DNA from: Opisthorchis felineus
Lineage: Eukaryota; Platyhelminthes; Trematoda; Opisthorchiida; Opisthorchiidae
Length of the DNA: 64,000 bases
NCBI GenBank assembly: GCA_004794785.1
Contig: SJOL01004338.1
Coordinates: 688,743-752,742, forward strand
Reading direction: 5' to 3'
The translations under genes and the position numbers were made by a program. Below, piece after piece: positions 1 through 64,000 of this stretch (positions are counted from its first letter, which is position 1; each line of letters opens with the position of its first letter). The notes under the pieces are model-generated. The model was not told the DNA's origin. It searched no databases and was given only the letters and a program-made list of their open reading frames with translations.

Positions 1-1831
1 TGGGTAGAAGAGGGATTACGTGAGTGTAACAATGGAGGTGTAAGCAGTAGCATGTTTTCGCTTACCCACCCTGCTGTATGCAGTAAGGCGGTCCGGCTGA
101 CGGCACCACACGGCAGCCGATGTGGCATGAGAATACTGTTAATTATAAATGTCATGGTGGGTTGGGTACTGCCCGGGCACCGACATTTAGACAGGAGGAC
201 GATTAGGGTCCTCGACCAAAGCCTTTGGCTCGGAAGCCTGACCGCAAGACAGTGGTGTTTGGAGGAGAATGCAAGTACATTACCAATTTTACGGAACACG
301 TTGCCACACATGTTCTAACCCCCAACATGGAGAGCCAGGAGACTGTGTTTTTCAGACCTCTACCCACTGACTAACCTGGTACGGGAGAATGTGAGTGCCG
401 CACGGACACCACCCAGTATAGCTCAGTGGGTCGCGAAGCTATACAAACCGTCACACCACAGTAGGGTCCTGTCTCTTCATGACGGAGATTGGTCTCCCTG
501 AGAGGATGAAATGCTGCAATCATAACTCCTCATCTTTCATGGTTTCACTTTGGGGAATAAGTCACCCTAGCTAATCCAAATCATCTGATGGAAAGATAAA
601 GTTCCCCCGGAATCATGTTAATCTCAAAGGAATGCAATCGAATAACTTGATAAATTGAACTTAACGGCCATTTACCTTACGCACTCCATGCTGGTATGAC
701 TACACCTGACCCGCTTCAGAAGTTTGCACCTGTCAGTAACACGAAAATCAATTCACGCGTGTTAGAAGCATGTGGTGTTTTGCCACTATACACATTCCAT
801 CCCGCACCACAGTACTATACAGAAGAACTACGTGGTTTAAAATTGCATGCTAGTCGGATGTAAATATGTTCGAAGTAGTATGGCCACCAGGTCACCACAA
901 TGTTTCGGACTGGAGATTAAGCGGGTAGCAGGCGAATTTGGAATTTAAGATGCCGGAATATTTGTGAGGAATCTCAACAGGCAAAAACATGGGGCGTCCG
1001 ATGAGCTTTATTATGGGACTAGTTTTGTTAGGTTTGCTTGTTATTAGAGGCTACAAAATTGTTCAAGTGGAAGTTCATCGATCGGGCATGTCGGCCATTT
1101 AAGCCCCTGGTTCCTGCGGAGTACTGTTTTTCTATCGTCCCAGCAAGGGGTCGGTTTTCGTTTCTCCGTTGAAGGTGATTACATGATCCCACTTTACTGG
1201 ACCGAACAAAAGCAATCATCGGTCTGTTTGAAATATTCTCATTACAGTACATGTATATATATATATGTATATATATGTACATATATAAACAAAATTGATC
1301 ACAACAGCAAATAAACTTTATATTGGTTGGAAAAAGGCTGGGGATCAAGGTTGACAAATCTGGCGTGATTTTGTTGGGTCATATGAAGGCGATAAGCCCG
1401 GCCAACTGAGACTTGGGATATGTGCAAAGTGCCAATTACCTATGCATTAGAAAGGTTATCAGCGAAACACACTCATTTCAAAAATTTAAATTGGTGCTTA
1501 CGCGAGACTCAACTATATTTATCGTTTCGTAATGCTCTCCAAATGAGTGTGCTGAACAAAGGTCGCCACAGATTACAGTCAGACATAAAGCTGATGGAAC
1601 CTCGGATTATGTAACAAGAAGAAGAAGGAATGGTGTAATCTAACAAGAAAGAGGCTTAAATCTTAGATACTTTGATATCCCAATTTGCGCGTCATACAGG
1701 GGCTTAAAAGCAGTTGGAATTTTAAATCTGTGTCAATTGTCAAGGCGCTGTATCGAAACAAAACCTCTTTTCCAGTTCAATCAGAAGGAGAAAAATATAC
1801 ATTTTATCTCGAAAGATACAGTCATACTAAC
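1..1831. other. Non-coding, probably intronic, left end
   Basis: No recognisable exon was found here on either strand. Positions 52-480 form a somewhat more GC-rich block that looks like part of a dispersed repeat, but no family was recognised. Positions 1251-1287 are a TA-rich microsatellite. Positions about 1466-1530 weakly resemble the R1 repeat (shared words ACACTCATTT and GCGAGACTCA). The rest shows nothing identifiable. Confidence 0.4.
1251..1287. repeat. TA-rich microsatellite
   Basis: An imperfect run of TA dinucleotides interrupted by G and C (TATATG units). It lies in probable intron sequence and produces a low-complexity open frame that is not a gene. Confidence 0.9.
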
Positions 1832-1980
1832 CTTGCTATAGTCATTTGAAGTTCGGTGCCAGAAGAGCGGATTTTTTCGGTGGCCTCTCCATGGCTAAGA
1901 TGTCTCGTCGTCTCACCATTGATTGCAATTATAGCGTCGCCACGATAAAGTACACCTTCCGATGGACTGCCAGACTGAGT
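1832..1980 (-). CDS. PDZ-domain protein (Zasp/PDLIM-like), downstream exon completing the PDZ domain
   Basis: This 149-nt exon encodes 49 residues plus two bases. It begins after a pyrimidine-rich acceptor ending in TAG and ends at a donor AG|GTTAGT. The translation starts TQSGSPSEGVLYRGDAIIAI, then NGETTRHLSHGEATEKIRSS, then GTELQMTIA. It supplies the remaining PDZ elements: the GD turn, the AIIAING strand, the alpha-B helix (SHGEATEKIR) and the last strand. The His at the start of alpha-B suggests class I ligand preference (C-terminal S/T-x-hydrophobic). Joined in phase 0 to the exon at 20922-21206, it gives one PDZ of normal length, one residue shorter in the beta2-beta3 region than typical PDLIM proteins. 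The next exon should start in the matching phase left of this point, but none could be recognised in the first 1.8 kb. Confidence 0.85.
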
Positions 1981-3381
1981 CTATAATAGAAAAATTGGAT
2001 GCAGAATGTTTAATCCAGGAAGGTCGCAGTATAAATGCTTCATTCATCTGAAATTCTGAACAGACACACGGGGACTTAATGACCTCGGCACCGTTTTAAT
2101 CTAATCGGTGGGCAAAATATACAGATGGGTTCATTTTACGATCATTGGTTTGAATAATGCAAAATGGCTTTAGTGCACGCAGTGCTTGGGTCCACAGATG
2201 CATCGGTGCACTTGAAACATCAGTGTCTAGATTGTGTTGTGGTTTTTCGAGTGTGACAGGACGATATACGTTCAGGCGGTGTTCATAACTGCTTACTCCA
2301 CTGATTTTCTCAGACGTTTTTTAACTCAACAGAGAAAACGTCAAAAAAGAGAAGACATCAGCATATCAGCCCAAATTGTTGTTTTCCTCACATTGGACAG
2401 TATTATTGGAGTAGATAGTTCTGTCGAATGGTGAGGCTGATGTTTATATTAGCCGTATTTACTAGGATGTAAAATAACCGTCTGACAGACGCTCAGTGAA
2501 ATTCACCTGTTTAGTGAATAAATGATGGAGACAAAACAAACGCTAACTTACGGACTACTGCACGCTTCACAAAAATTTCAAAATTTCAAGAAGATGCGTT
2601 TTTGGTTAAGCAAGCTAAAGATAGATGACGGTCGTCATGACCACCTTTGGGAAAGGTTTATTAAAGCCACACAGATTGTGCTACATAGTAGTCTGCATTC
2701 ATAACCCCGAGCAGCATGTCTGTGTTGAACTGGAATAAATTCACTGCATGAGTGATTAGAGTATATTGGCTTAAGTTTATTATAACAACTGACACCAGTA
2801 AACCTAAGGAAGTTCTTGACATATTTGCAGGCCAAGACGTGTAGCTGTCCATTTGTGTGGTACACACCGATTGCCCAGTGTGTTTTAGCTCATTAGCATG
2901 AATACCAACTTTGTTTTTTCTGATGTCCTAAAAATAATGGAACTTCGTGCCGCAGAGGGAATCAATACCATTGCACAAGTTAGCATTTGTGCAAAATTCA
3001 ACTAATTTCGTTGCCCCTCTCTGAGATCCACAAATCCAGCAATATCACCAGAGGGTCGTAGAATGAAGAGGTTTCGTGCAGACTTGGTGTAGTGTTCCGA
3101 ATTTGGCTTACTTTTACGTGTTTATGATAAAAACATCCAAATGGGTTTCATTTGTTTCGCCTTGAATTCAGAACAGATGATCGTATAGCAACTGCCTTTT
3201 TGTTTCTGACTCCCTCAGAACTGAATTCAGTCAAAAGAGGTTTCTTTCCCGATTTGTCGCCAAACAAATTGACACAGTTTACACTGGTAGAGTGCCTAAG
3301 GTAATATGTGAAACGGTTCTTTTGTCTGCCTTTTCTGCCCTCTTTATTCACCTCTGGAGAGGTGAACATCTTCATACTTGA

Positions 3382-3520
3382 GCAGGATGAACAGCATCAG
3401 CTGGTAGAGTAGTCTGGTGTCAGGAGTTTGAACCCCGTCAAGGCCAAGGATACACAGTGATGAGCTGTAATAAGAGTGAAAATCGAGTCTAGTATTCCCA
3501 GGTTTGGTGTGAACTCACGA
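3382..3520 (+). repeat. Family H SINE-like element, decayed copy
   Basis: A tRNA-like head (GCTGGTAGAG as A-box-like sequence, then GAGTTTGAACCCC as B-box-like sequence) is followed at about 3453-3495 by a decayed hammerhead-like segment: GTGATGAG, then AATAAGAG, then GAAAA. The order matches the other family H copies at 3.8, 4.6, 36.1 and 39.6 kb. The 3' tail is not clearly recognisable, so the end is approximate. Confidence 0.5.
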
Positions 3521-3767
3521 GAATAAGTGCGCAAAGACATCAGGGGGACTACTTAAATGAACTTAATGTGGCTGTGGATTTCATAAATCCCGCAACCACC
3601 AACAACTAAACTAAAAGTATCTTACGTAGAGGGATAATTCGCAAGTTGCCTGAATTTTCGATCTGAGAAATTGTCACTAGAGGTACCACTCAACAAATGG
3701 CCACATGACGTGAAATCCGCAAAAGAAGGATGATTGGCGTTATATCCTGTCTAAGTGCGAGCTAATA

Positions 3768-3954
3768 ACAATGCTGATCAACCGCTCGTAGCCGAATTGT
3801 TAAGGGCACAACTACATGCAAGAAATTCGGGGGTTGGAAACTCCCTAGGGTTTCATAAAATATGTACAGCTGCTGAGTCCCAATAAAGGCGACACAGCCT
3901 TACAGTGCTCATCGGTTTTCGGGCACAGATTTGCTTCAGTTAAAGGTCGAAATC
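3768..3954 (+). repeat. Family H SINE-like element with hammerhead-like segment
   Basis: The head reads CCGCTCGTAGCCGAATTG then TTAAGGG (A-box-like), with GGGGTTGGAAACTCC as a B-box-like match. The segment at about 3866-3910 contains GCTGAGTCCCAATAAAGG, retaining the stem II side GTCC, followed by GACAC in place of GAAAC. The tail (ATCGGTTTTC, then CAGATTTGCTTCAGTTAAAGG cut short, then TCGAAAT) aligns with the copies at 36 and 39.6 kb. Part of the CUGAUGA core is lost, so this copy should not self-cleave. Confidence 0.65.
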
Positions 3955-4544
3955 ACGATTGAAATTTCAAAATGCGTCGGTAAGAATGATCTAATGCCAG
4001 CCCGATAACAAGGTGTAGGTGTTCGCTAGATCACGTGATACCCAGCGCGATCGTCTTTGTAGGCTGCCTGAGAGAATTAGGCTATCGTACACCTGTCATC
4101 GCTTGAAATGACTGGGAAAAATGTCATTTTTAGACAGGACAATGCAGACAAACTGAGCGCAGGTAGACTGGCGCATGGAAGTTTCGCTCAGCCTCATTTT
4201 GCGCTCGAGGCTGTTGATAGTCGAATTCCGCGGAAAATAAAAGCGTCTAATCTACAAAATTGCTCGATATTTGGGTAGCCGTTCCACCCGTCGATTTTTT
4301 GGATGCCATCATATCTCAGAAAATCAACTTGTAAACCAATTTTCACTAATAAAACCCGTAAACCAGTTTAAACAGGCTCAAGACTTAATGATAAGTTAAC
4401 CCTTTTGGCACACCAGTATGCTTCAATTAAGCAGGAAATCAGGAGTCCCACTATCACCAGTAAAATGTCCACATTGTATAATCTGGATCAATAAACAGAG
4501 CACCAAACAATCCACCTATGATATTTATGTTATTCAACGACATT

Positions 4545-4716
4545 CTGTCAGTAAAGCCTATCTATGCTGAAAAGCCGAGAAGAACTGTTTCGTCCTTGTT
4601 GGGAATCATCAGCAGTGCGTATCTCACTACACTCAGACCTTCGAGCCCGCAACCTTCCGGCTAGTGGTTGAATACTTAACCCTTTGGCCGCTAGTGGCTG
4701 ATCAGCAGTGTGAGTA
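4545..4716 (-). repeat. Family H SINE-like element, hammerhead core intact but stem III deleted
   Basis: On the minus strand the head contains GCGGCCAAAGGGTTAAG (A-box-like) and GGTTGCGGGCTCGAAGG (B-box-like). The CTGATGA core is at 4612-4606 and GAAAC follows after TTCCCAACAAGGAC. Compared with the 36.1 and 39.6 kb copies, about eight bases after GAAACAG are missing, removing stem III and the cleavage site. The tail is TCGGCTTTTCAG, then ATAGGCTTTACTGACAG. It is the best-preserved copy in head and core, yet predicted to be dead as a ribozyme. Confidence 0.7.
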
Positions 4717-7700
4717 GCTTTCATTCAGAGAGAACATAGCACCACTCATTTTTCAGTAACGGAAACCACATCATGTAGTCACGTATTGACTGGGTCCTCA
4801 AGTGACGGCTCCTCAAATGGAATTTCCATACATCCATTGAAATTATCCCTCCTCTAGGCTGCTTATTGTTTGGTGACAATGTTTCAAAAATCAGATTTTC
4901 TCATAGACGTGAATTACCTATCTTTGTATTTACCAAACACCCGACAGGTGGATGCATGTATAGGTGAGTCTCATCCCCCTTTGGAGGGAAAACCAGCGTA
5001 AGCCGTCCAAAACTGTCCAGTCACAAAGAATTCGATGATTTGGATTAAGTTTCGCATTGTGAAGAAATGTTGGAATAGAATGGTGAAAAATTTAGCTCAC
5101 AAAGCCACATACACGACAAATTTTGAGATGAACATATGTTAGTATATAAGCCTCTTAGGGGGCACAGCACTGTAAGGCAGCACACAATGTAAAATCAACC
5201 ATGTGTAACATGTGAAGGTGTTCCGTTGTTTCAAACATTGATTTGACTATTGGAGCCAGCTGCTGGTTACAGTCACAAGGAATGTACTTAAATGGCGGTC
5301 ATTCAAACTGAGACCACAAGGAATTCTGAGAACACAAACACAGTTATAACTCCACACTAATACTTTTGCGTGTTCTAACTTATCAGCTGACAAATACGTT
5401 CGACTGCGGATCAACAAGCGTCGTGCGCTGTTAGACTGCTGTCTTCAACAATACATTCGATGGAGTTTTAAAGCAACCGAATACCTCTCTGTACTTCGTC
5501 TAGTCCCAAAATGCAGGGATTAATTGTGTGAGGAAATATGATTCAGATTTGGAGCTTCACATGCGTCCTTGGTTCAACTAAAATGACAACGTAGGTAGCT
5601 ATGTAGGATCTAAAAAACGCACTCAGCTTGTCACTTTCTGGAGAACAGGATAAACCTTCTTCACTGATGAAACACTGAAATGGGTTGTACTGAGGCTGGT
5701 TATGGAAATTAGAACAAAACATTTTGAGAAAAGCTAAAACTTTCAGGGAAGAAAGCTCAAAGCACAAGTGATTTCAGAAAGTTGGGGACGTTCAAATGTG
5801 TTGTGCCCAGTGCTCTTTATTCTAGTGTGGAGTATACGGACTAGAAATTCCGGAAATCTAATGATGTGTGCCAGGTCTTTGGAACAGTCACATTAAGTTC
5901 CATGTATTCTTTGAGATGACTAAATTCACTGGAATGTATTCAGCACTTTTGAACTTCATCACAACTGATCACGTGTTGTCTAGAGGGACATATGCTCTGT
6001 GAAAAATTAGATGAAGCAAATAGCTTCTTTTCTGATACGAATTCGTTGAAAAGCGGATGCAGCATGCTCGCTTACATGATCCACTCATTACTAATAGGCA
6101 TACGCTGTTGTGAAGATACATACGCTTGATCGTCAGCGTTTTATTGTATGCACTGACGAACACATAGTACGTGTTGTTTCATTCAGCAGAACATTAAAAT
6201 GACTCGCTTTCATGGACCAGGCCTTAAAAAAACATCGATTTATCAGAAGGGAAAATGGACAACAAAAGTTGGGCATGTTTGTCGAATGTTATCTTTAGTA
6301 TGCAACGTATGGGAAAAGAAGCATGTTTGAAATATCCCGTCGAGGCTCTTATTCGCAGAACTGATAAACAGACCTTAATACCGAGTAAAGAGGTCAAACA
6401 TTCTCCTTTTACGCTTCAAAAGTTATACTTTGTAACTAATAAGCGTCAAAAAGTCTTCCACATTTTTGAATATCCATATTTTACACATTTTATGAATTCT
6501 CATCAGCCGGACACTTGATGGTTAGTATCCTTCCACCAAATGATCCGTCGAATTGGCTATGTAGCTTGTGTACGTTGATCCACAAGACAGACCACTACGG
6601 GAAAAGAGGGTGTTGGGTCTTCCTAGCTGTGTCATTCTTTGGGGGAGTCGCACACCAAAAGAGTGCCTCTTAGGAGGATGATCTGCTGCATTAACCGTCA
6701 CATCATTTTGTAAGTTAGTGCGTTTTCCATACCGATATGGATAGTCTCTTTATACAGTCTTTCTACAGTGGGATGGGACAATAGTATTATACATACGTGG
6801 TTGACTGAGTGTTGGGCTGCAGGGGTTGATAATTGTTGGTTTATAGTATACTTGGGCAATTTACCCAACGATCATCACATCACGTAGTTTTTACCTTTGC
6901 TTAATTTTCGAAATCCATCCAACTACATGCACAGAAAACTTAAAAACACTCCTACTTCGTTTGCGCACCAGCGGTTGTTGCAGAAAAACCAAAAGATAAA
7001 TACCGATAACAAGAGAAGTCGGCATATATGGGTAGCTCTTTTTAATCCTAACAGTTGTTACATGGGTAGGGAGGAAACGGACGTAAAACATTGGCATCGA
7101 AAGTTCAACATTCAGAATCACAAAAACGAACACACGCAGTATCCACCATGCCAGGCAGATTAGTTCGACCGAATCATGTTGCTCGTGTTTCATTGCATCT
7201 GTAGATTCGATCTGATATAATAATCAAAACTTGCTGAATAGTCAGTAAGTGTCATATTTTTGTGCGAATATTTGGTGGTAATTTGAATGTGCGTTAGTTC
7301 ATCATCTTTGCTACGCTTACTGCGGTTATCAAAATTGTTCGAAGCCGTTCCAGCCCCTACCTATTGCCGTCTTTTGTTATTGCCAAGCCACAACAAGTCA
7401 TTAATTTACCTTTAGATTCTAAGATACCATAAGAATACTCCTAAGGCTTTCATGGAAGCAGCAATGTTTGATGACGTGCCATGTGCGTAATTTTGTTCAC
7501 AAAATACATTAGTGCATTCCAGAAGAGTGAACCAGTGAGAACGTGGAAAATAGTTTTTTTTTCGGAAGACTCTTGGATGAGGTTGTGGGCTCTGTGGAAG
7601 ACCTTCCTTCTTCTCTTTAGAGGAATCTCGTTTGCAGGTCTATTGCATATCTTATACTTGTCAAAGAGGTTTTGAGTTCGATCACTGTGTTTAAAAAAAT

Positions 7701-8128
7701 TCAGCCACTTTTGAACATTCTCAATGCATTAATAATATCATTTAAGTTCATTCATCTGCTCACACTTTTTTATTGTCCTCCCCTCTCAGAAGACTAGTTC
7801 ACGCACCTCTGTTGTATTAGTTGTAAGCAAACCTTTTATTCTGTACTCAGAGCCTCTTTTTCAGGAAACATTTATTCTTCCAGAGCTTCTTATTACAACC
7901 GATTAATTGCGGCATTCTTCTCAGTGTTGCAGAGACGACTTCATACCCACGACTGGCTCTCGTATTGTACTAATATTCCGAGCTGTTGTCTGGTTCACCA
8001 GAAGTTCACACTTTAAGTCAAGATTAATCGACTGCAATTCATATCACAGTACATGCTTGATTCCAAAAGCAGGGGCTTCCATAGTGAAGTGGGCAAGCTA
8101 TCGCGTGTCCCGGGTTGTTAGGCGTGTT

Positions 8129-8129
8129 N
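8129..8129. other. Ambiguous base (N)
   Basis: A single unresolved nucleotide next to a short TA tract. It marks the sequence as draft assembly and breaks the open frames that cross it. Confidence 1.
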
Positions 8130-10592
8130 ATATATATGGAAAGAGTGAATACACTGTGTTCAGCCAATTCAGAGGACATTCCCCTGCTTGGTCTGGTGAA
8201 CCAACTGGGTGGTCGAGTGCAAACCAAATTGAAGCCCTTACATCTGAAATGCTGATGCGCTGACCAATAAACGTTGCCCTGGAGAGACAGAGTGTAAAAG
8301 TATTCTACGTTGGTTTTCAGAGAGCTGTAACTAATCACTGATTCTGAATATGTACAGCGTGTCACCAATTAATAAAGAAGTCTAGCTCAAATATTCTATG
8401 TGGTTTGGTCTAGGCTGAAGTTAACTGCCAAATCAGCGAATCTGCATTCACTTTTCTTATCCACCATAGGTACGGAAAGATGCTATCCATTTATTTAAGA
8501 CAGAGCAAATAAAAAAAGAACTATGAAAGCGTTCATTAGGTTGATAATTTTCGCTTGCGGTTGTTGAAGATATGCTAACTCATCTGGGTCCGCGCAAAGA
8601 GCCGCACACAGTCATAAAAACAGAACATGAGTAACCAGCTCTAGGGCTGCTTGCAACCTTAGTTATTTTGCCCAGTCTCCCCAAAAAATCTTCTCCAGCA
8701 AGTTAAAAGTGTTCTTAAAAGAACTATATCATTATCTATCCAGTTTGCCTCGTTCTTCATTGATCAACTTTCTTTCAGCTTCAATAGTCGATATCATCAG
8801 GCTGTTCTTTTGACAACAGATCGAATATTTTACAAAGTAAAAAGTGGGTTCATTGCACATGGACACACGTACATGACACGCCTACAGGACGCACCCGAAC
8901 ACTTCAGCTATTCTACTTGTTATTTAAATATGTTCCAAGTCGAATCCCAAACAAGCATTCTGATGAATCAGAATGTGACAAGCTAGACAGGGCACAAGCA
9001 AATGGTGCCATTCATCGTAAACCAGAGGAGAAAAAGTTTGACACATAACATATGTTGGAAGCTTCATTAGGACCAAACAACAAGCCGATGAGGCCATAGG
9101 GAAAAGTTGTCGGCACCATGGAAAAATTGGATTTGGTTGATAATTATCGGTGTCCCCACACCACTCTGCCAAAACGGTGAGTGTAAATACGGCGGGCAAA
9201 ACCGCTGTATGACCGCTCGTTTTCCACAGTGATAAACGAATCAAGCTGGGTTTTACGGCAAATTCATGGCGATCAGATTGAAAAAATACGTCGTATTCAA
9301 CTCATTTCTGTTTTTTACTAATGAAGCTTTAGGGAAACAAATAGTGTTTGTTGCTGAAGAAACTACATACCAATTTATTGGCAGTTTAGCATGGCTTCTT
9401 GTAGCGATTTGGCTGAATTAGTTGTGCTGAATGAAGAGCACTACTGCACCGTTACCGTTCACTAGCACACTCTTCATTAATTTCACCTCAGAATAATGCT
9501 GGAGCGTTCAAACGTCCCACCAGATCCGTTCAAACACCATATTATTCATGAATACGGCTTCTGTATCGAATTGCTCATTTTTTTGTTGACATGTGTCCAA
9601 TCAAGATAATCAACATAGAATAATGATTTATTCGATTTGCTTATGGGGCAGAACTTATCCGAACATTTAACTACTTAGGAGCAAACAAGTGTTGTTTTCA
9701 GGACTCACGAATTACGTGGAGTTTATGATGAGTCTTTATAAATATCAGTCAAATAATGTGTAATACATACACAGAATCCATTCGGAAAGTGTCTACTTTA
9801 GACAAACCCACCGGTCTAGCAATTAATTGTTTTGTTCATCAGTTCACTTTGTGCATCCAGGCTTACGGCATCCCGATCACACAGAGACTACAAGCAGCGC
9901 ACGAACAGCTTCACACTGCACGTACTTCCAGTTGCTGTGACATAACCAACTGTCTCAAAGGCTATTTGTGTCGGAGCACGTGAAACTACTTTAACCCAAG
10001 TCTAAGTTTGAAAAAATCGCGTGTGCAATGTAACTAATTCTGACCGGTAGGAAAATCTCATGACGACGAACAACAAACGCCCACAAGGCTAGCTGGCTTG
10101 TTCGTGTGCCTGAAGACACATGGAATCTTTAGGGTGCAACATGACGTTCCTGTTCGAAACAAAACAAGGTTAAGATGAGAGGAAAGCAGCTTGCCTTCAT
10201 TAAAATTTTATTCTACATTTCTAAAAAAATGATGGCCAGCAGGGCTGATGACATAGCTGGAACAACTATGAAAGGATGTTGCATCTAACCCGTCGATAAG
10301 TTTTGCACAGTGAAGCGAGCACGCTGATACCTAGGTCCAAATAATGCATTTTTACTAAACGGCACTCATTTCGTCCTCCAAAATCTTTCCAGGAAGTTGA
10401 GGGGAATGGTCTCCAATCTGTTTGACAAATAGTGTTGGCTGAATGAAACTCACCAAGGGGCTGAGCTCATAACTTTCAGAATTTGGGACGCCATTCCTTG
10501 TTGTTTTATGCACGGAGGGCTTCCGTGAGGTCAAGTTTTTCCTCATCCGCCGCAGAAGTGGTGAAGTTATTGACCGAACTACCTTAGTTGTT

Positions 10593-10678
10593 TCCAAGAA
10601 ATACACTCATTTGCAAATCAATTTGGTTTTGCGAGAGACTCACCTGGAACCCAGCTGAATCTCTCGTTTGTGATGTTT
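10593..10678 (+). repeat. Short R1 insertion with target-site duplication
   Basis: These 86 bp match the R1 segment starting CAAGAAATACACTCATTTGC and ending near CTCGTTTGTGATGTTT, as seen twice at 47.9-48.3 kb. The 11-bp word CCTTAGTTGTT occurs directly on both sides (10582-10592 and 10679-10689), a perfect target-site duplication. The hammerhead part of the unit is absent. In the orientation of the ribozyme RNA the element lies on the minus strand. Confidence 0.75.
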
Positions 10679-12019
10679 CCTTAGTTGTTGTTGTTGTATC
10701 AACATCATTGACTTTCTACACTTGTAGCGCAACGACAAGCTACCGTGGTTTGCAACTACGGTTCTCCCCTTCTTCACCGACCGCCCGTTTGGAACAACGA
10801 AGTAGGTCGACCTTGGAGTGGGAATTATGGCGGGGTCAATTATACTTCTATTCTAGTGGCTGAATGTTCGTAAAGTTTCCGTTCCATAACTAACTGTCTT
10901 ATTATAAATGAAGTACCAAAGATGAACCAGACAATTATTATAAAAATTTTCCACGAAAGGTAGCCTTTGTAAACTGTCACTTCAGTGTAAGGAATATATG
11001 TCAAAAGGCTTTGACCCCGTTTGGCCAGCCAGTTTTCATTTTGTGCTTTTTACAATCCAATTTGACTTGTGCACACTTCGCATTGGAAAGTCGACAGCTA
11101 TTAAATAAATTAGTCTTCCGCACAATCCTGTTTTACAGACACTCAGTAACTCAGTCATATGAATAAAGCAAGCTAAAACTGTTGCTATTGAGTCAAAACT
11201 AACGTGCAACTCTAAGGTCAAGTTCACACATCTTTGATAATAATGTTGCAACGGGTAAATAACAAAACATTAGGGTCATAATGACGTTCCGCTAACCGTT
11301 GTAGGATTCACACGATTTGCATCCGGATCATTTTCGTTTATAAATTCCTCGTCCTATCCAAGCGCAGCAATTTTCGAAAGTCCACACAAATGAGGGAAAC
11401 ACTGGACCCGAGTTTCGTTCTATTAGAGCTCGTCAGCAGCGCATACCTTTAGCCTTACCTGTATATGAGCTAAGCGTGTTACCACTGATCCACCAGCATG
11501 CGCCTGAAGCACCTAAACCGTTAATGCCTAGAATGGGGACCATATTCACACTTGGCCAATGTGATAATATTTGCACAAAGCTCGGAGCAAAAATATACAA
11601 AAAACCGTGACGTTAGCAAATTAGAATTGGTTTGTAACTTGCACCAGTATTTGCTCGAGCCTGGCGAGACTGGGCCACTATCCATATACTCGTTGTTTGT
11701 GTGAAGTTATACAAAACTGTCACAAGACCAGCCAGCTATTACAGCAAAGGGATCAAATTAACAAATAATGTCGGCCTCTGTAAGGGATCTGGACTTTCTT
11801 AAATTGAGCGGTGAAGTGCTTAGGGAATGTCAATTCAACACCAAAATGTTCGGAACCTTGCAATAGCTTGAGGCTCACAGGGGAGAGCTAGTGTGGACTG
11901 TCAACGAACCAAGGACCATAAACTCACTTCGTCAGTGCATAAAATGACCTAAAAGTACCGTGTTTCGCTTTCATCCCGACAAATGTAAGTTGTTTTTGGT
12001 TTGCTATAACGACCACAAC

Positions 12020-12060
12020 CTGTCAAATGTACATACTGATGAGTGCCATCGAGTGTTTGA
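12020..12060 (+). other. Possible degenerate hammerhead-like motif
   Basis: CATACTGATGAGTGCC, then ATCGAGTG, then GAGACGATG resembles the segment at 24.07 kb (ACTGACGATGCC, then ATCGACTAGGGACGAAACG). CTGATGAG is intact but GAAAC is not. It may be a second copy of the same unnamed repeat. Weak. Confidence 0.2.
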
Positions 12061-15000
12061 GACGATGTTGGCCAAAATTTTCCTAGGATTTCATTTCTAG
12101 TCGAAGTATTCAAAAGAAGGACCAATGAACTGCAAAGGTACTGACGGACCAATGGAAATGTCGAGATGAACACTCGTCAGCCGTTCTAACGCATTCCAGA
12201 AAATAGGAGGTCACAAGACGGCATGCAAGAGCAGTGAATATGGCCGGAAGGAATGATACCACCATGTGACGAAACAATCCACATACCTTCGCCTTCTAGA
12301 ACGACTTGGCGAGAAGCGGTAAATGGATAATCAAACAACTTCCATGAAAGCAAGAATATATAGGCATGATGTGCGACGGCTTCCAATAAATCCATCATTA
12401 CTGATGTTTCGCTCAAAAGAATGTGAAAGAATAAGTGTGAGAAGAAAACCGCTTGATGACAATTTTCACTGCAAAAATCACCTACACATAAGCAGCACTG
12501 TTTGCCACTGTCTGTGGCAGGATAAACGCGTTTTATTATGGAACATCGGAAGCACTCACTAATTATTCGGGTTATTCTGTCACCGCAAAACCGCTCTAGA
12601 ATAGCCAGTAACTTGAAAACAGGCGATTCCGAAGTGTGATTATGTGACTGTATGTGCAAAACGTGGTGTTTTATTTGAAGGTTCATGTAGGCTGACCGAA
12701 ATAGAGAATCATAGTGTGTGTAGCTGCATTTGTTTCCACGTTAGATAAAGGATCTTTTCAAAAATGTTACCCTAATTTGGCCGCATGTACACAATACACC
12801 CGTGTCCTTGCATTCGTGTTTTTTTAAGTAACTTTGAACTTATAGCAACAATACTACTGTTTAAAAAATCGATTCACTGGCGAAACTGAGTGCACATTCT
12901 CCTTGGTTGGCAGCAAGCTAAAAAGCCTCATGCTGTTTTTCAGTCCTTTTACTAGTTGATTGCCCCTCGGACCACGAGCCATATGGCTAACATGTTCAAT
13001 TCACGAACAGCTGAGTTCATGAGCTATTTGCCTTACAACATATTCTAAAATTGGTTCGCCATGGTTGTTTTACTTCAAAGGGTCAAAAAGTTAAGTCACC
13101 ATGGTTAGGCAAGCTTTTTTCCGACATTCTAAGTCACAGAAATTTTAGGATGGAAAATGACTGATGAGGACAGTGCATAGGTTTTTAAAGTAGTGTTTGA
13201 CAATGTGCATTCGAACAAAACCCAGTAAGCCAGTTGTTAGAATTTATTTACCAACGATTTAAACAGTAGAAGTGTTGATCTGGAACCGACAGAACGAGGT
13301 CACAGGTGTGTAACCTGCATGTAACTGGAGCCGCAAGAAGATGGCTTGCAACCACCCATAAAGACAAAAATTGGTTATTTTAAGTAAACGTTTTTGTTTT
13401 AGTATTGAAGCAAACTGAGCTGACTTTTCAAAATAAATGTAAAGTACATTACAGTCTGGGAGATATGAATGCCCAAGTTACTCTTATAAATTTCTCAGTT
13501 AATTTCAGATTGTGGAACAGTTAGAACTGAGAACCGAAGAACGGAGAAATTCTTTTATCAGAGTCACATGAGCTTTAGCAAACAAACTTGAACAAACAAA
13601 GATCAGAACAGAACCAGACAATTGAAACTTGTGAGCTTTAAAAAGGCTTTTTACAATGACAGTGAGTCTTGGCAATCGACTTGCCAAAGGTTGTCATCCT
13701 CTTATGTACCCTATTCTTATTCGTTTACGTGCACTGCAGTTTGTGTGCTGTACTCAACAGATGAAAGCCTTTTTATTCTATGAAAAGTATTTTGATCGCA
13801 GTCCTCTTGCCGCCCTGTTGGAGGTAAGCTAACACATCTGGTGCACACCTGGCTAGTTTTAAATACCAGTCCTCTGTCAACACCTATAATCGCATTATCA
13901 GAAAAAAAACTAGCCAAATCGGGGTAGCTCCTGAGCACATAAGGGCCTATGGAAATTATTGTATAAAACCACAGGGATATCACATGAACATGCGACCGAA
14001 CGAGTAAGAACTGGGGTGTGCTATTAACTCCTCAGTCGAACTTGGGGAACGAATTCTTATAAGCAATGAATTTCAAGGTTCCGGACCATGAGTGATGTTC
14101 GTTGGCGAGTTTTGCCAACAAAGCACAACAATAAAATAACGAACTGCTGCCAAATCAGCTACCACTTTAACACATAACAGACTCACTTACAAAAAACAAG
14201 GCGACCCAACCCCAGAAAACACTTGAGGCTGGTATAGTGCAAAATGATTTTTTGACTAAAGCAAACAATCGGGAAGCACTGGCGCCACTTGTTAAGTTCT
14301 TGACCTCAGTTATCTGTATATTACTGTATTAGGGGCGTAGAGTGACTGTCCCAGATAGGGTGCTCGTAGTAATGACTATACTGTTCGTGAGTGAGTGCTG
14401 AACGTAACTGGATGGGCGATAAAAACTAAGAAAATTTTTGTAATATGAAAGAATGGTTGATGCATTCGGCGCGTTCGCTCTGTGACCTGAGAAAGATGTT
14501 AAGTTTGGGCAGTCACATGCGGCCATCTCTGGGTGGCTGATGCTAGAGTTCCTTTTATGTTTAAAGGCATACAAACTTCATCCATGTGTATGGCTGTATC
14601 AGTTTTGTTTTGCAATACTCACAGACGAATGGGTCGCGCACCTCCGGCCACATCAGCCTCACCAACACACAGTGAGTGGCATGGCTCGTGATTTTTGAAG
14701 TTAATGAGAGTTAAGAACTTCTCTTCTAGCTCATCTTCGGAGCAGTTTTGCACGCTCCATTAGTAAGGCTGTGGATAAAGTCGTGCTCTTGTTATGGTAA
14801 AGAGTGACTGTTAAAGAGGATGTAGTGCCCAGACCACGTAGAACAAGTTTCAGTAAACCAGCATGACCTTTAAGGCCAGCACTTCAGAAACTGAAGGAGT
14901 TCTCCCTTTCCGTTGCTGCCGTGCAGTGGAATATACCTGACACTCGACTAGCTAACTCGGTTACCTTGATTAGCTTTCGGAACCAGGAGAAATATAACCA

Positions 15001-16389
15001 GATCAACCCTGCAAAACCTAACAAACAAGGTGTGCAATGTGGTTACCAGCCAGTTTCCGTATTAGTCACAAGGCGCCTGATGATCAACCTAGACGGGCAT
15101 AGTGACTGAAGTTATCGCCATCCAACATCACCAACTGATTCTTTGTCAACACAAAGAACAAAGTTTTGTTCGTATGTCGGGCGTAATAGCGTCCATCTCA
15201 TCTCCGCCACACTGGTGCTGGACACACAACAAAGCCTCAGGTCACTCTTTTGAGGGAATAATCTAGCTGTTTTTAGAAGATGATCAAGGTTGTCTTGCAC
15301 TCTTTGTTTTGGTGTGTACTGCGCTCATTATATCGGCTTGTAAACTGTCGTCTAAGCTTTGCAGCTGGATGACTTGAGAAGTCCTTGCCGAGAACCTGCT
15401 CGTCATCGATAGACCGAAAATCCGGTGTGCAAGAACATTTTGGCGTGAGAAATTTTACCGAATTTCTGTTGCATTCTTCCCTATTTTTAACGACTCATGT
15501 CCTGAAGATTCAGTGATGTGTGGGATGTGATCTTTAAGATATATAATGTATATGATATAATTTATCGTAGGTTTTGCGTGGAAACCAAAATCGGTCAGAT
15601 TTCAGTAAAATGTCCACAGAAGCGGATAGGCGGAAATGGAGAATTTAAACTGAACTAGCCAATCGAACCATAGGTTTCCTGAAGTGGTTGAAATTGGCAA
15701 GCAAAATCTGTTAACGCAACTCAAGTGGCTAATTAATTAAGGGACTGCCTTAATGGAGTTGAAGTGTCCCGTGATCCGAAGCACAGTAAAGATACTGAAC
15801 TGATTTCTCCGCACGTTGCACAGGGGAGTGAGTGCTTGGACAATTGAGCAGGTAGTTCTGGGCTAGAAGGCGAGTGAACCAGGCTGGCATACGATGGGAA
15901 AAATAAAGTTCTTGCCTTAAGTCACCTGACTTTGCGTTGAAACTAGCAGAAAGCCTGTGCCATCTTGGATGCACATCAAGAGGTTACGCGCTTTAAGTCC
16001 ATTCTTGAGTGAAGATGGTATATATCCAGTGCATGTTATCCCGGTTGAGTACAGCGACTCGGTACGTCAATCACTTATCTTTGAGTGCTTACGTCTATAC
16101 AGCAGATAAATATGCAGGGCAGGATCATAACCAGGTAATTTGAGGGAAGAAACATTTCGAGAGATGCCCTCTGAGAGGGATTCTTTTCCAAATGAGTTTC
16201 TGAGAGGTCATGACACGAAATTTTCTTTTGAATAAAGGGGAGTACAAACAGAACCATTGCTGTCGAGGCTGTTTAAAAATGCGTAAAAATTTGCTGACTG
16301 AGACTGCACTCTAGGTTGATCAAATAATAATGTCCATGAAAATGGTTTTGGCAGATTGTCATGCATAATCAGTCGAACAGGCACACAGT

Positions 16390-16417
16390 TATATATATAT
16401 ATATGTTATATATATAC
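16390..16417. repeat. TA microsatellite
   Basis: About 28 bp of alternating TA interrupted by one TG step, inside the long PDZ-gene intron. Confidence 0.9.
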
Positions 16418-16859
16418 AAAAATAAAGATGTCATCTTACTGTGTCGGTTTGATTTCAGCGTCCCTGTGGGCTACGCAGCTCAGCTCATTGGATTTCAAAC
16501 CCTTCAGAAATTCTAACGAACAGCAGTCCGATGGAAAGCAGCAAGTCTCTGTACCAAAGGACTAGATGAAGTCGTGCTGTTTGCTGCAACAGGAGTGTGT
16601 AAACAGTGAGGTGTTTCTCCTAAGCGACCAAGATTCCCATATTAATGGAAACACCGAAACTGCCTTCCACAAGGAACAACGGATTAGGAAGAAATGACCC
16701 CAAAAATCGCCTACTCTGATATTCCAATGGTTGACAAGGGCGACCGGCACATTATCCAATCCGGTCGGGATAGTCATTGAAAACCAAGAGTCTGATGCTA
16801 CAAATAACTCTCCTGCTGCGCACAATGGTTTTAGAAGTCAGGCTTCTAGGTCTTACTTC

Positions 16860-17210
16860 CCAGACCTACAGATAAGATCAGCCATCACTGGCTTGTGGGT
16901 CAGACCCAAAAATCAAAGGCTCAAAGTCAGCCCCTATCGTTCAAGAAGATCCATCTTCCCGTACGCGACGCGGACTGCAAGTAGAAATTCGATACATCTA
17001 CTACCTGAAACATGGAGCGTAAGGGCTCTCCTGAATATGGATGGAGGCGGCAAGCCTGAAAAGTGAACTTTCCTTTTTGTAAATTGATTCAACTGTTGTA
17101 GAGTACACTCCACCGCACTCAGTCAGACTCGACTGGCTGATCGAGGAAAGCTACGGAAGTTTGGTTGTGGTTGTATCTAGAGTGGGACAACAAATGATCC
17201 ACAGATATGA
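16860..17210 (+). pseudogene. LINE endonuclease N-terminal remnant
   Basis: The translation carries ETWSVRALLNMDGGGKPEK, corresponding to the start of a LINE apurinic-type endonuclease (usual form GTWNVRTLL). After an in-frame stop and a frame change come STALSQTRLADRGKLRKFG and TTNDPQI, matching the next endonuclease block (ALSETR..). The catalytic Glu of the SETR motif reads Gln here (SQTR). The upstream part (QRLKVSPYRSRRSIFPYATR) resembles the basic leader of such proteins. No reverse transcriptase follows, so this is a truncated fossil. It looks distinct from RTE copies A-C. Confidence 0.55.
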
Positions 17211-20200
17211 CTAGATCCTGTAGTTGATGGCAGAATTTGTTCTTTTCCTCATCTGAGTGTGGAAATGTGGGAGCATATTTGCCAACAAGTGTTGTAAGCC
17301 TAGCTAGCCGGACTTAGATGACCGTCATTCTCGGATTTATGCAGCTCGGTTCACCCGTTACTGTCTGATTCATGTGATCTACAACTGCGAATCCGATACC
17401 TTGCTTACGCCGGCTTTTTATGTTTTTTTCCACCCCAAAGCCTGCTTGCCTTAGTTTTCCTTGGTTAACCAGTCAAGTCGCATGATTATGGAAAGGTCTA
17501 TTCAGTGGCCATTGAGTTCTTCTGTGACATTGGCAGTTCGTCTTTCAGGCTTGTCTCTTCCATCTTGATCCAAGAAAGTCCTCAATTTGCACGTCTCATG
17601 TCAAAGTGAAGATGTTTTCCTTCTCTTTACGGTCAACATGATGTATGGAGGGGTTGAGCTTCTTAAGGGCGAGCCTGAAAATAGTGACTTATTTCGGGTG
17701 TTTCATCCCAAGCCTCTGGCTTCAGGTTTTACCCACAAGGCAGTTGGTGGCTGATTTCAATGCCACAATAATACGATGACGTGAGGAGCACTGAACACTC
17801 ATACAGCTGGGGAATCTTACACACTCTTACACGAACAATGGATAATGAGAATGTGGAACAGGTACATTGGGTGAATATCTAACGTAAACTCGCTTCAGGT
17901 GCTAGCGTATATATGAGGCCTTTCAGGGCACAAGGGATAGTTTAAGTTTGATAGCTTAGTTGTGTTCTCCTGTGCGTAGAGTTCCAAGAAGAAGAACCTC
18001 TAGCTGAAAACCGAATAAGTGACTAAATATAATACCTCAAGAGACTGCGTAGTGGAGAAGATGACCTTTGTTTTCATTAGTTAGGTCAAGATAACTACCG
18101 GTTAAGAGTCAGATGCTTCATTTAACTGGTCATTTGTCCGTACTGAATAATACGCATGCAGTGATACGACATCGGTCAGCAGTACCTAAGCCGTTTATGC
18201 CAAAATGTATTGCCTTTGTCAGTCTGATGAAACGAGAGCATTTATTAGATAGCATACCATGGGGACTAATGCGAGGAGGTTGACGAAGTTCACACGGTAT
18301 AGGTTATCACATCCGCTCTCTTTTTGCGCTGTTAGCAGTGTTGTTATTAAAATATAAAAAAAACTCGAGTTTTCCTTCTTTCCATTTATCTGAATTGTCC
18401 GGAGGATGTGTACCTCCTGGTGCATGTGCATTATCTGCTGGTTTGTTCCCAGTTTCTTCAATATTGGCCCCCTTCAATTGAAACTGATTGCAGTCACCTT
18501 GCGAAAACCATTCACGTGGAAGATTTTAAAAGGCTTCTGTCAATGTAATCTCGAGCGTTAACCTCCTGGAGGTCAAAACCTAGGCAGGTTTAGCAACGTA
18601 ATGACCACATTCAGCGATGTCGGTTTTTGGGTATATCATGGGCTGTAGAGTCAAACAGCCTAAAATAACGGAACTGACTCAGCACAAGTAGTCGTAGTGG
18701 AGCTTCCTGTAAGCAGGTTTATGTCAGTCCCACCTAATCAGGTTATAACCCAACCAAACACACTGGCATCATACAAGTCAGTGCCAATCAGGTCAGACGC
18801 ATGAATGTCTGAATGTGACAATGAGCCCTATAGGTGCCAGATTAACTCACGCGATTTGAATGTTAAAATGGAGGTTGTTGGCGCATACGTTGAAAGCACA
18901 CAAATCAACATAATCGGAATCAACAGTCTTACGTCAATGTTTGCTATCAAGTGCACCAGAGCTTAAGACAATATGGCATTGTGTTGAACAGAGGACCAAC
19001 ACGGTGTTGGGTTAGCGTGAATGAGGCAGTGCGGTCACTGAACACCTGACAATGAAAGAAGACATTCGCAACAGAAGATTCGGGACGACTCACTATGGTT
19101 CCACACTCAGCAAAAACAATTTGTGACGGCTTTAGCCGGTGATTAGGATTTTACCATCCACTAAGAATTTTTATGTATTCAGAAAACGGCATTCTATGTG
19201 TGATATTGGAAATGAATAAGTTACTCAAAGGAAACATTATTTTCCTCAGATCATCTGTGTCATAGAGGTATTTTTACCGTAATAAAATGTGATACCTTAC
19301 AGACTTCTTCACGCTGATGGTGAACACTCCACTAATTTTTTCGTATAGATACAAAAATCAAGGAGTCCAGGCAACTGCCTACTATTTTACCACTTCATAC
19401 ATCAAAATATCCAAGCATACACCCTTCCGAAGAGATCCACCTTTTCCGTGTAACCCACAACGGCCCGCACTGAATGTCACAGTTTACTTACACTTCAACT
19501 ATGGATTTCACCGTGTGAGCAAAGTCAACCCACACTGGGAAGCAGAGATGTATTGCATAGGTTTTTCACTCAGGTTGAAAATAAGCAACATTTGGGTTAA
19601 ATCCGAAAACGTTCACCCTCAAGTTTTATCAACACATCACTGAGTCACAGGTAGCTGACAAAAAGCATGAATTGCACGAATCCAGAATGCAGTGTCAGTT
19701 CCCTCCAACTCTGTTTGAGTAAAACCCTCGTATGGGGACACTACGATAGAAAATCAGTGTACCTTGCTGAAAGTCTTCCTTCCTAAGTGGAGGTTGCTCA
19801 TACTTTGTGAGCAAAGTAGTAGTTTCGTTTTACTCGAAATACCTTGTCTTAATCAGGTTGTTAGGCTAGCAGTGGCGTTGCTCTGCGGAATCGTCAATTT
19901 GTGGTTATCCACTCCTCGTTGCCAACATGGTATCGGACAAAACGACACCCAGGAGACAGTATGTGGCGCACCATTTTGGTGGAATTACCCCTGTCATTAA
20001 AAATAAGGGCGAAGTGAGTCAATAGTAGCGGTTAACTACCGGCTGCTCCCCTCTTTCTACGTTTTATGGTATCTGTTCGCTCAGTCTTAGTGAGAGGGCA
20101 TTTGCTAATTACCAGGCCCCTTGAACGATGAGGAGCACTAACTCTTGACTTGAGCGTAAGTCATTTACAAGACTGGTCAACCGCAAGTGACTTGAACGTG

Positions 20201-20921
20201 TAGCTTGCGCTAAACAGCCACCTGTTACCATATTTTTCAGGATTCCAAGCTTGCGGACTGCTGGTTATTTCAAATAAGAATAAAGTATTCGTAAAATACG
20301 TTTCGGATTTTTGTCATAGGCCAGGACTCGCCGAAACGACAAAATATTTTACTTCACATTCAAAACACCCTTACCTCACGCAGAATGCCTATTCTGCCAG
20401 GAGTTATATGACTGTGAGGTGGAATTTTCTGGAAAGTTCACCATAGAAGCCCATCAACCATACCATTCATTTGAAGAGAAGTCACGCTGAATTCCTTTGT
20501 TACGGGAGAATTACTGAATGCTCAATACGAACTCCAGGCGTGCGAATTCTGGTGAACCCAAATACATAGATTTTTGGATTCATTTCCACAAGCATTTCAC
20601 ATAAATACCAATAAATTCTTGAATGTGGGTAGTCTTTGGAAATAAAAGCTCAACGGGAGCGTGAGGACAATGGAATGGGTGTACCCACTAGACCGGGATC
20701 CTAAGTATTCTATCTTGACCAAAAGCATAAACTCCTGGATCTTAAGATTATCCTTCACCATCCCTCAGCTCAACTCAAAAATTCAGCTGAATCAAAGTCC
20801 CGTAAGAAATAAAGATGAGAGCTGATAGGAATATGCATACAGGCCTACATAGGAGAAATGCTGAGGTTGAGAAACCCTCCAATAGCTTTGAAAGCCTTGC
20901 AAACATGATATAACGACTTAC

Positions 20922-21206
20922 TTTGCAGACGGTTAGCTGGAGATGATAGTCTGAGCCTCCCTGTATACGGAAACCCCATGGATTGGCCTCAGAGCCGCGT
21001 CGGAGGATTACATCAAGTGGAGAGCGACTTTGTTCTTCCACATCATTGGGATGCTGACCGGAAAGAAGGGCAACTAGGGCTGCTTGGGGTTTAAGGAGTG
21101 GCACATTATTGGAGCTGTTCTGATTTAAGGACGGCTTTGGTCCACGCGGGGCTGAGGCGTGAACCGCGTAAGGGGGAGTGGCCATTGAACCGAAGTAGAT
21201 GTTCAT
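20922..21206 (-). CDS. PDZ-domain protein (Zasp/PDLIM-like), upstream exon
   Basis: This exon encodes 95 residues ending in the first half of a PDZ domain. A low-complexity Pro/Ser/Asn leader (residues 1-60) is followed by the beta1 strand and the carboxylate-binding loop, seen as PWGFRIQGG at residues 76-84, then the strand LQLTVCK. This loop form is typical of the Zasp/PDLIM/Enigma family, whose members sit at the actin cytoskeleton and Z-disc-like structures. A consensus donor (AAA|GTAAGT) follows Lys95 in phase 0. An ATG at 21206 with an A-rich context could be the start; an in-frame stop lies 33 bases upstream. The piece could instead be an internal exon, because PDLIM proteins usually have the PDZ close to the N-terminus and here about 75 residues precede it. 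The domain continues in the exon at 1832-1980. LIM exons, if present, lie beyond the left edge. The PDZ identity is firm; the subfamily is inferred. Confidence 0.85.
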
Positions 21207-24008
21207 ATTTTCGATCTCAGATGACTTCCAAAGCTTTCAATGTTTCTTTTAGATGGTGATATATTATTGGCTTCAGCAAAAGCTTTCTTTTATAGACGTC
21301 GTCCTCCTGTGATCGTGATCCTTTGGGGTCGTTTGCCCAGTACACTGTTGCTGGCAGAAAGCCTAACGATTGGACACTTAAATGGCCAATCAGAACCGAG
21401 TAATTATCCTACCTGTTGTTGATCGGCTTTCGTTTCATCATCGAGACCAATTTGTCCTGATAAAGAGCAGACCCGAACTGTATGATCACATGACTTGGGT
21501 AGCCAGGGTGTGCGCGTTTCCATTAAGTTCATTGGTCCAGCTAGTTTGCCACAGGTTACCAGTTGGTCGATAACTAGTTTCCATGTATGACAGATGGTCT
21601 CCCTGACCCATCGGGACAATGATTGTAGTGCATGTTTTTGGTCTGTTTTGTGTGCTTGTTGATTACCTACGTCGACTCTCGCACTGTATACACTAATAAG
21701 GAGAAATCAATGTGCTTCTGCCAAATAACCAGCGGGGGGAAAGGAACCAAGCGATGGAACTGTTGCAATTGAGTGAATGTTGTACGTGGGGAATTTTGGT
21801 GTTAACAGCAGGCAGAAATGAATATGTACAATTTCTCGCATGGTAGAACACCAAGTCGTTTTAAATGGAGTACTGCCCAAAACCGACCGAAAAATCCACC
21901 GCGAATATTGATTCTACTAACGACATTTTCTTTCCATGACCATAAAACCATAGAGCCAGGGTACTGCGTACTATGCAGCGAATTGCTTCTGGTTAATACG
22001 GACTCCAAAACGTTCATACTTTTTTTTCGGATTATGATTCATAGGCAGAAAAGGTAATGAATTGTGCAACATGTTTCATTATTTTCACTGAAATGACAGA
22101 TACTTTTGTTATGTTTTCTCGCCGCAGCACACAAGGACAAACTGTGTAATTGCGTTAATCCATGGACTAAATTGATGGGTCTAAAAAGAGCTTGGATTCA
22201 AGATAGTCTTTTTTCTAACCAAGGGTAGGTTTGATTTGAGCGCTAAGTTTGTTGGAAAGCTATCATTCATAAGATTGCCGATGTCTTCAATGCGAATTAA
22301 TCCCATTGTTGATTGGCCGCTCATGGACAAAGGGTATATTATTACTACTCGGGTACCAATCCGCCTAGAGATTCACGCCGCACGCACTGTGATGAATCCC
22401 AACAACAATGACAGTCGTACAGTAACAATCGGCATTTCAGCGTAGACTTACCTCACACATACGGGCGAAATCTTGATTAAAGGTTTTTAAGGTTCGTGAA
22501 TAATAACTAACTGCTGCAGATTTCGATCATTTTGGCTAACAGTTTAAATGAGGAACCGGTTAAATAATTCAGGGATAATTTGATTTGCGCTCATACGTGA
22601 ATTTTTTGAAGAAACATGAGTGTTGACTTTCACCTCAAGGGTTTGCAAAAACTCGTTCTTCGAAAAGTATGATGTTCTGTTATGGTTGAGATGACCGTTG
22701 GTCCTGAATGAGCTTTGTGTCTAACAGGGTTGGCAGCAGTGGAACGCGTTCCACCTCTTTTTCTTCCGGTGACTGACGCTTGGAATGTTTGACGTTTTGT
22801 TCTTTATGTTCAAGCATTAGGCTTTTATTTGCAAAAGCTCCCATTCTTTCACAACGATGTCAATGGGCTCTTCAAGTGGGCTTTTAAGTGCAAATTTTAG
22901 ACATGTGTGATTGTTCTTGAAATAAAACAAAGGGCTCCAATATAACAAAGTAAAAATAGTTACACACTGTACCTTTCCTGACGAAGCAAAATGCATGTAA
23001 CATTTTACGACGGGCGCCAACAACTGACTTAAGGATGCTGATTTGAAAATTAAAACCAGTGTCTTCGAAACGCAAGTACAATGAGTTAGCTACTGAGCTA
23101 ACCGGTGATAACTTAATTCATAGTCAATTAATCAAAACTAGCCAGATTTATGCCCACTGGAGTGAACGTTACAACTTTCAAATGAGTTCTTTGGCAAATG
23201 CATAAGTTTTGCGTGCCTCGGAAGAATTGCAGAAACTTAGAGCTTGTCAATGAGATGTGATAGTACAGAAAAATGAAGTGAAAAGCGAAATGAAAGTTTG
23301 TGGGAAAATAGCCCTTGTTCACCAAATCCGAAATGCCTTAGGTGTTATCATTCGATTTTAATTGACTATTCTATTCAGTAACCATCTAATGTGTTCTAAG
23401 TACCATTAACCCTGCGTAACTCATCAGTTGCCTGGATGACGATTGTAAAATTCTCAGCGGGGATTTCGTCGTGAAATTATGTACCTACACAACCTGCAGC
23501 TTAATTAACTAGAAATAAGTCATTTACCAGAGGTAAAGTTTGAGTGCCTTACGCACGAGTGAGCAAATTTATAGTAATCATTTAGTTATACCATTCAGAG
23601 TGGAAGAAAATGTTTGTCACAGTCCCTGGATAGTGAAACTGGCAATTATAAATTGGCGAACATCAGTTTCTGGTGAGATTTGCAATACAGTTTTTTTGCC
23701 GTCTTTAGTCGACTGGCCTGTTCAGACCTGTTCTGCTAGTAAACCTCCTCTCGATAGAGGCCACGCAGCGGAAGAAGCAATTGTCTGTGTATTATTCGAT
23801 GGAAGATTTTTCACAGAATGAAAATGTTTAACAAAAGGATTTTTCAAATGAAAAATTTAGTAAAATTTTTAAGGCCCACTCCATCATGGAGGGGAAGCTG
23901 TGGGTATGTTTCAATGGAAACAGAAGAGCGAAAAACAAAATAGTGAAAAAATTTCGCCCTAAAATAGGAGGAAATAAAATAATAATCAAGTAAGCAAAGT
24001 ACGCAACC

Positions 24009-24035
24009 AATAATAATAAATAATAAATAAATAAT
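24009..24035. repeat. TAA/TAAA simple repeat
   Basis: A short tract of TAA and TAAA units directly before the sequence that contains the hammerhead-like motif at 24.07 kb. It could be the tail of a mobile element, which is not shown. Confidence 0.8.
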
Positions 24036-24061
24036 ACGGTCTGAGTAGTTGAGGCCTACTC

Positions 24062-24120
24062 AACTGTGCACTGACGATGCCTCATCGACTAGGGACGAAA
24101 CGCTTGCAAGCTAACTGCCA
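24062..24120 (+). other. Hammerhead-like motif of a third, unnamed repeat
   Basis: The sequence GCACTGACGATGCC, then a short loop, then AGGGACGAAACGC resembles the CUGANGA...GAAAC hammerhead core with a stem II carrying one mismatch. It is followed by the palindrome GCTTGCAAGC in the stem III position. Stem I pairing is poor, and the CGATG/CATCG hairpin gives an alternative fold. Terminal repeats of Penelope-like elements often carry such motifs, but no Penelope protein was recognised nearby. Confidence 0.3.
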
Positions 24121-27100
24121 AGCTTGACAAACCAATCAACGAACATCTGATCAGCCACAAGTATGCTAGATATTTTAGCTATGAACGACTTAACTACCCT
24201 AGGAGAACCGTCCTCCGTAGGCTATCTTCTATCGAAGTTTAGGTCTATTCATCCCTTCGATGTGGTCGAATGCATCTAACCCAATAGATCAACATAATTC
24301 GAGCATCCTATTTTATTTCGAATTTAGCTGACTCATTCTATTTCGCAATTTCTGCTAGGCCTTGAGGCGCAGCTCTTATTTTACCCAAAAAATAAAATGT
24401 TTTTGGCTGACTGTACCACTCTATTCCAAATATTAATACCAAAACACACGGCTACAGCTGACATAGGCAAGTTTGCATCGGCATATAATTTGGAGAAGCT
24501 CATGACTCAGGTTACTCACAAATCTCACATTCACCTTTCTGTCTAAATTCGATCTCAACTATTCAATTTCTTTACACGAGTAATTAAATTCAGGACTTCG
24601 CCTCCAGCAAAATAGCCCGATTTCCAAATTTCTTCCTAAATCTAGTGATCGCCTGATGCGAGCCAGAATAAGACTTACGCAATCCCACGAGAGGGCGTTT
24701 GTGTGTACATGTGTGTGCGTAAATGATGTATAACCACAAAGTTTGGCATCCTTACTTTTTAGCTCAATCCACAAGACGTGCCTCATCTCATCTGTAGAAT
24801 CGACTGAAGTGCTATGACACCAAATTTTATACAAAAGGGTTTTGGTTTTACCTAAAGGCGGAAGATATGTTCCAGCAGAAAATCACCAGCTTGTTTACGC
24901 CTGAACAACCATTCCTGCTAACAACTAAGGAAACTAACACTAATAAGTAGTATTCTTCGAAGGCAGTATAAATCAACAATCAACAATTGGGTAAGAACAC
25001 CATTGCTGCGGGATGAATACAGTCGCTTTTAACCAACAGCTATTTTCTAGAGATTGTGAACTTCTTGGGTGCGATTGGTTTACTATTGGTTATTCTCCAC
25101 TCTATACCCCTAATTTCACTATACACCAAGAATATCCGATCATATTTGCAAGGCGCTACTTGTAAGCACACTTATTCTTTCGGGACCGATCTTGACAGAC
25201 ATTTCAATGGTGAAACTTGAGCAGTTTGCAGAACGTGACACTCAACGACCAATATTTCAGAAAACAACGTTCGGAAGACGGTTAACCTATGACAGGAAGC
25301 AGAAAGCAGACAGAACGCTTGCACACTTGCACAAAACACTTACAACATCCTTCCACAAAACCGCTTTTTCTCGTGAGTTTGGAGTAAAGAAAACTAATCA
25401 CGCTGTTTATAGAAAGCCTACATGCCCTGTGCAGCACGGACGTGCCATGAATCAGGCCTTATTTCTCAGAGCAAGACTAGCTCCCACTCCTTACGGATTC
25501 GCGGCGGACACCGAATTACTCAGTAGTGGATCGCGGTGAAACAAATGTCCCGACTCCTTCATTAGGAAACATTTAAGGGCGAGCTTATGACTGATACATT
25601 GGTATGACTGGCCAAAGATTGGAAATGCAAGCAAACAAGCAGCTGTCCAAACGAACCGGTGGAATACTAACTGACTCTGACCCGACCTTCAGTGAGAGAA
25701 AGCCAATTCGTCGATCATCAGGCACCTAATCGAGATAGTTGGCCAAATATACTTTATTTCCATGAAACAACATTATTTGGTCGATTCAAGTATTGAAATT
25801 GAAATTTACTCAGCGAATGCCATGGTTTTACTGATTCTTTGAGTCATTTCTTGTTCCGGTTAATTATTGCTGGCAATCCCATAATGTTTTCGATCTATTC
25901 CATTTTACACTTGTTGAAGTAGACGGGAATGTAGGAATTGAATTCGTCTCGAAGCACCGTTGGTCATACTACCCTGGAAGACAGTAACCGAGTTGTGTTG
26001 TAAGGTTAGTTTACTCCATTAGGTGACCGGAATACTTGCGACGAAAATGCTGGAATTTAAGGCGAAATTAAAGGAACGAGATGTAGTCAGTCTTAATGGT
26101 CATCTGCTAGGATTTTTGAACCTAAACATGCTAAGCAAATGGATGTGCCCAGATGATTCTTAGACCAACGAATATTACTGTTGTACTGACAAATCGACAA
26201 ATTTTATTTGGGTTAGCTTACCAAAAATTAACGAATCACCTTGCATTGAAATGTCTGAATGCAGCACGCACAGTCAAGATTATTGCACTGTCTCATATTC
26301 GCATTATATCTGAATACAAAGTCTCTTAAATTGTAAATACTGTGTACAATAATCTGGAGGCAGATTTTGATACACGCTAACCTGACAATGCACTAGAGGT
26401 TTTCAAAAAACGGAGACGGTACAAAGAAAAACTCCTAATTCAGCTTTAAAGCACCTGTTGAAGGTGATTGACGACTAGCAATGTGAAAATTCCCGTGTAC
26501 GCCGATTCTTCACCCAACCGACAAAAAATAATTCATTTGTATCTGTTGAAACCTTATGTTTGAGCCAAGATGGACCTAACCAATGCTCCAATGAATTAGA
26601 TAAGCAGTACGGGTTTCCCGATTCGCCGGTGATCGAGACCATTTTCTCGTGATCAGCGAACCGCAAAGTATTTCATCACAGAGTCAATTCGTTTCAAGTC
26701 AGTTCTTCGCACAACAACTACCGCAAAACTATTTCTGGTATCATCAACTCAGTGTTCATAAACTTCTCCCGTAACCCATTAATTACACAATGATTTGTGA
26801 AAAAACAATCAGTCATAACAAAATTCCGTGAACGGCCGACTCGATGCTTAGCGCTTCATCAGACAGTTAACTCACTGCACCCTGAATAACGCAGATTGAG
26901 CGATGTTTGTTTGACACCCTGTTGTTTTTAATGAAGGTAACCCTGACTCCAAGACAGACATGATAACTCAAGCGTTAATACCTGTGCCTCACAAGTTGGT
27001 ATTCCGTAGCCAAGATCCTCTCCACGGTCAGTCATACACTGCTTATGAGCTCTAATGGGAACAGGAGTTGCCTCCGGTTGTCTGCTCGATGAACCAGTGC

Positions 27101-27513
27101 GACAAGGTAGGATGAAGTTCTTTCAGTCGCGTGTGATTTGCGCACAAATTTCACAACACTCCAACTACTCGCAGCTATATTGCATTCGTCTCTAAAGTGC
27201 CCGGTCTTGTGGTCATTTGGTAATCCATATGGTTAAGGTGTTCAGAGGTACAAAAACACTGTTCGGCCACTAGAGACCATAAGCCGCAGATTCTCCGTTG
27301 TTTGTATGTCCCTTACTCGGTCAACGTGAGGGAATTTCTTCATGTTACACAGAGGTGGACAGTTTGTCCGAAAATGCCAACCAGCGCCTCTGTCTGGTCT
27401 GAATATAACGCCGTCAGTGAGGGAAAACGTTGAATTTTCGTTTGCGACACAATAAAGTTCAGGAAAGTGGTGGGTGTATAAGATAGGATGTAAAAGACGG
27501 AACAACGATTTTT

Positions 27514-27640
27514 TGACATGGCACTACCTATAAGGTTGATGAAAACCTATCAACATCCCAGTGGTCGTCTTGCACTTCCGGGGACTCATGGGGTAGCCTT
27601 ATTCCCCAAGTTTCTACAAGCCTTAATTCCCATTTAAACG
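27514..27640 (+). repeat. R1 fragment, decayed
   Basis: ACTACCTATAAGGTTGATGAAAACC and the following GGGGACTCATGGGG and CCCCAAGTTTCTACAA.CCTTA segments follow the same order as the R1 linker at 48.05-48.15 kb. The hammerhead region is on the minus strand and has lost the GAAA and cleavage positions. Age is judged from the many substitutions. Confidence 0.5.
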
Positions 27641-28999
27641 CCAACAGTTACGTAAGCAGGGTTGTATTCTCATTCACATATCATAACGTTTATAACGTTT
27701 TTCTTCAAATGATTGTGTTAAGCGATGGCCACATAAATCTCAGATGGGACGATTTTCTGGACATCGCGGTAGTTGTCTTGACACAAAACCACTTATGTGC
27801 TTCGCCAGTCCTTTTTAAAGCTCAGAAGATGGGTGTAACCATAGAAAAGATCAGGCTGGGATTCGTCTGTAGGCAATTTGTAGAAGAAAATAACATGTAA
27901 TGTGGCATAAAACACTCGAGGACCAAGTGTTTGATTGTGGAAACTTTCTGAGCCGGTCTCTATGGTCCCTATGGCTTGCCGAAATAGAACCCCGATGTCT
28001 TGCTGAAACTAATGAAAAATATGTCCACGTACAAAAAAGAGACAACGTGATTGAGTGAAGTTCACTATCCGCATAGCCATCGTGACACTTGTAAACCTTT
28101 ACACACAATCAAAAACCAATGTCCAACAGTAAATCTGAAATCTTTCGTTGTGATGTCTTTGTTCCCAAGGTTAATCTTTGTAAAGGTTGTGATTTTTTGT
28201 GTGTGATCTCACTAAATCAAAAAGCATTTCAAATAATCCATCAGAAGGAATTCCGTTTTGTTATAAGTATATCAATTATTTACTCTGGTTCTCCAGCTGC
28301 TTGGTATCACAGTTTATTGTGGATGGGCGTGCATCTATCTAGGATTAGAACATACCAATATGTTTCTTCTCTTGTGGCTGTTGGGCGTACGGCAAAGTGA
28401 CTCAGTAAGGAGATATAGGAACATCTGCCGTTTACTGCGACAGCAGTAAAATGAATTCGATAATCGGTGTGCCTGGTAAGCACTCGCTTGACATAAATCA
28501 TAAAGTGAACCTTAGTGAGCCGTTCCGGGTTGTTTTCAAAATGCAATCGAATCAACCCAAATGGGTATAAACCCTCTTGTCGCCAAGGGGGTTCCTAACA
28601 GACGACTTGAATGTATCGTATGTCAGTAAAATCGCTTCAGTCGTGCACCGGTAACCCAACCATGACCCTACATTCTTACACAACCCCATTTCAACACAAA
28701 CAGCTCACAATTCCCCTATTCTGGCCAAACCCTAGGTCATCTACCTTGTAACATTGTGCCAGCCCCTTACTTATCAAGCAGAAAATTTGGTTTGTGATTT
28801 TTCGGATGCTGCTTCTATACTTCGAATCAATCGACGTTACGTGTTCCACAACCCGTACGATTCCCGCTAAGCAATCGTTCAGCATGAAATATATCACATT
28901 TGTTTTGGATCTCAAAGAGTATGTCAATACGTGGCTAAGTGATGGGGTTTCTGTGGTCGAAAGATGAGTGGTGCTTTATCTTGTCTTAGTGACACCTAA

Positions 29000-29145
29000 T
29001 CACATTGCTGCTCAGCCGCTCGTGGCCAAACGTTCAAGGGTTCAACCACTGGCCGGAAGGTTGCTGGTCCGCAACCCCTTGGATTTAATGAAAAGCACAC
29101 TACTGATTGTTACCAAGGTAAATTGGCTTCATTAACAGGATAAAA
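29000..29145 (+). repeat. Family H SINE-like element with internal deletion
   Basis: The head is well kept: CTGCTCAGCCGCTCGTGGCC, AAACGTTCAAGGG (A-box-like) and GGTTGCTGGTCCGCAACCCC (B-box-like). The hammerhead part is reduced to CACTACTGATTGTTACCAAGG and jumps directly to the tail AAATTGGCTTCATTAACAGG. About 40 bases, including GAAAC and stem III, are missing relative to the 39.6 kb copy. Confidence 0.6.
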
Positions 29146-30213
29146 CATCGCCTGAAAACTACCAAATCTCATCAGACTACTATCAGTCTTGGAGGAGTGG
29201 AATCCGGAAAAAGTTATCCCCGCAGGTGGCAACTTAACCATCTTTTAACTATTGAATTCGCTCTCTTAGTTCCACTGTGAGGAAATGCGCAGCGTTATAC
29301 ACATTGCGTACTCATATAAATGTATATACCATTAGTGGGGTGTTGAGTCACTGAGTGCAGGTTCCTTTATTGGTATCAGTTGGTTCGGTTCTGTCAAGTC
29401 CACTGATTGTCTGGTTTATAAAAATCTGAAACAGGTGCGCGCTTTATTGTTTCAGTACACCTAACACAGGATGGATAAGCTAGGTCAGTTTGCAAGATCA
29501 CATGTTTTATACTTTGCGTTATTTTTCGAGTTTAGACATCATGAAGGAGCAGGTCGATGTCTCGCTCTCATGTCCTCATCATCTTATTGCCCTCTAATCT
29601 CTACGAACTACTTTAAATGCTCATCATCTGAGTTGAAAAAAGGAAGGTTGGAACGCGATGACTGATTCAGACCGGAGCAGCATCTAGGGCTTTGGGAAGA
29701 ACTCATTCATGCTATCCGATTACATCCTAACTTTAATGTATGTTTTATTTTCAACTTTATGACATTTTTCCACATCATAACCAGACGTTTCTTCTTGAAA
29801 ACCTTAGAGAAACCTTTTTAACGTCTTCCACGTCCACTAGATATACACGCGAATATGTGTTCGGAAGCCAACTGACACGCACACACACATCTGGATATTC
29901 ACTGTTTGCCTCATAAAATAATATCCGACCTGGAATTAAAATTTCTATCTATAGCACGCTTTGGTCCGTAACTGTGTCGGAAAACATTTGAATATGTCAA
30001 TCTCAAATAACCTTTCTATTTAAATTAGCAGATCTAGAGATTTTTGTTCCAGGTATGCTTTGGTTCCCACATATTGATTATATTGTCATTCAGAATTTTT
30101 TAACTCAACCATCTTTTCCAAAGTGCTTTTAAAGCCAGCACTTTCTTTCTACTGTGCGCATTCAGTAAAAGTGACGTACTGGATGGCAGTCAGGGTAGAG
30201 TCATACCTGAACT

Positions 30214-30682
30214 TCACTCTGCACAGTACATGATTTGCCCATGTTCATATTGTGGGGTGTTCTGTTGCAGTTCAAGACCAAGAACAAACTTAGAGGTATA
30301 AAGGTCCAAAAGCCGCCTCCTTTTCAGGAGCCAGGTGCTCCTTTTCTGAAGCTGGAAGAATATTCCGTCGGAAAAACTGAACATATTGAGGCCGATCAAA
30401 TCACTGAATACTAATGAACACGAGTCTGCTGAGTAACCAGTTTTGTGACGGATTTCCCGTACAGCAGTTCGAATAGACAGAAAAGCCCTCTCTTGACCAT
30501 TAGGTTTTCTTGAATGTGTTCGCTGGCGTTCACGTTGCTGAACTAATTGATCTAGTTGCTTGGATTTGAACAAAGCCAACAATGATCCGGATGACACCAG
30601 CTCACTGTGTGGGGTGTTGAATGAACAGCAGCCAATTTGCAGTTCACGCAGAGGACTTGTGGGGACTGGTGGGCGTAAATTA
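30214..30682 (-). CDS. Candidate exon, unknown protein
   Basis: An open frame of about 156 codons follows a good acceptor on the minus strand (TTTGTTTATTCAG|T). The translation includes SGSLLALFKSKQLDQLVQQR and ERQRTHSRKPNGQERAFLSI, then RTAVREIRHKTGY. It has the mixed charged and hydrophobic character of a coding exon, but no domain was recognised. The frame ends with TGA at 30214, seven bases before a consensus-like donor (CAG|GTATGA), which is odd for an internal exon. It could be a terminal exon, an exon with an earlier donor, or a chance open frame; one of this length is roughly expected by chance in 64 kb. Confidence 0.35.
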
Positions 30683-33600
30683 CTGAATAAACAAAGATTA
30701 CATTGAAGACTTGCTTCAAAGTCCAACACTGGTAATGTTTGCTTGCAGTGACTCTCACTGTCATACTATTTTTCAGTATCCTGGTATCCTATAGAAAACC
30801 CTAATTACAAGTAGCATTAGTGCATTCTTTTGTGCGTTGACGTCTTCAATGGAAGATAGATAAGCGTGACAAGCTTGCCAATCATTTAGTTACTGCAGTC
30901 GGTCGGAAAACAGTACCGAACACAAGATCGTAAGCTGCCAGAGCAGAAGTGATGCAAAGTAAACCAGCTGGCTTACTATCTCTTATTGGCTTGCAAACGG
31001 GTATAGGAAAGATAAATTCCCGCTGTCTTCAGGAGGCGGTCTTTTTGGTCAGTTTTATTCCAGAGACCCAATCTAAAAGTGTCAAGTAGAAACTGTTTAT
31101 TTTAGACATTTCTCCAAGGGGGACAAACTGTCCTTTCTTTGTTTATGTACGCCCATTAACCATATTAGCTATTCGGCTGCACGTGTTGTGGCCCGCGAGT
31201 TTGTAAACCATTATTTCCAACAAGACTATTATTCTCCAGATTATCATGTAACATTCACTGCGATTGTTTTTTGTGGAGAACTCATCTAGGGGAAATTCTC
31301 CCAAAAGAGGACGATTCCCCCTGGTTCCGATTCGTGTACTATGATTTTACTTGAGAATAACACTCCCTTTACTGTAAAACGCTTGATGTAAAGTCAACGC
31401 ATGCTAAATTGCACTCCCCAACCTCTCCAGTCAAGACCGCTGCGCCGTGAGTACACCGTACCTCTTTAGTGAACAAATAAACGACAACCTCAGGTCATGA
31501 GCCAGAGTCCTGACAGCTACCGAATGACCCAGTTTCAGTAGGTTCTATCCGTACCTGTACCCATTGCCGGTAAGCTGTAACCTCGACTAAGGCTCATATA
31601 TGCCGAGCTGGCACTGATCATGAATCAGCTGACAAGAGGCACTAGAAAGCAAAGGATTTTCGTGTGGTTGACTGCCACTTTTATCGGCATACTTTTACTG
31701 CCATGTGGTGGAAACCGGAAAAATAAAATCTTCGAAGTTGAAGCATTTGAGAGAGGTTCGTTGAGGGACTACTTAATGTGAATACAAATACACCCAATTA
31801 GTTTGAAGAAGAAGACTGCGGGGGTCAAGAAAGTAATCAATTGCTGCAGGCCTTAAGGACAGAATAGACCGATCGGCATGGGCTAGAGCAGTGTTCTAGC
31901 ATCCAATGCATTACGAACGTCTACATTGAAGCTGACTGAAAAAATCGCGTCAGAGGCGAGGCAACTCAAGTAGTTTAGATACAGTCGGTGAAGAACAAGA
32001 ATTTGGAGTAACAAAACCTGGATACCATGCTTATTCGGTTTCAGGTTTGTAGTTGCTCAAGAATCTGAATCCCCCTTGTTGAAAATCTTTCGCACAAACA
32101 GTTTTATTAGATGGGAAGATAAAGTACTCGTAAATCTATTGTACTGACACGTTTTTAGGAAAAGTCTGCTTACGACTATTACGCGTGTTCCCAACAGTAA
32201 GTAATCGACAAACAAGCAGACGGATTAGCTAACACTAGGTCGGAAATGTGTAACCAGGATTAAAATAACACAGGCCAGTAATCACTCTGACTGGAGATTC
32301 AAAAAACATCCCAAGAAGTACCATTATGGTGTGTGGGCGGTGCACAAGAATTTTGTCTAAAGTGCCCACGGTTGGTATTGTGTTTGTAGATCGTGTCTCA
32401 GAAAATTCACCAACCGATACAGTAGAGTTCATCACGGTAATGAAATGAGAAAGATGTCGGCCATCGGTTTGTCTTATTCATAGACAGCGAGGTATTAAGA
32501 AAAAACAAATCCTAAACGTTAGTTGTAACTGGGGACATCACAAGTTATTTTTTATTGTTTTTGTGGCTTAGAAGTAGCGATAATGTCAGTATGCGCTTTC
32601 CCTTAGAATTGTGCGTGTCCTCTCAAATTGGCACACATTCACTTGTCGAAAACCAGGCTGCACGAAGGAAGATTGGAATTAAAACTATTTGTGCGGTAAT
32701 TTTGAAGGTTCTTATGTTTCTCCCGCGGACAGCGACAGCTGATGCGCCCTTTCTTCATTCCTAATAATCGGCTTGGTTAACCATAGTGCTTTCGATAACC
32801 AGCCGTTGATTTTGAACTAACACTGTTTTGAAATAAGTTGTGTAAATGATTAATTAGCTAAGCATTTGTGTGATGTCTTCCACCATTTCAAAGTTGGATG
32901 ACACAACCGTTTTGCTAAATTCAATCTTTTACTCGAGATTATCTGAAAACATATTGAAAAGTGATCTAGTGTCTTACCGAGACTGTGGTACCCCACAAGG
33001 TGCTGCGAAAACTACTAGGTATTTGCTAGACTCAATCAGTTGCGTTACCCGGCTTTCAACTAGGTTTCGGTTCACAATTTTCTAAACGAACAATACAACA
33101 AAACACGAATTTTCAATTCCTATGCGACTGACTGGTGTAAGTGGGGTAAATTTTTATTTCCGAAAAAAGAGATTTCAAGTATCCTGAGTGTGTGGCCTAC
33201 GTTATTCAGGCAGAAAGGAGAGGTCGGGACAGTTTGCTTTACTTACCAGAGCATAAAAGTGACTATTGGAGTGGAAAATGTATGATGACAAGCTTCCATC
33301 CACATGGCCAAGATCAACTAAATGTTTGTTTCCGTGCGTAAACAAAACGCCGACAATCAGCCTCCGGCTTACTAGGCGCACTACTGTTCTCCGGCAAATT
33401 TATGCACCCGAGCGTCACATGTGATCCACCACAAGACTTACCAGAAAGCGGGGTGTCTATGGTTCGAGTTCATTCCTAGAAGTAACTTTTCTCCATACTG
33501 TGTTCGATTTTACCAAACAACTTTTTCTAATTTGTTTCCCAACTTTAGAAAAACTGATCATGCTTACTGTGATTAGTGACAGTTACCATACGTTAGTCCA

Positions 33601-35320
33601 AGTTTACTGAAGCTTATTCGTAGGAAGCTTGCTTGGTTTATTAGCGTTCACTAGACCCTTCCATTCCGCGTTTCATTGTTGGTTTTGTACTCACAACGGC
33701 GACATTCCGGTCAAGTTTGTGACCTTTTTGCTTACGTAAGATTTCCTATTCCGTCACACTTGGATAGAAGTTTGACTCGGCCTTCGAATCAAGGAATTTT
33801 GATCGTGTGTCCTACGGTGGAGACACGACTTCTGTGAAAGAATACACATACAAAAGGATCACACTTTACTGGTCCCTTAAAGCTCTTGCAGTGCTCTAGA
33901 AGGACCTCCTTCTCCGCTCAAATTAGACCGAAGGTCAGTTTTTTTAGGAAATTGTGTTCAGAAACTCAGCCGAGGAGCCTGATGCCAACCAGCTCCATCA
34001 TCTTAAAATTCAACTGGCCGCTTCTGTGCTGTTACTCTCTTAAAAGTGGCCATAAGCGCTCAAAACATATTTGCAGCACGAATGTACTAGATACTGTGTA
34101 CGTTAACTAACAGCATAATATTCTCTTCCCGTTGAAAGTCAGCTCAGCACAACCACCACCTGATAACGCATTCTCATGAGTGCTGATGTTCTCTTGACCC
34201 TGCAACACGTACACCAGGCTACGTGGCTACTGAAAAGCGAATATACTTTAACGATTCCACCGAACAAGCAGGAAGCACGAATATTCGTGAAAAACTGTTT
34301 GTTTTTGTGCCAGAAGAGAGAGAGGGTTTTAAAAAAGCACGAGACTATAGCTCAGCTGACGCGCCTGTGTCTTCAAAAGTGCGAAGTCTCAACCCGTAAC
34401 GAACTGCAATCAGGGACTCACGCGAAAGTGATGACGGAGAGTGTTCAGAATTTTGATAAAGGGCATAAGCTCTTGACCAGGTCAGAAAACCCTTACTACC
34501 TATGGATATTCATGGTGTTTATGTGAATAATCGTCCTCTTTCACGTTAAATCTGGTGAATCACGAGCAACGGGTTCTGAATTAAATAGGATGTATAGAGT
34601 AAAGATTTTGTCACATCCGTAATAGATCAACCCTGCGAACACTTTTGTCCACGACGAATCATGTTGACGGTTATCTGATGAATTCCACTGTGGCAGGGAA
34701 TCGTTTCAAATTAAAGTAGATGGCAACTACTGACTAGACACTGCAACGTGTAAAACAGACGAAATGTCTGCAGGGTAATGCATTTTTGAACAAGCAGGTC
34801 TCCTAAGTAATGTATTATGAATGTTGCTGGTCATTTGAGAGAATGATATACTACCAACGAAAATACTGAACTCTTTTTTTCTTAGGACATAACAACACAC
34901 AGAGGAGACCATTTTAGGTGTGCCTGTTAGATATTTTCTATAAGAACAGTACTGTATTTTTAGCGAAGCTTAGAAGACCATATGTTCAATCGGCAAACCA
35001 ATCTCAATTATATTTTTCAAATAGTTGAATAAAGTCTCCACCGGAAAATCCGTACACACGTCTTTTCTGAAGCATATTTCATTCTGATTTTTTATGCCGT
35101 CTGAGGGAGCGTCCTTCTTGACTGCAGTACTTCAGTACCAACTCTTTACGTACCTCAGCGATGCACTAAATTAGAAGTCTCACAGAAGTCAACTGGTGTG
35201 CTCGTTACACGGGGATCCCCATGGGTCTCCAACGTTTCAGCTAGTCTCAGCTGAAGTCCGTAGGCACTACACTATACATAATATGGATTATTACAAAATT
35301 CGTCTTATGGTTACGTAGAC

Positions 35321-35332
35321 GGGGGGGGGGGG
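35321..35332. repeat. Poly-G run
   Basis: Twelve consecutive G. It could form a G-rich structure, but it is also a typical place for sequencing length errors. Confidence 0.9.
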
Positions 35333-36044
35333 TGGACAAAATTTAACTGTGATTTACGGAGTTTTGTAAGTTTGTAAGTTTTGCAAGCTCATTAAATCCA
35401 TAAGCTGAGGAGACGAGATGAGTACATCAAACTTACAGTTGTCACACAATGAATGCAGTCGTAAGGTTCCGCGAAAAAATTCGCTTCCATGTTATACAAG
35501 GAGTGTCATACAAGAGTGATAAACACTGAACGGCATTGTACTCAGAGAATAACTAATTTATTTCCGGTTAACACCCCGTCACAATTTGGGTTAAGAAGCA
35601 CCACGTGTCTAAAGGACATAGGCTTCAGTTGGGCTTTGTTATCTCAACTCAAACTGTGGAACTACTGCGAGTGTTTTTGACAAATTCATCGACGAAATTT
35701 CGAAACAAGTTTGTCTCTGTTGAGGTCTAGTTTCTAGTAGCGTGCAAAATGGCAATATACATTAGTTTGCAACAGGAATTCAGTCAAAATTTTGGTTGAA
35801 TTGTGAAAATTCACATAGGCCTCCAAATTCTCAACTGGTTCTAAACACTTATAAATTGATTTATTAGTTCATGGCATAGACTGACTCCATTTTCAAGGCT
35901 AAATCCAGATGTGTAATACTTTTTGTACTGCGAAAGAATTCTATATTTTAAACTCGCAGTGAATCAGGTAGTGAATGAGATTTCGTTTTCTTCATTATAT
36001 ACGTATGTAACTATTCTTGACGGGCATTAAAAGCTGGAAGTTAA

Positions 36045-36204
36045 TGAACCTTGCTCAACTACTAAAAGGAAGATCGTGAGTTCGGCATCTTTCAGGCGAG
36101 ATACGTGAGATGCGCACTGCCGATTATTCCCAATAAGGACAAAACAGCTGTACAATATCTCTGGGCTTTTCAGTATAGAGTTGGTATACTTACAGGACGA
36201 AATC
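36045..36204 (+). repeat. Family H SINE-like element with hammerhead-like segment
   Basis: A weak head (GTGAGTTCGGCATC as B-box-like sequence) is followed by GAGATGCGCACTGCCGATTA, TTCCCAATAAGGAC and AAAACAGCTGTACAATAT. Stem III (ACAGCTGT) and the following stem I side are kept, while the core has changed (CTGATGA to CCGATTA, GAAAC to AAAAC). The tail is GGGCTTTTCAG, then TTACAGGACGAAAT, as in the 39.6 kb copy. Confidence 0.65.
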
Positions 36205-37800
36205 TCCACCAAACGTCCAAGGTAACCTCACACCGTCAACCTTCAAACCTGGCCAAAAATAAATAAAAAACAAATAAAAACAACTCTTGTCACTGTGTCT
36301 AAAAATCCATTGGCTAGAAGCAGTCGACCTATTGCTCACATGGGTAAATTACTTCTTAATCTTCCTTATTTCAGGTAACTGGGAGTATCGTTTAGTTGAC
36401 ACCCACCATTCCCGTAAGTGAAATTACTTCTGTGCCACCAAACAGGGAAACTTGATGGCAGTGGAATGTTTTCCGTTCTCCGGGAGGAACACTCTCAGGT
36501 AAAAAAAATACTTGTCTATAGGAGAAACCAGTTTATTTCCCCCCCATCAGGAATTTCCTCCAGGGTTGTATAAAATCAACATAAGGCCTCCGCTGCTTTA
36601 GTCTTTTGCTCCATTTCGCATCAAGAACGTTTCATGTTTGGTGTCTTTAAGGTCCATTTACTATTAAAATTATGGTAATAACTGAAGATAGAGTGAAGAA
36701 AAACCAGTTGTTGCATAGAATATACTATGTAAAGCACTAATACATAATTTGCGTCAAATCCCTTTGGGTGCCTGGGTGATATCAACGACTAGCTCTATGT
36801 GGAATTCACGCAAATGACTCACTAATCGCACTGGTGGCATCTGTTAATTCATTAGAAAGAGGTATGACATATCGGCTGTGAAGTTCAACGGCAAAGTTAT
36901 AATGGGGGCAGGAATTCTCAGTGGACCGGTCAATAGAGCAACTATCCAGTGTGCAGGAAGTATGTGGAGCAAGCTTAACCCTAGGCTTGATTTCCTTTCT
37001 TTTTACGTTCACTTTGATTTCTCACTTTAATAGCTATTACAGCCGCTTCCACTTTTTTGTAAAAATAATATAATTACCGTACTGTGCCACGGTATATACT
37101 TTCCCTGCCGCACTGCTCCAGACATTTCGAATGGAATTGAAATCCAATCTGTGAGCTGGACAATTCTAAAAAAGGAAGCAATTATTTCGTCAGGTTGCGT
37201 GACTGAGCTAAAAAACAGCTTTACCTGAGAAAAGCATAAAGGCGATGAATTTTTGGCGGGACTTTAATTTTTTGCTTTTCATTCGGTCTACATCTGTTTG
37301 ACTGTTTTCATCAGTAACAGAAACACCACAAGTGATAACAAAGTGATCTCCTCAAATTTTGATGCTATGTTTGGAGGGAATGCCCTTATGCTGACAACTG
37401 ATGACACTGAAAATGGTATTTTTGTGTTCACAGGCTTATGCGGCGTTTTGTTGCGCTCAATCCACCGAATAATGAATACGACTACTGTTTAGCTAATCTA
37501 CCTTTTCCATCTTTATTCGTTGTAAGCTTATAGAGAAGCACTTACCGTACTGTAGACAATTAGAAACAGTATTCTATGCAGTCCGGGAATGCTGTCAATA
37601 CAAATCGATGGTGGAGTGAACTTGTTGTTTCCACCCCCTCAAAAACCTATTTCTTGAATAACAACCCGGACTCCCATTTCACTAAGCTCTACATCTCGGT
37701 AGGACAGAAATTTTCCTTGATCAGAACCACTGATCTGATCCCATTTTTTCTGAAACAAATGTACAGATTATTAGGGCGGGGTCGTCAGTCAAACAGAATG

Positions 37801-37872
37801 CGCCCATGTAGGATTCGAACCCGGGTCAGCGAACTAGTAATCCACGGTGTTATCCACTTGGCCACCCGGGCC
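37801..37872 (-). pseudogene. tRNA-Ser-like pseudogene or SINE head
   Basis: The minus strand reads like a tRNA: GCCCGGGTGGCCAAGTGG at the 5' end, an anticodon region GGATTACTAGTTC resembling that of tRNA-Ser(GCT), then CCCGGGTTCGAATCC (strong B box) and ATGGGC pairing with GCCC at the other end. The anticodon and T stems contain mismatches and the apparent anticodon (ACT) is abnormal, so it is probably not a working tRNA. It does not resemble the family H head closely. Confidence 0.55.
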
Positions 37873-38974
37873 AAGATATACTTTCCGAATGAGTATCATC
37901 TAACCACTCCACGCGATGACCGAGAAATTCAATTTAACTTTTGTTAGTATACATCGTGGTGTAATGTGCACTTGCAAGCTTGTGAGTTGTTAGCGCAATT
38001 ATGGTGACTTTTTCGCTCTTTAATTTTTAGCAGTCTTGATTACCTTTTGGCCCTCAGTCATAGAAAAACCTGCTAGGCTATGTCCCTTGTCCAAACGGGG
38101 GTATCGTACTATGCATGTCTTCAAATACAGTGGCTTGTGCCTGAAGGGCTAGTTGTGATAAACATTGCAGAAACAATGGATTTAAGTAGTCTTGTGCACT
38201 CCACTCCGAGCAACTTATGGCCGTTAAACTGCAACCAACATTTATAGAAGTCTTGGTAACTTGGACTCAGCAGTGTCATGATCCTCAAGTTCTTCGGAAA
38301 CAGTATGGATCAAGAATATTAGATTTGAGTACTTTTGTCAAAATTGGAGGAAGATTCTTATATAGAATATCATAAACATGGTTAGAATCACTGCGTGACA
38401 AAGTGCACCTGCATTTATAAAGCCCATAAGATTAAAGTTCCCGCATGACTAAAAAGTTTTAGCAAGAATGCGTTAGGAAATTTATCAAAGCAGGTCTTTC
38501 AATTCAAATCGATGTGAGTGAATTCCGAAATTATCTTTTCCTAAGCGTAGTGGTCTACCACAAATAAATTTCTGAAGTTTAAAACATGAGGACCAGTGGA
38601 AAAATCTACCGCGTGGTGGCATGTGCCGCTTGAAATACACAATTTCTCATTTCGTTTTGTAACATAACTTTCAGGGAAGTTTTTTCGCAAGTCCCTGCCT
38701 AACAAGCCTGCGTTGGCGTCCTATTCTGTCATTTCACAATCACTAAAGGTTACGAATTGTATTAGTGGCTAAAATTAGGCATGTGCCAAGTGGCATTTTG
38801 TTCGAGAACTTCTTTGCCAGGTGGAGATCACCTGTTGATCAGCTGCATTGTATTCTACTCGCCTTTCACTCTATCAGAACCGCAGTCATCAAGCCGTTTT
38901 TCGCGGAGTTAAAGCCCGAGAAACCAATGACATCAATGACAATTTCTGTGGAGGTCGGTCAAAGAAAGGTCAGT

Positions 38975-39001
38975 TATATATATATATATATATATATATA
39001 T
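38975..39001. repeat. TA microsatellite
   Basis: A pure TA run of about 27 bp. The open frames spanning it on both strands (Tyr-Ile repeats) are artefacts. Confidence 0.95.
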
Positions 39002-39407
39002 GGTTATTTTATAGTTAGGAATCAAGTCTATGAAATTGGCTTTCTCTACCTCAGGCAAAATATCACCTGAATTTAGCAGGTACGGCTTGAGATAAATATT
39101 CCTCAAGGAAGCTAACCATACCACAAGTACCCGCTTTGACTGACCATCAATGCGCGCATCTGAACGTGGGCCACAGAAAACGGATCATGTATGATCACGA
39201 ATTCAAACTCAATAAGCTATCACGGCACGACCGCTGTCTTTACTGAAGTGCTTCTTACGCGCCAAAATTATTCAGCAAAAATTTTATAGTACTTGGCAAA
39301 ATAAAAAATAAACCAAATGGAAGGTTGCTTTGCAAAATCGCTTGCTTCACATGAAGAATCCAGCCCTCTTCACCCAATGGATTGTCTAGATGGATTCACA
39401 ACCATAA

Positions 39408-39470
39408 TTGATGCATAAGTGATGTGACAAATTAGGGCGAAACAGTGGCCTACTGCGACGCTGATTATGG
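39408..39470 (+). repeat. Possible partial family H copy
   Basis: GTGATGTGACAAATTAGGGC, then GAAACAG, then CTACTGCGACGC resembles the hammerhead-like segment of family H. No head or tail was identified. It lies directly before the clear copy at 39.53 kb. Confidence 0.3.
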
Positions 39471-39532
39471 CGGAGTAGGACCCCATGGAAAATCCAGCCT
39501 ATTATACTACATCTTGTTTAAGTACCAGCTAA

Positions 39533-39713
39533 GCAGACCACTGTTGGTCGCCCCGGAAGAACGGTTAAGTGGCGGTCACTCGTCAGAATATTGTAGGTGC
39601 GAAACTCTCTGAGTTTTTAGATGCGCACTGTTAATGATCCCTAATAAGGCCGAAACAGATGTACAGTACTCCTCGGCTTTATAATACAGATTGGCTTTAC
39701 GGACAGGACGAAA
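39533..39713 (+). repeat. Family H SINE-like element with hammerhead-like segment
   Basis: The head carries ACGGTTAAGTGGC (A-box-like) and GTAGGTGCGAAACTCTC (B-box-like). The hammerhead-like segment at 39627-39675 reads GCGCACTG, TTAATGA (for CTGATGA), TCCCTAATAAGGCC and GAAACAG, then TACAGTACTCC. The stem I sides ACTG and CAGT are complementary. The tail is CTCGGCTTTATAATACAG, then ATTGGCTTTAC, then AGGACGAAAT. One or two core changes make cleavage unlikely. Confidence 0.7.
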
Positions 39714-41229
39714 TTTCAAATGGCTAAATCTCCCCACAATATCATCAAATTATTAAGCAGTTGCGTGTTCCTGCTCTGAGGAAAAGTGCCATTTTCTGCT
39801 TTAACCATCTGATCCAAAGAAGTAAAAATTTCTATCTGGAGTTATTGGTTCCAAAGGTCGGATCCAAACGGCATCAATGAACTCACCACACAACAGCAGA
39901 GGCATATTTGTCCTTGCTCATTTTAATAGTGTCTACTAGGTCTTGTTACCCTGGACACAAACGCGGAAATAATCATTAGATTTTTCTGATCGAATTAGTA
40001 GGCATTTTCAGTGTTTCTAATGTAAACACAGCACAGCCAGTTTTAGTTGGATCAGCACCAACATTTCTGGATTTGGCTTTATCGATCACTTGGAAGAGTG
40101 TTCCCACATGCTTTATTGTCCAGTTCAACCAAAACTTTTTACAACATAGGGTTTTGTGTGTGCACTTTGGTCCCGGAAATGAAAAATGTCTGCTCGGGAT
40201 TCAAGCTACAAGACATATATTCAACTCAGGCGGTTTATTACAAAGTCAAAAAATCACTAGACTAGTTGACTATTCGAAATGGAAGATTCACAGGCTTTAT
40301 CCAACCGATCAGCGAGAGCGAAGTCTTTCCGTATATCCAGTACATCCAGTGCAGTGCATTCACCTAATGAGGCACTGGCATCAAGTTGTTTAAAAGTGCC
40401 ATTTTGAAATGATTACCACTCAGACTTGAAAACACCAGAAGTCACTTACCCTGTGTTATTTAAGATCCTTCATTAACCAGTTATCAAATTTAGTCTCTTG
40501 GTATTCATCCAACCGAAACAATGGAGATGGCCTACATCAACCGTCGTAATTGACACAACCAAATATTTCCAGCGCCAAAACGACAAGTCCTTTCCGAATA
40601 GGTCCCATACCCAAACCTCCAGCTCTTTGTTCGTTTGCTTCAACAGGTTTCTAGACTGAAAAAACTCACTTTACGAAAGACTTGCCTCCATTGCCGAAGA
40701 CGCTATCTGTGTTGCACAAAGGTGCAGATTCCTAATGAAAGCTGCTTTCATTCAGTAGGTAAATCCCACACTATAATTACACGAGGCCCCGTTGTGTGAA
40801 CCACAAACATCTGATGTGAAATATTTTGCTATTTCTAAGGCACCAGAAAGATTACCGATTACCTTGCTTACTTTACTATCCAAGCAACTGACAGCGCTAG
40901 TTCATCTGTGAAGCACACCCGTAACTCTTCTTGAGGAAATTGTGATTCATATGGTCTGAATGCGAGGTTTTATAGCCTAATGTTTCCTTAAGTTCAGAAC
41001 AGCAGCATCTTTAATACAGACAGTAAACAGACAATAGTTTCATTATTTTCTACTTCATTTTGTGTTTTTCAGTCCAATGTATCAGCCATAAAGCATGTAC
41101 CATGGACACATTGTTTCCAGCTGCCACAGTCCCGATCACCAGAAAGTGGGAGATTGTAGGACATATAGCCAAGCATTGGAGGTGATGGTATGTCCAGCTA
41201 GTTCAGGAATTGAGTATCTACGCAGTGAA

Positions 41230-44200
41230 GACAATAGCTTTGATGCACGAGCACCACTGACTGCGCTATTGGTCCATTTCTGCCAGTGTCGTTAACCATT
41301 GGGGAGACGGGTCCCGGGGTCCCCGTCCAGGGAGACGGCAGTTGTCGATCCGACTCAGCTTACTGGTTTCCATACTTTGTTGTCAGGTCATACACTGCTG
41401 ACCTATCGGTAACTTCCACTCAGCACAGGGCTATGCCAAGTGAGCTCTGCGAGACAGATGGACTTCTGACATGCGGAGAAAATATCCTAGCCACCGTAAC
41501 CTATGGAGCGTGAGCAATTCATCTATCGCGAGACTTCCTTCTTCCTAAGACCATCTGGCGCACCTCAGTATTACTAGTCGGATGTTCCACCAGACCTGAC
41601 CAACGCTTCAGAGAAACACATGACCAAACACTGACATCTTTCGTATGTCCTCTGCACGTGGAGTCCAAGTCTCTGAACTATAAAGTAGTAAGGTTCGCAC
41701 TGGCTCAGTGTAAACTCTGCTCTTGACAAACAAACTGCCGTCACGTCGGCGCCATAGATGTCGGAGGTTTGCAAAAGCTGCCCTGGTCTTCTCGATTCGA
41801 GAAGTAATCTCGTCCTCAGCCAGTCCGTCGAAACTTATACAACCACCAAGGTGAACAAAGTTATCTACCACGTCGATTGGCTCGTCTGCAAGCATGAAGT
41901 TTAGGTTTGATCCAACCCAGTCTTGTAGCAGCACTTTTACATTTTGGGGATGTGCAGCTCATGCCAAACTGTGTGGCAGAATTATTAAGATTATTTAAAC
42001 TGGCTCGCATTTTTGAAGGATATGAACCAAGGAGAGCAATACCATCCGCATACTCAATGCCTGTGAGCGAATGTCCCGGAGGCTTTTCGACTCCCGAGGT
42101 TTCAGAGGTGTGCAGAGGAATTTCAAGTACCTTGTCAATAACAAAGTTGAAGACAGAAGGTGAGAGAGGGCAGCTTTTTCCTGCATCACTGGACATGGTG
42201 AACTCAGGCGAAAGCTTGCCATATACTCGTACGCGCCCACAGGAGTTCGCATACAGTGCCCTCATAAGGGATAGAAAGTTGGAAGGGACACCTTTGATCC
42301 CCAGACACTACTAAAGTTTCTGACAATCGACAGAATCAAAATCAGCTTTCAGATCAAGAAAAGCGACCAACGTGCGCCGTCTGAAGGAGTAGCACTGTTC
42401 AAGAATTTGTCTCAAGGTAAAGATATGGTCGATGCATCTTCGACCAGGGTGAAACCAGCTTGATTCTCACGAATCTGTCTCTCACGACAATCCATCAACC
42501 TGCGCAAAATAATGCCAGAGAGTATCTTAGATGCGACGGATACCAGGCTGATATCACGATGGTTTTCACATGACGTTCTTGAGCCCTTTTTGAAAACTGG
42601 GATGACGGTCGAGGAGCTCCATTCGGCTGGTATTCTGTTTTCGTTCCAAATCTTCTGCAGTACGGTCGTCAGACTGTTCCCCAGGAACTCGCCAACTTCG
42701 AGGAGCGCGGGGTGCAGGCCATCAGGGCCAGTTGCCTTATCACTCTTGAGGATTGATATCTCACGCTGGATTTCGGTTGCTCATGGCGGACTGGTGTCAA
42801 TGTTCCATTCGGGCCCGCTTGGTTCTTCCGGCGGTTGTGTTGAAGGAGACCAGCTGAACTGTTATTTGAAGTGCTCAGCCCACCGCTCAAGACGACGAGG
42901 GAGTGAATTGCTATTCCGTCTTTTTCTCATTGTCTAACTGACACCTGCCTTCTTTTGACCGGTTAATCGAATCAGTTGAAACAGGGCGTGGCTGTTGCCT
43001 GCAGCGAAAGCCTTCTGCATCTCCTGGGACCTCGAAATCCACCAGCGTTCTGTGTCATTCTTCAACCTCCTGATTATCCGGTGTTTGAGGGATCTGTGTG
43101 CGCCATCATAGTCGGTAGTTACTGGTATGGCCCTTATGGCAGCAGTAAGATCTGCTGATCTCGACGGTATCCAGTGTTTATTTAGTCTAGTCAGATGGCC
43201 CGGACAAACGGTTCTGAAAGCTGAGAGTATTGCTTCTTTAACTCCTCCATTCAACCTCCAAGCAGTCTTCTTCATCCGCATGACTGTGCGTTTCCAGTAG
43301 TTTTCTAGCCAGATCAGCTCGATACTCTTCAGCTACTGAAACTTGTCGAAGTTGGTGAACGGAGCTGCTCTCCTTTGGCTGGAGAAAAGCGAAGTGCTAA
43401 CCTGGCCCGCACGATGGCATGCTCAGAGTCAAGTTGCGTACCCCAGAAGGAATGACAATCTTTAACTGAGGCTCTCCATCGGTAACTGATATACACATGG
43501 TCCAATTGAGTCCACGACTGTCTTGTGGTAGGTGGCCTCCAAGTAACTCGATGTGAGCGTTTGTGTTGGAAGTTCGTACTGGTTAGGAACAGACGATGAT
43601 CTGTACACAACTAACGAAGCCGCTGCCCATTATCCGTACGCTCAGTATCGACTCCAACTCTACCACCTAACTGTGCTTCTTCCGGACTTATTCGTCCAAC
43701 TTGGGCATTCACATCACCCGCCAGGATTACTATATCTGTCCTTCTTGCTGACTAAAGCGGCCGTGACAGATCTTCATAAAACTCGTCCTCATTCTCAGAA
43801 CTGCAGTCTGTTGGAGCGTATGCTGATACGACAAACAAAACCGTTTACCGCATCGACCTGCGTTAATCTTAGTTGAGCGAGACAACCGCACAGCGCAAAG
43901 ACGACTGTCCACTGGGATCCAGCTTTAGGACTGAGTGCAGCCCCCACGCCGTAGATATCACGAGCCATTGCGTCAGGATCACCAGAAAGCCGAAGAGTGA
44001 AATGTGGAACACCTGGACTCGTCCTAAGCGGCTTGAGGAGCACGACCGAAGTGGGGACTTGTATGCGTGTTTTGGAGACACAAGATACATCGATAAAGAT
44101 GGAAAGTAAGGTTTTAGCAAGGGATGCCTGTTGCCCAATTTGACATAGAGTATGGACATTGAAGGCTGAAATGTGTGTCGGATCTTTTGAGATTAGTAAC

Positions 44201-44300
44201 TGATTATTTTGTTCCGTTTTTCCGGGAGATGTTTTAGACACAGAATTTTGTGTATTGACCCATTTTTCCATAGAATAGCTTACAGATAAAATCTGGGCCA
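41230..44300 (-). mobile_element. RTE-like LINE copy A, near full length, inactivated
   Basis: Translation of the minus strand gives, in order, an apurinic-type endonuclease and a reverse transcriptase, with many stops and frameshifts. Endonuclease blocks are FNVHTLCQIGQQASLAKTL, CVSKTRIQ (catalytic Glu changed to Lys), SGDPDAMARDIYGVG and HRLFLTSTNFQHKRSHRVTW, then WTQLDHVYISYRW. Reverse transcriptase blocks are FLDLKADFDSVD (motif A), YADGIALLG (motif C, YADD changed to YADG), and VHLGGCISFDGL then AFANLRHLWRRRDGSLFVKS. The C-terminal signature RLPGRGPRDPSPQW is near 41.3 kb. These proteins copy the element into the genome by target-primed reverse transcription. About 3.1 kb is close to full RTE length. 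Ends are approximate. Confidence 0.9.
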
Positions 44301-46260
44301 AAATGCATACATTTTAGCCTGAATGGCAGTCCGCAATCCTTGCCCTATATGTACTGCCATTCCGTCGGTCTTATACATTGTGCAAATCCGCCGCACTACA
44401 GTGTCTGTGGGTTGTTGGTTGCAATATGCAGCCCAATACACCAGAACTAGCGGTCAGGTTGCTTGACCTACTAACTACTTGTGGGTTAGTGGGTTGCGGA
44501 AGCATATTTCAAATCAAAAACGCATTTTGATGGATTGTTAGGAATGTAACAAATAATAAAACATGTGTTTGGGACTAAAACTTTTCAAAATGACAATCTT
44601 TGTAGACTCAGAATATTTGATCCCCGGTTCCTATGGTGAATACCGAATGTGCTTTGAAAGGACAAAGTACAAAATGACGAGGTCAGTGAAAGCTCTCTTC
44701 TAGCTGGTCAGCGAACGGTGGCTACAGTGTTTTGGACAAACCATCGACAAAACAGACTATTGGATTATTCTTGAAATAACATACGACCCAAAGGTTGCTG
44801 AAAACTCTCGAGTGCAAAGATTCGCCACATTTGCCTTACCACCAGTCCTTTTTTTTCAGAATCACGCTGTTGCACTAGGTAAGGAGTTAACGCCCAAGTT
44901 TTTTAGTACTACATCAGTTGTACCTGCAATGCCTCAAAAAAGTCCATGGAACCGTGATCTTTGCGGAGACTGAGAATTTCAGGTGTAACATAAGTTGAAG
45001 GTAGTGGGTGCAACCTCCTTATGTTTCTTTGGGTTTCACAACAATGCTTAGATGTAGAACGCAAAGTAAAAACTGTTCTGCTTCTTTCCCCAATCCCTCT
45101 GGATCTGAGCGAATTGTAAAAATTTAAAATGTGCTGACGAGCTGCCAGGCATTTGAAGAACCTGTCATAGCTGAATCAAGTCAAGCCCTTATAAGATCCT
45201 CAATAATTAGGACAATTACTCACAGAGGTAGTACGCATACTCCAGCACTTTCTCCCTAGAAATAGATGAAAACCTCAAATATGTATCACCTGAAAATACC
45301 ACCTTACAGCGCGGCGCACACAAATGTACTAGATAAAAAAAGACGCGATAGTTTACCTGTACCAGAACATGTTCTATTCACTCTTGTTCAAAATTCATGT
45401 TTTTTTAATAATTTTCCTTAGCCCAGGGCTACTGAAAATTTTCAAATTGTTTATGCCTCGGGATAAAAATCGATTTGTCTAGACATTCTTACCCAATATC
45501 CGCCAGCTGTTTCGACATGTTGGATGCCAAAGGTAAACTTTTCACTGTTTATACAAATAATTCTCACACACAGAGCAGCTTATGTCGTTTTACCTGGCGC
45601 ACGCCAACAGTCGTCAGAACTGCATAACTATTCTGCTGCGCTTTTACACACTTTACGGGCATCGCCATAATAATATAGAGACTTGGATCAGCGTGCAGCA
45701 AGAAGTCAGGGACTGGGCAGGCAATTACACATTGGATATGGATTTGGCATGCAATTGATTCATGAGCACGTTGCGGTCCTTAATCACATGTTCACTGTAC
45801 GCACTCTTTTGACAAAGCGATGCCCCGGGCAAAAAAGTTGGATAGATGTTCTTGAATATATTTCAGGTACTAAGAGCTGATTACTTTCGTTCGCAGGTCA
45901 TTTGGGAGCGCCCGCTCCAGCCCTCACTGTTTAAACCTCCTTGGTAATTAGCAGTGCTGTAATTCAAAATCTCTGAATTTGGTGTCTGCATCTCGATAGA
46001 GGAAGACGCTTCCATAAAGTGAGTGAACCTTTCCACGGGGTGACGTTTTGTATGCCTCCGTTCCTCACTGGGCTATACTTGAGGTATTCGTGCAGAATCT
46101 CCCATACAAACGTCTGACCAACACAGTTTGAGGGTATGTATGTATGGTGAACCGTTCTCTAAGGATGTAGATCGCTCTGGTGGTCTTACACCAACCACCA
46201 TTGCCATCGTACCAACTGAAACATGAGATGGCCTAATGCGGCACATTCAGTGGCTTAAAA
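44301..46260. other. Non-coding stretch between LINE copy A and R1
   Basis: The first 200 bases may be the 5' untranslated region of LINE copy A. Nothing recognisable was found in the remainder. Short open frames occur on both strands without similarity. Confidence 0.4.
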
Positions 46261-46468
46261 ACATCATAAACTAGAGATTCAGCTGGGTTCCAGGTGTGTC
46301 TCGCAGAAACCAAATCTGTTTGAAAGTGAGTGTATTTCGCTAATTTCGTGCAATTTGGGTTCAATTAGAACATAAGGTTGACGGAAACTCGGGGACTACG
46401 CCTACTTGATAATCCCCGAAAAGGGCGAAACCGTTCGTGGGCTGTCAAAGGGTTTTCAGCAACCTTAT
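46261..46468 (+). repeat. R1 repeat copy with hammerhead ribozyme motif
   Basis: This copy is inverted relative to the 48 kb copy, so the ribozyme is on the plus strand at 46400-46442. Stem I is GCCTAC paired fully with GTGGGC. The core is TTGATAA (CTGATGA in the 48 kb copy), stem II is CCC/GGG with a CGAAAA loop, GAAA is intact, stem III is degenerate (ACCGTT) and the cleavage site reads TTC. The first part (46261-46340) is the reverse complement of the R1 segment containing CACCTGGAACCCAGCTGAAT. No target-site duplication was found. Confidence 0.75.
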
Positions 46469-47875
46469 GTGTAATGTATTATGTCTATACGCGGATTCAG
46501 ACTGGTTGATTGTCCTTTGCTGCTTCGCTTTGCACTTTTCGTGGCACACGAGGTGCGTATATTTTGTCCGGCCGTTGAGAAGCCCTTGGTAGTCGATGTG
46601 AAGCAAACATACCAAAACCACCTACTAAAATCCTTTTCGTGTAATACGTGCTCTGATGCTCTGATACTAAAAAAATACTGTCGGCAACCCTGCAAGACAC
46701 CGGATTATCTGTGTTTGGAACGGCGCAACTAACTACATCAAGGTGCCGAATCTCGAGCAACACATTAAAACTGATCGAAGCTCGGCTACGTATCCATCAT
46801 GGTACAGAGTGCAGCGCGACCCAGCAAACACTCAGACGTCAAATGGAAGTGGGCACCTGTGAGAATCGAGGAGCCGGATGGGTCGAGAAAGCTGATGGGA
46901 TAGGGGAAGTCAGAAACTTTGAGAATGTGCTAAATTACTCCATACGGTGCGCTCAACAGGCTTAAAAAGCTACCGGTGATCGGAACAATCACTGGCAAAA
47001 ACGGACAGCTCATCTCTAGAAAGAACTGATTAGCTAAGCAGAACACTTTCAACGACAATTCAACTAGTTACCTAGAGTTTCTCATTCGGATTTTCAGCCC
47101 CTCAGTGGACAGTGAATTTAAAACCTCCGTTGACTTTGGAAATACATGAATGCATTTCAACTCTCAAGCGTCACTAAGCTTCCGGTTCTGAATTTCACCC
47201 AATTCGTTTAAGGATAGGATTGAAATCCTCAGTCAGCGATTGTCCAAATTATTTACCTACTTCTGGTCGAAAGAGGTCGTTCCAGCCAAATGTGATGAGA
47301 CATCATTGTTACCTGCCTAAAAAAGGTGCTCTTATTGGATATGATGATTACAGAATAATTAGCTTCACCCGCATTGTAGCTGGATTACTCGCGTTGTTTG
47401 GTTCACGTTGTCTTACGAAGGTGCGTAGAGAAGAGACCCCAAAGCAACAAGCAGGAGTTTGACCGGAAGGGGTCTGTGTTCAACACGTCTTCGCACGTTG
47501 TCAAGTGTTAGACCAATGGCATAAATATAGGTGCCCTACAATCTTGATGTTCGTTGACTACAAGGGTGGGTTCAATTCTGTTGGCCGCTCCGTTCTTTTT
47601 AACAGCCCCTCGCAACAGGATATGCCCCAAAAGTTTGAAAATATCATATTTCTTTGTATTACATATTTGTGGGCGCGTGAGAGAGTATGTCGGGTTTCCC
47701 GAAAGATTCCTTACGAGCGATGGAGTCCGACCAGTCTCTTCACTCTTTTAGTTTTTGTTTACTAAGGTCGTTGACAAAGAAATGCGGCAATTTCTGGGTC
47801 TTCAAACCCCTGATGTTCAGATTGAACTACGCAAAGATATTTGTGCCTTAAAATATGCAGATAATATTGTCCTCA

Positions 47876-48303
47876 AGAAATACACTCATTTGCAAATCAA
47901 TTTGGTTTTACGGGAGACTCACCTGGAACCTAGCTGAATCTCTCGTTTGTGATGTTTCCATGCAACTGAATGTGCTGCACCAGGCCGCCTCATGTTCCAG
48001 GTGCTATGATATTCGAGATATCGCGATGTATGTAATTTTGCGCAATGTACTACTCATAAGGTTGCTGAAAACCCTTTGACAGCCCACGACCGGTTTCGGC
48101 CATTTTGGGGCTCATCAGGCAGGCGCAGTCCCCGAGTTTTCGTCAACCTTATGTTCTACTTGAATCCAAATTGGACTGTTTTCAAGAAATACACTCATTT
48201 GCAAATCAATTTGGTTTTGCGAGATACCCACCTGGAACCCAGCTGAATCTCTCGTTTGTGATGTTTCCATGCAACTAAATGTGCTGCACCAGGCCGCCTC
48301 ATG
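47876..48303 (-). mobile_element. R1 insertion: retrozyme-like element, 1.39 units of 309 bp
   Basis: This element interrupts the LINE copy C frame right after motif C. It is flanked by a perfect 9-bp direct repeat TTGTCCTCA (47867-47875 and 48304-48312). Its first 119 bp recur at an offset of 309 bp with few differences, so it is 1.39 copies of a 309-bp unit. The linker between the repeats carries a type I hammerhead on the minus strand. There is no coding capacity. Small non-autonomous repeats with a hammerhead, transcribed, self-cut and circularised, are known in animals as retrozymes; this copy fits that pattern. The reverse transcriptase would have to come from elsewhere, possibly the RTE LINEs (inference). 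Confidence 0.8.
48082..48124 (-). ncRNA. Type I hammerhead ribozyme motif in R1
   Basis: Read on the minus strand: stem I 5' side GCCTGC (48124-48119), core CTGATGA (48118-48112), stem II GCCC/GGCC with a six-base loop and one C-C mismatch, GAAA (48097-48094), stem III as the six-base palindrome ACCGGT, cleavage site GTC with the cut after C at 48088, and stem I 3' side GTGGGC (48087-48082). Stem I pairs over six positions including two G-U pairs. All conserved core residues are present. The very short stem III is typical of animal hammerheads that work better as dimers. Confidence 0.75.
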
Positions 48304-51300
48304 TTGTCCTCATTTTTTAGAAATAACAGGACTCGTAAGCCTTACTAGAAGTGCTGAACAAAGTTGTCCAGTCCTTCGGTGATTTGAACCCGAAAAGTGT
48401 GAAGTCATACTACATGACACAGTCTTTGGAAATGACTCTAAGGATCCAAGGGGAGGCACTTGAATTTCTGAAACATTACACGTGTTGCGGAAGTTGGATT
48501 AGCCCTGACGGCATTGTGACAGAAGAAGCTAACGCACGGATTTCAAAGGCTAGATTGCATTTACCAATTTGAGCGAGTGTGTATCAAAGAAAACATATCA
48601 CTGGCTTCCAAGGGACGTGTCTACCTGACTACAGTGCAGGCTGCACTGTTGTACCGCTCCGAGACTTAGCCACTTCGGGCGGAGTAGATGGGACATTTTC
48701 AGGTGTCTCACCATCGATGTATAAGGACTAAACCTGAAATCGAATGGAGCCAATGAATTCGGAATAAAGTGATCAGTAGATGAGTCCTTGAGAAGGTCGA
48801 AGAAATTTATTCGAGGACTGTACCCAGAACTGCAAGCCAAGGTGGCTGAACCGTTTGTTACGCATTCCTGGTCCCTACCCTGGAAAGGAGGGTTGTTTTC
48901 CGCCCCAATTCAGAGTGGCGGAAAACTAGACGTGGACAGAATATGACGTGGCAGAAGGGAATGAAAGACGTTACGAAGCGTTTGGGTGCCGCTGGTGATG
49001 GTCGCCCCTTAGGAGGGAGTCCCCCTAATGGATCTTGGCTGGAGACGCTGAACGATGTGGCGACTAACCGATGTCAGTTGCGCCTGAGTTTTTTGCTCTT
49101 CGTTTCATAGAAACCACCTAAATATATTTTCCATGTCTTTATTCGGAAGCTCTGCTCCCTGAAGTTCGTCAAATGCAAGCTTCTTGTCCTAGGGTATCCT
49201 TATAATCTCCATGCTCGTCGCACTTGCCACTTGTTACAACCCCTAAGGTGGAATCTGCCTCTTGGTTCTGCATTGTGTAGCTTTAGAAAAGAGTTGTACA
49301 AACTGCTTAGGCGGATAACGACATATTCACTGAGTGCATTGTTTTATCCGTCTGACTTAAACCGTTCACTCTAAGTTAATTGACGGAAATAAATCTGACT
49401 GGTGATCTTGCGGTCCATTGATCCTCCACCGCTACATTTATTCAATAGAGGGAACGCCAAGAGCAGAGAATAAACGGACTACAAACACATGCAGGAAGTT
49501 TTCTGGAGTAAACGAGCAGTAACTTGGGAGTATAAATGAATGGCGACTAGAAACGTAAGGTACAATCAAGACTTTCCAAGCCTTTCAGCTACATTCCTCC
49601 GGAGGAAACTGTGTGGTGAGCTGTTCCAAAATGAGTCCTTTGGATGTGGCACAACATACTTGAAATAGGTAAGTTTTCATTCTGCCTACTTCAAAACGCA
49701 AAAGTACCAGATGTAATAATCCTCTTAGTGAAGTCAGCGAACTCTCGCAATACAGCAGGGAGAACATGTATGATATGTTACCTTCTTGAAAATATGTTGA
49801 CCTTGAAATAGTCTTTAACGTAACACTTGGCAACGGTTTCTTCCAAGGGAGTTTTTTCAGAGAAACAACAACCGGGTACATTTGTTATAAGGTATTTTTT
49901 CTGGGGTTCTGCCAAAAGTCTAGCAATCAGAGTTCACGAATACAGCTTGGAAACGGACAAATCCTCAAAGGATATTCGACGTTCGACCAACACCATCGGA
50001 TAGTTAGCCTTCTGCTGTAACTTTTCTTAACTTTTTGATGGAACCAAGGCACATATGGTACTAGGTTACAAGGAGATGATTGTTGCAGGGACGGTTTATT
50101 GTTTGATGGTTGTTGATCAGTTCAGTGAGCCTGGCAGTCTGCTTGCAAACTTCGATGCGAAACTCGGGAGGACACCTTCCAGGATGCTGATGAGAAAAAA
50201 AGCGAACAATCAAAGTGCTAGAGAGAAATCTGGATTCAATTATGTATAATGTTTTCCACTTCCACTTGATACAAAAGCCCAGTATGCTCCTGATTTCATT
50301 TTTTGCAGAAGTTAATCAACTGGTAACTTCGGGATCTGCCACCAATAATGTTCATCGATTTTGCACAGATATCTGAATTAGCTGTGAAGTTTTGAGATGA
50401 CGCTCGTGTTACCATTGCCAATTAGTGTATGACTTAGTGGACCATCTTGACGTCTTGAATTTCTCACCTGATCAGTTCTACCAATCACTTACAGTCGCGA
50501 ATTACGACTGATGCTCCATTGGTACATATCGAACTGACCGTGTTCAGAACAGGTACGTTCTGCGTGCAAAATGTCACATCAGTTGCCAATGAGGTCACTT
50601 TCAATTGCCGACATGATGAAAAACTTCCATAAACTGGTGACGTTACAATATCTCTGTCCCCCGTGCAACTAGGTTCCACTGGGCTAGTATTAACGTTGTG
50701 AAAATCCTTACTTAAATCTCAGTACCCTTACCCACGATTCGATTACGAACCGCATCGTCTGATAGGGTACTGCATGTAATCTGCAATCGTTTCTTGCGTA
50801 CAGTAACCCTGTCACTTCAGAGACATGCGGCTAGATGATTTTCTTGTCACTCGTATGATGTTTATTTGACTTGGTCGTCGTCTTTGATGCAGTCGTGCTA
50901 GATGTGGATTTCTATGTTTGTGAAATTCAAGCAAAGGAAAAGAGAGTCAAAATAAACCTCTTGGTTTATGTCGTTCCTTACCTTTGGATAACTATATCAG
51001 TTCTTAAGATGTTACCCAAGCTTCGGTGATTTCACATTATATTTTGAAACTTTGCGTTACCCTGAAAGCAGCCGGGGTTGGCTTGTGTTATTCCTAACCG
51101 TAGCGCACAGTAAGTCATACCGAACACCCGGATCGTTCCCACATCGTTATTATATAAATACTGACATGAATTGGGCTTGCAGAAACTTAAGTCGGAAGAA
51201 GTATAGTGCAAGTAAACCGGTGACTTATTTCAGAGTTCAGAACAGTTGTTCGGTCCAGATTGCTGTGCTCCATCGGGCAGAATGATTCAAGTTCCAATAA

Positions 51301-53953
51301 CCGATGTTCACACGTTTCAGCACCAACAACCTTGCATCTGACCGAAAAACCGACAGCAAGTAACTCCAAAGGCTTGATGAAGTGTGTGATCCTTCCGGAG
51401 CAAACAGGTAAGAGCCATAACATGTATGTCATTGGCAGCATATGATGACAATAGGTAGCCGATTGCACGCCATTTGTGTGCGACTGGCAAGTTGATGATC
51501 TGAAGCTCATCTCAGGTACCTTCAAACCAACGCACTACTGGCAGTCGGTGAAACTGGATTACGGCGGAAGAAACTTGCGGTACCAGCATCACAGAAATTC
51601 CAACTTAATGATCTAATGCGTATGACCACATGCTACAGTGAAAACCAATCCACTCAAGCTCAAATATGTAGTGAACCGTAGTCATGTGAATGAACACATT
51701 CCACTTACCTTAAAACGATTGTTCGTGTACTACCGAGGGTGGGACGAGTGAGTGTTTGAATGGGGCTTAAATGTACTCCCAGTTGAACCATCTGACTGAC
51801 AGGATTGGTCGGAAGGGTTGATGCTATAGTCAAAAATCTCACGGGTATGAATAAGGGTAAAAATCTTCCTATTAAATACTGCGCTTAACAAGGAGGTTAA
51901 CATTTTCAGCTCATGTCATCAAAATGCATATCTAGCGTAATCTAAGTACAAGTTCATACTGAAACATTTTAGTCGGCTTCATTTTTCAGAAAGCCTTGAT
52001 TTCACGTCTTTTCTCAGTAATAAAGAATTCCTAGGCGAGGACTTCGTATTAAGTTGGCTGCCTTAGGGCGTTCGGAACATGCAACAGAGAATTCTGCCAA
52101 AGGACGCATGGCTTTTCAAGACAGACTGGTGAAAGGTCTGCAAAGTTAGATCGTGTTGCCAGAAATAAAAATGGAAGCACGTACCACTGAAATGAGCGCT
52201 TTTGGATGAGGTAGTTGAGATTTTCTTCGTACGTAACTGGAACCCCCGCAGGAAATGACAGGTTTTGGGCCCTAGTAATGATAATCCTCTCTTCTTCAAA
52301 TCAAACAGACTGAGTCTATTTAGTCTCAATTATGTACTGTCTTTTGAGCCAGTTAAGGTTTGCAAACGCAGTGACGTAGGCCCACTGAAAGCTTCTAAAT
52401 CCGACAAGGTTCTTAAGTATGTGTTCACTTGTATTAGTGTGACTACTGCCGATAGTCTCCCTTAAAGACAAAGCCACTGAATACTAACGTTTAAGCTGCT
52501 TTTTCTTTCTTCGCTTAACTAGGGTATTCGTTTTTCATGGCAGATAGCAGCTGGGGAATTGAACTTGCTACAGACTTTGAAATTCCTCGCCGATGAATTA
52601 AACAAACATCCGAATTGAAAGCGGATGCATAGTTCCACATTCACTTGTTTTCTAGCCAAGTCAGTACATAGTGGGCTCTGATTTATTGCAGTGAATTTGA
52701 CTGGTTCTCTGTTGTGACTGTTAGAAAATAATTTAATTCACATGGTTCGCAAGTGGAAAAAATCGATGAGAGATATTTTCATAGTTGAAGAGCGCCTACA
52801 GACATGACTTCAACATTGCTGACTTTTGAATTTGCTTACCATTGGTTTTGGATTATATACAGTTGTCTTGAGGGACTGCACAAAAAGAAATGAAAATAAT
52901 TATCTGAAATGGGGTTGTTCAAGTGCAGCACTTGACTTCAAGATTCGATGGAAGATTTTCCCGTGTGAAGATGAGAAACATTAATTTTATGACGCGCTTT
53001 TGCGCACTGTGCTAATGAAATTTGAACAGCTTTGGTGATGCTGAGATAGAGATTTCAATTCATCTAAATTGAGTTCTCTAGATGTTCAGCGAGAACATAC
53101 AGTGCAAGATAATGAGTCCGTATGATGGTCTCCAGACCCCTTCATCTATCCGGCTGAACAAATATATTAAACAACTGACACAATTAACAGAGGACCGTTG
53201 TTCCTAACAAGGATGGAACAACAATATGGTGATTGTGACGCTTTAGGGTAGCCGTACTAGACGAGTAAGACTAAATGTTCATTGAACTTTTAAAGTCACT
53301 GTAATAGCAATCAGCTAATTTCTGTTCAGAAAACATATTTATGGACAAACGGTAAGGTCGTGACCCTTCTCAAATGAGTCGCGTAAAGCGGCAACCGCCT
53401 TTGGTCCATTGTACCAGGAAATCTAGGCCCGTGTCTCCAAGAGCTCTCCATACAGCGTTAATTTTCAGTCAGCAAGATATTCCACGTAGGTATTAGTCTG
53501 AGCTTGAATGGTGTGAGCAATTCAGACCACTCGAGAGGCATCCAGAGACCATCACAAACGAACAGACTCAGCCATTTAAAGCAGTTTGATGCAAATTTTG
53601 TTGCAACATTCGTGATTATGATATATCCCTCATCTCTCATTGCCCTCTCTGTGCCAAACTGCTAATACACCGGAGTTTCAATATTCTTCTGAACCGCTTG
53701 AAATAATGTATCATTCTCCTCAAGTATTTATGCTAATCTCTTTGAATGGTGCAGCACGGCGGAGGCCATTCGGTTTGACCAGCTTTCGTTGTAGATATAA
53801 ATCAATATAACGCAGACAGACTCACTTGTAGGAAGCTGGCAACGGTCGAATGTAAGCGGTGAATTGTGTGGGTTTAGTCAAATATTCTCAGCTAACAATT
53901 GAAGCGTTATGATGATGAAGTTTCTAGAAAATTAAAAGCATGTGAAAAAATTA

Positions 53954-54000
53954 CAGTAAAGCAAAGTAAGGTGAGGTACGACAAGGTAGAGTAAAGTAAG
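53954..54000. repeat. Degenerate AAGTA/AGGTA pentamer repeat
   Basis: About nine imperfect purine-rich units such as GTAAAGCAAAGTAAGGTGAG. An old minisatellite-like tract with no coding potential. Confidence 0.65.
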
Positions 54001-55784
54001 AAGAAACACAGTGAGAGAGCACAAAAAGAATCGAATAAAAACACTTTTCTGGAAGTAAAATGAAAAGTGTTGGATGAGTGGTCATTTACGTTGTAATAAA
54101 AGAGTGAAAACCTTTCATTTGCGGAAACTCACTCTTTCAAGTAATGAGTTTTGCCGAGCGATAGGAAGCATTTTCAAGGCGTTTTTTAGCTCCAAGTTTG
54201 CGTTTACACAGGTGTGAAGGTCGCTGTTCAAAATTTCGTGTGTGAATTCTAAATCAGAATAAAACGTTTAGTTGAACAGAAAACCGTACAAAGGTCGCTT
54301 GGTAAATTTTATCATTTCATGAGATAGACAAAGAATAAAGTTGAAGTATTTTCAATAATGTCCCTTACTAATAACCTTAAAGAATGCAAAAATGCTGAAC
54401 AAGTTACTCCAAAACGAATAATCCCACTTTGAAAAAGCTTGGGATTCAGTCCACAAAACTTAACTGAAGGTTTTTTGTCTGAAAGAGTATTAACACGCAT
54501 AGTACGGTCTAGGTAGACCTGCGCATCTCTTACTGGCTGGCAGGCTAACACGAAATGGGTTATTGTAAGAAAATTAAAGGAACATCTGAGAAAGAACGCC
54601 TAACCGTATATCCCAAAAATTAAATATACTGTAGAACTGATACTGTAGAAGTAACAAGTCGATATTCCAGCGAAATTATCGTTTCTTTCTCTCACTTGAT
54701 GTATTGTTTTGAGCCCACTTAGAAGCAGCCCACACACGCAAGCCAACGATGCGTAGAAATTTTGCCAAGGGTTTTGAGTTTCAAAGACACCTATATATTG
54801 GACGAATGAAGCGCTCCTTAAAGCGCACTCCATGCTACAGTTAATTTTAGCCACTCAGAAAACATACCCCATTTTTATACATCAAATGTGATGAAGCTTG
54901 TAAACATTTTTCTACACGCAACGCACTAACTGCCTAAGAGATTTCTGTATCAGTGATGTACTCATCAGCTCATTCAAGGCAGAACATGAAGGTTTTCTTA
55001 TAAAAAAATCTCAGGTTATCTCAGGTTTCTTCTTATGTATCCGGTTTGAACGATAATGATCGATAATCTGCATAGACTGCGTGTTTTGGAATGACGAACA
55101 GCTTTGCAATTTGTAGGCAAGATATGCCTCTATTAGTCTTCTAGAATGATTCTATGGAGGTTTAACGTGCATGATATACATTACTCGTCGTAAATTTATT
55201 CAGATACGCTCAAGTTCAGGACCAAATATCTACCTAATATATCATTAGATGAAAACGAAAATTGCACATTTTATCTCTCCGCTTTGTGGAAATCGATAGA
55301 AGTGTGGGGAGGAAATTTCCTTACGTTGGTTCTTCCTCGTCGTAGTAGAAAATAACATCATAGTTTTTCGGATCGTGTGAAACAAAATCGCTGAAACCAC
55401 ATTCTAATCTTTTTTTGTTTACCGTGCTTACGGAAAAAATTGCTTCTCGGTGGATCCTGCGTATTGCAACCTATGACATTATTTACTTGTAAACTGCAAG
55501 CAAAAATGATTCTAAAGGGAGTATAATAAAGTAGGATTTATTCACTGCTCACGTGATGGCAGCTAGACCGGTATGTTATAATCGTTAAAGCTTATATGAC
55601 TGAGGGGGAGTGTATCGAATGACTGTATATGTATTAAAGTTTCCCAATGTACTACGTAATTAGTAATCACCGGAGAACTTTCAAGGAGAACGCTTCAGCA
55701 AAATTTGCACCCGATTGCCTTGAATTTTTCAAAAACTTATCTTGGGATAGTTTAAAAATTCATTCTCTTGAATAAGAGACATTG

Positions 55785-55945
55785 TTTTGACGCAACCTAC
55801 TACTCATAAGTTTACAAAAACTGTCCGACAGAGCACGAACCTTCTCGTCCTTCTCGAAACTCATCAAACGGGCCAACCTGATGTTCATTTAAGACTCCTG
55901 GTAACACCTACTCAGTTTGCAAATGAGTGGGTTTCCCCAAAAGAC
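55785..55945 (+). repeat. R1 fragment, decayed
   Basis: TTTTGACGCAACCTACTACT, then CATAAG, matches the R1 linker (TTTTGCGCAATGTACTACTC, then ATAAG). The ribozyme region on the minus strand retains TTGATGA (55870s) but the partner GAAA reads GAGAA. It ends near the words CAGTTTGCAAATG. An inactive copy. Confidence 0.5.
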
Positions 55946-56307
55946 ATTTTTATTTCTGTAAGCAAGTGAGCTGGTGTAAGAATAAATGCGAACCCTAGAT
56001 TCATTAATAGATTTACTTGCTGTTCATATCTTCCGGGAAAGCCATATCGTCCTAGTGGGTTATAATCTGTCTCATGAAAAGTATTCATTTGGAAATACCC
56101 AGATATTTTTCTTCTCTGCAGTTTGGTTTACACTTCGCACATGTACCCCTGTAGTAGGTGGATTTACATCACCTGGGCGCATGCACCAAGGTTGAATTTT
56201 TAACACTTTTTCATTCGACCAGAGCTCAATATCTTTATACGAATGAAATTATTCCAAATCAGTAAAGAAGTCCTCTCCAAAACATCATAAATGCAAAAAC
56301 CGCTTAC

Positions 56308-56461
56308 TCGACCAACAATTGTTATAGCTGCCGCAATTTCGTTCATTGACGACTTGTGGAGGTGGGCTAGATGATTACGTATTGAAGGCGGCAGCCGATA
56401 TAATTGATGCGTAAATACAGGAGCGTCAGTAGACTTTTCGTTCGAAGGATCTGAACGGGAG
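56308..56461 (-). CDS. Candidate exon, unknown protein
   Basis: On the minus strand a pyrimidine-rich acceptor ending in AATTAATAG precedes 51 open codons that end exactly at a donor (CGA|GTAAGC). The peptide begins SRSDPSNEKSTDAPVFTHQL and ends HLHKSSMNEIAAAITIVGR. Composition looks like coding sequence and both splice sites are reasonable, but no domain was recognised. It lies directly 3' of LINE copy B and on the same strand as the PDZ gene, about 35 kb upstream of the PDZ exon; whether it belongs to that gene is unknown. Confidence 0.35.
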
Positions 56462-56469
56462 CTATTAAT

Positions 56470-57965
56470 TGAAGGCAACAGACAGCTTGGATCCATGAGC
56501 GAAATCGAGAGCGTGACTAAGACATGTCTAACGATTTCTCTAATCATTGATGTGCGCCGTCTCCGGTCTCCATCCAGGCGGAGCTCAATGACCAGCGCAG
56601 TTGAGTTTGCTGGTAATGGCTTTCATACTTCGCTGCCAAGTCATTGTTTGACATCCTCTTTCCACCTTTCGTGTGCTCGTGCGAAAAGAATCTTCCGAGG
56701 AATTCGGTCGGCTGGCATGTGGAGCACCTGACCAATCCAGGACAAACTAAGTAGTGTGGTTAGTTCATCTATCGTGGGCGAGCTGTTTCTTCCGGAAACG
56801 ACCCGACGCAATTCAGCATCATGGATCCAATGGTCCACCAGATTCAAGTAGTGCCCTAAAGGCACAAATCATCAGAGGATGAAAATTTCTGACGTCCCAG
56901 CCTACAATAATATGGTGCGGCCTGAAGCAGTGTAAACTCGACACTTAAAGAATAAGAATTCGCCACAGGTGATAGGTCCGAGAACGTCCCTGTGGCTTCC
57001 AAATGCTGGTAGAAATAGCATCTTTGACCAGACCAACGGGATCGATACAGCTGCCCAGGTGGACAAATTTGTCTACTACCTCATTCAGCTCATCCGCAAG
57101 CATGAGGCTAGGGTTCAAGCTCACCCAGTCTTGGAGCAGCACTTTGCACAAGTGTGAAGCAAGTGTGAAGCGTATGCCAAACCGTGTGGCAGAATTGTTT
57201 AGATTATTTAGTATTCCTTGCACCACGACGTCATCGGATGCAAGAAGAGTCATGTCGTCTGCGTACCTGATATCTGTGAGTGAACGCCTGAGGAGCACTT
57301 CGACTCCGCAGGCATTAGAGGCTGGTACTGAGTCTTCCATTATCATACCAGTGCCGAAGTTGAAGAGGAAGCGTGAAAGAGGACAGCCTTGCCTGACATC
57401 ACTTAATGTGATGAATTTAGGCGAGGGCTTCACGTAGGCCTTCACATGTCCGCGCGTGTTGGCGTATAGCGTGGCCAGTCGACCGTATTACTTGCTAAAG
57501 GGCACGGATATTTGCGGTAGCGAAAGCCTCCTCCACACCTGGGCTTTAAGTGTCCACCGGGGTCTCCTTAGACTATTCTGGTGAGCCAACTAATTCCGCG
57601 GTTGCTTTGCAGATGGTGGCCTCCTGGTTACGCGATGCGAACGTTTATGCTAAAATTCCGTGTTGGCCATAAACAGTTGATGATCAGCACACTACTGGGA
57701 GTTGCTTCCCGTTGTCTGTGCGACGAGCATCGGCTGCGAATCGACTGCCCTGATGTGATTCCAAGGTGCTTAGACGACCGACTTGGGCATTCATGTCGTC
57801 CGCAAGGATTAAAATGTCCGTACTTTCTGCTTACCCAGTAAGCATATTGCGGCTATGCACTGTAGGGGTTCCACTTGAGCAGACTTTTCGGATTTAAAAG
57901 TATTTCGACCGTGTTGAATAATGTGCTGGCCATCACGGTCGACCGTTGGAGACCGAAGCGTGAGG
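56470..57965 (-). mobile_element. RTE-like LINE copy B with internal deletion
   Basis: The minus strand encodes endonuclease remnants (ILILADDMNAQVGRLSTLES, then DARRTDNGKQL, near 57.8-57.7 kb), a short linker (EEAFATANIRAL, then RSTG, near 57.5 kb) and then jumps to the reverse transcriptase palm: VKPSPKFITLSDVRQGCPLS, RYADDMTLLAS (motif C intact), LNNLNNSATRFGIRF and VDKFVHLGSCI. The C-terminal part includes WIGQVLHMPADRIPRKILFA. The fingers and motif A region between linker and palm is missing, as is the N-terminal endonuclease. GC-rich sequence at 58.1-58.25 kb may be its 5' region. Confidence 0.85.
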
Positions 57966-58689
57966 ATTTTGGGTCGACAACTTCTAATCTGTTCTTTCTA
58001 AGAGAGAGGCAGTATCGCTGCTTTCGTAATTATAGCTTGGGAAGAACACCTCACTGCCTCCACACTCCCATCACATAAGACAGTACGACTTTACCCCCTG
58101 ATCGCCTCGTAGGGCGTCTAACCTTGGTACTGGGTCCCGCTATTCATGGCGCAGATGCGCCGTTCGGAGCGAATTTCCAGCCGCTGTAGCCTGCAGAATC
58201 ATCGCGGCTCTCATACCCAACTCTCACGTCATGATGACAGATTTAGGTGGGGGCAGTGAACAGTCAACAAAGTAATAAGGATTTAGTAATATCAGATAAT
58301 TTCTGTTAGGTTAAGACCGTCGGTACACGTGCTGCACAAGTAGACAGTCCACCACGATAAAAACTGTTTTTCCGACATTGCTCAGTATTTGGAATGTTTG
58401 CTGGAAAGAGGTCGTGAGACGGAGAGAAAAAACCGTAATAGCTACCGTCATACCCAGTATTTTGTCCTTTCCCTTCTCTTTTGGAGGGGTCGAATAGATC
58501 ATCCCAAACACCAGTAGGAACCACAAGAAAAACGGCCGGTTTCAGGTACTAGTGGCTTGAATCCCATTACTTCCTGAAAAGAACTCTAAGTTCATGTTTG
58601 TTTTCCCACTGCATACCGTGTTTTGTGATGTGTAAGATTCTAACTGTTATTTCAACGCAAAAGTAGATGCCGTCTCCGCAGACAATTGG

Positions 58690-58830
58690 AAAAGCAGTGT
58701 GTGATTCTAACCTACTAACCAGAGCTCGTGGGTTCGAAGCTTCCTGGAGATTTGTGAGATGCGCGCAACCCACGCCTTCATTGCGAGGATAAAACAATCG
58801 TGCAGTGCTTTTTAGCTTGTGTGCTGCAGT
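58690..58830 (+). repeat. Family H SINE-like element, decayed
   Basis: The B-box-like GTGGGTTCGAAGCTTCC is followed by TTGTGAGATGCGCGCAACCC, then CATTGCGAGGATAAAACAAT, then GTGCAGTGCTTTTTAGC. Order and spacing match the 36 kb copy (GAGATGCGCACTG, AAGGACAAAACAG, CTTTT), but the hammerhead core is gone. Confidence 0.45.
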
Positions 58831-61483
58831 GCCGTCAAAATGATCCTGTCACCTAAAAAGCTTTTGAGAGTGCTAGGTCTTTCAAGCAGTAAGGCACCCC
58901 ATACATGTAGTAGAAGATTGTTGTGTGATGTGAGTTGTGCATGTCTCCAATAAGACTAGCAAACGGTTAAGAAAGGTGATCACGCAAAAATGAGCTGAAA
59001 CAATTTGTCACAAATTATAGCATTCATAACGGGACTATGTTGCGTGAATGTCAGTACATTTGTCCTAAATTTGTCACTATAATTCTGTTACGCGAGGAAG
59101 AAAATAAGAAGACAACTCTTCTACTTCGTTCTAAAAAATGGACCCACTGGCACGCTAGTGTTTGAGGATTTCTACTCAGAGGTTTTGACACGGTGCAGGC
59201 TAGTTGTGCTATGATTGTCTCTCACGATTCTATAGCGCGGGTAAAGTACACAGTTAGTAACATTTGAAGAATCAAAGTCAGAATCTTTTCCTCTGAATGA
59301 CCGTTATGCAGCCTTCTCTAGAAGCTCTGACTTACTTTTCACGTTTTATATTGAAGCAATACCTCTCATTTTAATTGCGGGTTGTTGGAAACTTGCAGGC
59401 GCTAATTAGCGGCTGGGGACCAACAACCAGTTTTCGGCTATTGGTAAGTTAACAGACAACCCACACGTTCCCGTCAATTATTGCAGCTAATCGCCAATCG
59501 CTTAAAGCGCACGTAGACCAACAATTTCCTTCCAACGTTCTACAAATGAAAAAACTCGTTGAAGTTTACTTCCTTGATTTTGACAGAAAATTTGTTTGGT
59601 TCGGTGGCTTATTGCTCACCCGACCAAATCTGCTGTAAATTTTCTTTGCGTTAACTGATTACACAGCGATCGCTTGGTTAGGTTCAATAACCATCATTTT
59701 CTGAACTCCAGTGTCTGTGAAATCGAAGTGCTGCCTTCCCCTTGTTAACTCTGTCGTACTTTATCGGAGATGGGTAATAGAATTTGCAGTTTCCCTGGAA
59801 TGGATACGGACGAACCATCTGTATTTCGCTTTCGGTGTTTAAGTTCTCATGTTTCAACAATCTTCATAACTTAAGGAGCTCCGTTTTCATGAGGAGGCAT
59901 TATTTGGCTTGCTCTAGAGCACAGTGTGGGTCAGAAATTGAGGAAATCCCGTTGGCTTTGCAATTCACATATGAGGCAAGAAAGCGGCTTGATTTCCGAA
60001 CCGACAACCAGGTTTTTACCGTCCAATCGTTCGGGAAGTATCGACTCCTCTTATAAAGACCAACGGTGCTCTTGCCACAAGGAATTCTCGGGGTTTAGAG
60101 GCTCAGCAAGATAGCCTGTAGTTTAGCCCTCTGGTAGAAATCGGATATATATAAATGTACAAGGGTGACGTTCAATCAAAAGCCAGATACTGAACCCCGT
60201 GCTTTAATTGTGCACTGTATACAAGCACGTGCAAAAGTAAATATTACATCACTGTCCAGCTAGTGAGTGGTCGCGAAAAACAGGCTCGGTGAAAGAAGGG
60301 ATGTTAGGTGAAAAACCTTTCTAATAAAGGCGGAGAATAACCATAAATCTATCATAAATTACTATAAGTGTACGTTTCACCAGACCTCCATTAATGAATC
60401 TAAAGAGTAGTCAGCAGTAAAAAATGTAATTCCGTTTATGAAGTTCTTAACCCTTAAACAGCAATGCTAAAAGTCCTCCGTGATATAATCAGTTTTTGTA
60501 GTTTTCGGCGTGTTATAGACACCCACACAAAGGTGGTAGTTTATTTCATCACGCTGAACTCACTCCATGGGTAATATGGGAGATATCTCTCAAGGGCGAC
60601 TTAATAAGTGCAAATGGAGCAAGCAATGTGTACTTTCTAAAGAAAAGTGCAACCGATTCCACCCGACGAATTCTTAGTTTCAGGAAACATTACTTCTAAA
60701 ATGGGCTAAGAACACCGGATATACAATTTTACCAAGCCAGCAAGTACTAACTGACTATTTGAATCTGTGCTGTCTAACTACAGCGGATTTGCAACAGTTT
60801 GAGGGGGCGTAACCCATAGAAACCAATGTATATTCAGATATCCCTAAACCCTGAAAACTAGTACTACATTTTAAGATTAATATTACTAGTTCTTGCTGTT
60901 TGAAACTGTTAAAAGTGCAGGAATTTGTCACTGGAAGTGTGCTTCAGAAGCGCCAACTACTCCGCGGCCTCATGAACACTCCTGTTTGATTGATTTCCTT
61001 GGAAAAAATTACCTCCATAAAAATAAGTTTTGATCGGCCCATTCAGCTGTTTTTGGTAGAAGGAGGTGGATGTATACTACAAAGTGAAACTGACTGCAAG
61101 TATAAATTTAATGTGATACATCTTCTCCTTGGGAGAGGCTGCATAAGGAAGCCGATAAAAATAGGTGTCAGGTGGCACGCAGTTTCTTTTGTGTCAGACT
61201 CGAAGGAAAACTGTACAGGGAAGGATAAATGCCAATTTTGCAGCGATGTGAACTCTTCTTAGTCATTCGTCCTTCAAAATAGCTCTGGCTGCTATTGGTT
61301 CGACACAGGTGGCCGCATGGAAATCGCCCGCTACAGGTGTTACAACGACTTTGTTCTGACGAAAGCCCAGAAATCATCGACTCAACATCATCTAGTGACC
61401 ACATGAATATTGTGTAATCTTTCTGTTTATGTTACCAAAATACAAGTTCTCGTTGTAAATATCCAACGGTGCTTGTTTTCCGG

Positions 61484-61514
61484 ACAACGACGATACAACG
61501 ATACAACGACGACA
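61484..61514. repeat. ACAACG/ACGAT short tandem repeat
   Basis: About 31 bp of alternating ACAACG, ACGAT and GATACAACG units. No element context was seen. Confidence 0.7.
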
Positions 61515-62501
61515 TTAATGAAGTCATTGTTCAGACCGTTTAAAACCTTGAAAATACTGTGTCATCATGCAGCTGGTTCGGTTAAATAACCTCAGTGGGC
61601 TTGATTTATTATTGACAACTCAAGATTGTTCTAGTTCAATTAAACTTCTGAAATATGTTCAATCAAGAGGTCGGTGCCTTTCAAGAAAGTACTGCAAAGC
61701 TGAAACCGATTCGCCCATCTCCCAAAGCCAGACGCATTTTTGTCAACATAAATTTTATGAAGCTTTTCAAACGCGGCTTTTCTTCAAAAACAGAAATATT
61801 GAGAATCCCACCTCAACATCATCTGATGAAAATTTGATTTTTTGCAATGCTTTTGAAGTTCAGGTCCTCCGGTGCTGAAAATGATTAACGAGGCCGAATA
61901 TTTACATCTAATGAAATTGAGCTCATATACGGTTTACTATGCTTGTCCGCCCTAAAAGCAATATTGACACTAAATAAGCAAACTTTTTGCAACTGTGTCA
62001 CAATGGACTAGATTTTATTGAAAGAACTGTTTAATCAGACAGTTTGCATATAAGAAGATGCAAGACAACATTTGCTTAAAGTAAACTGCTTGGCGACTTT
62101 TGTGCACGCAGTATGATGAGCTGCAGCCAGACTGGAACGATCGAAAGTAATAAATGACTGTACATCATTGGTCAATACACAGATATTTTCAGTGAAGCTC
62201 CCCACCACAATCAGTCTTAGGGGAAACGCATTTCATCCACCTTGTTTGCTTGAAGTACAATAAATAATACCATTTTTCGGACTTCACAGCCTTCATAGCA
62301 CAGTAAAACTAAATCTTACTGTTTAAATTAAGCATCGCAAACAGCAGCGCTATGTGAACTCCAATGAGCCCGTCTGAGCCTGTCAAGAGAGAAGAAACAT
62401 AATCAGATTGGAATAAATCTTCAAGTTGGGCAGGATCTGATCACAAAGATGCAAACTTCATTCATAATAGGTTGATTCTACATCGTGTTTCATATTTTCA
62501 G

Positions 62502-62586
62502 GCTTGTCCTACCATTAGATAACACTCGGTGTTTGGTAGTGGGGTGGGGGAGCGTCCACAGCAATTTCAGCGTAAATACAGTGAAC
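62502..62586 (+). CDS. Candidate exon, possible trypsin-like serine protease
   Basis: A strong acceptor (GTTTCATATTTTCAG|G) is followed by an open frame reading LVLPLDNTRCLVVGWGSVHS, then NFSVNTVN, to a good donor (AAC|GTGAGC at 62587). The pattern Cys-x3-Gly-Trp-Gly matches the conserved Cys136-Gly140-Trp141-Gly142 of the S1 (chymotrypsin) family, often reached just after an LP motif. The frame stays open to 62820, so the true 3' boundary is uncertain. No His (TAAHC) or Ser (GDSGGP) exon was seen in the window. A chance match is possible. Confidence 0.35.
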
Positions 62587-62820
62587 GTGAGCAGAACCAC
62601 AGAAGAATATGCAGTGGCGTTTCTCGACAGTCACAAAGCTGTTTACAGCTTCCAGAAGATAGGCAGTCACACGAAGACAAATGAATTATCATACTATGGC
62701 GGATCTTTTCTGGGTGTTGCTAGCCTACAACGCAGAAAAGCAGAAACACGGCTGGTCATAAATGGTAATCAGTGCATTTCTCCTGATAAGTTATGTGGAT
62801 GTACAATGGCAAACAGTTAA

Positions 62821-64000
62821 ATCACACGTCCAATTTTACGGTTTTGTACGCAACTTTATCTTAGCCGAGACGTACAGTCTGCCTCACCGAATGATTCAAC
62901 CTACCTGGCATGCAGATTTCAAAACCGATTCAATTTCTGATGTAACAATGGACTTCCTCAATTTTTTTTGAGAGACATTTACTGCATGAAACTTTTTAGT
63001 GCCTGATGGTCCTCTGTAAATAGTATTCTTGTTTTTATTGAGGCGAATATCAGTTGAGTTGCTGAATAGATTGCAAATTAACATAACTGGCTGATAGGCA
63101 TAGAAATAGGTCTGTCAACTTTTGGGACATCTTTTGTCCGATATTGTTATAGCGTTAGTTTTATTTGAGTTTGTAAGTACTTTAGTGATGAAAAAAACTA
63201 TCTTATTGAACCTTATCGTCATTTCATGACAGTTTCCGTACGATCTCAACTTTCAAAGAGGACTTTGATCCGTCAAGTAATATAGAGTCTGTTCTGACGA
63301 AGTAAAAATTACTCGCCACCGTTACCATATTGCCATGTTTAAGAAAATGGGAATTTCATTTGTTTCTACCGCGTGATACTTGTGATACGTTCTCTATCCC
63401 CCAGCTTATTTCAACCACGGATAAAAGGTACTTGGCTCAGTCAAATTACGGGTCCTTCAAAGTTTTAAAAAATCCCTGGTTATTCCCATAGGAAATCTAC
63501 CAACCGTCGTATTCGGAAAATTGGCTTCATCTATTCTGAACAGCAAACAGAGCATAGTTGGCAATGAAAGAATGACTGAGAAGCACGTGGATACTTTTTT
63601 ATCAAATGGGATGCAAAATCGTTCTCAGAAAAGGACAACTTATTTATTCACATATTAAACGCAACGACGGGGTAAACCATGTCTGGTTTACTCATGGTAA
63701 AATAAACTCACTGGTCGCTTATCTTGCAGAAATGCACTCGCTGATTGTTTATTTTGGCGAAAAAGTCGAATGACCTTAAAATATTCATTGCCCGGTCTCT
63801 GGCAGTATGGCAAAAATAAGCGAAAACCAGGCATCTTTGCCTTTTGGAATGCAGAGGAGAATTTACTTTCAAAAGCCTAATCGTTCAATCTGAACAAAAG
63901 CGATAAGTAACCCAATTGAAATGGTCACCTATTGGTTCCGGTTGACGGCATATTTATACCGTTTGTGTTTAGCGAAAGCTGAGATTACTCGTCAATTGAC
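62821..64000. other. Non-coding right end
   Basis: No recognisable exon, RNA gene or repeat was seen here. Confidence 0.4.

Follow-up and report, generated by a model that had tools for sequence, protein, structure and literature searches.

A retrozyme copy inside a LINE of Opisthorchis felineus and its genomic relatives point to Penelope-type integration from two RNA start sites

Retrozymes have already been described in animals (PMC7229834; PMC7761336). The parts of those papers that we consulted leave the mover of these elements open and name Penelope-like elements as likely candidates; no conserved motif, in the portion consulted, reveals which retrotransposon is used (PMC7761336). Penelope-like elements with a minimal helix III in their hammerhead are reported in the same source (PMC7761336), and the palindromic joints of inverted Penelope copies have been explained, in the sections available to us, by self-priming on an antisense template (PMC3846280). 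Flatworm hammerhead repeats are also known, as schistosome satellites and W-elements; the excerpted account of the W-elements (PMC8490949) includes one dispersed copy that may have a duplication, and we liken these flatworm repeats to the present element by description only.

The element studied here lies in a 64-kb stretch of the Opisthorchis felineus genome (the window, to which all coordinates refer). A retrozyme-like insert occupies 47876..48303 on the minus strand and comprises 428 bp, or 1.39 units of a 309-bp repeat. A mechanical repeat search found a 142-bp direct repeat at a spacing of 309 bp within it and a flanking repeat at 47864-47875 and 48301-48312; where the unit parts overlap, they share 95% identity over 122 bp. 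The insert interrupts a LINE reverse transcriptase on the plus strand, of which the part before the insert (47400..47875) reads to KYADNIVL and the part after it (48313..48900) resumes with IF and then meets a stop, marking this LINE copy as degraded. The empty site gives back the LINE reading frame: with the flanks joined, tblastn aligned without a break through KYADNIVL-IF, both to a second LINE copy in the window and to a protein of Opisthorchis viverrini (66% in a protein search, over 68% of the query), and with the insert left in place the alignment ended at IVL. The frame break after YADNIVL and its resumption at IF, as originally predicted, were thus borne out. The predicted perfect 9-bp target-site duplication fared less simply. 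The repeat TTGTCCTCA does stand on both sides (47867..47875 and 48304..48312) and at no other site in the 64-kb window, but TCA of the left copy and TT of the right copy also match the unit, leaving GTCC (4 bp) as the unambiguous target; the other 5 bp of TTGTCCTCA may be duplication or primer-template microhomology.

The insert carries a minimal type I hammerhead ribozyme with a damaged stem II at 48082..48124 (Rfam Hammerhead_1, 23.1 bits, E 0.004, below the gathering score). Because the hammerhead is on the minus strand, the sense RNA starts at 48303 and has its 3' end at 47876. In unit coordinates, where u1 is the first base past the ribozyme cut, the insert spans u92 to u215 in the sense direction. 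More than one unit of a hammerhead-bearing 309-bp repeat is therefore present, as had been proposed. The 428 bp contain no listed frame of 120 aa, so no frame for a reverse transcriptase (RT) or GIY-YIG endonuclease (EN), and this copy has no inverted 5' piece. Elsewhere in the genome, no hammerhead match reached the Rfam gathering score at nine loci (seven retrozyme, two Penelope), a unit of L019 also falling under it (HH9, 32.7 bits, E 2.3e-6). The hammerhead core pattern is unbroken at 119 of 141 recognisable sites, and helix III is minimal. The predicted circular fold of the unit has -97.1 kcal/mol (shuffles -78.2, SD 5.7), and ARAGORN found no tRNA in one array locus.

By kind, the insert is ordinary. 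As far as the consulted descriptions extend (PMC7229834; PMC7761336), it resembles metazoan non-LTR retrozymes in its type I hammerhead, in a unit within ~150-450 bp, in having more than one tandem unit (1.39 here, up to 11 elsewhere in the genome), in duplications of more than 4 bp (4 of 9 bp unambiguous in its own copy), in a G+C below 50% (0.456 here) and in the absence of any LTR-type anatomy that we noticed. As to the suggestion that the family might be undescribed, elements of this kind have been reported as metazoan non-LTR retrozymes (PMC7229834, consulted in part). It differs from these elements in its minimal helix III, and two fixed starts with a different-site rule are absent from the consulted descriptions. 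It is the genome copies that are unusual, in what they show of integration.

We searched an assembly of 630 Mb in 1848 contigs with two queries. Set 1, obtained with the insert (131 matches from the best 40 of 7289 first-look candidates scored), consists of 40 loci, 39 fetched plus the window, measured in unit coordinates; set 2, obtained with the window copy at 46206-46473, consists of 39 loci from the best 40 of 5850 candidates scored. Both sets are top matches to their queries and not a random sample. The flanks of set-1 loci are unrelated, except for one 97-bp match at 82%.

Exact duplications of at least 8 bp flank 14 of 41 set-1 elements, against 0.37% of swapped flanks (46 elements measured, five with N flanks excluded), and 14 of 39 set-2 elements, against 0.20%, each set being best matches. 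L118 and L119, whose flanks are identical, are counted double in the latter figure and singly in the figures by class. Two further set-1 duplications were read by eye in L012 and L014, the latter inserted in an older copy of the same family. Among set-1 elements duplications occur in 8 of 17 with an inverted 5' piece and 6 of 24 without; in set 2 the corresponding counts are 14 of 22 and 0 of 12 usable copies. The absence of duplications from those 12 uninverted set-2 copies counts against our best explanation. As first proposed, the element is non-coding, bears a ribozyme and is dispersed; its insertions at the loci read mostly exceed one unit, and part of them have duplications of ~7-15 bp. 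Among set-1 elements, 18 carry a repeat of at least 7 bp, which begins on average 2.7 nt inside the unit match (0.35 by chance), an overlap possibly inflated by BLAST extension across a mismatch; it suggests that the target may anneal to the RNA by a few bases.

The 3' ends of the copies are concentrated at two sites. Among set-1 best matches, 38 of 40 sense 3' ends lie within 6 nt of S1 (u215-218; 30 ends) or S2 (u49-52; 8 ends), the outliers being L019 (u37) and L031 (u29). This count excludes the window copies at 10589 and 46206 and the older of two copies where a locus has a second one (L032, L040 and L042), and takes the two pieces of L012 as one; site positions and windows were fixed after the data had been inspected. 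Old copies of 66-88% identity met by chance agree, with 11 of 13 ends within 12 nt of the sites (13 of 27 rows used, the others belonging to main elements or to repeats). S2, the point at which the query also ended, accounts for 37 of the 39 3' ends of set 2; the exceptions are L091, with an N gap, and L104, where the fetched stretch ends. Within the insert, both sites, defined by copy ends, read as AAAA on the sense strand: S2 at 48036..48039 and S1 at 48179..48182, both on the minus strand. Uninverted set-1 copies begin at scattered 5' positions: of 17, one falls in the site windows and two lie no more than 6 nt from the cut. Thus the expectation that 5' ends would fall away from the ribozyme cut held, while variable phases were found at the 5' end but not at the 3' end. 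Such start sites appear in none of the titles and abstract openings of the retrozyme and Penelope literature that we covered, which included few subscription journals.

Many copies begin with an inverted 5' piece, and here the two sites are paired. The piece occurs in 41 elements among the best matches (17 in set 1, 24 in set 2), and duplications, where present, enclose the entire composite of inverted and main pieces. In set 1 the outer end of the inverted piece lies within 12 nt of a start site in 14 of 17. Of 39 evaluable composites in both sets, 32 use different sites at their two ends, one uses the same site, and six have one end elsewhere (L013, L020, L025, L031, L092, L107). Given as outer and main 3' ends, these are 26 S1/S2, 6 S2/S1 and 1 S1/S1 (Fisher p 6e-6). 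Set 2 contributes 20 S1/S2 and two others, after removal of L091 (N gap) and L104 (end of the fetched stretch) from its 24; since it has a single main site, the test of independence is carried by set 1 (p 0.005). One composite, L113, can be read in both directions and is different-site either way. In 5 of 17 set-1 composites (L011, L020, L031, L036, L048) no more than 11 nt separate the end of the main cDNA from the point where the inverted cDNA begins, a proximity not evident in set 2 and not relied on here. The inversion joint of L012 contains 313 bp of foreign DNA. L044 and L048 each have an inverted piece that resembles most other insertions more closely than its own main piece; identity between the two pieces does not single out one template molecule.

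The subfamilies also differ at the two sites. Units of subfamily 1 (309 bp) and subfamily 2 (307 bp) differ in 24 columns, 14 of them among the 33 of the S1 and S2 windows (u212-223 and u40-60, picked after the data were seen) and 10 among the 276 elsewhere. The circular fold prediction places S2 in a loop and S1 in a weak hairpin. Subfamily 2 has lost the AAAA tracts at the start sites with copy ends unchanged, and an AAAA tract as a general start signal, which fits subfamily 1, was rejected on this account. A switch of helper is one reading of these site changes. Linkage of S1 and S2 inside each set possibly follows from query selection, as may the lengths that had suggested, for subfamily 2, that copying stops after exactly one lap, an idea we dropped.

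Penelope-like elements of the same genome offer a direct comparison, one that, like the inverted pieces, lay beyond the reach of the original prediction. A GIY-YIG search gave six matches, three of them judged to lie in Penelope-like frames, and an RT search gave at least 151 matches from the best 150 of 3386 candidates, some in tandem or inverted pairs; two Penelope frames of 858 codons carry both RVT_1 and GIY-YIG. Our reading of two sites in Penelope concerns the 12 copies of family B, with family A (L059) left out. The ORF of this family has both domains. The 3' ends of its 12 copies are of two alternative kinds, a and b, ~40 nt apart. Seven have an inverted 5' piece, and six of the seven use a on one side and b on the other (C1298, C1019, C1164, C1240, L060, L061; the seventh, C113, is unclear). 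Exact duplications of 12-14 bp flank four of these six; C1164 has an 11-bp duplication with one mismatch, read by eye, and none was found at C1019. The uninverted copies C316 and C1476 have 12-bp duplications.

The retrozyme family therefore resembles Penelope-like elements, as the consulted part of their description has them (PMC3846280), in head-to-head inverted 5' pieces and ~10-bp duplications (at loci of the family other than the insert), in two alternative 3' ends, one per side, in capture of foreign DNA and in the hammerhead. It differs in lacking an RT or EN frame and in its 309-bp units, and its start sites are ~143-166 nt apart on the circle as against ~40 in Penelope. Ends a and b of family B resemble the optional tail already known for Penelope in the same account (PMC3846280), and we suggest that the Penelope inverted terminal repeat and optional tail be read as two priming sites on one RNA. 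The unit has no significant similarity to the family B terminus (score 22, shuffle mean 25). With two-end integration like that of Penelope and no terminus shared with family B, the features tested indicate Penelope-like integration rather than a Penelope element.

We consider the insert to be probably a copy of a metazoan non-LTR retrozyme that integrated in the Penelope manner, two target ends priming at two sites of the RNA. Insertion of the retrozyme by target-primed reverse transcription is highly probable, and Penelope is a reasonably likely helper: two-point starts, often differing at each end, are common to retrozyme and Penelope copies, which argues for Penelope as the carrier. From sequence we infer the circle, its cleavage and the helper. 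A transcript of a genomic copy would be cut by its hammerhead and then closed into a ~309-nt circle, and a Penelope-like RT/GIY-YIG endonuclease would open a staggered break. One target 3' end would pair by a few bases with S1 or S2 and prime a cDNA that could run past the cut point; the second target 3' end may start a cDNA of its own at whichever site is left, and both cDNAs would meet head to head. At the insert, an S1-primed cDNA alone is visible. Some copies would later grow to longer arrays. We propose only tentatively that one circle in a Penelope-type complex offers two fixed starts, each break end taking a different one, and that this two-site module changes together, perhaps with the helper. 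Fixed starts together with the different-site rule, common to the Penelope copies read in this genome, leave a structural trace by which the helper question can be tested in other genomes and in vitro.

Some of this evidence would also fit a SINE-like element moved by a LINE through ordinary twin priming. LINE machinery, too, produces duplications, inverted 5' pieces and 5' ends that vary while the 3' ends stay fixed, and LINEs occur in the window. LINE twin priming, however, starts at scattered internal positions, whereas the outer end of the inverted pieces is fixed here, almost always at the other site, and the different-site rule is matched by the genome's Penelope copies, with which the comparison was made; we judge this reading improbable. 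A Penelope element might itself have given rise to the unit, as a terminal repeat or by internal deletion. The minimal hammerhead, the inverted 5' piece, the duplications and the two 3' ends would fit this origin, but it is more improbable still, given a unit without RT or EN frame that scores under the shuffle mean against the terminus of family B, the one family compared. Long head-to-tail arrays with homogeneous inner units might recall a fragment of a satellite array placed by recombination, yet the copies are dispersed with duplications and their 3' ends are fixed, and we give this almost no credence. A plain satellite array without target-site duplications, the case that the original prediction set against itself, is ruled out by the duplications and the unrelated set-1 flanks.

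The rival closest to our preferred reading has the same element copied without any circle, its templates being linear transcripts of genomic arrays, multimeric or read-through. Arrays of up to 11 units do exist, neighbouring units share variants and some arrays mix subfamilies; against it, with the core intact at 119 of 141 sites a tendency of such multimers to self-cleave would be expected, provided that the ribozymes are active, and related animal retrozymes are abundant as circles in the consulted part of their description (PMC7229834). We hold linear templates to be unlikely, though less so than the other rivals. For the insert, more than one lap round a circle, as first envisaged, is plausible, and a multimeric linear transcript would serve equally. 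Copies started at S2 and longer than ~50 nt cross the cut (u1/u309), so that their template would have been circular or multimeric there.

Units are 99.5% identical within arrays and 97.4% between them. Private differences are confined to the first or last unit in L011, L013 and L019, and 14 of 19 lie in the first of three units in L022; the single private difference of L014 sits in an inner unit, and L011, L014 and L019 each have one variant common to two neighbouring units. This pattern points to expansion or homogenisation after insertion, to multimeric templates or to assembly as candidate causes. Long arrays seem to have grown in part after insertion and are therefore no proof of many laps; we dropped that argument, the end units diverging while inner units are identical. 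Variants shared by neighbours, and arrays mixing both subfamilies (L017, L022, L110, L117), cannot come from one circle and count against our best explanation.

The window holds further copies. A 92-bp copy at 10589..10680 (minus strand) ends at S1 and has an 11-bp duplication CCTTAGTTGTT at 10582-10592 and 10679-10689, which in part overlaps unit-like bases. The set-2 query came from an older copy of subfamily 2 at 46206..46480 (plus strand) that ends near S2, as do two old relics on the minus strand, at 27511..27644 (66% identity) and 55785..55873 (73% identity).

Duplications of the target site of at least 8 bp flank 14 of 22 inverted copies in subfamily 2 (the 307-bp unit), in which a 5' part lies head-to-head with the main piece, versus none of the 12 usable uninverted copies of that subfamily (loci L084, L086, L090, L094, L097, L102, L108, L112, L114, L116, L118/L119 and L120; L118 and L119, which share flanks, form one entry). 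At the inversion joint of retrozyme locus L012, 313 bp of unrelated sequence has been captured, giving the order inverted piece, 313 bp, main piece in sense orientation; this resembles the capture reported for Penelope elements.

Among the 151 matches listed in a genome search with Penelope-like reverse transcriptase (RT), in which 150 of 3386 candidates were scored, close pairs were found on 10 contigs of assembly G000, inverted on C143, C841, C845, C1522, C1743 and C795, and tandem on C860, C909, C1205 and C858; sequence reading among these contigs covered parts of C845 (locus L061) and C909 (L059).

Units of both subfamilies occur together in arrays or copies at L017, L022, L110 and L117, suggesting template jumps or recombination. 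On the antisense strand of the 309-bp unit, one frame is stop-free across two joined units (205 codons), probably by chance, because 307- and 314-bp units interrupt it.

In the window, an open frame at 20775-21236 (minus strand) contains a stretch that resembles a PDZ domain start; a Pfam scan of this frame gave no match at E 0.001. Two further LINE reverse-transcriptase relics lie at 41861-43332 and 56945-57487, both on the minus strand.
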